Assembly (NCBI GenBank): GCA_020850315.1
Contig: JADZEY010000020.1
Coordinates: 85,618 to 139,909 of the forward strand
DNA: 54,292 nucleotides
Origin: Armatimonadota bacterium
GTDB lineage: Bacteria; Bacteroidota; Ignavibacteria; OLB7
Direction of reading: 5' to 3'
Shown here in pieces: positions 1 to 54,292 of this stretch. The stretch's first letter is position 1; every line of letters starts with the position of its first letter. A program made the position numbers and the translations under genes. Below the pieces are notes generated by a model. The model was not told the origin of the DNA, did not search any database, and saw only the letters and a program-made list of their open reading frames with translations.

Positions 1-126
1 TCTTCAATCATTGCTGTTGCATAGTTGTTGCTGTGCGCGGGATGTACTGAGTGTGTGTACGACGGGGCGCAATGTTATCATTTTTCTGCTTCATTCGGCT
101 TGCTGGCGTGCTATCTTCGCGGCGGA

Positions 127-603
127 ATGCCAGGCTACAAAGGACATATCTCAATCGCCCTGCTGTTCGGCGCATTGTTGGTTGCGGGGCTAAGTTTCAC
201 TGCGGTGGCCGCTGCGTTGCCGCTGTCGGAAAAACTGATCCAAGGGGTGGTGATACTCTGGCTGGCGGTGGTCTTTGCCCTCTTCCCCGATATTGACATC
301 AAGAGCAAAGGGCAGATGCTGTTTTACCGGCTGTTTTTTCTGCTGGACCTTGGCCTGCTCTGTTTTGGGAAGTGGAAGGAAGCCGCGTTGTTGGGGTTTC
401 TGGCACTGATCCCAATCCTAAGCCGCCACCGCGGTTGGACCCACACGTTGTGGGCAATGCTGCTGGTTCCTTCCCCAATTTTGCTGGGGCCGATGTACTT
501 CGCCCGCCAACCTGTTACTGATGGATTGCCCTACTATCTGGGCGCGGTGGTTGGATATTTCAGCCACCTTCTGGCCGATGGAATGTTGTTCCGAAAAGGG
601 TAA
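127..603 (+). CDS. Membrane-bound metal-dependent hydrolase-like protein (DUF457/YdjM-type)
   Basis: A 158-residue polytopic membrane protein with about four hydrophobic segments. Two family-type clusters are visible: FPDIDIKSK after the second membrane segment, and SRHRGWTHTL followed about 55 residues later by GYFSHLLADG. The Asp and His residues in these clusters are the presumed metal ligands of the DUF457/YdjM family (inner-membrane putative hydrolases, biological role unknown). I chose the ATG at 127 because residues from the in-frame ATG at 25 are not family-like and the first membrane segment starts just after MPGYKGH. It ends 90 bp before the next small ORF and may share a transcript with recO. 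The family call is from motif recognition; the substrate is unknown. Confidence 0.7.
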   Translation: MPGYKGHISIALLFGALLVAGLSFTAVAAALPLSEKLIQGVVILWLAVVFALFPDIDIKSKGQMLFYRLFFLLDLGLLCFGKWKEAALLGFLALIPILSRHRGWTHTLWAMLLVPSPILLGPMYFARQPVTDGLPYYLGAVVGYFSHLLADGMLFRKG

Positions 604-693
604 TCGGCGGCCCGTAAACTATGCTGAAACGTGATGCGTCCTTCCGGCTGCATTTCACTGAAAACATCGCTCACACCTTTTCTGGCTGATGCT

Positions 694-819
694 ATGGAAC
701 TGATACTTGGGTTCGTCGTCGTAACGGTCGCATTTGTGGCCTTGTGGGGTCGGAATCAATCGCCCCGCCCCGTTCCTATTCGTGTACAAACAACGATTCG
801 CCGGGGTCGCCGCTTGTGA
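694..819 (+). CDS. Small single-pass membrane protein, overlaps recO start
   Basis: A possible 41-residue protein: one N-terminal hydrophobic helix (ELILGFVVVTVAFVALW) followed by a basic, Arg-rich tail ending in RRGRRL. Its TGA stop (817-819) overlaps the proposed GTG start of recO (816) in a GTGA arrangement, the classic layout for translational coupling. That overlap and the clean membrane helix are the only support; I recognise no family. It could also be chance, given how short it is. Confidence 0.35.
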   Translation: MELILGFVVVTVAFVALWGRNQSPRPVPIRVQTTIRRGRRL

Positions 820-1601
820 TTCTGAACACCGAAGCTGTGGTGCTGCACACACGGCGATTTAGCGAAACCAGCTTGATTGTCACCTGCTTCACGCGGGATC
901 GTGGGAAACTTACGGTGCTTGCGCGTGGGGCCTTCCGCCCAAAAAGCAAGTACGCCTCGGTGCTTCAGCCAATGGGCTATTTGCGGCTGATTTTTTACTG
1001 GAAGGAAGGGCGCGACCTGCAAACCCTTTCCGCAGCCGAAACCATCCAGCGGTTCCCCCGGCTGGCAAGCTCGCTGGAACGGATGACCGCCGGGCTCACA
1101 ATCCTTGAACTGGTGAACGCCTGCCTTCACGACGACGGCGCGCACCCGCAACTGTTCAATAATCTTGTTGCTGCGCTGCATGGGCTGGATCAACCGGACG
1201 TGCAGGAATCCACCGTTACGCTCTGGTTTATGGCGCGTCTGGCCAACGAACTTGGATACACGCTGCGGAGCGACGAATGCGGGGTGTGCGATGAACCAGT
1301 TTCCGTGCGCGAACAAAACATTCCGTACAGCATTGCAATGGGCGCACCCCTTTGCGCCGAACACACCGGCGCAGCAAGCTACCGCCCGTTGCTCACACAA
1401 TCGTGGGCGCTGCTTCGCGAAGTGCTGGCGGTGCAACCGGAAGGTCTAAACAGCATCACCGCCAGCACGGCTGCCGCAACGGAGTTGTACGATGCCATAT
1501 CAGCCTTTATCAAGTTCCATGTGGAAGGGATGAAACGCCTGCGGGTAAGCCCCGTGGCAGGGAAAATTCTGGCGGGGAACACAATTACCAACACCGAATA
1601 G
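816..1601 (+). CDS. recO: DNA repair protein RecO
   Basis: RecO works with RecF and RecR in the RecFOR pathway, helping RecA displace SSB on gapped DNA and annealing strands. The N-terminal OB-fold signature is clear: ILNTEAVVLHTRRFSETSLI, then TRDRGKLTVLARGA and FRPKSKY. A helical domain follows, with a CGVC pair and a later Cys that resemble the zinc-binding Cys cluster seen in many RecO proteins. The usual RecO N terminus aligns with the GTG at 816 (261 residues). An upstream in-frame ATG at 744 would add 24 low-complexity residues that do not look like the family. It is 122 bp ahead of the Deg protease. Confidence 0.9.
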   Translation: MILNTEAVVLHTRRFSETSLIVTCFTRDRGKLTVLARGAFRPKSKYASVLQPMGYLRLIFYWKEGRDLQTLSAAETIQRFPRLASSLERMTAGLTILELVNACLHDDGAHPQLFNNLVAALHGLDQPDVQESTVTLWFMARLANELGYTLRSDECGVCDEPVSVREQNIPYSIAMGAPLCAEHTGAASYRPLLTQSWALLREVLAVQPEGLNSITASTAAATELYDAISAFIKFHVEGMKRLRVSPVAGKILAGNTITNTE

Positions 1602-1723
1602 CACGGAGTGCGCGTAGCGAATCATCAATGTTTACTGAGTTGCCAGCTTGGTGCCAGCCACCAACAGAACAACCAACAACAACGTAGCCTAACGATTTTT
1701 TTGCAAGAAAGGAGAACACAGCG

Positions 1724-3262
1724 ATGAACAGAAAACAAGGGTTCATTGTCGGCGGCCTGATGGCTGCTTCGGTAGTGGTGGGGGCATTGATCGCCACCGA
1801 TTTCCGCCAGATACCATTCGGGTTGGCCGGCCCCAACGTAAAGCTGGGTGCCGATGCCCCGCCAGTGGTTCCATCAAACGAAGTGAAAGTGCTGAACGAT
1901 GCGTTTGTGGCCGTCAGCAAAGCCGTAACCCAGCAAGTGGTCAGCATCGAAGTCACCACCCGTGGCGAACAGGCTTCCAACCAGGAAGAGGATGAGGGAG
2001 ATATGTTCGGCGGGCCATGGGGTGGCTTCAATTTTAAGATGCCGAACACACCACAACGTGGCTCTGGCTCGGGGGTCATCATCACCCAAGATGGCTACAT
2101 CCTTACCAACAACCACGTGGTGGAATCGGCCGATCGGGGAACCATTGAGGTGGAGCTTGCCGACGGGCGGAAGATGGACGCAAAACTGATCGGACGCGAC
2201 CCCCTGACGGATCTTGCCGTCATTAAAGTTGAAACCAGCAATCTTCCCGTTGCTGCCTTTGCCAACAGCGACGAAGTTCAAGTAGGCCAGTTTGTGATTG
2301 CTGTTGGCAATCCGCTGGGGTTGAACTCTACCGTCACCCAGGGTATCGTCTCGGCACTGGGCCGCGGGCAACTGAACCTGAATCGTGACGAAAAAGGCTA
2401 CGGCGTGGAAGACTTCATCCAGACCGATGCCGCCATCAATCCCGGAAATTCCGGCGGCGGATTGTTCGATCTGCGCGGGGCACTGGTCGGCATCAACTCG
2501 GCAATCGCTTCACGCACGGGGTATTACCAGGGCTACGGTTTCGCAATCCCGATAAACCTTGCCCGTGCGGTTGCCCAGGACTTGATTGAGGATGGGAAAG
2601 TGAGCCGTGGCTACATCGGCGTAAAAATCGAGCCAGTTAGCCAAAGCCTGAAGAAGGCATTGGGAATGGGAGCGGAGGATGGAGTGCTGATCCAGGAGAC
2701 CATGCCGGGAACCTCAGCTTCCGACGCAGGGCTTCGCCAGGGGGATGTGATCCTAACAGTTGATGGCGTTCCGGTGAAAACGCCGAACCATCTGCAAAAC
2801 CTGCTTGCCCAAAAACGCGCCGGCGATGAAGTGAAACTGAAAATCTTCCGCGACGGCAACACCTTCGAGAAAGGGGTGAAACTGAAACCACGCGCCGAAG
2901 ATGCTCAGGATGAATCATCGGCCAGCAACAACACCCGCGAGCAACGCGACGAATCCAGCGACAGCCGCCAAAGTGCCAAACTGAGCGGGCTGGGAATGGA
3001 GGTCCAGACGCTGGACGGAACCATGAAAAAACGGCTTGGTGTTGAGAGCGGTGTGCTTGTGACCAATGCCGAGATGTACGGCGAAGCAATGACGCAAGGG
3101 ATCAGCAGTGGCGATGTGATCGTATCGGCAAACCGGAAGCAGGTGAAAACCGCTGGCGACTTGCAGGCAATCGTTGACGATGCCAGCAAAGGGGATGTGA
3201 TCCTGATGCAAGTGAAAGCCCGCGGCGGATCCACCCGGCTGGTGGCTCTGGAGGTAAAGTAG
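1724..3262 (+). CDS. Deg/HtrA-family periplasmic serine protease with two PDZ domains
   Basis: A 512-residue Do/DegQ-like protease that degrades or chaperones misfolded envelope proteins. An N-terminal hydrophobic helix (residues 7-25) acts as export signal or anchor. The trypsin-like domain carries the full triad: H131 in TNNHVV, D163 in LTDLAVIKV and S243 in GNSGGG. PDZ1 spans about residues 285-385 (GYIGVKIEPV start). A charged, Ser-rich linker follows, then PDZ2 to the C terminus (SGLGMEVQTL). A strong ribosome site (AAAGGAG about 10 bp upstream) supports the ATG at 1724. A perfect hairpin downstream at 3324-3356 probably ends the transcript. Whether it is DegP- or DegQ-like cannot be decided from sequence alone. 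Confidence 0.93.
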   Translation: MNRKQGFIVGGLMAASVVVGALIATDFRQIPFGLAGPNVKLGADAPPVVPSNEVKVLNDAFVAVSKAVTQQVVSIEVTTRGEQASNQEEDEGDMFGGPWGGFNFKMPNTPQRGSGSGVIITQDGYILTNNHVVESADRGTIEVELADGRKMDAKLIGRDPLTDLAVIKVETSNLPVAAFANSDEVQVGQFVIAVGNPLGLNSTVTQGIVSALGRGQLNLNRDEKGYGVEDFIQTDAAINPGNSGGGLFDLRGALVGINSAIASRTGYYQGYGFAIPINLARAVAQDLIEDGKVSRGYIGVKIEPVSQSLKKALGMGAEDGVLIQETMPGTSASDAGLRQGDVILTVDGVPVKTPNHLQNLLAQKRAGDEVKLKIFRDGNTFEKGVKLKPRAEDAQDESSASNNTREQRDESSDSRQSAKLSGLGMEVQTLDGTMKKRLGVESGVLVTNAEMYGEAMTQGISSGDVIVSANRKQVKTAGDLQAIVDDASKGDVILMQVKARGGSTRLVALEVK

Positions 3263-3323
3263 CCGGACGGCAAGAGTGAGTAACGCCTGCTTGACAACAA
3301 TCAAACAGAGCGCAGAGCAAAGC

Positions 3324-3356
3324 AACGCCCCCATGCAACAACAGCATGGGGGCGTT
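3324..3356. terminator. Perfect 13-bp hairpin after the Deg protease
   Basis: Arms 3324-3336 and 3344-3356 (AACGCCCCCATGC and its complement) are perfectly paired around a 7-nt loop, 62 bp after the protease stop codon. There is no clear U-run, so intrinsic termination is likely but not certain. Confidence 0.6.
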
Positions 3357-3410
3357 GTGTGTAGATACTACCAGCGTGAGTAATTGACCACCTGCCCTCG
3401 TTCGCTGCCA

Positions 3411-3480
3411 GCCCTCTCCCAAACAGGTGATGCTACTGCTTCCACTCCATTGGTCGGGTGGGAGAGGGAGCCAAAGCCGA
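3411..3480. repeat. Dispersed 70-bp repeat, copy 1
   Basis: An intergenic element whose ends CCCTCTCCC (3412-3420) and GGGAGAGGG (3460-3468) can pair. Between them lie GGTGATGCTACT and CACTCCATTGGTCGGGTG, and CCAAAGCCGA follows. The same sequence, almost base for base, recurs at 46142-46211. Both copies sit between convergent genes just beyond a strong terminator hairpin. Apart from this repeat and the hairpin, the gap 3263-3558 shows nothing else. Confidence 0.8.
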
Positions 3481-3558
3481 AGAGAAGAAGAGCATCGAAG
3501 CAAGCCACCAACTGAGCAAGTCTTCATCTGCGTACGGTGAGTGAGTAAGCCGCCACCA

Positions 3559-4767
3559 TCACGATTGCTGCGCAAGGCTTCGCAGCCCTTCACCAATCCG
3601 TTTGGCCGCTTCGCGGATGTCCGATTCCGAGCAGGCGTAGCTTAGGCGGATAGCGTGGTCGTCGCCAAAGCCGGAGCCGGGGACGGTTGCCACCAGATGT
3701 TCGCGCAGCAGGTAGTTTGCCAGCGCGGCACTGTTGGGGATTTGGCTGCTGTAGAATTTTTCCACGTTCAGAAAAATGTAGAACGCTCCGCCGGGAACGT
3801 GAAAATCAACATCCGGTATTTCCCGAAGCAGTTCCACAATCAGGTCCCGCCGCCGCACAAAGGCTTCGGCCATTTGGCGGACATCGTCGGCAACTTCTGG
3901 GATGGTCAATGCCGCCAGCGCGGCCCGCTGGCTAACCGACACAGGGTTCGATGCCGACTGCCCCTGAATTTTCCCCGCTGCGGCAATCACATCCGCAGGG
4001 CCGCACATGTAGCCAATCCGCCAGCCGGTCATCGAGAAGGCTTTGGAGACACCGTTGATGGTGAGCGCAAGCTGGCGGAGTTCCGGGAACGAGCCAATGG
4101 AAACGTGCTGGTTGCCGTCGTAGGTGATTTTCTCGTACAGCTCATCCGACAGCACGTAGATGCCCGCTTCGGCAATCACCCCGGCGAACGCCTCCAACTC
4201 CTGGCGTGAGTACACCACCCCGGTTGGGTTGGTGGGGGAGTTGATAATCATGGCGCGGGTTCGTGGGGTGATTGCCGCACGAAGTTGGTCGGCGGTGATC
4301 CGGTAGCCCGATTCGTAGCTGGCTTCCACCAGCACCGGGACCCCGCCCACCAACGTCACCATCTCGGGATAGCTGGTCCAGTATGGCGATGGAATCAGCA
4401 CTTCGTCGCCATCATCAATAATCGCGGCAAGGGCGTTGAACAGGCAATGTTTCCCGCCAGAAGAGATCAGCACTTGGTGCGCTTCGGTTGGGATACCGTT
4501 CTCGGTTGTGAATTTTTCCGCCACCACTTTCCGCAACTCCGGAATTCCTTCGGCTTGTGTGTACTTGGTGAAATTCTGGTTGATGGCATCGAACGCCGCT
4601 TGCTTGATCCGCTGCGGTGTCGGGAAATCTGGCTCCCCTGTTGAAAGCGAAATCACCGGAATCCCAGCCGCCTGCATCCGCTTTGCTTCGGCGGCAATGG
4701 CCAGCGTGACCGCCTCGTTAATGGAGGTCGCCCGTTTCGATAATCTGCGTTGCTCGGTTTGGATCAT
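3559..4767 (-). CDS. aspC: Pyridoxal-phosphate-dependent aspartate aminotransferase (class I)
   Basis: A 402-residue fold-type I aminotransferase of the Ib subgroup, transferring amino groups between aspartate (or a similar amino acid) and 2-oxoglutarate. Key family positions are present: N180 in SPTNPTG, D208 and Y211 in SDELYE, the PLP lysine K242 in NGVSKAFSMTGWR, R250 in the same block, and the substrate-carboxylate Arg in AIRLSYACS near residue 377. Length is typical for the family. It lies 78 bp downstream of dnaE in the same direction and could be cotranscribed with it. Prephenate or other amino-acid specificity cannot be excluded. Confidence 0.9.
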   Translation of the reverse strand: MIQTEQRRLSKRATSINEAVTLAIAAEAKRMQAAGIPVISLSTGEPDFPTPQRIKQAAFDAINQNFTKYTQAEGIPELRKVVAEKFTTENGIPTEAHQVLISSGGKHCLFNALAAIIDDGDEVLIPSPYWTSYPEMVTLVGGVPVLVEASYESGYRITADQLRAAITPRTRAMIINSPTNPTGVVYSRQELEAFAGVIAEAGIYVLSDELYEKITYDGNQHVSIGSFPELRQLALTINGVSKAFSMTGWRIGYMCGPADVIAAAGKIQGQSASNPVSVSQRAALAALTIPEVADDVRQMAEAFVRRRDLIVELLREIPDVDFHVPGGAFYIFLNVEKFYSSQIPNSAALANYLLREHLVATVPGSGFGDDHAIRLSYACSESDIREAAKRIGEGLRSLAQQS

Positions 4768-4845
4768 TGGTTCTTGCAGTAGTTGTTGGTCGGTTGTCAG
4801 TCGTCAGTAGAGAAAGAGAGCGAGGGTGACATCAGTCCGCACTTG

Positions 4846-7800
4846 TTAGCTTGCCCCCACAAACTTCACATTATCGCGCCCGTAGATTGCCCGCAAGCCT
4901 TCTATCAAATTTGGAGTTGGGGTGATGGTGTAGCGGCGCGACACCCACCGGCCCACCAGCGACCGTTGTTCATCATACACCCGGAAGATACACTGAAGCT
5001 CACCTTGATTGTTTTTGAACAGGTCTAGAGTTCTGTCCACGGCATCTTCCGGAACTACGTCAAGCTGCACGTTCACCGCCAGGGCGTTGGCAAACCGGCT
5101 TCGCGCTTGGGCAACGGGGATGATGTCGTCAACGATAATTTTGATTCCATCTGCGCCGTTCATCTCGGCTTTGCCGACCACAAACACAATCTCACCCTCG
5201 GTAATTTTTTCGCCGTGAGCGCGGTAGGCATCGCTCCAGAAAATGCACTCGGCTTTTCCGGTGAAGTCCTCGATGGTGGCAAAGGCGATGCGGTTCTCAC
5301 GCTTATCCAGCTTTGTGCGGATCGCGGTCACGATTCCGCAGGCCCGCACTGGGCCGTCGAATTTGGCATCTTCCTCCACTTCCCCCAGCGATAATTGCGA
5401 GAAGGCCTCCACCTCGGCGGCGTATTCCTGCAACGGGTGGCCGCTCACGTAGAAATTTAGCACCTCCTTTTCGCGGCGGAGTTTTTCCAGTTTCCCCCAG
5501 TCGTCAATGGTTGGAAGCGCGGGTTCGGGAAGCGCGCCGCCGGTGTCGTCGTTGGCATCGGCAAACAGCGAGGCCATGCCGCTGGCTTCGCTGCTGGCGC
5601 AGGCGGCGGCGTACTGCATTGCTGCATCAATCGCCATGAAGCATTGGCGGCGGTTGGGGTGGACGGAATCGAACGCGCCACTAACCACCAAACTTTCCAG
5701 CAAGCGTTTGTTGATAAGCGTGTTGCCAGCAAGCCGTCGGGTGAAGTCGAAAATGGAGGTGAACGCGCCGGATTTTTCCCGCTCCTTCAGGATTGCAGCC
5801 ACCGCGCCTTCCCCCACGTTGCGGATTGCTGCCATCCCAAACCGGATTCCGGCATCCACCACGTAGAAGTCAATCATGGATTGGTTCACATCCGGCGGCA
5901 GCACGTTGATGCTGAACTTCCGGCATTCATCAATCAGCTTCACCACCTTCGCAAGATCGTTCGCTTCGGCGGTCATGTTGGCTGCAAGAAACTCTGGGGC
6001 GTAGTTCGCTTTCAGCCACGCGGTTTGGTAGGCAAGGTAGCTGTAGGCAAGGGAGTGGCTGTTGTGCGAAACAATGCCGTTTGCCATAAAGTTGAGCGGG
6101 CCGTTCGGGGCCATCTCAATATCGTAGGTCATTGCGGGGTTGCAGGGGGTGATGGAGACTATTGGGTCGCCATTTTCCACATGCTCCAACTGAAGGCGGT
6201 GGCGAACGATTGCTTGATAATCTTCCGGTGTGACGACCGCATATGGAAGGTCGCCATACTTGTCGGCAAAGTAGGCCGACGAACGATCCATGCCGTCCAT
6301 TTCCCAGTACAGGCCAGCAAAATAGAAATCACACACCCGGCCGTTGGGAAGCGGCTTGTGCATCTGGAACTCAATCCCTTGCTCAATCAACCACTCGCAC
6401 ATATCCCGCTCGTGCTGGCTTGCGCACCACATTCCGTTGCTGGCAATGGAACACCGCCCAAACCCTGGGCCGGAGTCGTAGCAGGAACGAACGCTAAGAA
6501 GACTACGCTCCATGTGGCGTTGCCGGAACTCTGGGTCAGTTGCCCATAATTCTTTCAGCCGCTGGTGCATTGCTGCAACGGCGTGCCGGGTAAGGTCAGG
6601 ATACAGCGAGTGCATACGGCGCATATGTGCAGCTTTTTCCTGGTAGGGTCTTGCTGCTTGGTACTGCTTCATCCGAATGCTTGCACGCCTGCGTTGTTCT
6701 TGGCCTTGATTAATGGTCGTCATCGTTTGGCGGCGGGCTATGCGCATTGCCGGGGTGATACGTGGGGCTGTGATAAGCTCCGTCCCGACGGCCATTTGGT
6801 CAATTCGCAGGTAGCCTTCAGTGGTCAACAAGCGATGTTCGGGGGTGGCACGGATAACCCTTCCGGAAGCGGTCTGGATGCGCAGCAACGGCTTCACTCC
6901 GGTCTTCACGATGTTCTGCACAGCGTGCTGGCGTATTTCGCCATCGGGCCACATTGCCATCAGGTGTGTTGGCTGGGCCCGGTAGGCGGCTGATAAGGAG
7001 ATACTCCGTCCGTCGGGAAGCTGGACGCGGGTTTGTGCATGGGCGCATTTATTGAACCCGTAATCGGCAAACTTCACCATCATCTCCCAGATTTCATCGG
7101 CAGTTTTTTTGTCAATGCCGTTCTGGGCGCACCCCTGAAAGTATGTCCCCTTCATCTCCTCCATGTACTTGATCTGCTTTTTCCCCATGGCGCGCCGCAG
7201 GTTGTCGGCCTGGGCAAGGGTGAAGCCGCCAAGCTGCTGGGCAATCTGCATGATCTGTTCCTGGTACACGCAAATCCCGTAGGTCTTCCCCAGTATCGGC
7301 TGCAACTTGTTGTGCAAGTAGGTGATCGGCTTGCGGCCCCATTTCCGCTCGATGAACTCAGGGATGTTCTCCATCGGCCCCGGGCGGTACAGGGCGTTCA
7401 TGGCGGTTAGGTCCTCCAGCGAACTTGGCTTCAAATCCTTCAGATATTTCTGCATCGGCACCGATTCGAACTGGAAGACGGCAGTGGTTAGCCCGCGCCC
7501 AACAAGCTCGTAGGTCTTGGGGTCCTCAAGGGTGATCTCATCAATGTCAATCGTGATGCTGTGCCGCTGCTTGATTAACTCCAACGTGCGGTCAATAATC
7601 GTTAGGGTTCGCAGCCCCAGGAAGTCCATTTTCAGCAGCCCGGCGTCCTCCAGATAGTTCATGGTGTACTGGCTGGCAAGGCCGCTGTCGGGGGTTTTGT
7701 ACAGGGGGATGTAGTTCTCCAAGGGCCCCGGCGCAATCACCACCCCGGCTGCGTGAAGCGAGGTGTTCCGTGCCATTCCTTCCAGCACTTGGCTGTACTC

Positions 7801-9309
7801 AATCAGTTTCCGGATCTGCGGGTCGTTGCTCTCCTTCACCCACCGAAGCTCCGCGTTCTCCAGTGCCTCGGCAATGGATTGCACCCGCCCAAACTTCACG
7901 GTGATTTTATCGGTGATGCTGGTGATGGTGGAAAGGGGAACGCCCAGCACACGGCCAACGTCTTTCAGCACCGCACGCGAGGAAAGGGTTCCGAAGGTGA
8001 TGATCTGGGCCACTGCGTCGTGGCCATATTTATCTTTCACATAGTCAATCACCAACTCCCGTTTGTCGTCGGCAAAATCAATGTCAATGTCGGGCATCGA
8101 GACGCGATCTGGGTTCAGAAACCGCTCGAACAGCAGGTCATATTTCAGCGGGTCAACGTTGGTGATTCCCAGCGCGTAGGCCACCAAACTTCCCGCCGCG
8201 CTGCCGCGTCCGGGGCCAACGCTAACGCCACGGTCGCGTGCGGCCTGGATAAAATCTTGCACAATCAGGAAGTACCCGCTGTACCCCATTCGGGTGATAA
8301 CCTCAAGCTCGAACTCGGTGCGGTTTTTGGCCTCATCATCCACCTTCACCGGATACCGCTGCTCAATTCCCCGCCACGTAATTTCCCGCAAGTAATCATC
8401 CAACGTTGCCGAACGCGACTCTGGCGGGATCGGGAAGTTCGGCATGAAGAACTCATGCGGAAGCTCCAGATTGCACTTCTCGGCAATGGCAACCGTGTTC
8501 TCGATAGCCCCCGGAAAATGCCCCAGCAGCTGGGCCATCTCGTCGGCAGTCTTGAAGTAGTAGTTGGTGGTTCCGTACCGAAGCTCCGACTCCACATCAA
8601 TTTTCGCCCCGGTCTTGCTTGCGTCGCGGATATGCAGCAGCACGTTGTGGGCAATCGCGTGTTCGCGGCGGATGTAGTGGCAATCGTTGGTGGCCACCAG
8701 TGGAATCCCAAGCTCCTGGGCCAGCCGTGGCATTCCCTCCAGCACCGGGCGGTCAACCGGGATTCCGTGATCCTGGACCTCCAGATAAAAATCTTCGCCA
8801 AACAACTCCCGATACCAGATTGCGGCCTCGCGTGCGGCATCGTAATTCTGGTTCACCAAATGCGCCGAAACCACGCCGCCAGCACATGCCGACAGCGCCA
8901 CCAAACCTTCGTGATTCTGCAGCAGCAGTTCGCGGTCAATCCGGGGTTTGTAGTAGTAGCCTTCGGTGTGGGCACGGCTGGTTAGGCGGTTCAGCGTCTG
9001 GTATCCACGGTAATCCTTTGCCAGCAGGATCAGGTGGAAATAGTTGCGGGTTTTCTTGGCGGCGTTGGTCCCAACACGGTCGGTCCGCAGCCCGTCGGCA
9101 ACGTACAGTTCGCAGCCAATAATCGGCTTAATCCCCGCTTTTTTCGCCTTTTTGTAGAACTCCATGTTCCCAAAATTGACCCCGTGATCGGTCAAGGCAA
9201 CGGCGCCCATGTTGTTCTCGCCAGCGGACTTGATAAGCCCATCGGGGGTGCAAGCACCGTCCAGAAGTGAGTAGTGAGTATGGTTGTGGAGATGGATAAA
9301 TTCAGGCAT
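4846..9309 (-). CDS. dnaE: DNA polymerase III alpha subunit (DnaE), intein-containing precursor
   Basis: The replicative polymerase catalytic subunit. The 1,487-residue precursor becomes about 1,158 residues after removal of a 329-residue intein (precursor residues 755-1083), matching the normal DnaE length. The order is: PHP domain from the N terminus (HLHNHTHYSLLDG), polymerase catalytic block PDIDIDF with D407, D409 and D411, the conserved GFNK|SHS block split by the intein, then the tandem helix-hairpin-helix region, the OB-fold (GPVRACGIVTAIRTK) and a short C-terminal domain. It must splice to be functional. Transcription runs toward aspC. No frameshift is seen in either extein half. Confidence 0.96.
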   Translation of the reverse strand: MPEFIHLHNHTHYSLLDGACTPDGLIKSAGENNMGAVALTDHGVNFGNMEFYKKAKKAGIKPIIGCELYVADGLRTDRVGTNAAKKTRNYFHLILLAKDYRGYQTLNRLTSRAHTEGYYYKPRIDRELLLQNHEGLVALSACAGGVVSAHLVNQNYDAAREAAIWYRELFGEDFYLEVQDHGIPVDRPVLEGMPRLAQELGIPLVATNDCHYIRREHAIAHNVLLHIRDASKTGAKIDVESELRYGTTNYYFKTADEMAQLLGHFPGAIENTVAIAEKCNLELPHEFFMPNFPIPPESRSATLDDYLREITWRGIEQRYPVKVDDEAKNRTEFELEVITRMGYSGYFLIVQDFIQAARDRGVSVGPGRGSAAGSLVAYALGITNVDPLKYDLLFERFLNPDRVSMPDIDIDFADDKRELVIDYVKDKYGHDAVAQIITFGTLSSRAVLKDVGRVLGVPLSTITSITDKITVKFGRVQSIAEALENAELRWVKESNDPQIRKLIEYSQVLEGMARNTSLHAAGVVIAPGPLENYIPLYKTPDSGLASQYTMNYLEDAGLLKMDFLGLRTLTIIDRTLELIKQRHSITIDIDEITLEDPKTYELVGRGLTTAVFQFESVPMQKYLKDLKPSSLEDLTAMNALYRPGPMENIPEFIERKWGRKPITYLHNKLQPILGKTYGICVYQEQIMQIAQQLGGFTLAQADNLRRAMGKKQIKYMEEMKGTYFQGCAQNGIDKKTADEIWEMMVKFADYGFNKCAHAQTRVQLPDGRSISLSAAYRAQPTHLMAMWPDGEIRQHAVQNIVKTGVKPLLRIQTASGRVIRATPEHRLLTTEGYLRIDQMAVGTELITAPRITPAMRIARRQTMTTINQGQEQRRRASIRMKQYQAARPYQEKAAHMRRMHSLYPDLTRHAVAAMHQRLKELWATDPEFRQRHMERSLLSVRSCYDSGPGFGRCSIASNGMWCASQHERDMCEWLIEQGIEFQMHKPLPNGRVCDFYFAGLYWEMDGMDRSSAYFADKYGDLPYAVVTPEDYQAIVRHRLQLEHVENGDPIVSITPCNPAMTYDIEMAPNGPLNFMANGIVSHNSHSLAYSYLAYQTAWLKANYAPEFLAANMTAEANDLAKVVKLIDECRKFSINVLPPDVNQSMIDFYVVDAGIRFGMAAIRNVGEGAVAAILKEREKSGAFTSIFDFTRRLAGNTLINKRLLESLVVSGAFDSVHPNRRQCFMAIDAAMQYAAACASSEASGMASLFADANDDTGGALPEPALPTIDDWGKLEKLRREKEVLNFYVSGHPLQEYAAEVEAFSQLSLGEVEEDAKFDGPVRACGIVTAIRTKLDKRENRIAFATIEDFTGKAECIFWSDAYRAHGEKITEGEIVFVVGKAEMNGADGIKIIVDDIIPVAQARSRFANALAVNVQLDVVPEDAVDRTLDLFKNNQGELQCIFRVYDEQRSLVGRWVSRRYTITPTPNLIEGLRAIYGRDNVKFVGAS
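6061..7047 (-). other. Intein in DnaE with Vsr/EDxHD-like homing nuclease domain
   Basis: A 329-residue in-frame insertion. Splicing motifs are complete: Cys1 (start CAHAQTRV), the block-B TPEH with T68 and H71, a block-F region containing YDIEM, the C-terminal FMANGIVSHN with penultimate His and last Asn, and Ser as first C-extein residue. The middle (about residues 115-185) is basic and helical, like a DNA-binding spacer. Residues 215-270 hold a small nuclease-like core: Glu in QHERDM, D240 in CDFYF, and E249-x-D251-G in YWEMDG. This resembles Vsr/DUF559-type nucleases rather than the usual LAGLIDADG type. The insertion point is GFNK|SHS, four residues downstream of the classical split-DnaE site (Y|CFNKSHS) of cyanobacteria. 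Confidence 0.93.
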
Positions 9310-9429
9310 CGGATTGGCAGGTTAGAAGCCGCAGTTTGCTGGCAGCCAAAGATAGGCAGGGGCGCGGCAACAGCAAGTTGCGGGACGTAGCATCCAATTT
9401 CAGCGGGGTTTCGTATCCATTCTTCCTGT

Positions 9430-9492
9430 GGGACCGCCGAGCGTCTGCTCGGCAACCGAACCTGAGGATTTTCTCAGCGAACCGGATCGGGA
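9430..9492. repeat. Intergenic palindromes upstream of the hydrolase gene
   Basis: Two small inverted repeats follow each other here: CCGAGC..GCTCGG within CCGAGCGTCTGCTCGG, and CTGAG..CTCAG within CTGAGGATTTTCTCAG. They lie in the 279-bp divergent gap between dnaE and the hydrolase gene (9310-9588), which otherwise shows only an ATTCGACA-type repeat at 9557-9588. Confidence 0.4.
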
Positions 9493-9556
9493 ACTGCGGC
9501 GAATGCTGTACTTCCCACTCGATATTGGTGATTGGTGAAGAGGATATCCTTGCTCC

Positions 9557-9588
9557 TTCATTCGACACTCAACATTCAACATTTCCCA
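9557..9588 (+). repeat. ATTCGACA-type short repeat, copy 1
   Basis: The run CATTCGACACTCAACATT followed by CAACATTTC immediately precedes the hydrolase ATG. Closely related runs occur just before trxB (36804-36841) and, inverted, at the end of the kinase-cyclase gene (26288-26328). Confidence 0.55.
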
Positions 9589-10518
9589 ATGCCAACAACG
9601 GATTCCCATCTTCAACAGCCGCTCCCTTCGGTGGAAGGGGTTGAGCTTCAGCACCGCTTTGTTGACATTGGCGGGTTGCTGGTTCATCTTGCTGAAGCTG
9701 GCCAGGGCCCGCCGCTGCTGATGCTGCATGGCTGGCCACAACATTGGTGGATGTGGCGAAAACAGATACCGCCGTTCGCAGAACATTTCCGGGTGATTGC
9801 CCCTGACCTGCGCGGGTTCGGCTGGACCGAAGCCCCAGCCAGTGGCTACCTGAAGGAGCAACTGGTGGATGATTTGGTGAAGCTGATCCGCGCGCTTGGC
9901 TACCGGCAAGTGCGGCTGCTCACTCACGATTGGGGCGGATGGATAGGATACATCGCCAGCGTGAAATACCCGGGATTGATTCTTCAACATTACGCCACCA
10001 ATATCCCCCTGATCTGGACGAAAATTGATTGGCGAATGATCCCCGCAACGCTACGGTTCGGTTATATGCTCAGAATAGCCATGCCATTTTTTGGAAAACG
10101 GCTGCTTCAGAAAAACAATGATTTTGTTGCCCATCTGCTCACCCGTGGCGGAACCCGAAAAGGAGAGTGGCCTCAGGAAGAAATAGATGTTTTTGCCAAT
10201 CAATTCCGCGACCCACAATGTGCGGCAGCTTCATCGAAATTGTACGGCCAATTTTTGCTGAAAGAATATCTGCCAGTTGGATTGTTTGGTCGCTACAAAA
10301 AACACCGAATGGCCACCCCAACCCGGCTTTTGTTTGGCGAAAAAGATTTTGCGTTGGCCACAAGTTGGCTGCGCGGATACCAAAAATATGTGGATGATTT
10401 CCAGCTTGAATATGTTCCCGATGCTGGTCATTTTATTGTTGACGAACGCCCAGAGCTTGTCACCGAACGTGCCATGCAGTTTTTTTTGAACCCTAACGGA
10501 GACCATAATGATTTTTGA
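9589..10518 (+). CDS. Alpha/beta hydrolase, epoxide-hydrolase-like
   Basis: A 309-residue alpha/beta-fold hydrolase. The oxyanion motif HGWPQ, the nucleophile elbow LLTHDWGGW with aspartate D114, the acid D253 in FGEKD and the base H281 in DAGHF form a complete Asp-Asp-His triad, as in epoxide hydrolases and haloalkane dehalogenases. The Asp nucleophile argues against an esterase. The ATG at 9589 starts right before the conserved region; the earlier in-frame ATG at 9532 lies inside repeat sequence. It overlaps the next gene by 11 bp, so the two enzymes are probably cotranscribed and may act on one compound. The true substrate is unknown. Confidence 0.85.
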   Translation: MPTTDSHLQQPLPSVEGVELQHRFVDIGGLLVHLAEAGQGPPLLMLHGWPQHWWMWRKQIPPFAEHFRVIAPDLRGFGWTEAPASGYLKEQLVDDLVKLIRALGYRQVRLLTHDWGGWIGYIASVKYPGLILQHYATNIPLIWTKIDWRMIPATLRFGYMLRIAMPFFGKRLLQKNNDFVAHLLTRGGTRKGEWPQEEIDVFANQFRDPQCAAASSKLYGQFLLKEYLPVGLFGRYKKHRMATPTRLLFGEKDFALATSWLRGYQKYVDDFQLEYVPDAGHFIVDERPELVTERAMQFFLNPNGDHNDF

Positions 10519-11854
10519 GCCATTTCAAATAAAAAACCTTCAGTTCAAAAATAGGATTATTCGTTCTTCCATCGGTGGGCGGACTTCGTTTTATGACGGA
10601 ACCGTGACCTCGGCGTTCAAGAATTTTGAGAAGCGATTTGCCCAGCATGGGGTTTCGGGAATTATTTCCGCCACTATCAGCGTGAACGACAAACGAACCT
10701 CACCGCTGGAGTATCCGAAGCTGAGCGATGACCGTTTCATCAAGCCGCTGGCGGCAGCAATTAAGGCTGTGCAGAAATTTGATTGCCGCTACATTGTGCA
10801 GATTGGGGACACTGGCGGACACACCCACACCAGTTTATTTCCGCAGCAGGAGGATGCGCAATCGGCATCATCGGTGTTTGATCTGTTCTACGGCTACCGC
10901 ACGCTGCACAAAGCGATGACGATTGAGGAGGTTGAGCAGACGATTGAGAATTTTGCTGAAGCTGCGCGCCGCGTTCGTCAAGCAGGGGCCGATGGGTTGG
11001 AGATTACGGCATCCAAAGGGTACATCATCCAGCAATTTCTGAACCCTGGAGTAAATCGCCGAGCAGATAGATATGGCGGCTCCATTGATAATCGTTTCAG
11101 AATTCTTGAAGAAATTGTGGTTGGGGTGCGAAAAGCAATCGGGGATGATTTCCCGTTAGGGATTCGGTTGTCGGCAGCCGATCACAATTATCTTCCGATG
11201 AATATCCGCCTGCCAATTCGGTTCCCGCTGAAGCATTGGTATTTCGGAAACACCATCACCCAGAATCTCTATTTCGCGAAAAAATTAAAAGGGCTTGGTG
11301 TGGATTATCTCCATATTGATAAAGGGTATGGATTTATTAACCCAAAGGGGAATCCGGGGTCATTCCCTGTTGAAGAAATGAAGATGTTTTATAATTCCAA
11401 CAGGCATCTTTCGCGAAAAGCGTGGTGGAGGGCTGCGTTGTTTAATTCTATCCCTAATTTTTTACTTCGGCCAATCGCCAACATCGGCTGGCATGATACG
11501 CCTGCGGTTTCGGCGGATGACGCAAAACGATTTCGGGAAGAAATTGGGCTGCCAGTGATTGCAAATGGGGGATTTCAGGCGCGGTCAATAATTGAGGAAA
11601 CGTTGCTGGCAGGGAAGGCCGATTTAGTTGCAATGGCGCGCCCACTGCTGGCAAATGTGGACCTTGTTGAGCAATTCCGGCGCGGGGTTGAATGCCCGGA
11701 AAATCCTTGCACGCACTGCAACCGTTGCCCAATCCGCACGGCAAATTCTCCGCTTGGCTGCTACGATCCCACGCGATTTGCATCGGTTGATGAAATGGAG
11801 GCGCAGATTATGCAATGGAGCGCAAGCTCGGATGAGCAGATTAGCAATGAGTGA
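10508..11854 (+). CDS. NADH:flavin oxidoreductase (Old Yellow Enzyme family) with Fe-S motif
   Basis: A 448-residue FMN-dependent TIM-barrel enzyme related to the N-terminal part of 2,4-dienoyl-CoA reductase. Visible features are the start IFEPFQIKNLQFKNRI, the FMN/substrate region PGVNRRADRYGGSIDNR, the phosphate-binding strand LPVIANGG, and the cysteine cluster C401-x2-C404-x2-C407-x10-C418, which matches the 4Fe-4S site of the dienoyl-CoA reductase/trimethylamine dehydrogenase group. The C-terminal NAD(P)-binding domains of that group are absent, so electrons must arrive from a partner or directly. It overlaps the upstream hydrolase by 11 bp. Substrate unknown. Confidence 0.87.
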   Translation: MIFEPFQIKNLQFKNRIIRSSIGGRTSFYDGTVTSAFKNFEKRFAQHGVSGIISATISVNDKRTSPLEYPKLSDDRFIKPLAAAIKAVQKFDCRYIVQIGDTGGHTHTSLFPQQEDAQSASSVFDLFYGYRTLHKAMTIEEVEQTIENFAEAARRVRQAGADGLEITASKGYIIQQFLNPGVNRRADRYGGSIDNRFRILEEIVVGVRKAIGDDFPLGIRLSAADHNYLPMNIRLPIRFPLKHWYFGNTITQNLYFAKKLKGLGVDYLHIDKGYGFINPKGNPGSFPVEEMKMFYNSNRHLSRKAWWRAALFNSIPNFLLRPIANIGWHDTPAVSADDAKRFREEIGLPVIANGGFQARSIIEETLLAGKADLVAMARPLLANVDLVEQFRRGVECPENPCTHCNRCPIRTANSPLGCYDPTRFASVDEMEAQIMQWSASSDEQISNE

Positions 11855-11873
11855 GGCTACTTCATTGTGCGGG

Positions 11874-12632
11874 CTACCGTTTCTGCAGGCTGTAGCGTGC
11901 AATTGTGTAGAGGATTTTCCAGCCAGCTTTTACCGTTCCGCTTACAGTTCCGGTAATTTTGGAAACACCAATACGGCGGCGGTAGCTAACCGGGATTTCT
12001 GCGCAGCGTAATCCAAGCCGTGTGGCTTTTATTTGCATCTCAATCGTCCAGCCGTAATTCGTGTCGCGCATTCCAATGCGGCGAAGCGCGTCGGCGCGGA
12101 TGGCGCGGAAGGGGCCAAGGTCGCTGAATTGCGCGCCCCAGATCAACCTCATCAACCGTGTTGCCAGCCAGTTTCCGAACAGTGCTTGTGGCAACATTGC
12201 TCCATCTTCCCGTTCCCCCAGCGCGCGCGAGCCGATCACCATATCATAATTTCCCAACGTCAGTTTTTCCATCAGCTCCGTCATCTCCTCTGGGTGATCG
12301 CTGTAGTCGGCATCAATGAACACGATGCTATCGTAGCCTTTGGCCAGAACGTATGCCACGCCGGTTAGACACGCGCTGCCGTAGCCACGGCGCGGTTCGT
12401 GCAGCACGGTTGCGCCGGCGGCGGCGGCAATGGAGGCTGTGTTATCGGTGGAGTTATTGTTCACCACCACAACCTCATCAATCAACGCGCCAGGAATATC
12501 TTCCAGCACGCGCAGGATTGAGTGGTCTTCGTTAAAGGCTGGGATAACAACGGCAATGCGCTGCCCCCCTTTTGCGCGGCGGATGCGAGCCAGATCGTAC
12601 GGGCCGGGGGTGGTCGTTTGTGTGGAAAGCAT
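11874..12632 (-). CDS. Glycosyltransferase family 2
   Basis: A 252-residue GT-A fold transferase. The nucleotide-sugar binding start is AVVIPAFNED, the acidic block NNNSTDNT follows, the metal-binding DxD is in VFIDADYSDHP, and the C-terminal acceptor region has YGWTIEMQIKA. It resembles soluble dolichyl-phosphate-type sugar transferases, which attach a sugar to a polyprenyl phosphate or glycan; there is no membrane segment at the end. The start could also be at 12650, six codons earlier; neither has a clear ribosome site. It is convergent with the flavin oxidoreductase, only 19 bp away. Confidence 0.85.
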   Translation of the reverse strand: MLSTQTTTPGPYDLARIRRAKGGQRIAVVIPAFNEDHSILRVLEDIPGALIDEVVVVNNNSTDNTASIAAAAGATVLHEPRRGYGSACLTGVAYVLAKGYDSIVFIDADYSDHPEEMTELMEKLTLGNYDMVIGSRALGEREDGAMLPQALFGNWLATRLMRLIWGAQFSDLGPFRAIRADALRRIGMRDTNYGWTIEMQIKATRLGLRCAEIPVSYRRRIGVSKITGTVSGTVKAGWKILYTIARYSLQKR

Positions 12633-12696
12633 GGGGAAAATATAATGCAATCGGCTCAGATAGAGCTATCGAGCAAGGATGCCGCAGGGATATTCC

Positions 12697-12752
12697 CCTC
12701 TGCGCCTCTTGGTTTTTTTTCAAAAGGGAGAAACCACCGCGAGACACAGAGG
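12697..12752. repeat. Inverted repeat between the lipoprotein and glycosyltransferase genes
   Basis: Arms 12697-12708 (CCTCTGCGCCTC) and 12741-12752 (GAGACACAGAGG) pair at 10 of 12 positions with two more G-T pairs possible. The loop has a run of eight T. It may act as terminator of the lipoprotein/glycosyltransferase region or be a small dispersed repeat. Confidence 0.45.
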
Positions 12753-12785
12753 GAGAGAAGAAGAAACGAGGGCATAGGCTCTTGG

Positions 12786-13943
12786 CTACTGCACCCTAAA
12801 TTTACTCACCACAAACAGCCCGGCTCCACCCAATGTCACCGGGGCATCAGGGCCGGTTTCGCCTGTGCTTTGCCATGTTCCAACTGCGGGATCGTCGCGG
12901 TGGAGCACTGCGGCAAGCAGTGTTCCGGCTGGGACGCTTTTTTCCACAGCCACCACAATGTTCTCGGTTGCGCCAATGCTAACCCGTGCGCGGCCAATGG
13001 AGGTTGCAAGAATTGGGTCATCGTTGGCATCGGTTTCGTGCAACACAATCCACCCCACCACTGTGCTTTCCACTTTATCAATGTTGATAGTGTTGTTGGT
13101 GATTTTTTGCGGAGTTGTTAGCACACGCGGCGTAGGGGAAGCAAACGCTTTGAACCATACGCGAACCGGACTGCCACCGAAAGAAACCGGCTGGTCGGCT
13201 CCGGGAAACTCGAACGTTCCTTCCACGCCACGATCAATGTGCAGCACCCCCCACAACGTGGCGTTCGGGCTGATGGCATTGGCCGCCGCCGTATCCAACG
13301 CCACCATCACCGTGCCGTTCGGGCCAGCGTTCACGTGCGTTTTGCCAAGCAGCACCCCCGGCGCGCCGGATCCGTTGTCGGCATAGATGGCCATCCATCC
13401 ATCCTCGGCAGCGGCGACATCCAGCCCAACGCGGTTGTTGCTAAGCTGTTGGTCGCCACCAATAACCGTGGGCGTTGATTGGTTGATAGTAAAGGATGCC
13501 TGAACAGTCTGGCTTGCATTGTTCACGGCGGGCTGATCGGGCGAGCCAGAACCAGTGTATTCAAACGTCCCTTCGGCTCCATTATCCAGATGCAGCATGG
13601 CCCACAGTCGTTCGCCATTGCTGACGTTCCCCTCTAGAGTCACCCGGGCATTCGTGGTTGCGCCAACGGGGAGTTGCAGTTTGGCGATGATCTCGCTCAT
13701 CAGTGGTGCGCCGCTTCCGTTGTCGCGCCGGATCACAAGCCATGACTTGGCAACAGCAGTCACTTTTGGGATGACCAGTTGCCCGTTATCGGGGGTGAGC
13801 GTTGCGGTCACGGTGATGCCGTTATCAATAGCATCGGGGTCGGTCGGCTCGGGATCGCAACCGGCAATGGTTATCCCCATTGCAGCAATCATCAGAAAAA
13901 GGCCAAAACGGCGAAGCCAGAGAGCAAGAGCGTGTGTATGCAT
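12786..13943 (-). CDS. Lipoprotein with three DUF7282-like repeats
   Basis: A 385-residue exported lipoprotein. The signal peptide has a basic start, a hydrophobic core (FGLFLMIAAMGITIAGC) and the lipobox IAG|C at residue 29. Three tandem repeats of about 110 residues follow, each with a W(L/M/I)VI-type strand, a DNGSGAP or DANDDP turn, a hydrophobic strand with VSIGA or LPVGA, and a block of LWAMLHLDNGAEGTFEY type (also LWGVLHIDRGVEGTFEF and LAAVLHRDDPAVGTWQS). This matches DUF7282, a beta-rich domain of unknown function best known from archaeal surface proteins. The ATG at 13943 is preferred over 13988 because it starts the signal peptide. No partner genes are obvious. Confidence 0.75.
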   Translation of the reverse strand: MHTHALALWLRRFGLFLMIAAMGITIAGCDPEPTDPDAIDNGITVTATLTPDNGQLVIPKVTAVAKSWLVIRRDNGSGAPLMSEIIAKLQLPVGATTNARVTLEGNVSNGERLWAMLHLDNGAEGTFEYTGSGSPDQPAVNNASQTVQASFTINQSTPTVIGGDQQLSNNRVGLDVAAAEDGWMAIYADNGSGAPGVLLGKTHVNAGPNGTVMVALDTAAANAISPNATLWGVLHIDRGVEGTFEFPGADQPVSFGGSPVRVWFKAFASPTPRVLTTPQKITNNTINIDKVESTVVGWIVLHETDANDDPILATSIGRARVSIGATENIVVAVEKSVPAGTLLAAVLHRDDPAVGTWQSTGETGPDAPVTLGGAGLFVVSKFRVQ

Positions 13944-14036
13944 GGTTGTTGTTAATTTCAACTGCGGATGGTTGATTGGTTGACACACCGAAACGCCGCC
14001 AGTAACGGAAGGAAGCCTTCGATGCTTAGCAAAAAG

Positions 14037-14056
14037 TAGTACCTTCTTTGGTACTA
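14037..14056. promoter_or_regulatory. Short palindrome in the divergent lipoprotein/fumC gap
   Basis: TAGTACC and GGTACTA (14037-14043 and 14050-14056) are perfect inverted copies around six bases, 41 bp before fumC in the 153-bp divergent gap. The position would suit an operator or a hairpin in the fumC leader; there is no direct evidence of function. Confidence 0.3.
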
Positions 14057-14096
14057 ATCACCAAATCACCTTCCATTAACCGATTTCCAGAACCAG

Positions 14097-15491
14097 ATGA
14101 ATTACCGTATCGAGCATGACACAATGGGGGAAGTTCAGGTCCCCGCTGAAAAGTACTGGGGAGCGCAAACTGAGCGTTCTCGCAACAATTTTAAGATTGG
14201 CACCGAGGCAAGTATGCCCCGCGAGATCATCCACGCCTTTGCCCACCTGAAGCGCGCTGCGGCACAAGCCAATCACCAACTTGGCGTGCTTTCCGCCGAA
14301 AAGCGGGATCTGATTGCTGCCGTTTGCCAGGAAATTCTGGAGGGGAGTTTGGATGCCGAGTTCCCCCTTGTGATCTGGCAAACCGGGTCGGGAACGCAGA
14401 GCAATATGAATGTGAACGAGGTGATTGCCAACCGCGCCCACGTGCTGAACGGCGGCCACCTTTCCGATGAGAAAAAAGCCCTGCACCCAAACGATGACGT
14501 GAACAAATCGCAGTCGTCGAACGACACCTTCCCAACAGCGATGCACATTGCCGCCTACGCCCAAACCGCCACGGTGACAATCCCCGGAATGGAGTTGCTT
14601 CGCGGAACGTTGGCCGCCAAAGCCGAGCACTTCAACAGCATTGTGAAAACCGGGCGGACTCACTTCATGGATGCCACACCGCTGACGCTGGGCCAGGAGT
14701 TCAGTGGCTACGTCCAGCAGCTGGATAACGGCATTCGCGCATTGCGAAGCGCGTTGGAGATGGTGCGCGAGCTTGCTCTGGGCGGAACCGCCGTTGGCAC
14801 AGGGCTGAACACACCGCAGGGCTACGATGTTCTGGTTGCCGAAAAAATTGCCGAATCTACCGGCCACCCGTTCGTCACCGCACCGAATAAATTTGAAGCG
14901 CTTGCGGCGCACGACGCAATGGTGGAGCTTTCCGGCGCGCTGAAACGTTGCGCTGTTTCGTTAATGAAAATTGCCAACGACATCCGAATGTTAAGCAGTG
15001 GCCCACGTTGTGGCATTGGGGAGCTTCTGATTCCCGACAACGAGCCAGGGTCTTCCATCATGCCCGGCAAAGTGAACCCAACCCAACCGGAAGCAATGAC
15101 AATGGTGTGTGCGCAGGTGATGGGGAACGATGTTGCCGTATCCATCGGCGGGGCAACCGGGCATTTCGAGCTGAACGTCTTCAAGCCGCTGATTGCCGCC
15201 AACGTGCTGCAAAGTGCGCGGCTGATTGGCGATGCCTGCGTTAGCTTCAACGATAAATGCGCCGTTGGGATCGAACCAAACCTTCCGGTGCTGAAGCAGC
15301 ATCTGGAAAATTCGTTGATGCTGGTGACGGCATTGAACACACACATCGGCTACGAGAACGCCGCAAAAATTGCCAAAAAAGCTCACAAGGAAAACAAAAC
15401 ACTCCGCGAAGCTGCCCTTGAGCTTGGCCTGCTCACCAACGAACAATTTGACGAATGGGTGAAGCCGGAGGAGATGGTGGGGGGGAAGTAA
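14097..15491 (+). CDS. fumC: Class II fumarate hydratase
   Basis: The iron-independent fumarase of the TCA cycle, which interconverts fumarate and malate. It is 464 residues, the usual length. Conserved blocks include [16 protein letters not shown], the [11 protein letters not shown] substrate loop, the [17 protein letters not shown] active-site region, and the superfamily signature [11 protein letters not shown] with catalytic S319 in its flexible loop. The close relative aspartase is less likely because the N-terminal and C-terminal blocks read as fumarase. It is divergent from the lipoprotein gene and convergent with comEC. Confidence 0.95.
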
Positions 15492-15507
15492 CTGTCCCAA
15501 ACAAAGC

Positions 15508-15549
15508 AACAAGGGATGCTGTTGCTGCGACCCAATGGCATCCTTTGTT
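15508..15549. terminator. Hairpin between fumC and comEC
   Basis: Arms AACAAGGGATGC (15508-15519) and GCATCCTTTGTT (15538-15549) pair with one G-T pair. It lies 16 bp after the fumC stop and overlaps the comEC stop codon, so it can serve both convergent genes. Confidence 0.6.
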
Positions 15550-17563
15550 ATTCGTTCACTCCCCATCGTTCTCCATCGTGCCGTAGAACAAGCGTTGAAT
15601 CAAGCATCATCGCTGCGGGGATTTGCAAGAAGTGAGCATTGAATGCGCGAACCATCCCCGGGGTTCGCCGCGATGTTTGACTGATGATGATCGGTAGCTC
15701 CATCAATCCGAACTCTGGTCCATGCTGATTGATGCACAGCACTGCGTGGCCGGTGCTGGCCAGCGCGGAATCCAGCACAACCCCAACCACGGTTGACGCG
15801 CCAACGCGCCGCCGCAAACTTTCGCCAGCGTAGCGGAACAGCGATGAATCGGCAGCATCGCGCCCGCAGCCATACACCCGCACGGTGTCGGCAACGGCGG
15901 TTGCTACGGCAATCCCCTCGTGTGCCGGAATCAGGAACGCCAACCGATCGTTCCGCAGCGGATCGGCTATCCGTTCGGCAAGCATCACACACCAAACAGC
16001 GATTGCCAGCACCAGCGTCCTTAGCAGGTACTGCCGCAGCGTTTGGGCCAGCGCAAGGAACAACACCAGCGCGCTAAGAACAATCATTCCAACAAGAGCG
16101 ATTGGGGGGAACTCCAACCCCGCAAAACGGTGGGAAGCGAAGAACATCACCACCCATTCCGCTGCGGAGATTACCAGAAACGCCGCCGCGCCGTACCAGT
16201 TGGCAATCAAGCCAAGCCCAAGTAGTTGGAAGATGGTTCCGATAAGCCCCACCGCCATTCCGATACTGGTTAGGGGGACCACCAGTAAGTTGGCAAGCAA
16301 TCCCACCAACGAGACATACCCGAAGTGATACAGCACAATCGGAAGAGTGAAAACTTGGGCGGCAAAGGAGACAATAAACGTTGTGGCAATGGCGTGGATA
16401 AAGCGATTATTTGCCAGATAGCTGTACCGCAGCATCAACCGCTTGTGCAGCGGCCCATACAGCATCAAGATGCCAGCAACCGAGGCCACCGAAAGTTGAA
16501 AGCCGATATCGAACAGGTAGTGTGGCCAAACCAGCAGGATCATCAGCGCGGCAAGCCCCAGCGTGTTCAGCGGACGGGAAACGCGCCCAAGCGAGCGGGC
16601 AGCCATGAACGCCACCGCCATCAATGCCGACCGCAGGATCGAGGGCGCGCCACCGGTCAGCAGCGTGTAGTAGCCGATGAACAGAGCATAGGCCACCACC
16701 TGCCACCCACGGTGTGGTATCCAGGAGACCAGCACAAACAGCCCCAACGCAATCACCGCAACGTGCAGCCCGCTAACCGCCAGCACGTGCGTTGTGCCGG
16801 TGCGCATGAACGCATCGCGGGTTGGGGCATCAATAAACTCACGCTCGCCAATCAGCAACGCTCGGATAATATCCCCTTCTTCGCCGCCAACGTGCTGGTC
16901 TGCAAAGTCGCGCGCGGCCTGCTGCACAGGAATCACCGCGTAGCGTTCAAACCATCCAATGTCATCTTCCCGAAAAATCCAAAGCGCGTTGGCATTGGTG
17001 GGGGTAAACGTTAGCTGTATCCCACGGGAACGGAGGTAGCTGGCATAATCGAACCCACCAGGGAGTACCGGCGCAGACGGGGCAGCTGCGGTTCCGGTAA
17101 CGGAGATATGGTCGCCCACGCTTGGCAACAGTGCAAGCCCACCGATTGTGGTATCGTACAGCCGCACCAGCACATCACAATCGGGGGCGACCGAGGCGTT
17201 ATGGAACAGCAGGGAATCGCACTCCACAACAAACTCAACACGGTTTTGGCGAATAATTGGCTGCTGCTTCACCCGCCCAATTAATTCGGATCGGGCAATG
17301 CGCATTCCTTCGGGAAATGGAGTTTGGGATTGGTGCTGCAACACCATCAACAGCATCCCGGAAACAGTGGTGAGGCCAAGCGCGGCAAGGCCAGCAACCG
17401 ATGGGTTCCGCCACAAGAATAACGCCAGCAGCAACGCCGCAATGGCAAGCAAACCGAAAACGAAGGCGGGAGGCGGATGAAGCAGCTGGGCAGTAGCGAT
17501 GCCAATCGCCAGGGCAATCGCTACTTTTAGCGCAGGGTAGTATTTCCAGCCACGGTCACGCAT
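15548..17563 (-). CDS. comEC: ComEC/Rec2-type DNA uptake channel protein
   Basis: A polytopic inner-membrane protein of 671 residues from the ATG at 17563, the usual place for this family. It begins with two or three membrane helices and a soluble OB-like DUF4131 region. The Competence domain follows, with its hallmarks LLIGERE, RTGTTHVLAVSGLHVAVIA and GGAPSILRSALMA, and about ten membrane helices. The family forms the channel that carries single-stranded DNA into the cytoplasm during natural transformation. The C-terminal metallo-beta-lactamase domain of longer homologs is missing; instead about 125 soluble residues end the protein. An in-frame GTG at 17731 exists but that extension is not family-like. 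Confidence 0.9.
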   Translation of the reverse strand: MRDRGWKYYPALKVAIALAIGIATAQLLHPPPAFVFGLLAIAALLLALFLWRNPSVAGLAALGLTTVSGMLLMVLQHQSQTPFPEGMRIARSELIGRVKQQPIIRQNRVEFVVECDSLLFHNASVAPDCDVLVRLYDTTIGGLALLPSVGDHISVTGTAAAPSAPVLPGGFDYASYLRSRGIQLTFTPTNANALWIFREDDIGWFERYAVIPVQQAARDFADQHVGGEEGDIIRALLIGEREFIDAPTRDAFMRTGTTHVLAVSGLHVAVIALGLFVLVSWIPHRGWQVVAYALFIGYYTLLTGGAPSILRSALMAVAFMAARSLGRVSRPLNTLGLAALMILLVWPHYLFDIGFQLSVASVAGILMLYGPLHKRLMLRYSYLANNRFIHAIATTFIVSFAAQVFTLPIVLYHFGYVSLVGLLANLLVVPLTSIGMAVGLIGTIFQLLGLGLIANWYGAAAFLVISAAEWVVMFFASHRFAGLEFPPIALVGMIVLSALVLFLALAQTLRQYLLRTLVLAIAVWCVMLAERIADPLRNDRLAFLIPAHEGIAVATAVADTVRVYGCGRDAADSSLFRYAGESLRRRVGASTVVGVVLDSALASTGHAVLCINQHGPEFGLMELPIIISQTSRRTPGMVRAFNAHFLQIPAAMMLDSTLVLRHDGERWGVNE

Positions 17564-17699
17564 GGTGATAACAGAAAAAGTTGCCGCGAAGATCGAGAAA
17601 ATTATTGCAAGGTTGGGGGGGCGTTGATGTGCGAGGTCTGAGTTGGTGCTATCACCTTCACCCTCTATCAATAATCCGGGATCACGGATAGAGCGAGCA

Positions 17700-17897
17700 T
17701 TAGCCAAAACCACCCACTTCCGTTTCGCCACGGTAGTATGACTTCAGGGCTTCATTTCCCATCAGTTTTAATAATTCCATGCTTTCTTCTGTTTGTAGGA
17801 GCCGATCGAACTCGGTATCGTCCGCATCGGTGTCCTGTTCCGATTCCGGCGTTGGCAGCGAACCCTTGCGGGGTGGCTGTTGGTGTGCTGTTGGCAT
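17700..17897 (-). CDS. Small acidic protein of unknown function
   Basis: A possible 65-residue protein rich in Asp and Glu, with a low-complexity start and an amphipathic C-terminal helix (TEESMELLKLMGNEALKSYY). It lies just upstream of comEC in the same direction. I do not recognise a family. If it is real, comEC must start at 17563 and not at the earlier GTG. Confidence 0.4.
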   Translation of the reverse strand: MPTAHQQPPRKGSLPTPESEQDTDADDTEFDRLLQTEESMELLKLMGNEALKSYYRGETEVGGFG

Positions 17898-18109
17898 AGC
17901 TGGGTGTGGATAGTTTTTGCGCAAGATACGGCACAAAGGAAGAAAAGAATGAACATTGTGAACGATGCTGCTGCTTATCGCGCCCAATAGTCCGGAAGCA
18001 TGGGTAAAACAAATGCAAATGAGATATTGCGGATTGAATATGCAAGGCGTATCCGAAATCAGCTGGGGAAGTGGATCAATTCTGCCAAAACGTTGAAGGC
18101 ACATTCTGG

Positions 18110-18928
18110 ATGATTACTCTGTACCGAACTCTACCGAAATATCTTGCCATTTTCCGCACGGAACTTCGGCAGATGACCACCTATGCGTGGGATTTCGTGC
18201 TGGGAAATATCACTGTGGTGTTGTTTTTCTACGTGATGCTTCAAGTCTGGCAGGCAACAATCCAACCGGAATCGGTGGTGAGCATGAAAGGGGAGAATTT
18301 TACTTGGGAGCAATTACTTTGGTTCCTTGCTGCCGGACAAATCCTCTATTTTTCGGTGCAGACCGAAGCACAATTAGAAATTGAGCATGATGTCATCAGC
18401 GGGAATATCGTTATCACTCTTGCACGCCCCTACGATTATCTGCTTGCGCGATTTGCTTCGGTAATGGCCCATACGGTGCTGTCGTTTGGGGTAGCTTTTC
18501 CGGCGGGAATTATTGTTGCGTGGATAGCTTCGGGGAGCTTTGCAATTTCTATTTGGGGAATTTCTGCTTTTATGGCTGCATTTATTTTTCGGTCGCTTCT
18601 TTTTTTTCTGCTGCAAGCCATTGCTGGGCTTGCAGCATTTTGGGTTGAAAAATCCACAGCATTTGTTTGGATTGTGGGATTATTAATTCTGGTTTTTGGC
18701 GGCGGTGCTGTCCCGATTGGATTCTGGCCCGAACCGTACCGAACATTAATTGAGTTAACCCCATTCCCGACCATGATGTATTATCCAGCAAAATTATTGG
18801 TTGCTCCATCGGCAGAGCTTTTTGTGGCGATGCTTTGGCGCAGCGCAATCTGGATACTACTGCTTGGGGGTGTCGTCGGCCTGATGTACCGCCAAGCACT
18901 GCGCCGGCTGGATCTGAACGGCGGGTAA
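18110..18928 (+). CDS. ABC-2 family transporter permease without adjacent ATPase
   Basis: A 272-residue membrane protein with six hydrophobic segments. The N-terminal amphipathic helix with FRTELRQMTTYAWDF, then a first membrane helix and a periplasmic loop, is typical of the DUF990/ABC2_membrane_6 permease group. These permeases normally pair with a second permease and an ABC ATPase to export unknown substrates. Neither partner gene is next to it, so it would have to work with components encoded elsewhere. The ATG at 18110 (MITLYRTL) fits the family start; an upstream in-frame ATG at 18071 adds 13 residues. Confidence 0.75.
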   Translation: MITLYRTLPKYLAIFRTELRQMTTYAWDFVLGNITVVLFFYVMLQVWQATIQPESVVSMKGENFTWEQLLWFLAAGQILYFSVQTEAQLEIEHDVISGNIVITLARPYDYLLARFASVMAHTVLSFGVAFPAGIIVAWIASGSFAISIWGISAFMAAFIFRSLLFFLLQAIAGLAAFWVEKSTAFVWIVGLLILVFGGGAVPIGFWPEPYRTLIELTPFPTMMYYPAKLLVAPSAELFVAMLWRSAIWILLLGGVVGLMYRQALRRLDLNGG

Positions 18929-18936
18929 TTCCTGGA

Positions 18937-18966
18937 ACTATACTCACAAGAATTAATCTTGCGAAA
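18937..18966 (-). repeat. TTCGCA-N17-TATAAT element, copy a
   Basis: Read on the minus strand this is TTTCGCAAGATTAATTCTTG followed by TGAGTATAGT. It belongs to the seven-copy family of this window. It points back into the 3' end of the permease gene, and no minus-strand gene follows it, so here a promoter role is unsupported. Confidence 0.65.
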
Positions 18967-19035
18967 TTCTACACCGATAGATGGGATGCCAAACCCTTAA
19001 AGCGATGTCCTTCATTCATACTTCCTACTTCCCCC

Positions 19036-20526
19036 ATGCGTGCTACTGAATCTGCTACTCGCTCGTATTTCCAACGGTTCCCGGGCTTGCTTCCAACGCA
19101 GTTTGGGCGAACAGGGTTATCTGTTTCGCGGGCGGGGTTTGGGGGCTACCGTGTTTCGGCGGGGATACCCGGGCATCATGCTGCGCTGCGCCACGCGCTG
19201 CTTTCTGGCGTGAACCTGATTGATACTTCCGCCAATTATGCCGATGGCGGAAGCGAGCGGCTGATTGGCCAGGTGCTGGGTGAGTTGTTCGACGAAGGAT
19301 CGCTACGCCGCGACCAAGTGGTGATTATCACAAAGGCCGGGTATATCCAGGGGAGCAATTACGAAATGGCCACCGAGCGGGAGGAAGCCGGCAGCGGCTT
19401 CCCCGATGTTGTTCGCTACGCCGATGGGTTGTGGCACTCTATCTCGCCGGAGTTCCTCCACGACCAACTTACCCGCTCGTTGGAACGGATAGAGCTTCCG
19501 GCGGTGGATGTCCTGCTGCTGCACAATCCTGAGTACTATCTAAGCTGGGCCGCGAAGCATGGGGTTCCGCTGGCCGAGGCGCGGCGCGAGTATTACCGCC
19601 GCATCCACGATGCCTTTGCCTACTTGGAAACGGAGGTCGAGCGGGGGCGGATTAGCTGGTACGGGATTTCCAGCAACAGCTTCGCAAGCCGCCCCGATGC
19701 CGATGATTTCACATCGCTGCAAGAAGCGATAAACGTTGCCAATCGGGTGTCGTTGGTGAACCATTTTGCCGTGATTCAGTTCCCGGCAAACCTGTACGAG
19801 CGTGGCTTCGTTCGCCAACCGAACCAGCCTGATGGAAGCACCCTGATCCAGCTTGCCCGGCAGCGAAATTTTGCCACGTTGGTCAACCGCCCGCTGAACG
19901 CAATCCAGCCGGATGGGCTGATTCGCCTTGCCGATTTTCCCGTTGAGCGCAAGGTGGCAAGCGAAGAAATTGTTCAAACGCTGGCGCAGCTTGCCGCCAC
20001 CGAGGCGAAGCAGAGTGAGTTCGCCGAACACGCAGATGACGACGAGGAACGCCAAGCCTTCCGCGAGGTGTTGTCCGTGGGCGAAGTGCTGCGGGAACAT
20101 TGGCAAGGCTTTGGCTCGATCGAGCGGTACAACGACATCCTTTCGCACCATTTCGCGCCACGGCTTCGGTATCTGCAGCAGCAGTCCGATGCGCACGAAT
20201 CGGATCCGTTGGGGGCGTTCCTTGCCGAATATGTTGAGCGGTCGCGCGGGGCGTTGATGATGATTGGCGATTACTACCGCCAACAAGTTCAGCAGCGTTC
20301 GGAGCGGTTGCGGAACAATATCTGGGATGCCGTAGCTGCGGAACCGGATGGCTCGCTTTCATCGCTTTCCATCCGCCTGCTTCTTGCGGTTCCCGGCCTT
20401 CACAGCGTGTTGGTGGGGATGCGGCGCGTGGAGTATGTGGAAGATGTCCTTGGGGCAATCCACGCCGGAGCCATTGGCGACGAGGAAGCGGTGAAGAGGT
20501 TGGTGGTATATGCTCCGGTGAAATGA
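19036..20526 (+). CDS. Aldo/keto reductase, long form
   Basis: A 496-residue NAD(P)H-dependent oxidoreductase of the aldo/keto reductase superfamily. The catalytic tetrad is visible: D63 and Y68 in IDTSANYADGG, K100 in IITKAGY and H163 in LLLHNPEYY. The family usually has about 320 residues; the extra length is an insertion near residues 310-420, rich in Glu and charged helices, before the C-terminal strand LLAVPGLHSVLVGMRRVEYV. Such long forms are seen in several bacteria; their substrates are not known. I chose the ATG at 19036 because residues coded upstream overlap the permease gene and do not look like protein. Confidence 0.85.
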   Translation: MRATESATRSYFQRFPGLLPTQFGRTGLSVSRAGFGGYRVSAGIPGHHAALRHALLSGVNLIDTSANYADGGSERLIGQVLGELFDEGSLRRDQVVIITKAGYIQGSNYEMATEREEAGSGFPDVVRYADGLWHSISPEFLHDQLTRSLERIELPAVDVLLLHNPEYYLSWAAKHGVPLAEARREYYRRIHDAFAYLETEVERGRISWYGISSNSFASRPDADDFTSLQEAINVANRVSLVNHFAVIQFPANLYERGFVRQPNQPDGSTLIQLARQRNFATLVNRPLNAIQPDGLIRLADFPVERKVASEEIVQTLAQLAATEAKQSEFAEHADDDEERQAFREVLSVGEVLREHWQGFGSIERYNDILSHHFAPRLRYLQQQSDAHESDPLGAFLAEYVERSRGALMMIGDYYRQQVQQRSERLRNNIWDAVAAEPDGSLSSLSIRLLLAVPGLHSVLVGMRRVEYVEDVLGAIHAGAIGDEEAVKRLVVYAPVK

Positions 20527-20547
20527 GATTGCGAGCATCCATCTTCC

Positions 20548-20774
20548 GCCCTGAAGGGGCAGCATACGCCAGCCCAGGGTAACGCCCTGGGAACACAGTC
20601 CCCCCAACAACATCAACGCCCTGAAGGGGCAATTCAACACGCCGTCGTATCTCATGTTCAGCACATGGAGGTGGTGCTGATATTTCTGTGCCGCCCTTTC
20701 AGGGCTTGGAGTATTGTTGGTTTGAGCAACCCAGGGCGTTGCCCTGGGCTATGGTAGTGTGCCCCGTTGGGGCG
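20548..20774. repeat. Cluster of REP-like palindromes
   Basis: Two palindromic units alternate in this intergenic stretch: GCCCTGAAGGGGC (20548-20560 and 20618-20630, with GCCCTTTCAGGGC at 20693-20705) and CCCAGGGTAACGCCCTGGG (20573-20591, with CCCAGGGCGTTGCCCTGGG at 20730-20748). GCCCCGTTGGGGC follows at 20762-20774. The second half is an imperfect inverted copy of the first, so the whole can fold back on itself. The rest of the gap 20527-21096 holds the 30-bp element at 20854 and an ATTCGCCA-like stretch near 20921. Confidence 0.8.
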
Positions 20775-20853
20775 TGGAGAGTGATGGTCTTGCCATCGGT
20801 GTTCCGATTCTGTCGGGGCCAAACGCATCCATCAAGCACTACTCAATAGAGCA

Positions 20854-20883
20854 TCTCGCAATCTCAATGCACCCGAGTATAAT
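20854..20883 (+). promoter_or_regulatory. TTCGCA-N17-TATAAT element, copy b (possible kinase-cyclase promoter)
   Basis: The sequence is TCTCGCAATCTCAATGCACC then CGAGTATAAT: a -10 match TATAAT 17 bases after a CTCGCA hexamer. It points toward the kinase-cyclase gene, 213 bp ahead of its proposed ATG. A TACTC occurs upstream at about 20839, opposite the GAGTA at the end. Confidence 0.5.
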
Positions 20884-21096
20884 TTCTTGGGGTCGCCCAT
20901 TGACCCTTAGTGCTTGCCCCTATTCGCCACTCGACATTCCAAGATTCCGATGCGCCGAAAAAATTTGTTTGAACAACCGAATCCTCGGTTGTAAGTTGCC
21001 CGCCGATTGTTCCCGCCGTTCCTGCACCTGCCCGTGTGATTGCCCGCCAGCGATCACAAGTTCCCTTATCCATATTTTTACGAGGCTGTTGCTGCC

Positions 21097-24000
21097 ATGC
21101 CGTTGCCGAAGTATGATGCTGTGGAGCTGCTTCATCAAGGCCCAAATGCTGTGGTACAGCGTGGGGTGCGCCGTTCCGATGGAGCCAGCGTTATCTTGAA
21201 ATCGGTTGCTACCGACTATCCAACTGCCGAACTCCTTGAACGGTTCCGGCATGAGTTCACGTTGCTTCAGCAGTTCCACCACCCCCAGATTATTCGTCCG
21301 ATTGAGCTTGAAGAATCGGGAACCTCCATCACTATCATCCTGCACGACGACCACGCCCAACCATTGATAGAGTGGTTGGATGGGAAGCCTTGCTCGGTTG
21401 ATGATTTTTTGGAAATAGCCACCAGCATCGCCGATGCCTTGCACGCAGTCCATGCTGCTGGGGTGATCCATAAGGACATCAACCCTGCTAACATCGTCAT
21501 CGCCCCCGACGCTCACCAAGCTATCCTGATTGACTTTGGCATTGCTTCGGCGGTGACGGCGGCCCACAACGCTGCAAACCCCGATATCATCAAGGCGACG
21601 CTGGCTTACGTTGCGCCGGAACAAACGGGGCGGATGAACCGCACGGTGGACCACCGCTCCGATCTTTACTCACTTGGGATCACGTTCTACCAGATGCTGA
21701 CCGGGCGGCTTCCGTTTGCCACAATGGATCGGCTTGAGTTAATCCACAGCCACATTGCCCGCCTTCCCGAAATCCCACATCAACTTCGCCCAGCCATCCC
21801 CACGGTTGTCTCCAACATCGTGCTGAAGCTGATGGCCAAAAGCGCCGACGAACGCTACCAAAGCACCGCTGGTCTCCGCGAAGACCTGGGCCGCTGCCGC
21901 CAACAATGGGAACGCGACGGCCAGATTGAACCCTTCCCGCTGGGCCAGCACGACATTGCCGACCAGTTCCAAATTTCTGATAAGCTGTATGGCCGCGAGC
22001 GTGAGGTGGAGCAGCTGCTATCGGCGTTCCAACGCACCGCTGCCGGGGGGACCGAACTGCTGCTGATTGCTGGCGGATCCGGGGTTGGGAAGTCGCGGTT
22101 GGTGAACGAAGTGCAGAGGCCGATTGTGGAGTATCGGGGATATTTCCTGAACGGCAAGTTCGATCAGTTCAAACGGAATATCCCCTTCAGCGGGTTGCAT
22201 GCTGCCTTCCGCGAACTGATCCGGCAGCTTATGACCGAAAGCCCCGAGCGGGTGGCGGCCTGGCGCGAGCAGATCAATCGCGCGCTTGGCTCGGTGGGCC
22301 AGGTAATTGTTGAGGTGATACCGGAGTTGGAGCTGCTTGCCGGGGCGCAACCTCCGGTTCCCGAACTCCCTTCGGAGCAGTCGCGCAATCGCTTCAACCA
22401 AGCGTTCCGCAGGTTCGTTCAGCTGTTCTGCCGTCCCGAACATCCCCTCTGCATCTTTCTTGATGATCTTCAGTGGGGCGATGCCGCAACGCTGGCATGG
22501 ATCGAGGAGGTGTTGTCGGACCGCAGCTACGGAAGCCTGCTGCTGATTGGTGCGTACCGTGCCAACGAGGTCAGCGCGTTGCATCCGTTGACGGCCATGC
22601 TGGATCGGCTTGCTGCGCGGCAAAGCCTTGTTTCCACGCTTTCGGTGAAGCCGCTGGACTCCGCCGCCGTTGGGGCGTTCATCGCCGACACGCTATCGCA
22701 ACCCCCTGCTGATTGTTCGGATCTTGTGGAGCTGCTGTTTGGCCGAACCGAGGGGAACCCGTTTCACCTGACGCAACTGCTTGCCGCGCTGCATGAAGAT
22801 GGTGTGATCCACTTCGACCGCCAGCACCACCGCTGGCAGTACGACATTGGTGGGGTGCGGAACTGGCGCATCACCGATACCATCGTTGATCTTCTGACCG
22901 AGCGGATCGAGCGGCTTACCCCGCTGGCACAGTCGGCGTTGCAGGTGGCATCCTGCATCGGCAACAGCTTTGACCTTGAGATGCTGGTGTTGGTGATGGG
23001 GATCAGCCGCGCCCAGTTGCGGCCGCTGTTGGCCGAAGGGGTGGAGGAAGGGTTGATTGTTGAGCATTTTATCTGGAGCGGAGAACATCGCCAGGCCTAC
23101 CGGTTCCTGCACGACCGTGTGCAGCAGTCGGCACACTCCTTCCTGAATGCCCAACAGGTTCAGGAACTGAGGTTGCAGATTGGGCGGCAGATGCTTTTGG
23201 CTTCAACCAACCCCGAAGAGGAAGACCACCTGTTCGAGATGGTGGATCACCTGAACATGGCCGCACTGCTGATAACGGACCCTGCCGAATGTTCGCGGCT
23301 TGTTTGGCTGAACTTTGCCGCCGCACGCCGTGCACGGAACGCAACCGCCTACCAGCTTGCGCTGCATCACGCCGTGGCGGCAATGGATCTGGTCCCGTCG
23401 ATAGCATTTCAAGGCCAATCCGAAACGACGGCCCAACTGCTTGCCGAACGCGCCGAGTGCGAGCATCAGTGCGGGAATAATGCCGAGGCTGAGGGGTTCT
23501 TCCGGCGCGCGTTGCAGGCCGCGCAAACCACCGATGGGAAAATCACCATCTGCGAACAGACCATCCATTTCTACACCAATCTTTCCCGCTTTGCCGATGC
23601 CTACGCCACGGCGCGCTCCGGTGCGCAGTTGATCGGTTACTCACTCCCCCCCAAATTCATCCCCCCGCTGTTCCTTGCCGATCTTGCCCGGGCGCGAATG
23701 ATGATGCGTGGCCGCAGGATCGAGGATATTGTCAGCCTTCCAACCATGCACCAACCCCGCCAGCTTCAGTTGATGAAACTGATGGGGGCCGTTGCCAAAG
23801 CCGCCTACCAGATCCGCCCGGAACTGTGCGTTGCCATTGCCACAAAAATGGTGATCGAATCGCTCCGCCACGGCAACGCGCCGGATAGCGTTATCGGCTA
23901 CTTGGCCTACGGGGTGATCTTCAGCGGGGCGGTGTTGGCCAACCATCCGGTGGGGCACCGCTACGGGATTGCCACGCGGGCATTGATTGACCGCTTCAGC

Positions 24001-26295
24001 AACGAACGCCAAAAAGCTGAGGTCTATTTTGTTGGCGGATATTTCGGAACATCGTGGTTGGAACCCGCCACCGAATCGGAACGATTGTGGGAGCTTGCCT
24101 ATCAATCGGGGGTGGATGTTGGCGACCTGTTCCATGCCGGATGTGCGTGCAGCGGGACCGCGCAAAGTTTGCTGATGCGTGGCCACCCGTTCGATGACAC
24201 CCTGAAAACCACCACCCGATTTCTGGACTTCCTTGACCGTGTGGGCAATCGCGAGTCGGCAGGGGCGGTGCGTGGCGTGGTGCAGGCAATCAAAAATCTG
24301 CGCGGCGAAACTGAATCGAACGCCTCGTTCGGCGATGCCAACTTCAACGAGGCAGCATATCTGGCAGAGCTTTCCACCTACGGGTCGCGCCATTTTGCGC
24401 ACTACTACTTCATCAACAAATCGGCCACGCTCTATCTGTGGGGCCACCACCAGCAGGCGTTCGATCTTGCCGCCGGCGCGCTCCCGTATTTGAAAGATTC
24501 CGTGGGGATGCTGCATGGTGCCGAGCATCGGTTCTACCACGCGCTTGCGGCGGCGGCACTGGCGGGGGCCGCCACCCAGCATCGCGCAGCGCGGCTGCGG
24601 TTGGCGCGTTCCACCGCAAAAAAACTCCAACGCTGGGCGGCTGTTTGCCCAAACAACTTCAAGCATAAATCCTTGCTGTTGCAGGCCGAATTGCAGCGGG
24701 CAACGGGGGATCAATCAGGGGCAATCAACCTGTACAACCAAGCCATCGAGGCGGCTGCGGAGTTCGGGTACTTGCACATCCAAGCATTGGCAAACCAGCG
24801 CTGTGCCGAACTTCACCAGCAAAGCGGTGCGCGGCGGATTGTGCGGTATCATCTTCGCGAGGCTGAGTACTGGTATCGCCGCTGGGGAGCAACCGCTATT
24901 GCAGATCGGTTGATCCAACAGCACCCAGAACACTTGGCGCAATCGGCACGTTCCGACGGAGCAACAACAACTACTACCACAATCACGAACCCCATCACCA
25001 CCACCGGTGGCGCGCTTGCGCAATCGTTGGATATGATGACCGTGATCAAAGCTGCCGAGGCTATCTCCGGCGAGCTTCGGCTCCACTCGCTGCTTCGCCG
25101 ATTGATGATGACCGTCAGCGAGAACGCCGGGGCGCAGCGGGCCCTGTTGTTGCGTCCGCACCAGGGGGGGTGGCAACTGCAAGCCGAGTTCGAGGTTGCG
25201 GCCGGCAACCTGCGAATGCCGGAACTGGAGATGATGAGCGACCAAGAACATCTGCCACAAAGCATCATCCATTTTGCATCCCACAGCAAGCAACCGGTGG
25301 TGCTGAACAGTGCCGTTTCCGATAACCAGTTCGGCCACGATCCGGCGGTGCAGCGGCGCAAGCTCCGCTCGGTGCTCTGCTTGCCATTGCTGAACCAGGG
25401 GAACTTGAGCGGGGTGATCTATCTGGAAAACAACTTGACCGATGGAGCCTTCACCGAACAGCGCGTTGGCTTGCTGAAGCTGCTGAGCGGGCAGATTGCC
25501 ATCTCGATTGATAACGCCTTGCTGTATGATACTCTGGAAGAAAAAGTGGCCGAACGCACCACCGAGATCATCAAGCAGCAGCAGACCAGCGAGCGGTTGC
25601 TGGAGAACATCCTCCCGCGCGAGACGGCGCAGGAGCTGAAAGCCACGGGCCACGCCCGCGCCCGCTCCTACGGGAAGGTTTCCATCCTCTTCACCGACTT
25701 CGTGAACTTCACAGGGATTTCGGCGCAGCTGGATCCCGATGAATTGGTGCAGCAGCTGGACACCTGCTTCCGTGCGATGGATGAGATTACCGCGCGCCAC
25801 AACATGGAGAAAATCAAGACCATTGGCGATGCCTTCATGTGTGCCGGCGGAATCCCCAACCCGAACCACACCAACCCGATTGATGCTGTGCTATCTGGCT
25901 TAGCGATTGTTCGGATGCTGGACGAACTACGCCAGCAAGCCGAGCAGGAAGGAAAGTCGTTCTGGCAGTGCCGGGTTGGCATCCACACCGGACCAGTGAT
26001 TACCGGGGTTGTGGGGAAACGCAAATTCGCCTACGACATCTGGGGCGATTCGGTGAACGTCGCCAGCCGGATGGAATCCAACGGCCAAGCCGGGCGGGTG
26101 AATATCTCGGCAGATACCTACCAGCACGTCAAAGATTTTTTTGCTTGCACACATCGCGGCAGCCGGCAGGTGAAAGGGAAAGGGGAGATTGAAATGTACT
26201 TCGTGGATGGAATCCTGCCGGAACTTTCGGTGGGCGGAAAAGGGGAGGAACCGTCGGAAGAATTCTTGCAAAGACTTGGTAGGAATGTGGAATGA
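21097..26295 (+). CDS. Ser/Thr kinase - AAA ATPase - helical repeat - GAF - adenylate cyclase fusion
   Basis: A 1,732-residue cytoplasmic signalling protein. Domains in order: protein kinase (about 5-265; K35, D127 and N132 in HKDINPAN, D146 in DFG, APE motif); AAA/STAND-type ATPase (about 295-620; Walker A GGSGVGKS with K332, Walker B CIFLDDLQW); a long helical, TPR-like region (about 700-1260); GAF (about 1313-1480); a short coiled coil (EEKVAERTTEIIKQQQ); class III cyclase (about 1527-1705). In the cyclase the metal Asp residues D1534 and D1578, substrate residues K1572 and D1647 (adenine-specific), N1654 and R1658, and a KGKGE lysine are all present, predicting active cAMP synthesis. The ATG at 21097 sits just before the kinase; 21040 is possible. 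Confidence 0.9.
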   Translation: MPLPKYDAVELLHQGPNAVVQRGVRRSDGASVILKSVATDYPTAELLERFRHEFTLLQQFHHPQIIRPIELEESGTSITIILHDDHAQPLIEWLDGKPCSVDDFLEIATSIADALHAVHAAGVIHKDINPANIVIAPDAHQAILIDFGIASAVTAAHNAANPDIIKATLAYVAPEQTGRMNRTVDHRSDLYSLGITFYQMLTGRLPFATMDRLELIHSHIARLPEIPHQLRPAIPTVVSNIVLKLMAKSADERYQSTAGLREDLGRCRQQWERDGQIEPFPLGQHDIADQFQISDKLYGREREVEQLLSAFQRTAAGGTELLLIAGGSGVGKSRLVNEVQRPIVEYRGYFLNGKFDQFKRNIPFSGLHAAFRELIRQLMTESPERVAAWREQINRALGSVGQVIVEVIPELELLAGAQPPVPELPSEQSRNRFNQAFRRFVQLFCRPEHPLCIFLDDLQWGDAATLAWIEEVLSDRSYGSLLLIGAYRANEVSALHPLTAMLDRLAARQSLVSTLSVKPLDSAAVGAFIADTLSQPPADCSDLVELLFGRTEGNPFHLTQLLAALHEDGVIHFDRQHHRWQYDIGGVRNWRITDTIVDLLTERIERLTPLAQSALQVASCIGNSFDLEMLVLVMGISRAQLRPLLAEGVEEGLIVEHFIWSGEHRQAYRFLHDRVQQSAHSFLNAQQVQELRLQIGRQMLLASTNPEEEDHLFEMVDHLNMAALLITDPAECSRLVWLNFAAARRARNATAYQLALHHAVAAMDLVPSIAFQGQSETTAQLLAERAECEHQCGNNAEAEGFFRRALQAAQTTDGKITICEQTIHFYTNLSRFADAYATARSGAQLIGYSLPPKFIPPLFLADLARARMMMRGRRIEDIVSLPTMHQPRQLQLMKLMGAVAKAAYQIRPELCVAIATKMVIESLRHGNAPDSVIGYLAYGVIFSGAVLANHPVGHRYGIATRALIDRFSNERQKAEVYFVGGYFGTSWLEPATESERLWELAYQSGVDVGDLFHAGCACSGTAQSLLMRGHPFDDTLKTTTRFLDFLDRVGNRESAGAVRGVVQAIKNLRGETESNASFGDANFNEAAYLAELSTYGSRHFAHYYFINKSATLYLWGHHQQAFDLAAGALPYLKDSVGMLHGAEHRFYHALAAAALAGAATQHRAARLRLARSTAKKLQRWAAVCPNNFKHKSLLLQAELQRATGDQSGAINLYNQAIEAAAEFGYLHIQALANQRCAELHQQSGARRIVRYHLREAEYWYRRWGATAIADRLIQQHPEHLAQSARSDGATTTTTTITNPITTTGGALAQSLDMMTVIKAAEAISGELRLHSLLRRLMMTVSENAGAQRALLLRPHQGGWQLQAEFEVAAGNLRMPELEMMSDQEHLPQSIIHFASHSKQPVVLNSAVSDNQFGHDPAVQRRKLRSVLCLPLLNQGNLSGVIYLENNLTDGAFTEQRVGLLKLLSGQIAISIDNALLYDTLEEKVAERTTEIIKQQQTSERLLENILPRETAQELKATGHARARSYGKVSILFTDFVNFTGISAQLDPDELVQQLDTCFRAMDEITARHNMEKIKTIGDAFMCAGGIPNPNHTNPIDAVLSGLAIVRMLDELRQQAEQEGKSFWQCRVGIHTGPVITGVVGKRKFAYDIWGDSVNVASRMESNGQAGRVNISADTYQHVKDFFACTHRGSRQVKGKGEIEMYFVDGILPELSVGGKGEEPSEEFLQRLGRNVE

Positions 26296-26328
26296 CAAAG
26301 GTTGAGTGTCGAATAGAAGAAGAATGAA
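26288..26328 (-). repeat. ATTCGACA-type short repeat, inverted copy
   Basis: On the minus strand this reads CATTCTTCTTCTATTCGACA then CTCAAC and CATTCCACATTC, like the copies before the hydrolase (9557) and trxB (36804). It overlaps the last codons of the kinase-cyclase gene. The rest of the gap to 26489 shows only the terminator at 26437. Confidence 0.5.
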
Positions 26329-26436
26329 AGAACCACGGCTTAGATCACTCCACGCAGGGTCATGATAGAGTTTACTGGGTTCAGTGCCTCAATGGTAATC
26401 TGCGGTGAGAATGATGAAAAGTCTCCTGCACAATAC

Positions 26437-26472
26437 CACAACGGCCCGCCATCTCACTGGCGGGCCGTTGTG
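26437..26472. terminator. Bidirectional hairpin, 15-bp perfect stem
   Basis: Arms 26437-26451 (CACAACGGCCCGCCA) and 26458-26472 pair perfectly around TCTCAC. It sits between the convergent kinase-cyclase gene and the T9SS cargo remnant, placed to end both transcripts. Confidence 0.7.
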
Positions 26473-26489
26473 CGTTGCTGAACCAACTC

Positions 26490-26831
26490 CTACCTGGCCA
26501 CCACCATCTTCTCCACAACCCGCTGCTGGCCCACCATCAACTCCACCATGTAGGTTCCCGGCGGCAGCTGGCTTGCGTCGAATCCAACGGCGTAGCGGCC
26601 AACCTCCATCCATTGCTGTGGTAGGACCTCGGCAACCATCCGGCCTACGGGATCGAACACTCGAACCGTTGCCTGGCCGGGTTTCGGAATGCTGAACCGA
26701 AGTTCGGTGGTTCCGGTGAAGGGGTTGGGCTGGGCGGTGATTCGGGCTTGCGCTGTGGTGGTGGAGCTTTCGCGGCGGAGTTTTGTGATTCGCAAACAGG
26801 TGCAGAAATTTTCCGAGAGCAGTTGCTTGAT
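26490..26831 (-). pseudogene. Detached T9SS type A sorting domain, in frame with the preceding gene
   Basis: These 113 codons directly follow the TGA at 26834-26832 in the same frame as the large upstream gene. They encode a linker (LRITKLRRESSTTTAQARI) and then a complete T9SS C-terminal sorting domain: QPNPFTGTTELRFSIP, VRVFDPVGRMV, and the end LPPGTYMVELMVGQQRVVEKMV. Such domains carry cargo through the type IX system to the cell surface. There is no strong start codon or ribosome site of its own (only a TTG at 26795). It is best read as the severed 3' end of the neighbouring gene. Confidence 0.75.
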
Positions 26832-29621
26832 TCAACAACGGGAAGCTGAAAGCTCGGTATGAGCGCAGAGGAGTTTTGCGCTCATGTCCATCGGCTTGCG
26901 CAACTGCCCTGATAACGGGATTGCCGAGGAATCAATGGCAATCTCGCGAACGCGAACAAGGTTGTAGCCGTTGGTGTCGGGATGCTGGAGATTCAGTTGG
27001 AGGTTGATGGTGCGGGTGTCGGCCAGTGCGTCCATCTGCTGGCCACGAGCCGAGCTGGCGGAGATGCTATCGGGCCGCGCAAACGAGCGGCGGTTGACGA
27101 CGTAGAGGTAGTTGGTGTCATTGGTGCGGTCGGCGGTGCCATCGGTGACGGTTTGGAAGAGACCCAGCTCAACGAAGGTGCGCTCCGGTGCATCCAGCAA
27201 GCCGCCCGGCTTGCGGCTGGTGACTTTCGTGACGATCTCGTTCGAAGGCAACGGACGGAAGAGAGTATCGCGGGTAAGGTTGGGATTGCGAACGGTGTGG
27301 TGGATGCTGAAAGCGTCGCGCCATTTGAGCTTCATGAGCGTTGGGCCGATGATTTTCAGCCACCGAGTGATGCCGCGAATGGCCCCCGTTCGGTCGCCCC
27401 AACCGACGTAGAAATTTGGGATGGTGATGGAATCCCTTGGGGTAGCATATTTATCATAGAGCTTGTAATTCAGAGTATTCTGATAATTGTCCTGCCAGTA
27501 ATATCCTTGTGAGCCGGAGCAACAGTCATACTCGCTGTTGCTAACCCAATGGCCTAAGCTGTTGGTATCCAAGACATGGGGGACACTCCCTAAATACCAC
27601 CACAGCACTCCTTTGGCTCCGTATGCCAAAGCGCAGTTGGTCAACGCCCATAGTTCAGTTCCTTCAGGAATATGGCTGAAGAGGGTGTCGTACTTGGCTG
27701 CGCCGCTGGTTGCGCTATCGCGAATTGAAAGAGCAAAAGTGGTACCAAGTACCGGAATGTTGCGCACACCTTGCTCGCGGGCAATTACTGCCGATTCCCC
27801 CAGCTTATCCATCAACCCCGGAACAGCGTCATAGGGATAGGCATACAACGGGCTGGTGCCGGGGGAGTAGTGTCCCAAAAACGTTCGCTGCCATGCAGTG
27901 TTGTAGCGTTCGACCCCAGCAGTCGTGAGTTCCAGAATAGGCAGATGCCCCCGTCCGCCGTTGTGTTCAATAATGCTGGGGATCTGATGAACATCGGTCT
28001 CGAAGATGTGCTGCGGGGAGATATGGCTGCCATCAACCCAGTAGCTTCCAAATCGCTTGACGGTATCTCGGGGATCGTTGATGTAGAGATAAACACTGGA
28101 TTGGCGATTACCACCAAGTTTGGTGAAGTTTGCGTTGCCAAGATCGAACGAGTATAACCGCACGCTATCGCCTTCTTGCAGTGGTTGGCTCTGGGCTGCG
28201 CGAACCTTCGCAAGGTTGAAGCTATCGGCCACCAATTTCTGCATCGCTGCAAAGCCACCGTATTCGTTCGGATACTGCTCTTCGCCACCTTGCAGGGCAA
28301 TGATATTCTGGCGGAATGCTTCCACTGGTAGGTCAGCGATGTTATCGTCATAGGCAACTTCTTGTCCATAAAAGAGTTTTTTCAGATAGTTCATCAGGTT
28401 CTGGGTTCGCCAATCGCGGCATCGCTTCTCGGTGCCAAGTGCCAGCTGTGCTGCCGAGTCGCGAATGGCAACCGAGCGGATGGCGATATCTTCATCCACA
28501 CCCAGCCAATGCACGCGAATATCGAATCGGCGCGAGGTGCTGATGGGATGATCGGGCCCTGGGGTCTTCCCATCGGAATACCACCGGAGGTTCACCGGAA
28601 ACGCTGCTTCTTTGTAGGCATTCCAAGCAAGGTTGGTATCTATCAAATCGCGTTTGCGGACATAGAAGGATCGGCAGAGACGTTCGGTGTTGGCAGTAAT
28701 GGTGTGCGGGGTAAGGGTGCTGTCGTACCAGAGGGTTTGCGCACCGAAAATATCGTAGTACTTCGGCAGGTCGTGGATGATGTCTATCCGCAGTAATGCT
28801 GAATCGTTGCTAACAGCATTATTTGGCGCAGAAGTAAGATGCCCAGTCAGAACGATGTAGTGGATGGTATCGCCTGCACCACCGTTCGGGCCGATCAAGT
28901 GGTTTTGGTTTGGCTGGATAATGCCCGTGAGGTTCTGAACGCTATCCTGAAAATCTACCAGAGGCATACTGTAGGGTGCCGAGCGATAGACTTGGCGGAC
29001 CGAATCGTAACCATAGACCACCCCCCACAAGATCGAATCGTTCGCCGCCGTGTTGCTGGTGGTGTATAATTCTTCTTGGACAAATTCGCTGGGACGATCT
29101 GGAAAGGGGTTGTTATAGTTCAGCGTTCCTGTATCCCCTCCTTGCCGATGCAAGAACTTGCAGGCATACAACGATGACTGCACCGAATCGAACGGATAGA
29201 ACTCGATGGCTTGCCCCCAACCGATGTTGTGCACAATATCCATCGTTATCGCTATTCGATCGCTTGCTTGGCGAAGCGTGTCGTTGTAGAATAATCGAAA
29301 ATCATCATACTCATCGTTGGGGATACTGATATGAACAATCGGCAGCCCCATGAAATGCGAGTGTTTCCACAGGTCATCGTAGAATGATGCTGAAGAACCG
29401 CCCAATGCCGACAGAGGTCCCCATTTCTGGAAGAACCCTGAGAGATAGAACTCATTGTTCCCCACACCATAGATTGTTCGGAGTGGTGGTGTGGTGGTAT
29501 CCAGCGAGCGGAGGAACTGGGCATAGCACTGGCTTCCGGCCAGAACCAACAACAAGAGTGTGGTGAAGAGCATTGTCGGACGGAATCGCCGACTGATCGA
29601 AGAAGCAGTGAACGTGGTCAT
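26832..29621 (-). CDS. Large secreted protein, T9SS cargo truncated by in-frame TGA
   Basis: 929 residues up to the TGA, or about 1,042 if the stop were read through. A good ribosome site (GGAGAATTACC before the ATG at 29621) and a signal peptide (hydrophobic core MLFTTLLLLVLAGSQ, cleavage near CYAQ|F) are clear. The body has aromatic-rich strands and helices, for example LWALTNCALAYGAKGVLWWYLGS, that could be a TIM-barrel glycosidase-like core, but I cannot assign a family. The last residues before the stop (LLCAHTELSASRC) run straight into the T9SS domain downstream in the same frame. It follows the FG-GAP gene by 68 bp and may be cotranscribed. It is probably a recently broken gene, or an assembly error. 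Confidence 0.75.
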   Translation of the reverse strand: MTTFTASSISRRFRPTMLFTTLLLLVLAGSQCYAQFLRSLDTTTPPLRTIYGVGNNEFYLSGFFQKWGPLSALGGSSASFYDDLWKHSHFMGLPIVHISIPNDEYDDFRLFYNDTLRQASDRIAITMDIVHNIGWGQAIEFYPFDSVQSSLYACKFLHRQGGDTGTLNYNNPFPDRPSEFVQEELYTTSNTAANDSILWGVVYGYDSVRQVYRSAPYSMPLVDFQDSVQNLTGIIQPNQNHLIGPNGGAGDTIHYIVLTGHLTSAPNNAVSNDSALLRIDIIHDLPKYYDIFGAQTLWYDSTLTPHTITANTERLCRSFYVRKRDLIDTNLAWNAYKEAAFPVNLRWYSDGKTPGPDHPISTSRRFDIRVHWLGVDEDIAIRSVAIRDSAAQLALGTEKRCRDWRTQNLMNYLKKLFYGQEVAYDDNIADLPVEAFRQNIIALQGGEEQYPNEYGGFAAMQKLVADSFNLAKVRAAQSQPLQEGDSVRLYSFDLGNANFTKLGGNRQSSVYLYINDPRDTVKRFGSYWVDGSHISPQHIFETDVHQIPSIIEHNGGRGHLPILELTTAGVERYNTAWQRTFLGHYSPGTSPLYAYPYDAVPGLMDKLGESAVIAREQGVRNIPVLGTTFALSIRDSATSGAAKYDTLFSHIPEGTELWALTNCALAYGAKGVLWWYLGSVPHVLDTNSLGHWVSNSEYDCCSGSQGYYWQDNYQNTLNYKLYDKYATPRDSITIPNFYVGWGDRTGAIRGITRWLKIIGPTLMKLKWRDAFSIHHTVRNPNLTRDTLFRPLPSNEIVTKVTSRKPGGLLDAPERTFVELGLFQTVTDGTADRTNDTNYLYVVNRRSFARPDSISASSARGQQMDALADTRTINLQLNLQHPDTNGYNLVRVREIAIDSSAIPLSGQLRKPMDMSAKLLCAHTELSASRC

Positions 29622-29651
29622 GGTAATTCTCCATGATTGGTTATGGAAGAT

Positions 29652-29669
29652 GCCACCGCCAACGGTGGC
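29652..29669. terminator. Small hairpin between the two T9SS cargo genes
   Basis: GCCACCG and CGGTGGC pair around CCAA within the 68-bp gap between the FG-GAP gene and the large secreted protein. It lacks a U-run and could be an attenuator or an mRNA-stability hairpin. Confidence 0.4.
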
Positions 29670-29689
29670 GTGGATTGATCGTTGTCGCG

Positions 29690-31351
29690 TTAGTGCTGAA
29701 CAAGAATTTGTGTGCTGGCAATCACTTTGCCTGAACGGTCGTAGGCCGTCAGCAGGTAAGTTCCCGAAGCAACACCCAGGGTTGGCCATCGTGCCGAGCC
29801 GAGTTCCGGTCGTAGCTCGGTTTCAGTAATCAGTTTCCCAGCCATGTCGTGAATCGCAAGTCGAGCAGGCATGGCTGAGAGGTTGCCGCGCCAAGCGATG
29901 TTGAGTTCGGTAGTTGCCGGGTTTGGCCAGAGGTAGAGTCCGCGTTGGTGGTCAGCCATCGGCTCGGTGCGGACACCAACGGTGGGTTGATCTAACGGGA
30001 TGTATGGGCCGCCGGCAAGGATGACGGCAATGCCGGAGTTATTCCCCGGCCAATCAAACGCACTGCTTACCATGTCCTCCCAGCCGTCCCCGTTGCAATC
30101 AAGGATTCCTGTTACTCCTTCTACTGATCCCCCTGACAATCCATCTAACGATGAAGCATAGAATGCATCATAGGCACCGTTGGGTCCGATCTGACTGCCA
30201 GAAAGTAGTGTCATCAACGTATTCTTACTTTCACTTGATTGTAATCGCAGCATTGCCACATGGCGCAGACTATCGTTGAAATATCCTGTTGTTTTGACGG
30301 TATAGTATTCTTGGTTAGGAAACACCCGATCAGCATCCTCTAATCGGAAACTACGATCACGAGCGGATTTTCCTGATCGCGACAGGTACACGTATGCCCC
30401 TCTTGAAGACTGAATGCCTGATGTTCCAGCAATATCTGGGATCTGATCTCCATCGAAATCCATTATGGATGGTCGGAAATTGATACCAATATCTGTTGTC
30501 AAAGTAATCTCGCGGTCTGGCGTGGTCCAGGTCCAGGGAGAGGTCTCGGTACCGAACCACATCTTGAGTTTGTAGCCATCGGCGTATTGGCCAATCGTCA
30601 CCATATCCAAACGCTGGTCGCCGTCAAGGTCAACCACCTGGGCGGTGTAGGGTTGTTCACTCACTGTCGGTTCAACATCTCTAAGAATTTTCGTTGGAGT
30701 ATCGGCTTGAAACCCTTTACCACCCTGATAAAACCATACTTCTGGTGTTCGATCTGCCTTCCCGTTGCGGCGGTAGTATGCACCTGCTACCATCACTTCA
30801 TCGCCAACTTGGCCATCAAAATTTCCAGCAGCAACAACCGATGGATTAAAGATGATTGACTGGGAACGACTATACGGATCAATAATAGCGATTGGAGTAT
30901 CGGCAAGCGTCGTCCCAGTGCTTTCAAACAAACGTAGTTGCGTTGACCGAGAAGCACCATTGTTGATCTGAATAAATGTTCCTACTCCCACCAGATTACG
31001 ACCATCTCCATACACATCTGCCACGATTGGCGAGGTGATGGCACTACCTGCTTTGTACACCCAGATCGGTTGAGTAGATGGTGATAGTGTTGCTCCTAAG
31101 TACACTCTCCACTCGGCTGCCCTACCAAAATGCACGGCGAAATCGGTGATAGAGTCACCGTTAATATCCCCCACCGAACCGCAGCCATCGCCAACATAAT
31201 CCCCATCGCTGCCAGTCACCGTCCAGATGCGTTTGAGAAGCACCGCATCGGGGTTTTGGGTGATAGGTTCGATAATCGGTTGGGCGTGGAGGGTGGTGCT
31301 TGGTGTGGCAAGCAGAAGGAGGAGCAACAACAGAGAAGTCTTCATGGTCAT
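29690..31351 (-). CDS. FG-GAP/VCBS repeat protein with T9SS sorting domain
   Basis: A 553-residue exported surface protein. The signal peptide is MKTSLLLLLLLLATPSTTLHAQ. The body is a beta-propeller with calcium-loop repeats: GDINGDSITDF, VVDLDGDQRLDMV, IMDFDGDQIPDIAG and ILDCNGDGWEDMVS. The C-terminal T9SS domain contains LYLWPNPATTELNIAW, HDMAGKLI and SGTYLLTAYDRSGKVI. Such proteins are usually anchored on, or released from, the cell surface for adhesion or polymer binding. The start may be at Met1 or Met3. It is divergent from the VioB-like gene; the 258-bp gap between them holds element copy c. Confidence 0.88.
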   Translation of the reverse strand: MTMKTSLLLLLLLLATPSTTLHAQPIIEPITQNPDAVLLKRIWTVTGSDGDYVGDGCGSVGDINGDSITDFAVHFGRAAEWRVYLGATLSPSTQPIWVYKAGSAITSPIVADVYGDGRNLVGVGTFIQINNGASRSTQLRLFESTGTTLADTPIAIIDPYSRSQSIIFNPSVVAAGNFDGQVGDEVMVAGAYYRRNGKADRTPEVWFYQGGKGFQADTPTKILRDVEPTVSEQPYTAQVVDLDGDQRLDMVTIGQYADGYKLKMWFGTETSPWTWTTPDREITLTTDIGINFRPSIMDFDGDQIPDIAGTSGIQSSRGAYVYLSRSGKSARDRSFRLEDADRVFPNQEYYTVKTTGYFNDSLRHVAMLRLQSSESKNTLMTLLSGSQIGPNGAYDAFYASSLDGLSGGSVEGVTGILDCNGDGWEDMVSSAFDWPGNNSGIAVILAGGPYIPLDQPTVGVRTEPMADHQRGLYLWPNPATTELNIAWRGNLSAMPARLAIHDMAGKLITETELRPELGSARWPTLGVASGTYLLTAYDRSGKVIASTQILVQH

Positions 31352-31517
31352 TCGTTTTTCTTCAATGGTTCAGCATTCATACAACCTGAGCACCAACGTA
31401 ATGATACGACAACGATACTGGCAAATGTTCTCACCCACTGGCCACTTTTTTTTCAAGCTCCGCAAGCTATCGGCCGCCATCTTCCGCATCGTAGCATAGA
31501 CCCCATACTCCGAACTG

Positions 31518-31547
31518 CTTCGTAATCTCAATTCTTGTGAGTATAAT
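31518..31547 (+). promoter_or_regulatory. TTCGCA-N17-TATAAT element, copy c (likely promoter of the VioB-like gene)
   Basis: CTTCGTAATCTCAATTCTTG then TGAGTATAAT: TTCGTA, 17 bases, TATAAT. The -10 ends 62 bp before the GTG start at 31610, a normal promoter distance. A TACTC at 31507 mirrors the GAGTA, as in copy b. The rest of the divergent gap 31352-31609 shows nothing else. Confidence 0.55.
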
Positions 31548-31609
31548 AACCACGGGAAGCGCGAGGGGCCGGACAATACACAACAGTTCCCAACAACGGA
31601 AGGTGCATC

Positions 31610-33439
31610 GTGAGTTACCTTGATGTTCCGCGAATCCATTTCATTGGGCGGTTTTATGCCGACCCATCAACGGTCAACAACGACCCCACCCACTACCAGC
31701 CCGATGTCACCGATCCTGCCCCGTGGCAGGACCCCGCCGGGCTCCACTGGTTCCGCATCCTTGATTGCAACGTCACCTCGGTGGAAGGTGGCTCCGCTTC
31801 CGACCCGTTGGTTGGCGCGGCGGTGACAACCACGGACCTTCCCACCCCCGCAAAAATTGCCGACCTTGATGTCTATCAACAAGCGGTCCCCACCATCTTC
31901 GGGATGAAATTGCAGATCGCTCTGCCGGATGGAACTTCCTTCGTTGGCGATGTCCAGCCGGTCTCGCTGAACAGCCTGTGGTTCAATGCCGTGCTGCCGA
32001 TGCGTGGTTGGGATATGCAGTATGGTTGGGGGAGCTTCGGCGGCGACTCGAACGCTTGCGGAACCTACCAAACCGTGATGAGCGTGAAGGAGAGCGATTG
32101 GCCCACCACTGCCGGAGCGTTGCAAGCACTGAAGGAGAAAACGATGATGGTGGATGGAAACCTGCTGCTTGCCTTCCGCTTTGTGGTGGATGGCTACATC
32201 AATGTTCCGGGCAATCAGAATTACCGTTTCGGAAGAATTACCGGGGCGATTGGGCCGGTGGCCGCAAACCAGCCGGTCCAGGCCGTTGGGCCACGTTGGC
32301 TTGCGGGGCGGGCGGTTCCGCCAAACGCTAACTGGGATGTTCCATCGTTCTACGGGGCCTCCTTCAAGGTGGACCCCGACCGTAAGGTGATGGTGATTGA
32401 CATGGCCAACGGAATCTGCCGCGTGCTTCCCGGCGGCGACCCTGTTGACTTGGGGACGGTGAACGTCTGCGTTACCGCCAACGGAACCGAAACGGTGCTT
32501 GGCCAGATTGATTGCACCTCGTTTGCGTACTCCAACAGTTCTGGGATTGTGGAGCTTCCGTTAAGCGATGCCCAGCTTGCATCGGTTCAGTCCAACCCGA
32601 TCAGCATCACCACTTCCCGGGCTGATATTGGGCCGAATCCAATCTTCTCCGAGAACCCATCCGGCTGGTACGTTGCTGCCGATAATCGCGCACTCAGGAT
32701 GGCAGGCGTTCCCGGCACCACCGCCCAAACCGATGTCTATGTCACCCACTGGGGAAAGCCGGCCCCGAACATCCAACTTGAGTTGATGATCGAGCCGGTC
32801 TATGGCGCGACGCAGGGGGCAACCGTTCCGCCAACCAATCCGGGGGATACGCCGCAAGCGGTGAACGTCTTCCAGCCGCCAACAACGTATGCAACGCCAA
32901 CCGATGACAACGGGAAATCGGTGGTGGCCCTGCAGGTGATGCACGACCCCGGTTCGCGAACGCCACAGCTGGATGGCCAACTCTATTTCATCATCCCCTA
33001 CATCAGCGGAACAACCCCGCCCGACATCGTGAACCAGCCGCCAGCGCAGGAGCTGCAAATCTCCTGCGTGGCATGGGCCAACACTCCAATTCTGGAGCAG
33101 CCAACGTGGCAGGATATTCTGGCGATTATGGAGCCGTATGTGAAGCTCTATCCGGGGATGACCCGCAAAATTGATTTAAGCGTGGAGGACACCTTCAACC
33201 TGTTCGCCACCAACCCGCCGTGGATAGCGATGCACGAACCGCAGCCGCGCAATGGCATCTGCTCTGGTGCTATCGGCTTCTACATGACCCGCGACTTCAC
33301 CGACACCCGGTTTATGCCCGTCACCCGCGACCTTTCGCCGAACAAGTTCCAGACCGTCATCAACTACATTGCTAACCTTCAGAAATCAATGGGGTTCCTG
33401 CCATGCAAACCAGCAACCGAAGGGGGAGAGGCATCATGA
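31610..33439 (+). CDS. Stand-alone relative of the N-terminal half of VioB/RebD-type enzymes
   Basis: A 609-residue protein with no signal peptide. The start SYLDVPRIHFIGRFYADPST resembles the N terminus of VioB-type iminophenyl-pyruvate dimer synthases (…DFPRIHFRG…). Toward the C terminus, EPYVKLYPG, then FYMTRDFTDTRFMPVTRDLS and KFQTVINYI, resembles the end of the VioB N-terminal half. The ferritin-like catalytic domain that follows in VioB and RebD is missing. The GTG at 31610 is supported by GGAAGG 5-8 bp upstream. Its TGA overlaps the ATG of the next gene (ATGA), so the two are translationally coupled. The VioB comparison is from memory of the family; the function of a stand-alone N half is unknown. 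Confidence 0.6.
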   Translation: MSYLDVPRIHFIGRFYADPSTVNNDPTHYQPDVTDPAPWQDPAGLHWFRILDCNVTSVEGGSASDPLVGAAVTTTDLPTPAKIADLDVYQQAVPTIFGMKLQIALPDGTSFVGDVQPVSLNSLWFNAVLPMRGWDMQYGWGSFGGDSNACGTYQTVMSVKESDWPTTAGALQALKEKTMMVDGNLLLAFRFVVDGYINVPGNQNYRFGRITGAIGPVAANQPVQAVGPRWLAGRAVPPNANWDVPSFYGASFKVDPDRKVMVIDMANGICRVLPGGDPVDLGTVNVCVTANGTETVLGQIDCTSFAYSNSSGIVELPLSDAQLASVQSNPISITTSRADIGPNPIFSENPSGWYVAADNRALRMAGVPGTTAQTDVYVTHWGKPAPNIQLELMIEPVYGATQGATVPPTNPGDTPQAVNVFQPPTTYATPTDDNGKSVVALQVMHDPGSRTPQLDGQLYFIIPYISGTTPPDIVNQPPAQELQISCVAWANTPILEQPTWQDILAIMEPYVKLYPGMTRKIDLSVEDTFNLFATNPPWIAMHEPQPRNGICSGAIGFYMTRDFTDTRFMPVTRDLSPNKFQTVINYIANLQKSMGFLPCKPATEGGEAS

Positions 33440-35028
33440 AGAAGAATATCATCAAGAAGAGCGTTCACCATGCAGTGGCCGCTGCCGGGGCGTTGCTGTG
33501 GGGATCAGTGGTTGCGTTGCTGGTGGGGCCAACCCTTGCTGGATGCGGCGGGGAAAAAACTGGAACGGAGATCGAGCCAGCAATCGGTGCAGTAAAACCC
33601 GCAACCGACACGCCGCCAGCAACCGACACCATCCCCTACACGATTGAGTTTCTGCCGAAGCAGTTCGATGGCCCGCCGCTTCCGGCATTGCAGGGCTACC
33701 ATGCGTTCGTCAACCGGAGCGACGGGCGTTGGTTGGTGGTGGGGGGGCGCGGCCAGGGGCTGCATACGTTCATGCAAGCGCCGGCCACAAATTTTATTGA
33801 CTCACTTTCCAACCACTTCCTGTGGGTGATTGACCCAGCCACCGGAAAGTATTGGAACTTCGACGTAACGAAGCTCCCCGATGACCTTTCGGCTCCGCTC
33901 TCTTCCACCACTGCCCAAGCCTGCTACGACCCCGCTACTGACTTGGTCTATCTGGTTGGCGGCTACGGCTGGTTGGCCGATGGAAGCAACATGAAAACGT
34001 TCAACACCATCATCAGCTTCCCGTTGGGAAAAATGGTGGATGCGGTTGCGCAGCCGGCTCCCGACTCAGCGGCGATTCGCGGGCTAATGAAGTTTTCGCA
34101 GGATGATCGTTTTGCGGTTACGGGGGGTGAGTTGTTCCAGCTGGGGGGATCGTTCTACTTGGTGTTTGGGCAGATATTCAACGGGCAATATCGCGCGTTT
34201 GGCGGAAGCGATACCGGGTTCTACCAGCAATACACCAGCCAAGTTCGCCGCTTCACGCTGAACCCGGGGACGCTGAAAATTTTGAGCTACGGAGCCACCC
34301 CCGACAGCGCGTTCCACCGCCGCGACGGCAACATTATCGCCAGCATTGACCCCGCAACCGGGGCCGAGCGGATTGCCGCGTTTGGCGGGGTGTTCCAGCC
34401 CGGAATTATTGGTGGATACCAGCAGCCGGTGTACATCAATGCACAGGGGTTTGCGAAGGTGGATACCACGGTTGCGCAGCGGTTCAGTGCGTACGAGTGC
34501 CCGGTGATTCCGGTGTACGATAGCGCTGGCGGGGCAATCTATCACACCTTTTTTGGCGGCATCAGCCACTACTACTATCACCAAACCGACTCGCAGCGGG
34601 TAGTCTTTCATCTTGCCACGGGGCAGGGGAGGAACGATGGGTTGCCGTTCATCAGCGACATCTCGGTGTTCCGGCAGGGGAGCGATGGCAAGTATGGTGA
34701 GTATTTCCTTCCAACGGCCACGCCGGGGGATTCGTTGGTGGGGGCAAGCATTCCGTTCATTCCCGATATCAACAACTACAACAACGGAATCGCCTACCCG
34801 AACGGGGTGATTAAGCTGTGGGCCTTGCCAGCCGGGCAGCGAACGCGGGTCGGTTTCATCTACGGTGGCATCCTTGCCTACAACCCGCTGCCGGTTGTGC
34901 CAAACACCGGAACAAAAGCGGTGAACCACATCTACGAAGTCTATATCACCCCAAAACCGATGGGCGTTGTCACCGCTGCACTGGCAAAGGAGAGCACTTG
35001 GAACGATGCAAATCTGCGAAGGAAGTGA
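33436..35028 (+). CDS. Kelch/beta-propeller-like lipoprotein
   Basis: 530 residues. A basic start (MKKNIIKK), a hydrophobic core and the lipobox LAG|C (in TLAGCGGEK) mark it as a lipoprotein. The mature part is beta-rich with repeated VYLVGGYG-, AAFGGVF- and FFGGIS-type strands spaced like propeller blades, as in Kelch proteins. The ATG at 33436 has a GGGGGAGAGG ribosome site and overlaps the upstream stop by ATGA, which decides the start over 33403. Coupling to the VioB-like protein suggests that the two act together, one inside the cell and one on the membrane, but no activity can be named. Confidence 0.65.
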   Translation: MKKNIIKKSVHHAVAAAGALLWGSVVALLVGPTLAGCGGEKTGTEIEPAIGAVKPATDTPPATDTIPYTIEFLPKQFDGPPLPALQGYHAFVNRSDGRWLVVGGRGQGLHTFMQAPATNFIDSLSNHFLWVIDPATGKYWNFDVTKLPDDLSAPLSSTTAQACYDPATDLVYLVGGYGWLADGSNMKTFNTIISFPLGKMVDAVAQPAPDSAAIRGLMKFSQDDRFAVTGGELFQLGGSFYLVFGQIFNGQYRAFGGSDTGFYQQYTSQVRRFTLNPGTLKILSYGATPDSAFHRRDGNIIASIDPATGAERIAAFGGVFQPGIIGGYQQPVYINAQGFAKVDTTVAQRFSAYECPVIPVYDSAGGAIYHTFFGGISHYYYHQTDSQRVVFHLATGQGRNDGLPFISDISVFRQGSDGKYGEYFLPTATPGDSLVGASIPFIPDINNYNNGIAYPNGVIKLWALPAGQRTRVGFIYGGILAYNPLPVVPNTGTKAVNHIYEVYITPKPMGVVTAALAKESTWNDANLRRK

Positions 35029-35064
35029 ATCGTGGATGAAGGAAGTGAGAATCGCGGATTGAAC

Positions 35065-35114
35065 GGATTACGCGGATTGAGCGGAGCAAAGGTTCCGTGG
35101 AATCAGCGTAATCC
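35065..35114. repeat. GGATTACGCGGATT inverted repeat
   Basis: GGATTACGCGGATT (35065-35078) pairs with AATCAGCGTAATCC (35101-35114) at 13 of 14 positions, after a partial direct copy (CGCGGATTGAACGG) just upstream. It probably acts as terminator of the lipoprotein transcript and resembles a dispersed repeat. Confidence 0.55.
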
Positions 35115-35182
35115 GCGCAACTGCTGCACCACAACAATCATTCTTCGGTAATTCAACACACCACACCGCAGCCAACCGTTAC

Positions 35183-35220
35183 GAAAAGTCCAACATGCCC
35201 AACCACTGCCGGACTTTTTC
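35183..35220 (+). terminator. Hairpin with U-rich tail before pyrH
   Basis: GAAAAGTCC and GGACTTTTTC pair across 19 bases and are followed by TTACTTTT. It lies 66 bp before pyrH and separates it from the lipoprotein operon. Confidence 0.45.
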
Positions 35221-35285
35221 TTACTTTTGGCCGCCCCAAATCGGCGGCTGGCCCTTACCGAACCCAAATCATACTGGCGCACTGC

Positions 35286-36011
35286 ATGGAACAACCACAC
35301 TACAAACGCATCCTGCTGAAACTGAGCGGCGAGGCACTGATGGGGGATGCTGGATACGGCATTGACCCACACATGCTGGAAACCTTTGCCAGCGAAGTGG
35401 AAACCATTTCCCAGCTTGGGGTGCAGATTGGCATTGTGATTGGCGGGGGAAATATCTACCGGGGAATCCAGGCCGCAGCCGAGGGAATCCACAAAGTGAC
35501 GGGGGATCACATGGGGATGCTGGCCACGGTCATCAACGCGCTGGCAATGCAAAGCGCGCTGGAAAATCGGGAGATCAAAACCCGATTGCAGACAGCCATT
35601 GTGATGGAGCAAATTGCTGAACCTTTCATCCGCCGCCGTGCCGTGCGCCACTTGGAGAAAGGGCGCGTGGTAATCTTTGGCGCAGGAACCGGCAACCCCT
35701 ACTTCACTACCGATACCGCCGCCGCGCTTCGTGCCATTGAAATCGAGGCCGACGCGCTGATTATGGGGAAAAACGGCGTGGATGGAATCTACGATGCCGA
35801 CCCCCGAACCAACCCCAACGCCCAACGCTACGACCGCGTCACGTACCGTGAAGTCCACGAGCGGAATCTGCGGGTGATGGATCTAACAGCCATCACCCTC
35901 TGCCAGGAAAACCGCTTGCCTATCATCGTTTTTAACATGAGCCAGCCGGGCAATTTGAAACGGCTTCTGATGGGGGAACATATCGGGACAGCGGTGACAG
36001 CCGAGGAGTAA
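35286..36011 (+). CDS. pyrH: Uridylate kinase (UMP kinase)
   Basis: The hexameric bacterial UMP kinase (amino-acid-kinase fold) phosphorylates UMP to UDP using ATP, the entry to pyrimidine nucleotide and nucleic-acid synthesis. At 241 residues it has the family length. Signature blocks: [59 protein letters not shown] and the C-terminal [11 protein letters not shown]. It is followed 141 bp later by frr, a gene order conserved in many bacteria. Activity is normally tuned by GTP and UTP. Confidence 0.96.
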
Positions 36012-36152
36012 CCACGCTGCATGCAGGCCAGCGGGCTATCGCACAGAACGCTGCCCTTGCAAGAATGCTTCTGCCCAAGCGGTGATCGGAAGCCAACAGC
36101 AATTCGAGCGACACACAACACCAACTGATAGAACCGAATTACCAGAACAGTT

Positions 36153-36713
36153 ATGGACGTTAAGCTGATTCTTACCGAGGCCGAAGACGGCATGAAAAAA
36201 GCAATTGACCATTGCAAAATTGACTTCGCAAAAATCCGCACCGGGCGCGCCACGCCCAGCTTGTTGGATTCCGTGCGGGTAGATTACTACGGCTCGCTGG
36301 TCCCAATCTCCCAAGTGGCCAACGTCACCACCCCCGATGCCACAATGATTGTGGTGCAACCCTGGGAAAAAAATATGATTGGGCCGATTGATCGCGCAAT
36401 CCAAGCTGCCAACATCGGGCTGAATCCAGCAAACGATGGCGTTGTGCTTCGGCTGCCAATCCCACCGCTAACCGAAGAACGCCGCCGCGAGATTGCAAAA
36501 ATGGCGAAGAAGGTTGCCGAAGACTCCAAAATCGGTGTTCGCAATGCCCGCCGCGACGCAATGGAAGCCTTGAAAAAAGCGGAAAAAGAAGAACACATGA
36601 GCGAGGATGCACGCAAAGGTGGCGAAGCCGACGTGCAGAAACTGACCGACCGCTACATCGCCGAAATCGAAAAGCTGTTCGCTGAAAAAGAGAAAGATAT
36701 TTTGTCGGTGTAG
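36153..36713 (+). CDS. frr: Ribosome recycling factor
   Basis: A 186-residue protein that, with EF-G, splits post-termination ribosomes. The family core is complete: KIRTGRATPSLLDSVRVDYYG, the hinge-region PWEKNMIGPIDRAIQ, and the three-helix tail RREIAKMAKKVAEDSKIGVRNARRD. The neighbour pyrH is the expected partner. A run of nine G starts at the stop codon, and a 12-G tract lies further downstream before trxB. Confidence 0.96.
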   Translation: MDVKLILTEAEDGMKKAIDHCKIDFAKIRTGRATPSLLDSVRVDYYGSLVPISQVANVTTPDATMIVVQPWEKNMIGPIDRAIQAANIGLNPANDGVVLRLPIPPLTEERRREIAKMAKKVAEDSKIGVRNARRDAMEALKKAEKEEHMSEDARKGGEADVQKLTDRYIAEIEKLFAEKEKDILSV

Positions 36714-36764
36714 GGGGGGGGAGTGGTCATTGGTCTCTGGTCATTAGTCAGTGGGCAGTTGCGA

Positions 36765-36776
36765 GGGGGGGGGGGG
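36765..36776. repeat. Poly-G tract (12 G) between frr and trxB
   Basis: Twelve consecutive G follow GCGA in the 146-bp gap 36714-36859, which also has a nine-G run touching the frr stop and the stretch GGTCATTGGTCTCTGGTCAT. Such tracts slip easily during replication. Confidence 0.7.
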
Positions 36777-36803
36777 CTTGGTCCTTCTCCATTCTTCTTC
36801 CTT

Positions 36804-36841
36804 TTTCATTCGACATTCGGCATTTGACATTCAACATTTCC
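36804..36841 (+). repeat. ATTCGACA-type short repeat, copy before trxB
   Basis: TCATTCGACATTCGGCATTT followed by GACATTCAACATTTCC ends 19 bp before the trxB ATG. It matches the stretch before the hydrolase gene at 9557. Confidence 0.55.
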
Positions 36842-36859
36842 GAAACCTGATTCCCAACT

Positions 36860-37891
36860 ATGGATTCTCACAACGCTTCCCCTTTCGTTCCGCCACATCA
36901 CGACGGCGAGGTTATCAATGGTCGTGAGCATCACAAGCTGATTATCATGGGGTCTGGCCCGGCTGGGCTGACCGCAGCGTTGTACGCCGCCCGCGCCAAC
37001 CTGAAACCGGTGATCCTTGAAGGAAACGTCCCCGGCGGACAGCTGACCATTACCACCGATGTTGAGAATTATCCCGGATTCGAGAAGGGGATCATGGGGC
37101 CGGAGATGATGGAGATTTTCCGCCGCCAAGCGCAACGATTCGGTGCCGATTGCCGGTTCGAATTTGTGGATGAGGTAGATCTAAGCCAACGCCCGTTCAA
37201 ACTGAAAACCGACCGTGGCAACCTGCTTTCCTGCGATGCCCTGATTGTTGCCACCGGTGCCTCGGCAAGGCTGCTAAATCTGGAGTCGGAAACCTTCTAC
37301 ATGGGCTACGGCGTTAGTGCCTGCGCCACCTGCGACGGCTTCTTCTACCGTGGCAAGGAAGTGCTGGTGGTTGGCGGCGGCGACACGGCAATGGAGGAAG
37401 CAAACTACCTGACCCGTTTTGCCAGCAAGGTGACGCTGATCCACCGCCGCGATGTCTTCCGCGCTTCCAAAATTATGGTGGATCGGGTGCTGGCCAATCC
37501 AAAAGTTGAGGTGATCTACGATGCCAACGTGGTGAACGTGATCGGGGATCATTCCCCCGTGAAATCCATGACCGGCGTTGTGCTGCGCAGCACCAAAACC
37601 GGGGAAACGTGGGAAATGAAGGCCGATGGATTGTTCATTGCAATCGGCCACAAACCAAACACCGAAGTCTTCCACGGCCAACTTCAGACCGACACCAACG
37701 GCTACCTGATAACCAAAGGGAAAAGCACCTACACCAACGTGGACGGGGTGTTTGCTTGTGGCGATGTCCAGGATCACGTCTATCGCCAAGCCGTGTCGGC
37801 TGCCGGAAGCGGCTGCATGGCCGCCATTGATGCCGAACGTTGGTTAGAGGTTCAGGAGCATCACAACGCGGGGATGTCGGCGGTGGGGTAG
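36860..37891 (+). CDS. trxB: Thioredoxin-disulfide reductase
   Basis: A 343-residue FAD/NADPH flavoenzyme that reduces thioredoxin. FAD-binding GSGPAGLTAALYAARA, the redox-active pair C155-A-T-C158 in SACATCDG, NADPH-binding VVGGGDTAMEEANYL and the C-terminal FACGDVQDHVYRQA are all in family order. The first 25 residues (to GREHHKL) are an extension before the first strand; a shorter start is possible but there is no internal ATG before LIIMG. It has its own terminator just downstream. Confidence 0.95.
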   Translation: MDSHNASPFVPPHHDGEVINGREHHKLIIMGSGPAGLTAALYAARANLKPVILEGNVPGGQLTITTDVENYPGFEKGIMGPEMMEIFRRQAQRFGADCRFEFVDEVDLSQRPFKLKTDRGNLLSCDALIVATGASARLLNLESETFYMGYGVSACATCDGFFYRGKEVLVVGGGDTAMEEANYLTRFASKVTLIHRRDVFRASKIMVDRVLANPKVEVIYDANVVNVIGDHSPVKSMTGVVLRSTKTGETWEMKADGLFIAIGHKPNTEVFHGQLQTDTNGYLITKGKSTYTNVDGVFACGDVQDHVYRQAVSAAGSGCMAAIDAERWLEVQEHHNAGMSAVG

Positions 37892-37912
37892 TAGATACGC
37901 TGGCAAACATTC

Positions 37913-37953
37913 AAAGCCTTCCCAACGCTCCACTCAGGATTTGGGAAGGCTTT
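37913..37953. terminator. Terminator after trxB
   Basis: AAAGCCTTCCCAA (37913-37925) and TTGGGAAGGCTTT (37941-37953) are perfect 13-bp arms around 15 bases, 22 bp after the trxB stop; the arm ends in TTT. The remaining gap to 38081 shows nothing. Confidence 0.75.
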
Positions 37954-38081
37954 GTGCTATCTGAGACCCCTGCTGCAGGAGCACGGAAAACCAAGCCACC
38001 AGCGGTTCACCAACTGAAATTCTCCGTTAGCCCCTTTGCGGCTGTTCATAGCCCACCCCAAATGCGTACTTTCGCGCTGTC

Positions 38082-40037
38082 ATGTTCGAGCGCGAAATCA
38101 ACCAGACAATTCAAACCCTTGCTGCGGAGGTTCTCCGTGAGCAAACCTTCGTCCCGCTGCTAACGATTGTGGAGGACGAACGAATCCCGTGGCGTTTCAA
38201 ATCCTTTTTTACCACCGAAGTGCAGTGGTGGCTTCACAACGAAGCCCTTGCACGCGCCGCCAACAAACGTTTCGAGTACAGCCACCCAGAGCTGACCTCG
38301 TTGCTGAGTTACCTTGAGCAAGTTCAATTCCGCCACGCACGGTTCGAGCGGGATGACTTCTTGGTGGTGCTGGACAGCGCGGTGAAGCTCACTTTTAACT
38401 ACATCTGCCGCCCGCAAACCACCCTGAAATGGTACATCTTCCGTGGCGAACCAGTCAAGCCCCTGCGCGAGGTGATGCTCCGGTTTGGTGCCTTTGGCGA
38501 CTATGAGTATTTCAGCACGGTGTTTGCCGAGTGGGTGGAGCGGAAGCAGAGCGAACGGGCAACTTTCGATGCCATCAGCTCCACCGAGTTCGAGCGGGTG
38601 ATACGCCGGATTGATGACCAGATTCTGCTGAGTTGCACGGTGGAGGACCTGTTGGAACTGATGTCCCCCTTCTTCGATTTTATCTGTGCCGATCCCGCAC
38701 TCGGTGTTCCGATTGACGCGCTGGTGATCTACTTCGATGACAAAAACATCAAAAAATTGGTGGATCATCTGGAGGTCTATCGCAGCCAGGGCCACACCCA
38801 TATCCTGCGTGATGAGTTCGTCTCCGTGCTGGATGAACTGCTGACCGCCAGCGAAGGGGAGCCGGAAGCCGATTTCTCCACCGTCTATCAGAACGATGAG
38901 TTGGATGCCGTGGTGCGCCAGCATCTTACCGGCGACCAACTGACTGCCGATGCGGCGGCTGCGGTGCCAGCTTCGGCAACAGCAGGCAGTGGCGCCCCAG
39001 CCGCCACTCACACAGCTTCGGCGGTAGCCAATCCTGCTTCCGGAAACGTAGCCGAAACCGCGACCACCACGCCAACGCCTACGGTGGTGGAAGAAGAGCT
39101 TGAGGATTGGAGCGAAGAAGAGGGGAGCCAAGATCAGATGACTGAAGATGAAGATGCTTTTGATGGAGGCTTGCCAACCGACCTGAATCTTGACAGCCTG
39201 CGCCAGCATCTTGGCGCGCTGCAGGAAGGGCCAGTGATTCCGGAAGAAATTGCGCCGGCAATAGAAGAGCCAGGCCTATCATCAATCCAGGATGACCTTG
39301 ACGACGACCCCTGGCCCTGGGAAACAATCGCGCCTGAAGTCACCGAAGCAGCGGAGCCACCCGCAGAAGAGACTGCGATAGAGCCCGCAGACATCAGCCC
39401 AATTCCGAGCGAAGATGATGATGATGAAGACGAAGTGATGGAGGAAACGGAAATTGAAATTGAGGATGGAGTTGAATATGGAGTTGAGCATGGAGATGCG
39501 GCCCAACCAGACACCGATCAGGTTGGGGAGCCGCAACCGGAGTTCCCCCGGGCGCAACCAGAAGACTCCATTGCAGACGACGATGAAGAAGATGATGATG
39601 ATGAATGGTTAGCAGAAATCCAACAGCATATTCCCACCTCCGTTTCGCAGGCCGCTCCGGAATCGGTGGCATCGGCTGCTGCTGTTGTGGCCATACCAAG
39701 CCCCGGCTTGGCCACCACTGCCGAAGAAGCCGTGCCGCAAGCGGTTTCCGCTGCCCAGCCGCAACCGCCCGCCGCAGCCGTGCCGGGGATGAGTGATGTG
39801 CGAACATTCATTGATGGGATGCTGGAGCGGAAGGTGATAAAAAAAGTGTTCCAGCGGAACCGAAGCGAGTACGAATCGGTGCTGAACAGGCTGAACAGTG
39901 CGCAAAACTGGAAGGTTGCCAGCCAAATTCTGGATGAGCTTTTTGTCCGCAACAACGTTGACCCTTACTCACGCACGGCCATTCGCTTCACCGATAGCGT
40001 CTATGGCCGGTATCTATCCACCAACAATCGTTCCTAA
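38082..40037 (+). CDS. Unknown protein with acidic low-complexity centre, upstream of obgE
   Basis: 651 residues with three parts. The N-terminal 290 residues are a folded, helical region starting EREINQTIQTLAAEVL, with many aromatic residues. The centre (about 290-560) is Ala/Pro/Glu/Asp-rich with acidic runs such as EDDDDEDEVMEETEIE. The C-terminal 65 residues are helical and well ordered (GMSDVRTFIDGMLERKVIKK, then RTAIRFTDSVYGRYL). No signal peptide or membrane helix. I do not recognise the family. It ends 18 bp before the obgE start, so it is probably cotranscribed and may have a role near ribosome assembly or cell growth, but that is only from location. Confidence 0.75.
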   Translation: MFEREINQTIQTLAAEVLREQTFVPLLTIVEDERIPWRFKSFFTTEVQWWLHNEALARAANKRFEYSHPELTSLLSYLEQVQFRHARFERDDFLVVLDSAVKLTFNYICRPQTTLKWYIFRGEPVKPLREVMLRFGAFGDYEYFSTVFAEWVERKQSERATFDAISSTEFERVIRRIDDQILLSCTVEDLLELMSPFFDFICADPALGVPIDALVIYFDDKNIKKLVDHLEVYRSQGHTHILRDEFVSVLDELLTASEGEPEADFSTVYQNDELDAVVRQHLTGDQLTADAAAAVPASATAGSGAPAATHTASAVANPASGNVAETATTTPTPTVVEEELEDWSEEEGSQDQMTEDEDAFDGGLPTDLNLDSLRQHLGALQEGPVIPEEIAPAIEEPGLSSIQDDLDDDPWPWETIAPEVTEAAEPPAEETAIEPADISPIPSEDDDDEDEVMEETEIEIEDGVEYGVEHGDAAQPDTDQVGEPQPEFPRAQPEDSIADDDEEDDDDEWLAEIQQHIPTSVSQAAPESVASAAAVVAIPSPGLATTAEEAVPQAVSAAQPQPPAAAVPGMSDVRTFIDGMLERKVIKKVFQRNRSEYESVLNRLNSAQNWKVASQILDELFVRNNVDPYSRTAIRFTDSVYGRYLSTNNRS

Positions 40038-42058
<2,021 letters not shown>

Positions 42059-42139
42059 GTTTTGATTCGTGTTTACCCCGACCCGTCGGGGCGAAGGCGG
42101 GAACCGTTAGGCCTGCGCAGCGAACCCATTGGCGGGCTA

Positions 42140-42169
42140 TTTCGCAAACTCATGTGTGCCGAGTATAAA
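42140..42169 (+). repeat. TTCGCA-N17-TATAAT element, copy d
   Basis: TTTCGCAAACTCATGTGTGC then CGAGTATAAA. It ends two bases before the stop codon of the Asp-box gene and points into it from its 3' end, so as a promoter it would make antisense RNA. Upstream bases 42081-42139 share blocks (GTCGGG, GGCCT, GGCGGGC) with the sequence before copy f. Confidence 0.6.
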
Positions 42170-42171
42170 TT

Positions 42172-44298
42172 TTATGGTTCTTTCCTCACGATAATTCTTC
42201 CGGTTTCTGTCCTTCCATCACATTCAAGCTCATAGAAGTAGATACCTTCAGGAACCTTAGCCGTGTTCCATAACACACTGTGGCTTCCCCTACTATAATG
42301 CACCTTGTTAAGAAGATTATTCGTGTACTCCCCTCTATTATTAAATATCCGCAATGAAATTGTTGACGGATGAAAAAGCTCAAAAGCTATAACTGTAGCT
42401 GCCGAGCATGGGTTAGGGGTAACAGTACTAGAAGTGGTTGTATGTTCAGATAGAGGTACTGCTGAAGTCGTTTTGCTGCTTATGTAAATTCCGCCACCCC
42501 ATGTTGTCACCATCGCCCGCCCTTCTTGGTCAAACGTGATGTCTCGTATTCTCCCTTCTATCCCTTTGCTTTGTGGTTCCCAGGTTTGCCCTCGATCGGT
42601 TGAGCGATAGATGGTGTTCCCTGTTGCTGCCAACACTGGGCCATGTATGTTCACCGCTACTGCTATAAAATTGGTGTCGCTGGTGCTGATGGCACACCGT
42701 TCTAATCCTTCTCCTTGTTGCTCCGAACGGAATAATCCGTGCTGCGTTGCTATAAATACTATGCTATCAGAGAGTGTGGCTATATCTTCGATTCTGGCTA
42801 TAGCTGCCACAGAATCCCAACTCCAACCCGAATCTATTGAGCGCCAAAAAGTATTGCCAGGGATTGCTGTTGCTGTATAGAGTACATTACTGGTGCTTGC
42901 AGCCATTATTTGAACGGCAAAACCACTAAATCCTATTTTTTGCCAAGTTTGTACTGTGTCAATACTCCGAAATAACCCAGAGTTAGTAGTTACATACAAG
43001 GTCTTGTTATCGAATGCAAACATATCATTGATAATTTGCTCGAATGGTGTACGAAATCCACTATTTCTTAATTCCCATCCATTGACACCATCAGTGCTAT
43101 AGAGTACGCCCAATGTTCTAGTTGCTATGGCAATCATTCCATCGGCGAGAGTAGCAATTGAGCTTACCTCCAATGGGTTTCCCTTCGGATACATAACAGC
43201 GGAGCGATCCCATGTCTGGCCATCATCATTGGAAATATACAGGCTCCTTGATGTTGCCGTTATTAGCCGATTCTTTTTATCTCGTAGGACTGATTGTAGG
43301 TGTAATCCTGTCATGGTGCCGGCTATAGGGTGCCAACTTTTTCCGCTATCAATTGAGCGTACCAATCCAATATCTGTTGTTGTTGTCATGGCAAACATTA
43401 TTCCGTCTCTTCCAAACCAGATACCACCAACCGGATAGGGTAATGGCATAGGTGTCACCAGTTTCCAGGTATCTCCTTGATCTGTCGAATGATAAACCTC
43501 GCCTTTGGTATTTGTCGCGTATAAAATCCCATCTGGTGCCATGGATAGTCTATGATACACAGACTCTGGTAACCCAGTAGTGATTGTATTCCAATCTTTC
43601 CCTCCATTATCTGAACGCAGCAATGTTTTAGCTTCGCCATATAATTCTCCATTGCTTCCTGACAGTAATGATAGTGTCCCCCGGGTTACACTGTCATTTA
43701 CAGTAGTCCACGTATCTCCATGATCTATTGATTTCACAATGCTTTTATTATTATTTAGAGTCACGGATAAATAGAGAGTCCCGTTCCGTGGATCAATGAC
43801 AGGCCCTTGTTCTATATACGAATAGGAATTAAAAAAAACGGATACCCAGGGTGAATCTGGATGAATGGAACGGTAGAGCCGATTATTGGCAGCAAGACTA
43901 TAAAGAATGCCTTCTTGTGGGCTACTACATAAAGTTATAGGAATAATGGTAGTGCTATCCTGTTGCCATAACTCATTCATCCCCAGTTTACGGCGGAATA
44001 TTTTTGCTTGATTTACGACAACAAGTTGTTGATGCACAGTATCCAGAACCATTGCTGAGATAGAAGAATTAGAGTTTAAACCATCTAAATTCCATGTATC
44101 ACCATTATCTATTGAACGATAAACACCACCGATAGATAAAGCAGCAAAAAGATTACCCTTTGGTGATTGTATCACAGAAATAACTGTCCCTCCATATAAA
44201 CCAGGCAATTGTTTCCATTGAATGTCTTGGGCGGTGATTGAATGGCTACTGAAGATAATGGTGAGTAGTATAGTCGAAATGGAAATGGGAGTTTGCAT
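42172..44298 (-). CDS. Asp-box (BNR) beta-propeller protein with T9SS sorting domain
   Basis: A 708-residue surface protein. A signal peptide (TILLTIIFSSHSITAQ|D) precedes about ten sialidase-type Asp boxes, for example RSIDNGDTWN, KSIDHGDTWT, HSTDQGDTWK, RSIDSGKSWH and RSTDRGQTWE, which form a six- or seven-bladed propeller. The T9SS type A domain is at the end (VTPNPCSAATVIAFEL, then VPEGIYFYELECDGRTETG). No catalytic sialidase residues are evident, so binding is more likely than hydrolysis. Base composition is clearly more AT-rich than the rest of the window, with poly-A and TATA codons, and the unit is bounded by copies d and e; both suggest recent transfer. Confidence 0.87.
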   Translation of the reverse strand: MQTPISISTILLTIIFSSHSITAQDIQWKQLPGLYGGTVISVIQSPKGNLFAALSIGGVYRSIDNGDTWNLDGLNSNSSISAMVLDTVHQQLVVVNQAKIFRRKLGMNELWQQDSTTIIPITLCSSPQEGILYSLAANNRLYRSIHPDSPWVSVFFNSYSYIEQGPVIDPRNGTLYLSVTLNNNKSIVKSIDHGDTWTTVNDSVTRGTLSLLSGSNGELYGEAKTLLRSDNGGKDWNTITTGLPESVYHRLSMAPDGILYATNTKGEVYHSTDQGDTWKLVTPMPLPYPVGGIWFGRDGIMFAMTTTTDIGLVRSIDSGKSWHPIAGTMTGLHLQSVLRDKKNRLITATSRSLYISNDDGQTWDRSAVMYPKGNPLEVSSIATLADGMIAIATRTLGVLYSTDGVNGWELRNSGFRTPFEQIINDMFAFDNKTLYVTTNSGLFRSIDTVQTWQKIGFSGFAVQIMAASTSNVLYTATAIPGNTFWRSIDSGWSWDSVAAIARIEDIATLSDSIVFIATQHGLFRSEQQGEGLERCAISTSDTNFIAVAVNIHGPVLAATGNTIYRSTDRGQTWEPQSKGIEGRIRDITFDQEGRAMVTTWGGGIYISSKTTSAVPLSEHTTTSSTVTPNPCSAATVIAFELFHPSTISLRIFNNRGEYTNNLLNKVHYSRGSHSVLWNTAKVPEGIYFYELECDGRTETGRIIVRKEP

Positions 44299-44346
44299 GG
44301 TGTGTAGTTTGAAGGTTCTTGATGATTAAAGGCTCTTTGTCGCAGG

Positions 44347-44386
44347 GTATAGTAGGCAGGTCGTAAGCCCTTCCTGCCTACTATAC
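44347..44386. terminator. Perfect 14-bp hairpin between the islet genes
   Basis: GTATAGTAGGCAGG (44347-44360) and CCTGCCTACTATAC (44373-44386) pair perfectly around 12 bases, 15 bp past the stop codon of the Cys-rich gene. It probably terminates that gene. Confidence 0.7.
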
Positions 44387-44401
44387 TTTCACGAAATCAA
44401 C

Positions 44402-44863
44402 TTATGGTTTTGGACATGAAGCCCCTGAACAGAATATGGTATCTTCACATTCAGCAATGTGAATATGTGGGCACCCAGTACCGGGGTCTATATACACCTT
44501 CACGCAAACGCATACCCATTCCTCAGGATTTGTGGCTGACCGCACACAAGTATAGTCTTCCGACCCCATGGCTACTGTTAACCCCAACACGGTTGCTGAT
44601 TGAAGAGATGCGCCAGAAGGGTGAGGATAATCAGCTTGAGAATTACTCCAGCTATGCTCAACCGTTGTTGTGGGGCTATTCGGCGATGACCAATTTGCAG
44701 TCACAGGAAGCCCCAGCGTCGAGGAAAAGTCTGTAAGTTCAAAGCCATATACAGTTACACGATACGAAGTGCATTGTGCAAGTGCGGTAGATGGAGGTAT
44801 GCCAAATACCAGTGTACATGCAAGCACAAAACCTGCGAGCATCCCTTTTAGTTGCCTTTTCAT
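44402..44863 (-). CDS. Small Cys-rich secreted protein
   Basis: 153 residues with a clear signal peptide (GMLAGFVLACTLVFGIPP, cleavage near ALA|Q). The mature part is Ser/Thr-rich and has nine cysteines, eight of them after residue 100 (CVCVKVY, TGCPHIHIAECED and FCSGASCP), suggesting a disulfide-rich or metal-binding tail. No T9SS domain. I do not recognise the family. Element copy e is 110 bp upstream, a good promoter position. It shares the AT-richer islet with the Asp-box gene. Confidence 0.6.
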   Translation of the reverse strand: MKRQLKGMLAGFVLACTLVFGIPPSTALAQCTSYRVTVYGFELTDFSSTLGLPVTANWSSPNSPTTTVEHSWSNSQADYPHPSGASLQSATVLGLTVAMGSEDYTCVRSATNPEEWVCVCVKVYIDPGTGCPHIHIAECEDTIFCSGASCPKP

Positions 44864-44972
44864 ATGGGTAGTTACTCCTGTTGGTTAATGTTGTTTTGTA
44901 TTGGGTGCTACTGCTATGGGCATTGACAATTCGGCATATACGTACATGCAGTCCCGCACCTACGTCTATCAT

Positions 44973-45002
44973 ATTATACTCGGGTGCGTTGAGATTGCGA
45001 AA
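44973..45002 (-). promoter_or_regulatory. TTCGCA-N17-TATAAT element, copy e (promoter candidate, left end of MITE)
   Basis: On the minus strand: TTTCGCAATCTCAACGCACC then CGAGTATAAT. It differs from copy b at only three of 30 positions. The -10 faces the Cys-rich secreted gene 110 bp away. It also forms the left terminal repeat of the 95-bp unit at 44977-45075. Confidence 0.55.
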
Positions 45003-45075
45003 TTCGATCCCTGTCGGGCCTTGTAGATACTCGGCTTCGCGGGTGGCAATTTCGCAAACTGAAAGCACGTGAGTA
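44977..45075. mobile_element. MITE-like element, 95 bp with TA flanks
   Basis: A 95-bp unit (44979-45073) bounded by TA on both sides. Its ends are inverted: left CTCGGGTGCGTTGAGATTGC then GAAATT, right complement CTCACGTGCTTTCAGTTTGC then GAAATT, 21 of 26 positions equal. TA target duplication and CTC ends fit Tc1/mariner-IS630-type non-autonomous elements. It encodes nothing. Confidence 0.55.
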
Positions 45076-45079
45076 TACC
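45050..45079 (+). repeat. TTCGCA-N17-TATAAT element, copy f
   Basis: TTTCGCAAACTGAAAGCACG then TGAGTATACC: right end of the MITE-like unit. The -10 match is weaker (TATACC). It points toward the 45.1-45.7 kb non-coding stretch and the DUF3098 gene. Confidence 0.55.
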
Positions 45080-45423
45080 AAATAGTAGCTTGTTGGCTAT
45101 GTCAATAAAAGCACTCCTGTTCTGAGCCGTTATTCTCTTTGCTTAACTCCGGTCAATGTCTCTTACTCCAACCACTCAACTCCTGCCTGCATGAGGTGAA
45201 CTACTCATTCGCTTGCTGCCACTCATTCTTCTATCCTGCGAAATAACGCCGAACCTTCCTAATCCGGTTCAATCGTTTCCGAACAGTATGGCGTGTAGTT
45301 TGAAGGCAAGCAGGTTCTATTGTATTGAGTTCACCCATGTAGCGACCCCAGCAACGGGCAAAGTGTCACACCATACCGGAGAGAACTTCAGACTGCTTCC
45401 GTTCAGCAAGGAGAGGGGAGAGA

Positions 45424-45653
45424 GGAGCCGGTTGGTGATGGGACTCGCTGGTTCGGTGGCGTGCTTCGGCGGGTCTGGCATCAAGAAGAGGGAAGGGGTA
45501 ATTCACCCCATCCAAGCCGATATCCCAGAAACTACTTGCGCTCCCCATGCCCAATGTTGTATGTTGCAGCCCAAGAGCCGAACATCTACCATCCCCTGGC
45601 GGGTGTGCCAAGACGCTCTTAGTCGGTCTGTCTCCATGACCGGCTTTTTTTTT
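45424..45653 (+). ncRNA. Possible structured RNA ending in a terminator
   Basis: The gap 45080-45723 has no convincing protein gene. Inside it AGCCGGT at 45426 is the exact complement of ACCGGCT at 45637, which is followed by ten T, so a transcript of about 220 nt could close on itself and end in a U-run. A local hairpin GGGGTAATTCACCCC is also present. An alternative local terminator stem is AGTCGGT/ACCGGCT. It does not match SRP RNA, tmRNA or RNase P motifs that I know. This is only a candidate. Confidence 0.25.
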
Positions 45654-45723
45654 TGTGGGTAGGGGTGTATGTTTGCGCCCGATCAATACAAACTCACTCT
45701 GGCATATCAGACGTATCAGAACC

Positions 45724-46071
45724 ATGGCAAAGCAAGAAATACCAGTCCGTAGAACAGCAACACAACGCGTCCGGCCCGGAATCCGCACAGCGGAAGCCAA
45801 AGGCCCCAGCATGACGTGGGGTTTTTCCTTCGGGAAAATGAACCTGATCCTGCTGCTTGTTGGGGTCGCTGTGATTGTTATCGGCTACCTTCTGATGGGA
45901 ACCGCCATCAGCGATGGCGACCCGGCGATGAACGATGGCATCTGGAACAACGCGAACGCTGTCACATTTGCACCAATTTTGCTGACCATTGGCTACGGCC
46001 TTATCATCCCTTTCGCAATCCTCTACCGTGGAAAAAAAGAAGAAGCGAAGGTAGAAGAGCAGGTAGCATAA
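45724..46071 (+). CDS. DUF3098 family small membrane protein
   Basis: 115 residues: a basic, Arg-rich N terminus, then FSFGKMNLILLLVGVAVIVIGYLLM, a short polar loop, and a second helix FAPILLTIGYGLIIPFAILY with a charged tail. The FGKxN start of helix one and the APIL.TIGYG motif of helix two are the DUF3098 signature, a family mostly limited to Bacteroidota and relatives. In those genomes it often sits near cell-division or undecaprenyl-phosphate genes, which are not seen here. Function unknown. The ATG at 45724 was chosen over 45655 because residues before it look non-coding. Confidence 0.8.
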   Translation: MAKQEIPVRRTATQRVRPGIRTAEAKGPSMTWGFSFGKMNLILLLVGVAVIVIGYLLMGTAISDGDPAMNDGIWNNANAVTFAPILLTIGYGLIIPFAILYRGKKEEAKVEEQVA

Positions 46072-46086
46072 ACCAGAAATCTTAAA

Positions 46087-46135
46087 AAACCAAACAGGCC
46101 GGAAGCAGATATTCTGCTTCCGGCCTGTTTGGTTT
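46087..46135. terminator. 23-bp perfect hairpin after the DUF3098 gene
   Basis: Arms 46087-46109 and 46113-46135 pair without mismatch around TAT; the arms start AAACCAAACAGGCC and end GGCCTGTTTGGTTT. A-rich and T-rich borders let it terminate both this gene and the convergent repeat-protein gene. Confidence 0.85.
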
Positions 46136-46141
46136 GTCCCG

Positions 46142-46211
46142 GCCCTCTCCCAAGCGGGTGATGCTACTATTTTCACTCCATTGGTCGGGTGGGAGAGGGA
46201 GCCAAAGCCGA
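46142..46211. repeat. Dispersed 70-bp repeat, copy 2
   Basis: Near-identical to 3411-3480: CCCTCTCCC (46143-46151), GGTGATGCTACT, CACTCCATTGGTCGGGTG, GGGAGAGGG (46191-46199), CCAAAGCCGA. It again lies between convergent genes next to a terminator. Confidence 0.8.
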
Positions 46212-46232
46212 AAAGGGATTTCGATGCTTCGC

Positions 46233-49200
46233 TTACTTCTTCTTCTTTTTCTTTGAAGTCGCTTTCTTTTCTGACTTCTCTCCACCTTCTTTGCTTGAGG
46301 TTGTTGCGGCTCCTTCTTCTCCTTCCTTCGGTTTGGTTCCCTCGGCTTGCTCCTCCTTTTCTCCCTTTTTCTTCTTGGTTTCTTTGGCTTGCTCTTTCAG
46401 TGTTTTTTGCAGTTCTATTGCTCGGTAAATCTCGAACAACACCCCCGAATTTTTCTCCCCTTTTTTCAGTTTTACCACACGTTCCAGCAGCTCTAACTCC
46501 TGCCAAGCGATGGCAAGGCGCGCCCCTTCGGCGCGGTACTTGGGGTCGGGGTCGGCAAGGAAGCCATCAACAAGGCGTTTGCGTTGTACTGGCAGGGTGA
46601 TTTTTGCGGCAAGCGGACGAAGCAGATCGTAGGTGTATCCCCGGCGTTCCCGCAGCAACCCGTCGGCAATGAACGGGGCGATGCTATCAATCGCCCGCAT
46701 CCCAAGTCCAATCTGGATTTGGTAGCGGACAATCTGGCTGGGGTCGTTCATCAGCGGAAGGATCAGGGTTTGCAGTTCGGTGCTGTCGGCAATGTTCACC
46801 AACGCACGGGCTGCGCGCCCCCGCACAATCTCCACAGTGTCGCTCAATGCTTGGGCTAAATAGGGGCGTGCTGTGTCGGCTTTCATTTTCAGCAAGGCTT
46901 CGGCGGCGGTGGCGCGTATCCGCCAGTTGGTGGGGTCCACTAACTTTCGCCCCAACGCGATTGCTGCGGTGCTATCCTTCATTTCCCCAAGCACGTACAT
47001 GGCCAATCCCTGGCGTGATGGCTGGCCAAACCGGAGCGTATCAATCAGCTGGGGGGTAAGCCGCCGTCCGATTTTTGGGAGGATGTAGTCGCGCAGGGCA
47101 AGCGCTTCGCGGGGAAGCTCGGTGTTGAGCATCTCCATCAGGTAGGGGATGGATTCATCGGCGCGGTCAATCAGTTTTTGGCGCGCAGGGCCAACCATGT
47201 ACTGGTATTTCTGCGGTGCGGTGGAGGCTTGGATGAAAAGGGTTGGAATGTCCTGCGCCAGTTCTTTCTCTATTTCCTCTTTTGTTTTCTCCGGCTTCTT
47301 CTCCTCAACTGGGGCGCCTATCTCGTTATCTTTTGGTTTGAAATTTCCATCAAGGCCCGCGCCGTAGAAGCTGCCGGTCCAGAGTGTGTCGTTCTTCCCT
47401 TTGGCGCTGCCGAAGAAGTCGCGGCCATCAAGGTCTAGGAAGATTCCGATCATGCCGAACCAATTCCGCAGGTCGCTGTAGCCCATCGTGTTGTCGCGGC
47501 GGGCGATGTATCCATCTTCCCCCGCGCCATCAATGAACAGCGAGATTGCATTGGCGTTCCCCCCGCCTTGCGAAAGGGATTCCACCACGTAGTTGTCGTC
47601 CCCTTTCACGTCGTACAATCCGCCAAACCCGACATCGTGGCCGCACCCTTGCGACACCCCGTGCGAGACGTAGTTATCGTCGCCGGCGTTGTCCAGTATC
47701 ACCCCGTGGGCAAAGTGGACCCCCGCCCCTTGTGCGTATTGATAAGCGTTGTAGCGGTCGCTTCCCTTGCGGTCAATGATTGCTCCGTAGCCGAACCAGT
47801 AGGCGGTTCCTTGCCCAAAAATATCAGCGTTGTAGCTGTCGCTTCCGGCAAGGTCGGCAATGAATCCGTAGCCCGCCGAAGCAACCGGGCGGCTTCCCAG
47901 CGCGGCCCCCTGGCAGAAGGTTTCGTAGTGGTCATCATAGCGAAGGAAATCGGTGTAGGGGCTGTTGGCAATGTAGCTGTCGTTTCCTTCGCGGTCCACA
48001 ATGGCACCGATGCCGCGAGTGAAACCAAAACCTTGCGAGCAGAGGTGGGCTTGGTAGATGTCGTTTCCGGCGCGGTCAATCAGCAGCCCGATACCAAATA
48101 ATCCCGCACCTTGCACAGCGGTTCCGCCAACGTAGCGGTCGCTTCCTTCGCCATCGTACAACACACCGGTGCCGAAGTACCCCGTTCCAAGCGCGAAATT
48201 TCCGGCGGAGTAGCTGTCGTCCCCTTTCATATCAATCAGCACCGAGGCGCCGAGCAATGTTCCACCGAAGTCGAAATCTCCGCCGATGTAGTTATCGTTG
48301 CCATCAAAATCCACAATCAGGGACACGCCACGGTCGGCGGCTTTTTCCTTGCTGCGCGGGCTGGGCTTGTACACGTCGTTTCCGCCAACATCAATGATGC
48401 AGTAGAAGTTTCCGGTATAAATGTCATCCCCCGGCCCACCAATCGCAATCCTTCCAAGCCGTGTGTTCCAAATCCGGGTTTTCACCGAGTCCTTCAGCTT
48501 CTGAACTTCGGGGGCGATATTCCTTGCGAAGTCTAAGCTGTTGATAAACAGGCTGGCACCGGGCTGGATAAACTGCATGAAGTTGATGTCGGCAGCGTCG
48601 GTGTTGAAGAACCGTTTGGCGCGCGCCAGCCCGTAGCGTTCGGCCATTCGCATCTCCACCGGTGTTGCATCCCCACCCCCTTCAGATTGCAGCACCAGCG
48701 AATCGCAATACTCAATCAGCCCTTTCAGTCGCTCCTCAATCACCGTGGTGCGGGCGTTGTACATCTGCACATCGGCAACCAGCGTTAGCGTCAGAAAACG
48801 GCGAAGGATGAAGGCGGGGGCGAAATCAACCGAATCCAGATCAACTTTTGCGAAGGAGCGAAGCTCGCGGTCGGTAACGGTAAGCTGTGGGTTGTCCAGG
48901 ATATTGTTCTGCAAATCGAGCATCGCGGCAAACTGCTTGAACATCAGGGCCGGTTCATCAATCCCTTTTTCGGCAACATTCCCCAACGTGTCGGCCAGCG
49001 CAAAGCTGAGTAGTGGTTCCTCGAACATCCGCTTCACCAAGCTAAGCCGGTGGCGGTCGTCGGGGACGCGATCCCAGCGGAGCTTCATGTCGTTGCGGGT
49101 CATCAAAATTGCCGATAGCGACGTGTCAATCGCCCGCATCACATACGGCGGAAGAGTTTGCGAACGGAGTAGGGTGGCGGAAGGGGATAGGCCAAACAGC

Positions 49201-49247
49201 ACGATGCAGGCAAGCAGAAATCCACGCATCGGAAATGAGATCATCAT
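46233..49247 (-). CDS. Exported GxDxY-repeat and HEAT-repeat protein with Lys-rich tail
   Basis: 1,004 residues. A signal peptide (GFLLACIVLFGLSPSATLLRSQ) is followed by a helical region of about 200 residues. Then come 13 glycine-rich units, mostly about 30 residues apart, each with a G-x-D-x-Y core (GDDIY, GNDVY, GNDNY, GDDSY, GSDRY, GNDIY, GNDSY, GSDSY, GSDRY, GDDNY, GDDNY, GEDGY, GRDFF) and often a QG turn, probably a right-handed beta-helix that could bind calcium. HEAT/PBS-type helical repeats follow (WRIRATAAEALLKM, VRGRAARALVNIAD). The end is a Lys/Glu-rich tail finishing in KKKKKK. No T9SS domain. The start is 49247 (or 49229). Function unknown. Confidence 0.75.
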   Translation of the reverse strand: MMISFPMRGFLLACIVLFGLSPSATLLRSQTLPPYVMRAIDTSLSAILMTRNDMKLRWDRVPDDRHRLSLVKRMFEEPLLSFALADTLGNVAEKGIDEPALMFKQFAAMLDLQNNILDNPQLTVTDRELRSFAKVDLDSVDFAPAFILRRFLTLTLVADVQMYNARTTVIEERLKGLIEYCDSLVLQSEGGGDATPVEMRMAERYGLARAKRFFNTDAADINFMQFIQPGASLFINSLDFARNIAPEVQKLKDSVKTRIWNTRLGRIAIGGPGDDIYTGNFYCIIDVGGNDVYKPSPRSKEKAADRGVSLIVDFDGNDNYIGGDFDFGGTLLGASVLIDMKGDDSYSAGNFALGTGYFGTGVLYDGEGSDRYVGGTAVQGAGLFGIGLLIDRAGNDIYQAHLCSQGFGFTRGIGAIVDREGNDSYIANSPYTDFLRYDDHYETFCQGAALGSRPVASAGYGFIADLAGSDSYNADIFGQGTAYWFGYGAIIDRKGSDRYNAYQYAQGAGVHFAHGVILDNAGDDNYVSHGVSQGCGHDVGFGGLYDVKGDDNYVVESLSQGGGNANAISLFIDGAGEDGYIARRDNTMGYSDLRNWFGMIGIFLDLDGRDFFGSAKGKNDTLWTGSFYGAGLDGNFKPKDNEIGAPVEEKKPEKTKEEIEKELAQDIPTLFIQASTAPQKYQYMVGPARQKLIDRADESIPYLMEMLNTELPREALALRDYILPKIGRRLTPQLIDTLRFGQPSRQGLAMYVLGEMKDSTAAIALGRKLVDPTNWRIRATAAEALLKMKADTARPYLAQALSDTVEIVRGRAARALVNIADSTELQTLILPLMNDPSQIVRYQIQIGLGMRAIDSIAPFIADGLLRERRGYTYDLLRPLAAKITLPVQRKRLVDGFLADPDPKYRAEGARLAIAWQELELLERVVKLKKGEKNSGVLFEIYRAIELQKTLKEQAKETKKKKGEKEEQAEGTKPKEGEEGAATTSSKEGGEKSEKKATSKKKKKK

Positions 49248-49374
49248 GGTAGCAGGGGTTGGTATCACGTGTGCGGTTGTGTTTGAATGGATGGAGCAGA
49301 TCAAGGCAGAAAACCTTTCAGGATCGGGAAGCAAAGCACCAAAATAACCAGCAGGCTGGGAATGGAAACGGGGG

Positions 49375-50238
49375 TTAATGCAACAGATGTTCCAGGAAGA
49401 ACCCCTCGGTGGCATCAATCGCTTGCTCGAACGCCAATGTTGTGCCAGCAAACGGATGCACCGTCCCGAACGTGTGGCCTGTGTTGGGAATGGGGAGATA
49501 GGTTGTTAAATCGGGGGGGGCAGAGGCCGCAATGCGCGCCCCATTATCGGGCTTCACCGAAAGGTCTTGCTCCCCATGTAACACCAGCAGCGGGGATGAA
49601 AGCCTTGCGGCAGCGGCGCAGATGTCTAATTGGGCTTGGTTGGTGGCAAGGTCATCCAAAAAACTGGCGTTCATCCGCATGATTTGCCCAGTTCGTGCGT
49701 TGGGAATTTCGATGAAACCAGCGTCGCGCCAGCGCTGCTTTTGCTGTGGTGTGTAGCGGTCGAACGTGCTTACCGATCCCCACACGGCAACCGCAGCAAC
49801 GCTTGGCTGTTCGGCGGCGGCAATAATTGCGGTTCCCCCCCCGCGCGAGTGTCCAATAACGCCAACACGCCCTTTCAGCAGCAAGTGCGATTCCGGCAGA
49901 TCCCCTCCAGCAACCGCGTCAATAACCTCACATGCTTCACGAATTTCGCGGGTGTGCGTATTGTTGGCAAATCGCTCCAGCTGGGTGAACTCGGTTCCGT
50001 TCCCTTCCACTCCGTTGTGGCTGAAGTTGATGCTCACAACATAAAAATCAGCATCGGCAAGGCGTTGGCAGGCGTAGGGGAATCCGCCCCAATCCTTGAA
50101 GCCTTTGAATCCGTGCAAAAAGATCAATGCCGGAAGCGGGCGAACCGGTTCGGTGGGGAATCGAGCAGTGCAGGAAAGGAGTTCGCCATCGCTTGCTGGC
50201 AGCTGGAAATGAATAGTTGTGACATCGGTGTTGCTCAT
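49375..50238 (-). CDS. Alpha/beta hydrolase (serine, dienelactone-hydrolase-like)
   Basis: A 287-residue cytoplasmic hydrolase with a Ser-Asp-His triad: S131 in GHSRGGG, D225 in LHGEQDLSV and H255 in NTGHTFG. The oxyanion segment is LIFLHGFKGFKDWG. It resembles the acyl-peptidase/dienelactone hydrolase branch, which cleaves esters or short amides. A run of eight G/C in the His region encodes no obvious problem. An in-frame ATG at 50265 adds nine residues. It lies 127 bp upstream of the repeat-protein gene and is divergent from the barrel protein gene, with 123 bp between the starts. Substrate unknown. Confidence 0.82.
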   Translation of the reverse strand: MSNTDVTTIHFQLPASDGELLSCTARFPTEPVRPLPALIFLHGFKGFKDWGGFPYACQRLADADFYVVSINFSHNGVEGNGTEFTQLERFANNTHTREIREACEVIDAVAGGDLPESHLLLKGRVGVIGHSRGGGTAIIAAAEQPSVAAVAVWGSVSTFDRYTPQQKQRWRDAGFIEIPNARTGQIMRMNASFLDDLATNQAQLDICAAAARLSSPLLVLHGEQDLSVKPDNGARIAASAPPDLTTYLPIPNTGHTFGTVHPFAGTTLAFEQAIDATEGFFLEHLLH

Positions 50239-50361
50239 GGCAAGCAATCTACGGTACTGTTTCATCTGGAAGCAAGCTGTTGCAACCGTGCTGGCAATCT
50301 GGAACGAATGCTAACTTGCAGCCTGTTTGCGCGGGTTGGCCAATTCCTATCATCCTACTTC

Positions 50362-51237
50362 ATGCTTGTTCATCAACTGGTTCGGATTCTGTTGATCCTG
50401 CTTCTGCTGTCGCTGTTGCCGCCGCAGATGCTTGCCCAAGAAGGTTCTCAAGATCATCCAATCCCCCCCGACACAACCCTTCCCGCTCGGTGCGATTGCC
50501 CATCACAGGCCGAACAGGGGAGCGGGACGCTAAGTTTTGCGTGGGGCTACAATAAATCGTGGTTCAGCCGAAGCACCATCCACTTCAGCGACCACACAAC
50601 TGATGATTATGATTTCACCCTCTATAATCTTGAGGCGCACGACCGCCCCGGGCTGGAGATTGTGGGAACCAATCTCTCTAATCTTTCAGTTCCGCAGTAT
50701 GTGTATCGGCTTGCTTATTTCTTCAACGATTCCAACGATCTTGGAATCGAGATATGCTTCGACCATGTGAAATATGTGATGACCCAGAACCAAACCGCCC
50801 GTATCGAAGGGCAAATTCGTGGGCAGGCGGTCAGCACCGATACGGTTGTAAGCTCCCAATTTTTGCGGTTCGAGCACACCAACGGGGCAAATTTTTGGAT
50901 GGTGAACTTCCTGAAGCGGCAAAACCTGCTGAAGTCCGGCAATCGGCTTCACTGGCTTGGCCTGCTTGGCAAAATTGGGGCCGGCGTGGTGATCCCAAAA
51001 TCCGACGTAGCAATTTTCAATGTAGAAACCGACAACCGCTACCATATCGCCGGCTACGTGCTTGGGATTGACGTTGGCCTGCGGTACGATTTCCTGAAAT
51101 ATGGCTTTGCAGAAGCCAGCCTGAAAGGCGCGTATGCCGATTACAGCGATGTGCTAACCGTTGGCGAAGGGCGTGCTTCCCACAGCTTTTTCACGCTGGA
51201 AGCAATTATGTCATTAGGATTTCAAGTGAATTTATGA
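50362..51237 (+). CDS. Putative outer-membrane beta-barrel protein
   Basis: 291 residues. A signal peptide (LVRILLILLLLSLLPPQMLAQ) precedes a short Pro/Cys linker and a series of amphipathic strands (GTLSFAWGYNKSWFSRS, YRLAYFFNDSNDLGIEICFD, YDFLKYGFAEASLKGAY) ending in an alternating hydrophobic strand, TLEAIMSLGFQVNL. This pattern suggests an 8- to 12-stranded outer-membrane barrel. No enzyme signature is visible. The start at 50362 places the signal peptide first; upstream in-frame codons overlap the minus-strand hydrolase and are not protein-like. Confidence 0.7.
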   Translation: MLVHQLVRILLILLLLSLLPPQMLAQEGSQDHPIPPDTTLPARCDCPSQAEQGSGTLSFAWGYNKSWFSRSTIHFSDHTTDDYDFTLYNLEAHDRPGLEIVGTNLSNLSVPQYVYRLAYFFNDSNDLGIEICFDHVKYVMTQNQTARIEGQIRGQAVSTDTVVSSQFLRFEHTNGANFWMVNFLKRQNLLKSGNRLHWLGLLGKIGAGVVIPKSDVAIFNVETDNRYHIAGYVLGIDVGLRYDFLKYGFAEASLKGAYADYSDVLTVGEGRASHSFFTLEAIMSLGFQVNL

Positions 51238-51306
51238 GCAATTTCTGCGATAGGAGCCAGCGTATTCAACGCACAACAGAAAACATCGGTACTACATCAT
51301 AACTCA

Positions 51307-51454
51307 CTTTACGCAGAACCATCCTGGAGCTTGATGACTGCAGTGTCCCTGTGTCCTACCGGATAACACCCTCCGTTCATGCTGAGCCCCGTCGAAGTAT
51401 GAGCGGAGCCACTGAACGAGCAAATCCTCACTACACATCAAATTCTGTGTAAAG
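51307..51454. repeat. 148-bp inverted-repeat element in the gap before kbl
   Basis: CTTTACGCAGAA (51307-51318) and TTCTGTGTAAAG (51443-51454) are complementary at 11 of 12 positions. Between them is CTCCGTTCATGCTGAGCCCC then GTCGAAGTATGAG, a form of the widely dispersed CTTCGAC..GCTCAG..GAACGG repeat. The element fills most of the 249-bp gap 51238-51486 and may be a MITE remnant. Confidence 0.55.
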
Positions 51455-51486
51455 CCAGATCATAACCAACTAACCATACCAACGTC

Positions 51487-52704
51487 ATGTTCCAGAAACT
51501 ACGTCCGGCACTTCAGCAAGAGCTTCAGAATATCAGCGAAGCAGGGTTGTTCAAAAACGAGCGGGTGATTACTTCGCCGCAAGGGGTAGAAATCACAGTT
51601 GAGGGACGCGAAGGAACCGTGCTGAATTTCTGTGCAAACAATTATTTGGGATTAAGCTCCCACCCAACGGTAATCCAAGCTGCTCACGCAGCGCTGGATT
51701 CGCACGGGTTTGGGATGAGTTCCGTTCGATTTATCTGCGGCACGCAAGATATTCACAAGGAGCTTGAGCAAAAGCTTGCCGAATTTCACGGGACAGAGGA
51801 CACCATCCTCTATGCTGCCTGCTTCGATGCAAATGGTGGGGTGTTCGAGCCGCTATTTGGCGAGAACGATGCGATTATTTCCGACTCGTTAAATCACGCC
51901 TCCATTATTGATGGTGTTCGATTGTGCAAGGCAAAACGTTACCGCTACGCCAACGCCGATATGGCCGATCTTGAGGCACAACTTCAGCAAGCAGATGCCG
52001 ATGGCTGTGTGCAAAAGATAATCGTCACCGACGGCGTTTTTTCGATGGATGGAATTATTGCCCCAATTGATAAAGTGTGCGATTTAGCTGATAAATACCA
52101 AGCCTTAGTAATGGTGGATGAGTGCCACGCTGCAGGGTTCATGGGCGCAAAAGGGCGCGGGGCAACGGAATACTGCAATGCAATGGGGCGGGTAGATATC
52201 ATTACCGGAACGTTGGGGAAAGCACTGGGCGGGGCAATCGGTGGCTACACTACTGGCCGCAAGGAAATTATTGAGATGCTGCGCCAGCGTTCGCGTCCGT
52301 ATCTGTTCAGCAACACCTTGCCACCAAGCGTTGTTGGTGCCGGAATTGCGGTTATTGATATGCTTAGCCAAACAACCGAGCTGCGCGATACGCTGGAAGA
52401 AAACACGAAGTATTTCCGCGCAAAAATGGCAGAAACGGGGTTTGATATTATTCCCGGCGAGCATCCAATAACGCCAATCATGTTGTATGATGCCCCGCTT
52501 GCGCAGCAATTTGCTTCCAGATTATTGGAAGAAGGGATTTATGTGATTGGATTCTTCTATCCGGTTGTGCCAAAAGGGCAAGCGCGTATCCGTGTGCAGA
52601 TTTCTGCTGCGCACAATCGCCACCATCTTGATACTGCGATTGAAGCATTCACAAAAGTTGGCCGTGAGTTAGGAGTCTTGAAAGAACTAAACGTGGTAGG
52701 ATAA
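51487..52704 (+). CDS. kbl: Glycine C-acetyltransferase (2-amino-3-ketobutyrate CoA ligase)
   Basis: A 405-residue PLP enzyme of the alpha-oxoamine synthase family. It cleaves 2-amino-3-oxobutyrate with CoA to glycine and acetyl-CoA, the second step of threonine breakdown. Blocks: [57 protein letters not shown] and the PLP lysine K245 in [15 protein letters not shown]. Among close relatives (BioF, SPT, ALAS) the RFICGTQ..HKELE block fits Kbl best. The usual partner tdh is not next to it. A strong terminator follows. Confidence 0.93.
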
Positions 52705-52727
52705 CGAAGCTAAGTAGAAGAGGAAAT

Positions 52728-52770
52728 AAAAAAGCGTGGTTAGAATTTTTATTCTATCCACGCTTTTTTT
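52728..52770. terminator. Strong bidirectional terminator between kbl and the haloperoxidase gene
   Basis: AAAAAAGCGTGG and CCACGCTTTTTT, with inner TAGAAT/ATTCTA pairing, form a long stem around a short T-rich loop. A-tract and T-tract on either side suit termination from both convergent genes. Confidence 0.85.
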
Positions 52771-52787
52771 AACCTTGATTCCAAGAA

Positions 52788-54155
52788 TCAGCTTGCGCGG
52801 GTTATCAGTTTCTGCATGACGTTGTCTCCAACCATTTTCCCCAAGCGATTTCCTGCATCGCATCCTTCGCGGAAGTGAATTCCGCCATACACACGGCTGA
52901 TGGATGCTTCTTGGGCCGCGTCCATAAAGTTCTTGAACGTGCGTGCTGGATAACCGAATGGAGTTTCTGTGTCGTCGGTGAAGGTCGTGGGGCCAAACAG
53001 CGTAGTGAGTACGGTTGCGGCAGCCGCGCTAATGGTGCTGTGACCGCTTGGATACTCAGGGAACGAAGGTGTTTCGATCAATGGTTTCCATGCTGCATGG
53101 TCTATCGAATCGTTCAGAAAATAACGATTGATATAGCTTACTGGGCGAATCGTGTTGTATTTATATTTCGCGCTCCAGCAGGAAAGAAATCCATCAAATA
53201 TGGAAACGGAAACAAGTGCGTAAGCCTCAATTGTTTCCATCAAACCCAAATTGCGTTGCTCGCAAACAATTTTGGTGATATTGATCCAATGCCCCGCTGG
53301 ATTAATCTGACGCTGTGTAGGGGTAAAATGGCCAATAAATTGTGTTGAGCCAGGCGTATCGTTCCAGAACAAGGCGATTTCCCGTTGCTCGTCGGTCATA
53401 TTCTGGGATATTTGATAGACCTCCTGCGCTTGTTTATAGAAGGCACTATTGGGATCTGTGCTGAACTCTATCGGGGAACCTGGGCCAAGGTCTCCAGCGG
53501 AGCTCATGGACATAGTCCGCACAGTAGCGATAAACGGGTCGGCTGGGTCCATGAATTTTGGTGGAGTCGGCTCCCAAATACCTTCCACTCCCTGTGGAAA
53601 ATCAAATTTCTCGCTTGCTTGAATCTTGATGAATCCATCAGTCTTTACATACTTCAGCAACCCAGCCGCAACGTTCTGGCCAAATTTTTTCGATCGTTCA
53701 AAAACTTCAGCCGATGTTGTTGCCTTTAATTCATCCAGAATTACAGCACCGACAGAGTCAATGCTTTGGTAGTAGTACACCATTTTTGAGGCAACTTCGC
53801 TTAATGCCACAACGCTGCTAACACGCCAATCATATTCCAATTTTGGATCGGCAACTGGCATACCGGAAATGATGTTTAATTGCCCATCTAGGGTTCTGAA
53901 CCCTTGGAAGCCAGAACATGATGCTTGGTATGCCGCAAGGTTGGCATACGCATAAATACGGCTTGCTACTGGTGGGGAAAATCCATCGTTCAGTGTCGTC
54001 TCGATAATCTGGCGGTTCAGCTGATGGATGTAGCGGCTGCCCGATGCATATCTGTCCGTTGCAAAGGCAGATGCTGGAACAATCAGCCCAACAACGAAGG
54101 CTATGCACAAGGTTTGGAACCTTGCAATGCTGCGATGCTCGCTTGTTCTGTTCAT
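52788..54155 (-). CDS. Vanadium-dependent haloperoxidase-type phosphatase-fold protein
   Basis: A 455-residue exported protein (signal TLCIAFVVGLIVPASAFA|T). The PAP2/haloperoxidase active site is complete and correctly spaced: K330 and R337 in KYKYNTIRPV, S370-G371-H372 in PEYPSGHSTIS, and R421 and H427 in SRVYGGIHF. In the family K, R, S, G and R bind vanadate or phosphate and the last His is the apical ligand. It could be a haloperoxidase oxidising chloride or bromide, or an acid phosphatase; the length and the helical N-terminal half favour the haloperoxidase group. A ribosome site AGGAGC precedes the ATG, immediately next to element copy g. Confidence 0.85.
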   Translation of the reverse strand: MNRTSEHRSIARFQTLCIAFVVGLIVPASAFATDRYASGSRYIHQLNRQIIETTLNDGFSPPVASRIYAYANLAAYQASCSGFQGFRTLDGQLNIISGMPVADPKLEYDWRVSSVVALSEVASKMVYYYQSIDSVGAVILDELKATTSAEVFERSKKFGQNVAAGLLKYVKTDGFIKIQASEKFDFPQGVEGIWEPTPPKFMDPADPFIATVRTMSMSSAGDLGPGSPIEFSTDPNSAFYKQAQEVYQISQNMTDEQREIALFWNDTPGSTQFIGHFTPTQRQINPAGHWINITKIVCEQRNLGLMETIEAYALVSVSIFDGFLSCWSAKYKYNTIRPVSYINRYFLNDSIDHAAWKPLIETPSFPEYPSGHSTISAAAATVLTTLFGPTTFTDDTETPFGYPARTFKNFMDAAQEASISRVYGGIHFREGCDAGNRLGKMVGDNVMQKLITRAS

Positions 54156-54166
54156 GGTATGCTCCT

Positions 54167-54196
54167 ATTATACTCGAGTGCTTTCAGATTGCGAAA
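54167..54196 (-). promoter_or_regulatory. TTCGCA-N17-TATAAT element, copy g
   Basis: On the minus strand: TTTCGCAATCTGAAAGCACT then CGAGTATAAT, ending 11 bp before the haloperoxidase start and directly against its AGGAG ribosome site. If the TATAAT were the -10, the transcript would begin inside the ribosome site, so its promoter role here is doubtful. On the other side it lies 27 bp before a plus-strand ORF. Confidence 0.5.
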
Positions 54197-54223
54197 ACAG
54201 GAAAAAAGTAGGATATTGGGTTT

Positions 54224-54292
54224 GTGATAGAACTAGACACGAAAACGCGCACGGCACTGCGTGAACTACAACGCAGAGAGAAAGATACTCGC
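54224..54292 (+). CDS. Partial ORF at window edge, possible transposase N terminus
   Basis: A GTG-started frame stays open to the last base: 23 codons giving VIELDTKTRTALRELQRREK then DTR. The charged, helix-forming start resembles helix-turn-helix transposase N termini of the IS630 type, and an inverted-repeat-like element (copy g) lies 27 bp upstream, as expected for an insertion sequence end. No catalytic part is in the window, so the call is tentative. Confidence 0.3.
   Translation, partial: MIELDTKTRTALRELQRREKDTR

Follow-up and report, generated by a model that had tools for sequence, protein, structure and literature searches.

Does the intein that interrupts dnaE in an Armatimonadota bacterium (GTDB lineage Bacteroidota, Ignavibacteria, OLB7) still spread by homing, and what kind of nuclease would drive it? 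The locus lies in a stretch of 54,292 nucleotides analysed as a whole (contig JADZEY010000020.1, positions 85,618 to 139,909), hereafter the window, to which all coordinates refer.

Host Gene and Splicing Domain

The gene dnaE (4846..9309, minus strand) encodes the DNA polymerase III alpha subunit together with an in-frame intein, 1487 aa in all and about 1158 aa once spliced. The Pfam domains PHP, DNA_pol3_alpha, DNA_pol3_finger and HHH_6 are found in the protein. In translation it divides into an N-extein (7048..9309, minus strand; DnaE residues 1–754, ending in KFADYGFNK), an intein of 329 aa (6061..7047, minus strand; DnaE residues 755–1083, from C1 to N329) and a C-extein (4846..6060, minus strand), which starts with SHSLAYSYLAYQTAW and supplies the nucleophile Ser+1. 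Translation, profile matches and the empty site of a sister species agree on the limits of the intein. The earlier note had placed the insert at 6061–7047 with a GFNK/SHS junction, and this proved exact, the 329 aa lying between KFADYGFNK and SHSLAYS. Elsewhere in the window, positions 21040–26295 encode a 1751-aa protein that by eye is a fusion of serine/threonine kinase, ATPase, GAF and adenylate cyclase.

The N-terminal splicing region comprises intein residues 1–96 (6760..7047, minus strand), as judged by TIGR01445 and structure matches, and the C-terminal region residues 293–329 (6061..6171, minus strand), as judged by PF14890 and alignment to DnaB inteins. Pfam Intein_splicing is matched with 40.6 bits (cut-off 35.8), and over residues 1–75 TIGR01445, the N-terminal splicing model, exceeds its own cut-off; the C-terminal splicing model falls slightly below its cut-off (15.1 vs 15.6). 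Among solved structures, the splicing domains of DnaB mini-inteins come nearest, and residues 20–98 are matched by intein structures of both DnaB and RecA.

The suggestion that the splicing residues are all present stands for C1, T68-P-E-H71, H328-N329 and S+1, the residues of a class 1 intein, and for D309, but not for the block F histidine of the "HNF" motif, which is Leu318 in the alignment to DnaB inteins. Leucine occupies this position in 6/6 nuclease-bearing inteins (the window intein and the five relatives described below) and is therefore a family trait rather than a fresh defect. The block F histidine is missing from some active natural inteins, and its absence is compatible with class 1 membership. 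Judged by these residues and profiles, the window intein is probably a class-1-type, active splicing element.

Insertion Site, Empty Alleles and Relatives

The search for intein-free dnaE in close relatives, proposed in the earlier note, uncovered an exact empty site within the same genus. DnaE of a sister species (G404), the other one sampled in this genus, is 96% identical over 250 aa and lacks the insert; it reads ...TACGGGTTCAATAAA/AGCCACTCC... at this point, with 279/300 and 280/300 identical bases in the two flanks. Two other genomes of the same family (G400 and G128) likewise encode DnaE without an insert. In the latter, the intein-free protein (L040) reads GFNKCHSAPYAY, with Cys replacing Ser at +1.

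Relatives were sought in 85,000 species genomes with degenerate patterns, and tblastn with the actual sequence confirmed the matches. The patterns were derived from an alignment (A1) that includes two invented variant rows and served for pattern-making alone, not as evidence. Two relatives, from a Chloroflexi MAG (L087, JAKAIY010000090.1) and an Eremiobacterota MAG (L088, JASHOG010000130.1), are 74% and 73% identical over the core; a profile search of the Chloroflexota class added three more (L096, L097 and L098). The five relatives, four from Chloroflexota genomes and one from Eremiobacterota, are all DnaE inteins at GFNK/SHA; L088 ends at a contig edge, with the C-terminal junction alone visible. 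The nuclease is thus not peculiar to the window intein and belongs to a small family common to three phyla. Since the whole arrangement is kept in five homologues and the sister DnaE precisely lacks the insert, its occurrence is not due to chance.

The nuclease is absent elsewhere in the searched genomes of the window's family, and the phage, plasmid and viral collections yielded no homologue. Two carriers of the nuclease intein (G688, with L092 and L093; G689, with L091 and L094), from Chloroflexota and Eremiobacterota, possess further inteins in ribonucleotide reductase, aconitase-like and DnaB genes, some with LAGLIDADG-like parts.

Other inteins use the same site. Among 395 genomes of the phylum, five inteins lie exactly at GFNK/SHS (L016, L020, L023, L025 and L029), and C-terminal junctions of the same site also occur in L015, L026 and L027. 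Viral contigs, scanned with a pattern, also contain inteins at this DnaE position (L068–L075), some with HNH-like inserts; one of the contigs (L069, from 9765 onward) has an intein of ~409 aa with an odd middle rich in Q, G, R and S. The cyanobacterial split DnaE intein (Ssp, Npu) sits four residues earlier, at Y/CFNK. The site is thus distinct from the cyanobacterial one, as first proposed, but it does not mark an unusual insertion lineage, given the other inteins found there in the phylum and in viral contigs. A literature search found no paper naming an intein allele at GFNK/SHS.

A PD-(D/E)XK Nuclease Domain

Between the splicing halves lie a helical linker (residues 97–192; 6472..6759, minus strand) and a nuclease domain (residues 193–292; 6172..6471, minus strand). 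The linker is basic (19 K+R vs 8 D+E), which fits DNA contact, its presumed role. It contains a faint internal repeat of ~37 aa, which does not reach significance in the window sequence (44/300 shuffles as high). Tandem DNA-binding repeats in this part, suggestive in the consensus (12/300 shuffles as high) and not in the window sequence, were rejected.

Intein residues 97–292 fall outside every Pfam, NCBIfam and PHROG family. Neither LAGLIDADG nor HNH nucleases, the latter also known in inteins, are matched by the intein or its middle part in these three collections, which agrees with the earlier view that the nuclease belongs to neither group. Searches with the single nuclease sequence were negative in Pfam, PHROGs, phages, plasmids, viral contigs and the remaining genomes of the class; weak matches (L032–L036, L100) were set aside because of short or broken frames.

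The residues D240, E249, D251 and G252 are located as originally described. In the alignment of six inteins the motifs S-x-x-E213, C-D240-F-Y and Y-W-E249-M-D251-G-M-D-R are invariant. They include the acidic residue of helix 1, E213 (6409..6411, minus strand), a candidate catalytic aspartate, D240 (6328..6330, minus strand), and E249-M-D251 (6295..6303, minus strand). When ten relatives are aligned with the six inteins, E213, D240, F241 and E249 remain invariant across all 16 sequences.

The PADLOC profile PDC-S69 is matched by 6/6 nuclease cores (best E 3.6e-4), and HEAT_CxxC_PD-DEXK by 4/6. Comparison with helicase-linked PD-(D/E)XK domains by hhalign gave an E value of 5.5e-5 over S-x-x-E, D-F and E, against 0.16–0.42 for reversed decoys (0.16 for this comparison). 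Searched in the window's phylum, PDC-S69 leads to PD-(D/E)XK domains within UvrD-like helicases and to DUF559 proteins. By profile comparison, the intein nuclease is most clearly related in sequence to PDC-S69-type PD-(D/E)XK domains linked to helicases. PADLOC lists PDC-S69 as a candidate defence family; its C-terminal PD-(D/E)XK domain also occurs in UvrD-like and other helicases of the window's phylum (L078, L079, L080–L082, L085), and it is this domain that the intein nuclease matches.

DUF559 (PF04480) has no Pfam match in the six members and scores poorly in hhalign (probability 1%, E 0.053), yet D-F-Y and E-x-D-G are aligned. Vsr (PF03852) was rejected as a family assignment, with no Pfam match, an hhalign probability of 0.6% (E 0.09) and a Foldseek match to 1cw0 at E 2.2 (prob 0.06).

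A model of the whole intein from six alignment rows was poor (pLDDT 38.5) and was dropped for the fold search; its order of elements in the nuclease region is the same as in a model of the nuclease alone. The latter was built from 16 alignment rows, including distant helicase-linked rows and five DUF559 rows, and reached pLDDT 80.7 (core >90) and pTM 0.73, with the topology a-b-b-b-a-b-a. Its a-b-b-b-a-b core, with acidic residues placed on helix 1 and on the second and third strands, is that of the PD-(D/E)XK superfamily.

In the PDB, Foldseek ranks the catalytic domain of I-Bth0305I first and second (E 2.7e-3, a modest value, and 1.1e-2; prob 1.00, TM 0.48–0.55), followed by the DUF559-type 3hrl, with Vsr far down; matches among viral models are DUF559, Vsr-like and endonuclease I proteins. 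The model therefore shares the fold of the I-Bth0305I catalytic domain, with the reservation that its alignment held DUF559 rows. It is safe to state that residues 193–292 are predicted to adopt a PD-(D/E)XK fold nearest the I-Bth0305I/DUF559 branch. The initial description of the nuclease as Vsr/DUF559-like is accurate for the fold, whose best solved match is the Vsr-like I-Bth0305I, but not for sequence membership, which extends to neither Vsr nor DUF559.

A more restrictive form of the homing reading developed below, compatible with it, would make the nuclease a strict EDxHD (Vsr-like) enzyme, a diverged member of the I-Bth0305I family. I-Bth0305I is its best structural match in the PDB, and the mixed profile A6, which has DUF559 rows, finds 3r3p at E 2.6e-6; however, once these rows are removed (A7), T7 endonuclease I becomes the top PDB match, at 0.027, and 3r3p drops out of the list. 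The EDxHD family is defined by its conserved histidine, which lies with a following Asp past the third strand. Neither is conserved there: no His within residues 252–288, past the E249-x-D251 strand, is invariant in the six inteins, and columns 256 (S, D, H, T, D, E) and 262 vary. We consider strict EDxHD membership rather unlikely.

Selection on the Nuclease and Spread Between Phyla

Between the Chloroflexota members, the nuclease has a dN/dS of ~0.04–0.14, with dS near saturation; the ratio resembles that of the splicing parts and is below that of the linker. Invariant columns make up 64% of the nuclease vs 28% of the linker. These measures indicate strong purifying selection on the nuclease, and such a pattern of conservation and dN/dS is to be expected of an active homing endonuclease.

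These figures bear on the possibility that the element is a splicing intein with a decayed nuclease remnant that no longer homes, its distribution reflecting past spread. Homing endonucleases often degenerate after fixation, as the homing cycle describes, and no intein-free partner was detected here within the carrier species itself. Nevertheless, E213, D240, E249 and D251 are invariant in six inteins from three phyla, the nuclease equals the splicing part in conservation and greatly exceeds the linker, and the genus also contains an empty allele, all of which makes decay improbable.

The nuclease intein is patchily distributed. It occurs in 1/391 genomes of the window's class (the window's own), in 4/47 genomes of one Chloroflexota class (4/350 in Chloroflexota) and in 1/149 genomes of the Eremiobacterota group. 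The window and Chloroflexota inteins are 62.6% identical, compared with 42.6% for the whole exteins; the Eremiobacterota intein piece is 70% identical to the window and 78% to Chloroflexota, whereas the C-exteins are 31–39% identical overall and 31–34% against that of the window. Inteins are normally under less constraint than DnaE, and transfer is therefore the best explanation for inteins that are more alike than their exteins. The splicing domains of the nuclease-bearing inteins, of which the five with complete splicing halves were included, group in a single clade (99/100) that excludes inteins of the window's phylum at this site. Vertical descent from an ancient DnaE ancestor, with loss in most lineages, would explain one insertion site across three phyla but is highly improbable in view of the patchy distribution, the empty sister site and intein identities of 63–78% set against the C-extein values, the reverse of what co-descent predicts.

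Proposed Homing Mechanism

We propose that the window element is very probably a homing intein that is active and spreads horizontally, and that it belongs to a small family, apparently undescribed. In its sequence, this is supported by the exact boundaries, the sister empty allele, same-site homologues in two other phyla, the greater similarity of inteins than exteins, the single intein clade and purifying selection on the nuclease. Seated in the DnaE catalytic block at GFNK/SHS, the class-1-type intein would excise itself from the DnaE precursor using Cys1 and Ser+1 as nucleophiles, with cyclisation of Asn329. The basic stretch (residues ~97–192), likely to bind DNA, and the PD-(D/E)XK nuclease (193–292) would together form a homing endonuclease between the splicing halves. 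This putative metal-dependent enzyme may cleave dnaE alleles that lack the intein, where the GFNK-SHS codons are uninterrupted; repair templated by the interrupted copy would then carry the intein into the empty allele, and homing of this kind could drive transfer among distant bacteria.

More tentatively, and with some doubt, we suggest a new family of intein homing endonucleases, characterized by a fused PD-(D/E)XK domain with an E...D...E-x-D-G site and no EDxHD histidine, which may target the most conserved DnaE block and hence have crossed at least three phyla.

As the fused nuclease is invisible to Pfam, such inteins may be filed as lacking an endonuclease and their mobility missed. Spread at one site between phyla in an essential gene, combined with a sister empty allele, offers a clean test case for homing, and a nuclease directed at a near-universal bacterial dnaE sequence would serve as a rare cutter.

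Comparison with Known Systems

Homing endonucleases are usually listed as six families including EDxHD, which is mostly found in phage group I introns (PMC3943268, PMC3984707, PMC6083498). Many intein nucleases are LAGLIDADG enzymes (PMC8966425), while HNH, GIY-YIG, Vsr-like and PD-(D/E)XK nucleases accompany introns and inteins (PMC12768974); a DUF559/EDxHD gene has been linked to a Thermosynechococcus intein survey (PMC9403480). Our literature search, which fell short of key primary papers, found no fused cis-splicing DnaE intein with such a nuclease in three phyla; this absence is weak evidence of novelty.

I-Bth0305I, the prototype EDxHD/Vsr-like enzyme (PDB 3r3p; PMC3943268, PMC6083498), resembles the window nuclease in its role in homing, proposed for the latter, its PD-(D/E)XK-related fold, the order of an S/T-x-x-E helix followed by strands with D and then E, and a C-terminal catalytic domain attached to a basic stretch. 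However, it comes from a phage group I intron, whereas the window nuclease is fused in frame within a bacterial DnaE intein, lacks the EDxHD histidine and shows no sequence similarity to it detectable from the intein nucleases alone. DUF559 nucleases such as NGO0050 (3hrl), the second-best PDB match, share the order of elements and the D-F-Y ... E-x-D-G core, but the histidine of their DG-x-x-H motif is Arg255 here, and the Pfam family is not matched. PDC-S69-type domains of UvrD-like helicases (PADLOC), the best relatives by sequence profile, are helicase parts rather than intein parts, with E-H past the strand where the intein nuclease has E-x-D-G.

The other inteins at GFNK/SH[SA], bacterial and viral, share the insertion point and splice junctions; unlike the window intein, they are mini-inteins of 138–176 aa or larger elements with HNH-like or unclassified inserts, and their splicing domains fall outside its clade. 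The cyanobacterial split DnaE intein occupies the same conserved block of the same host gene but is split and carries no nuclease. "Fractured gene" split inteins, reportedly described by Dassa et al. in 2009, are said to have free-standing Vsr-like endonuclease genes between their halves, mainly in phages. They likewise pair an intein with a Vsr-like homing endonuclease, whereas here the two are fused and reside in a cellular gene.
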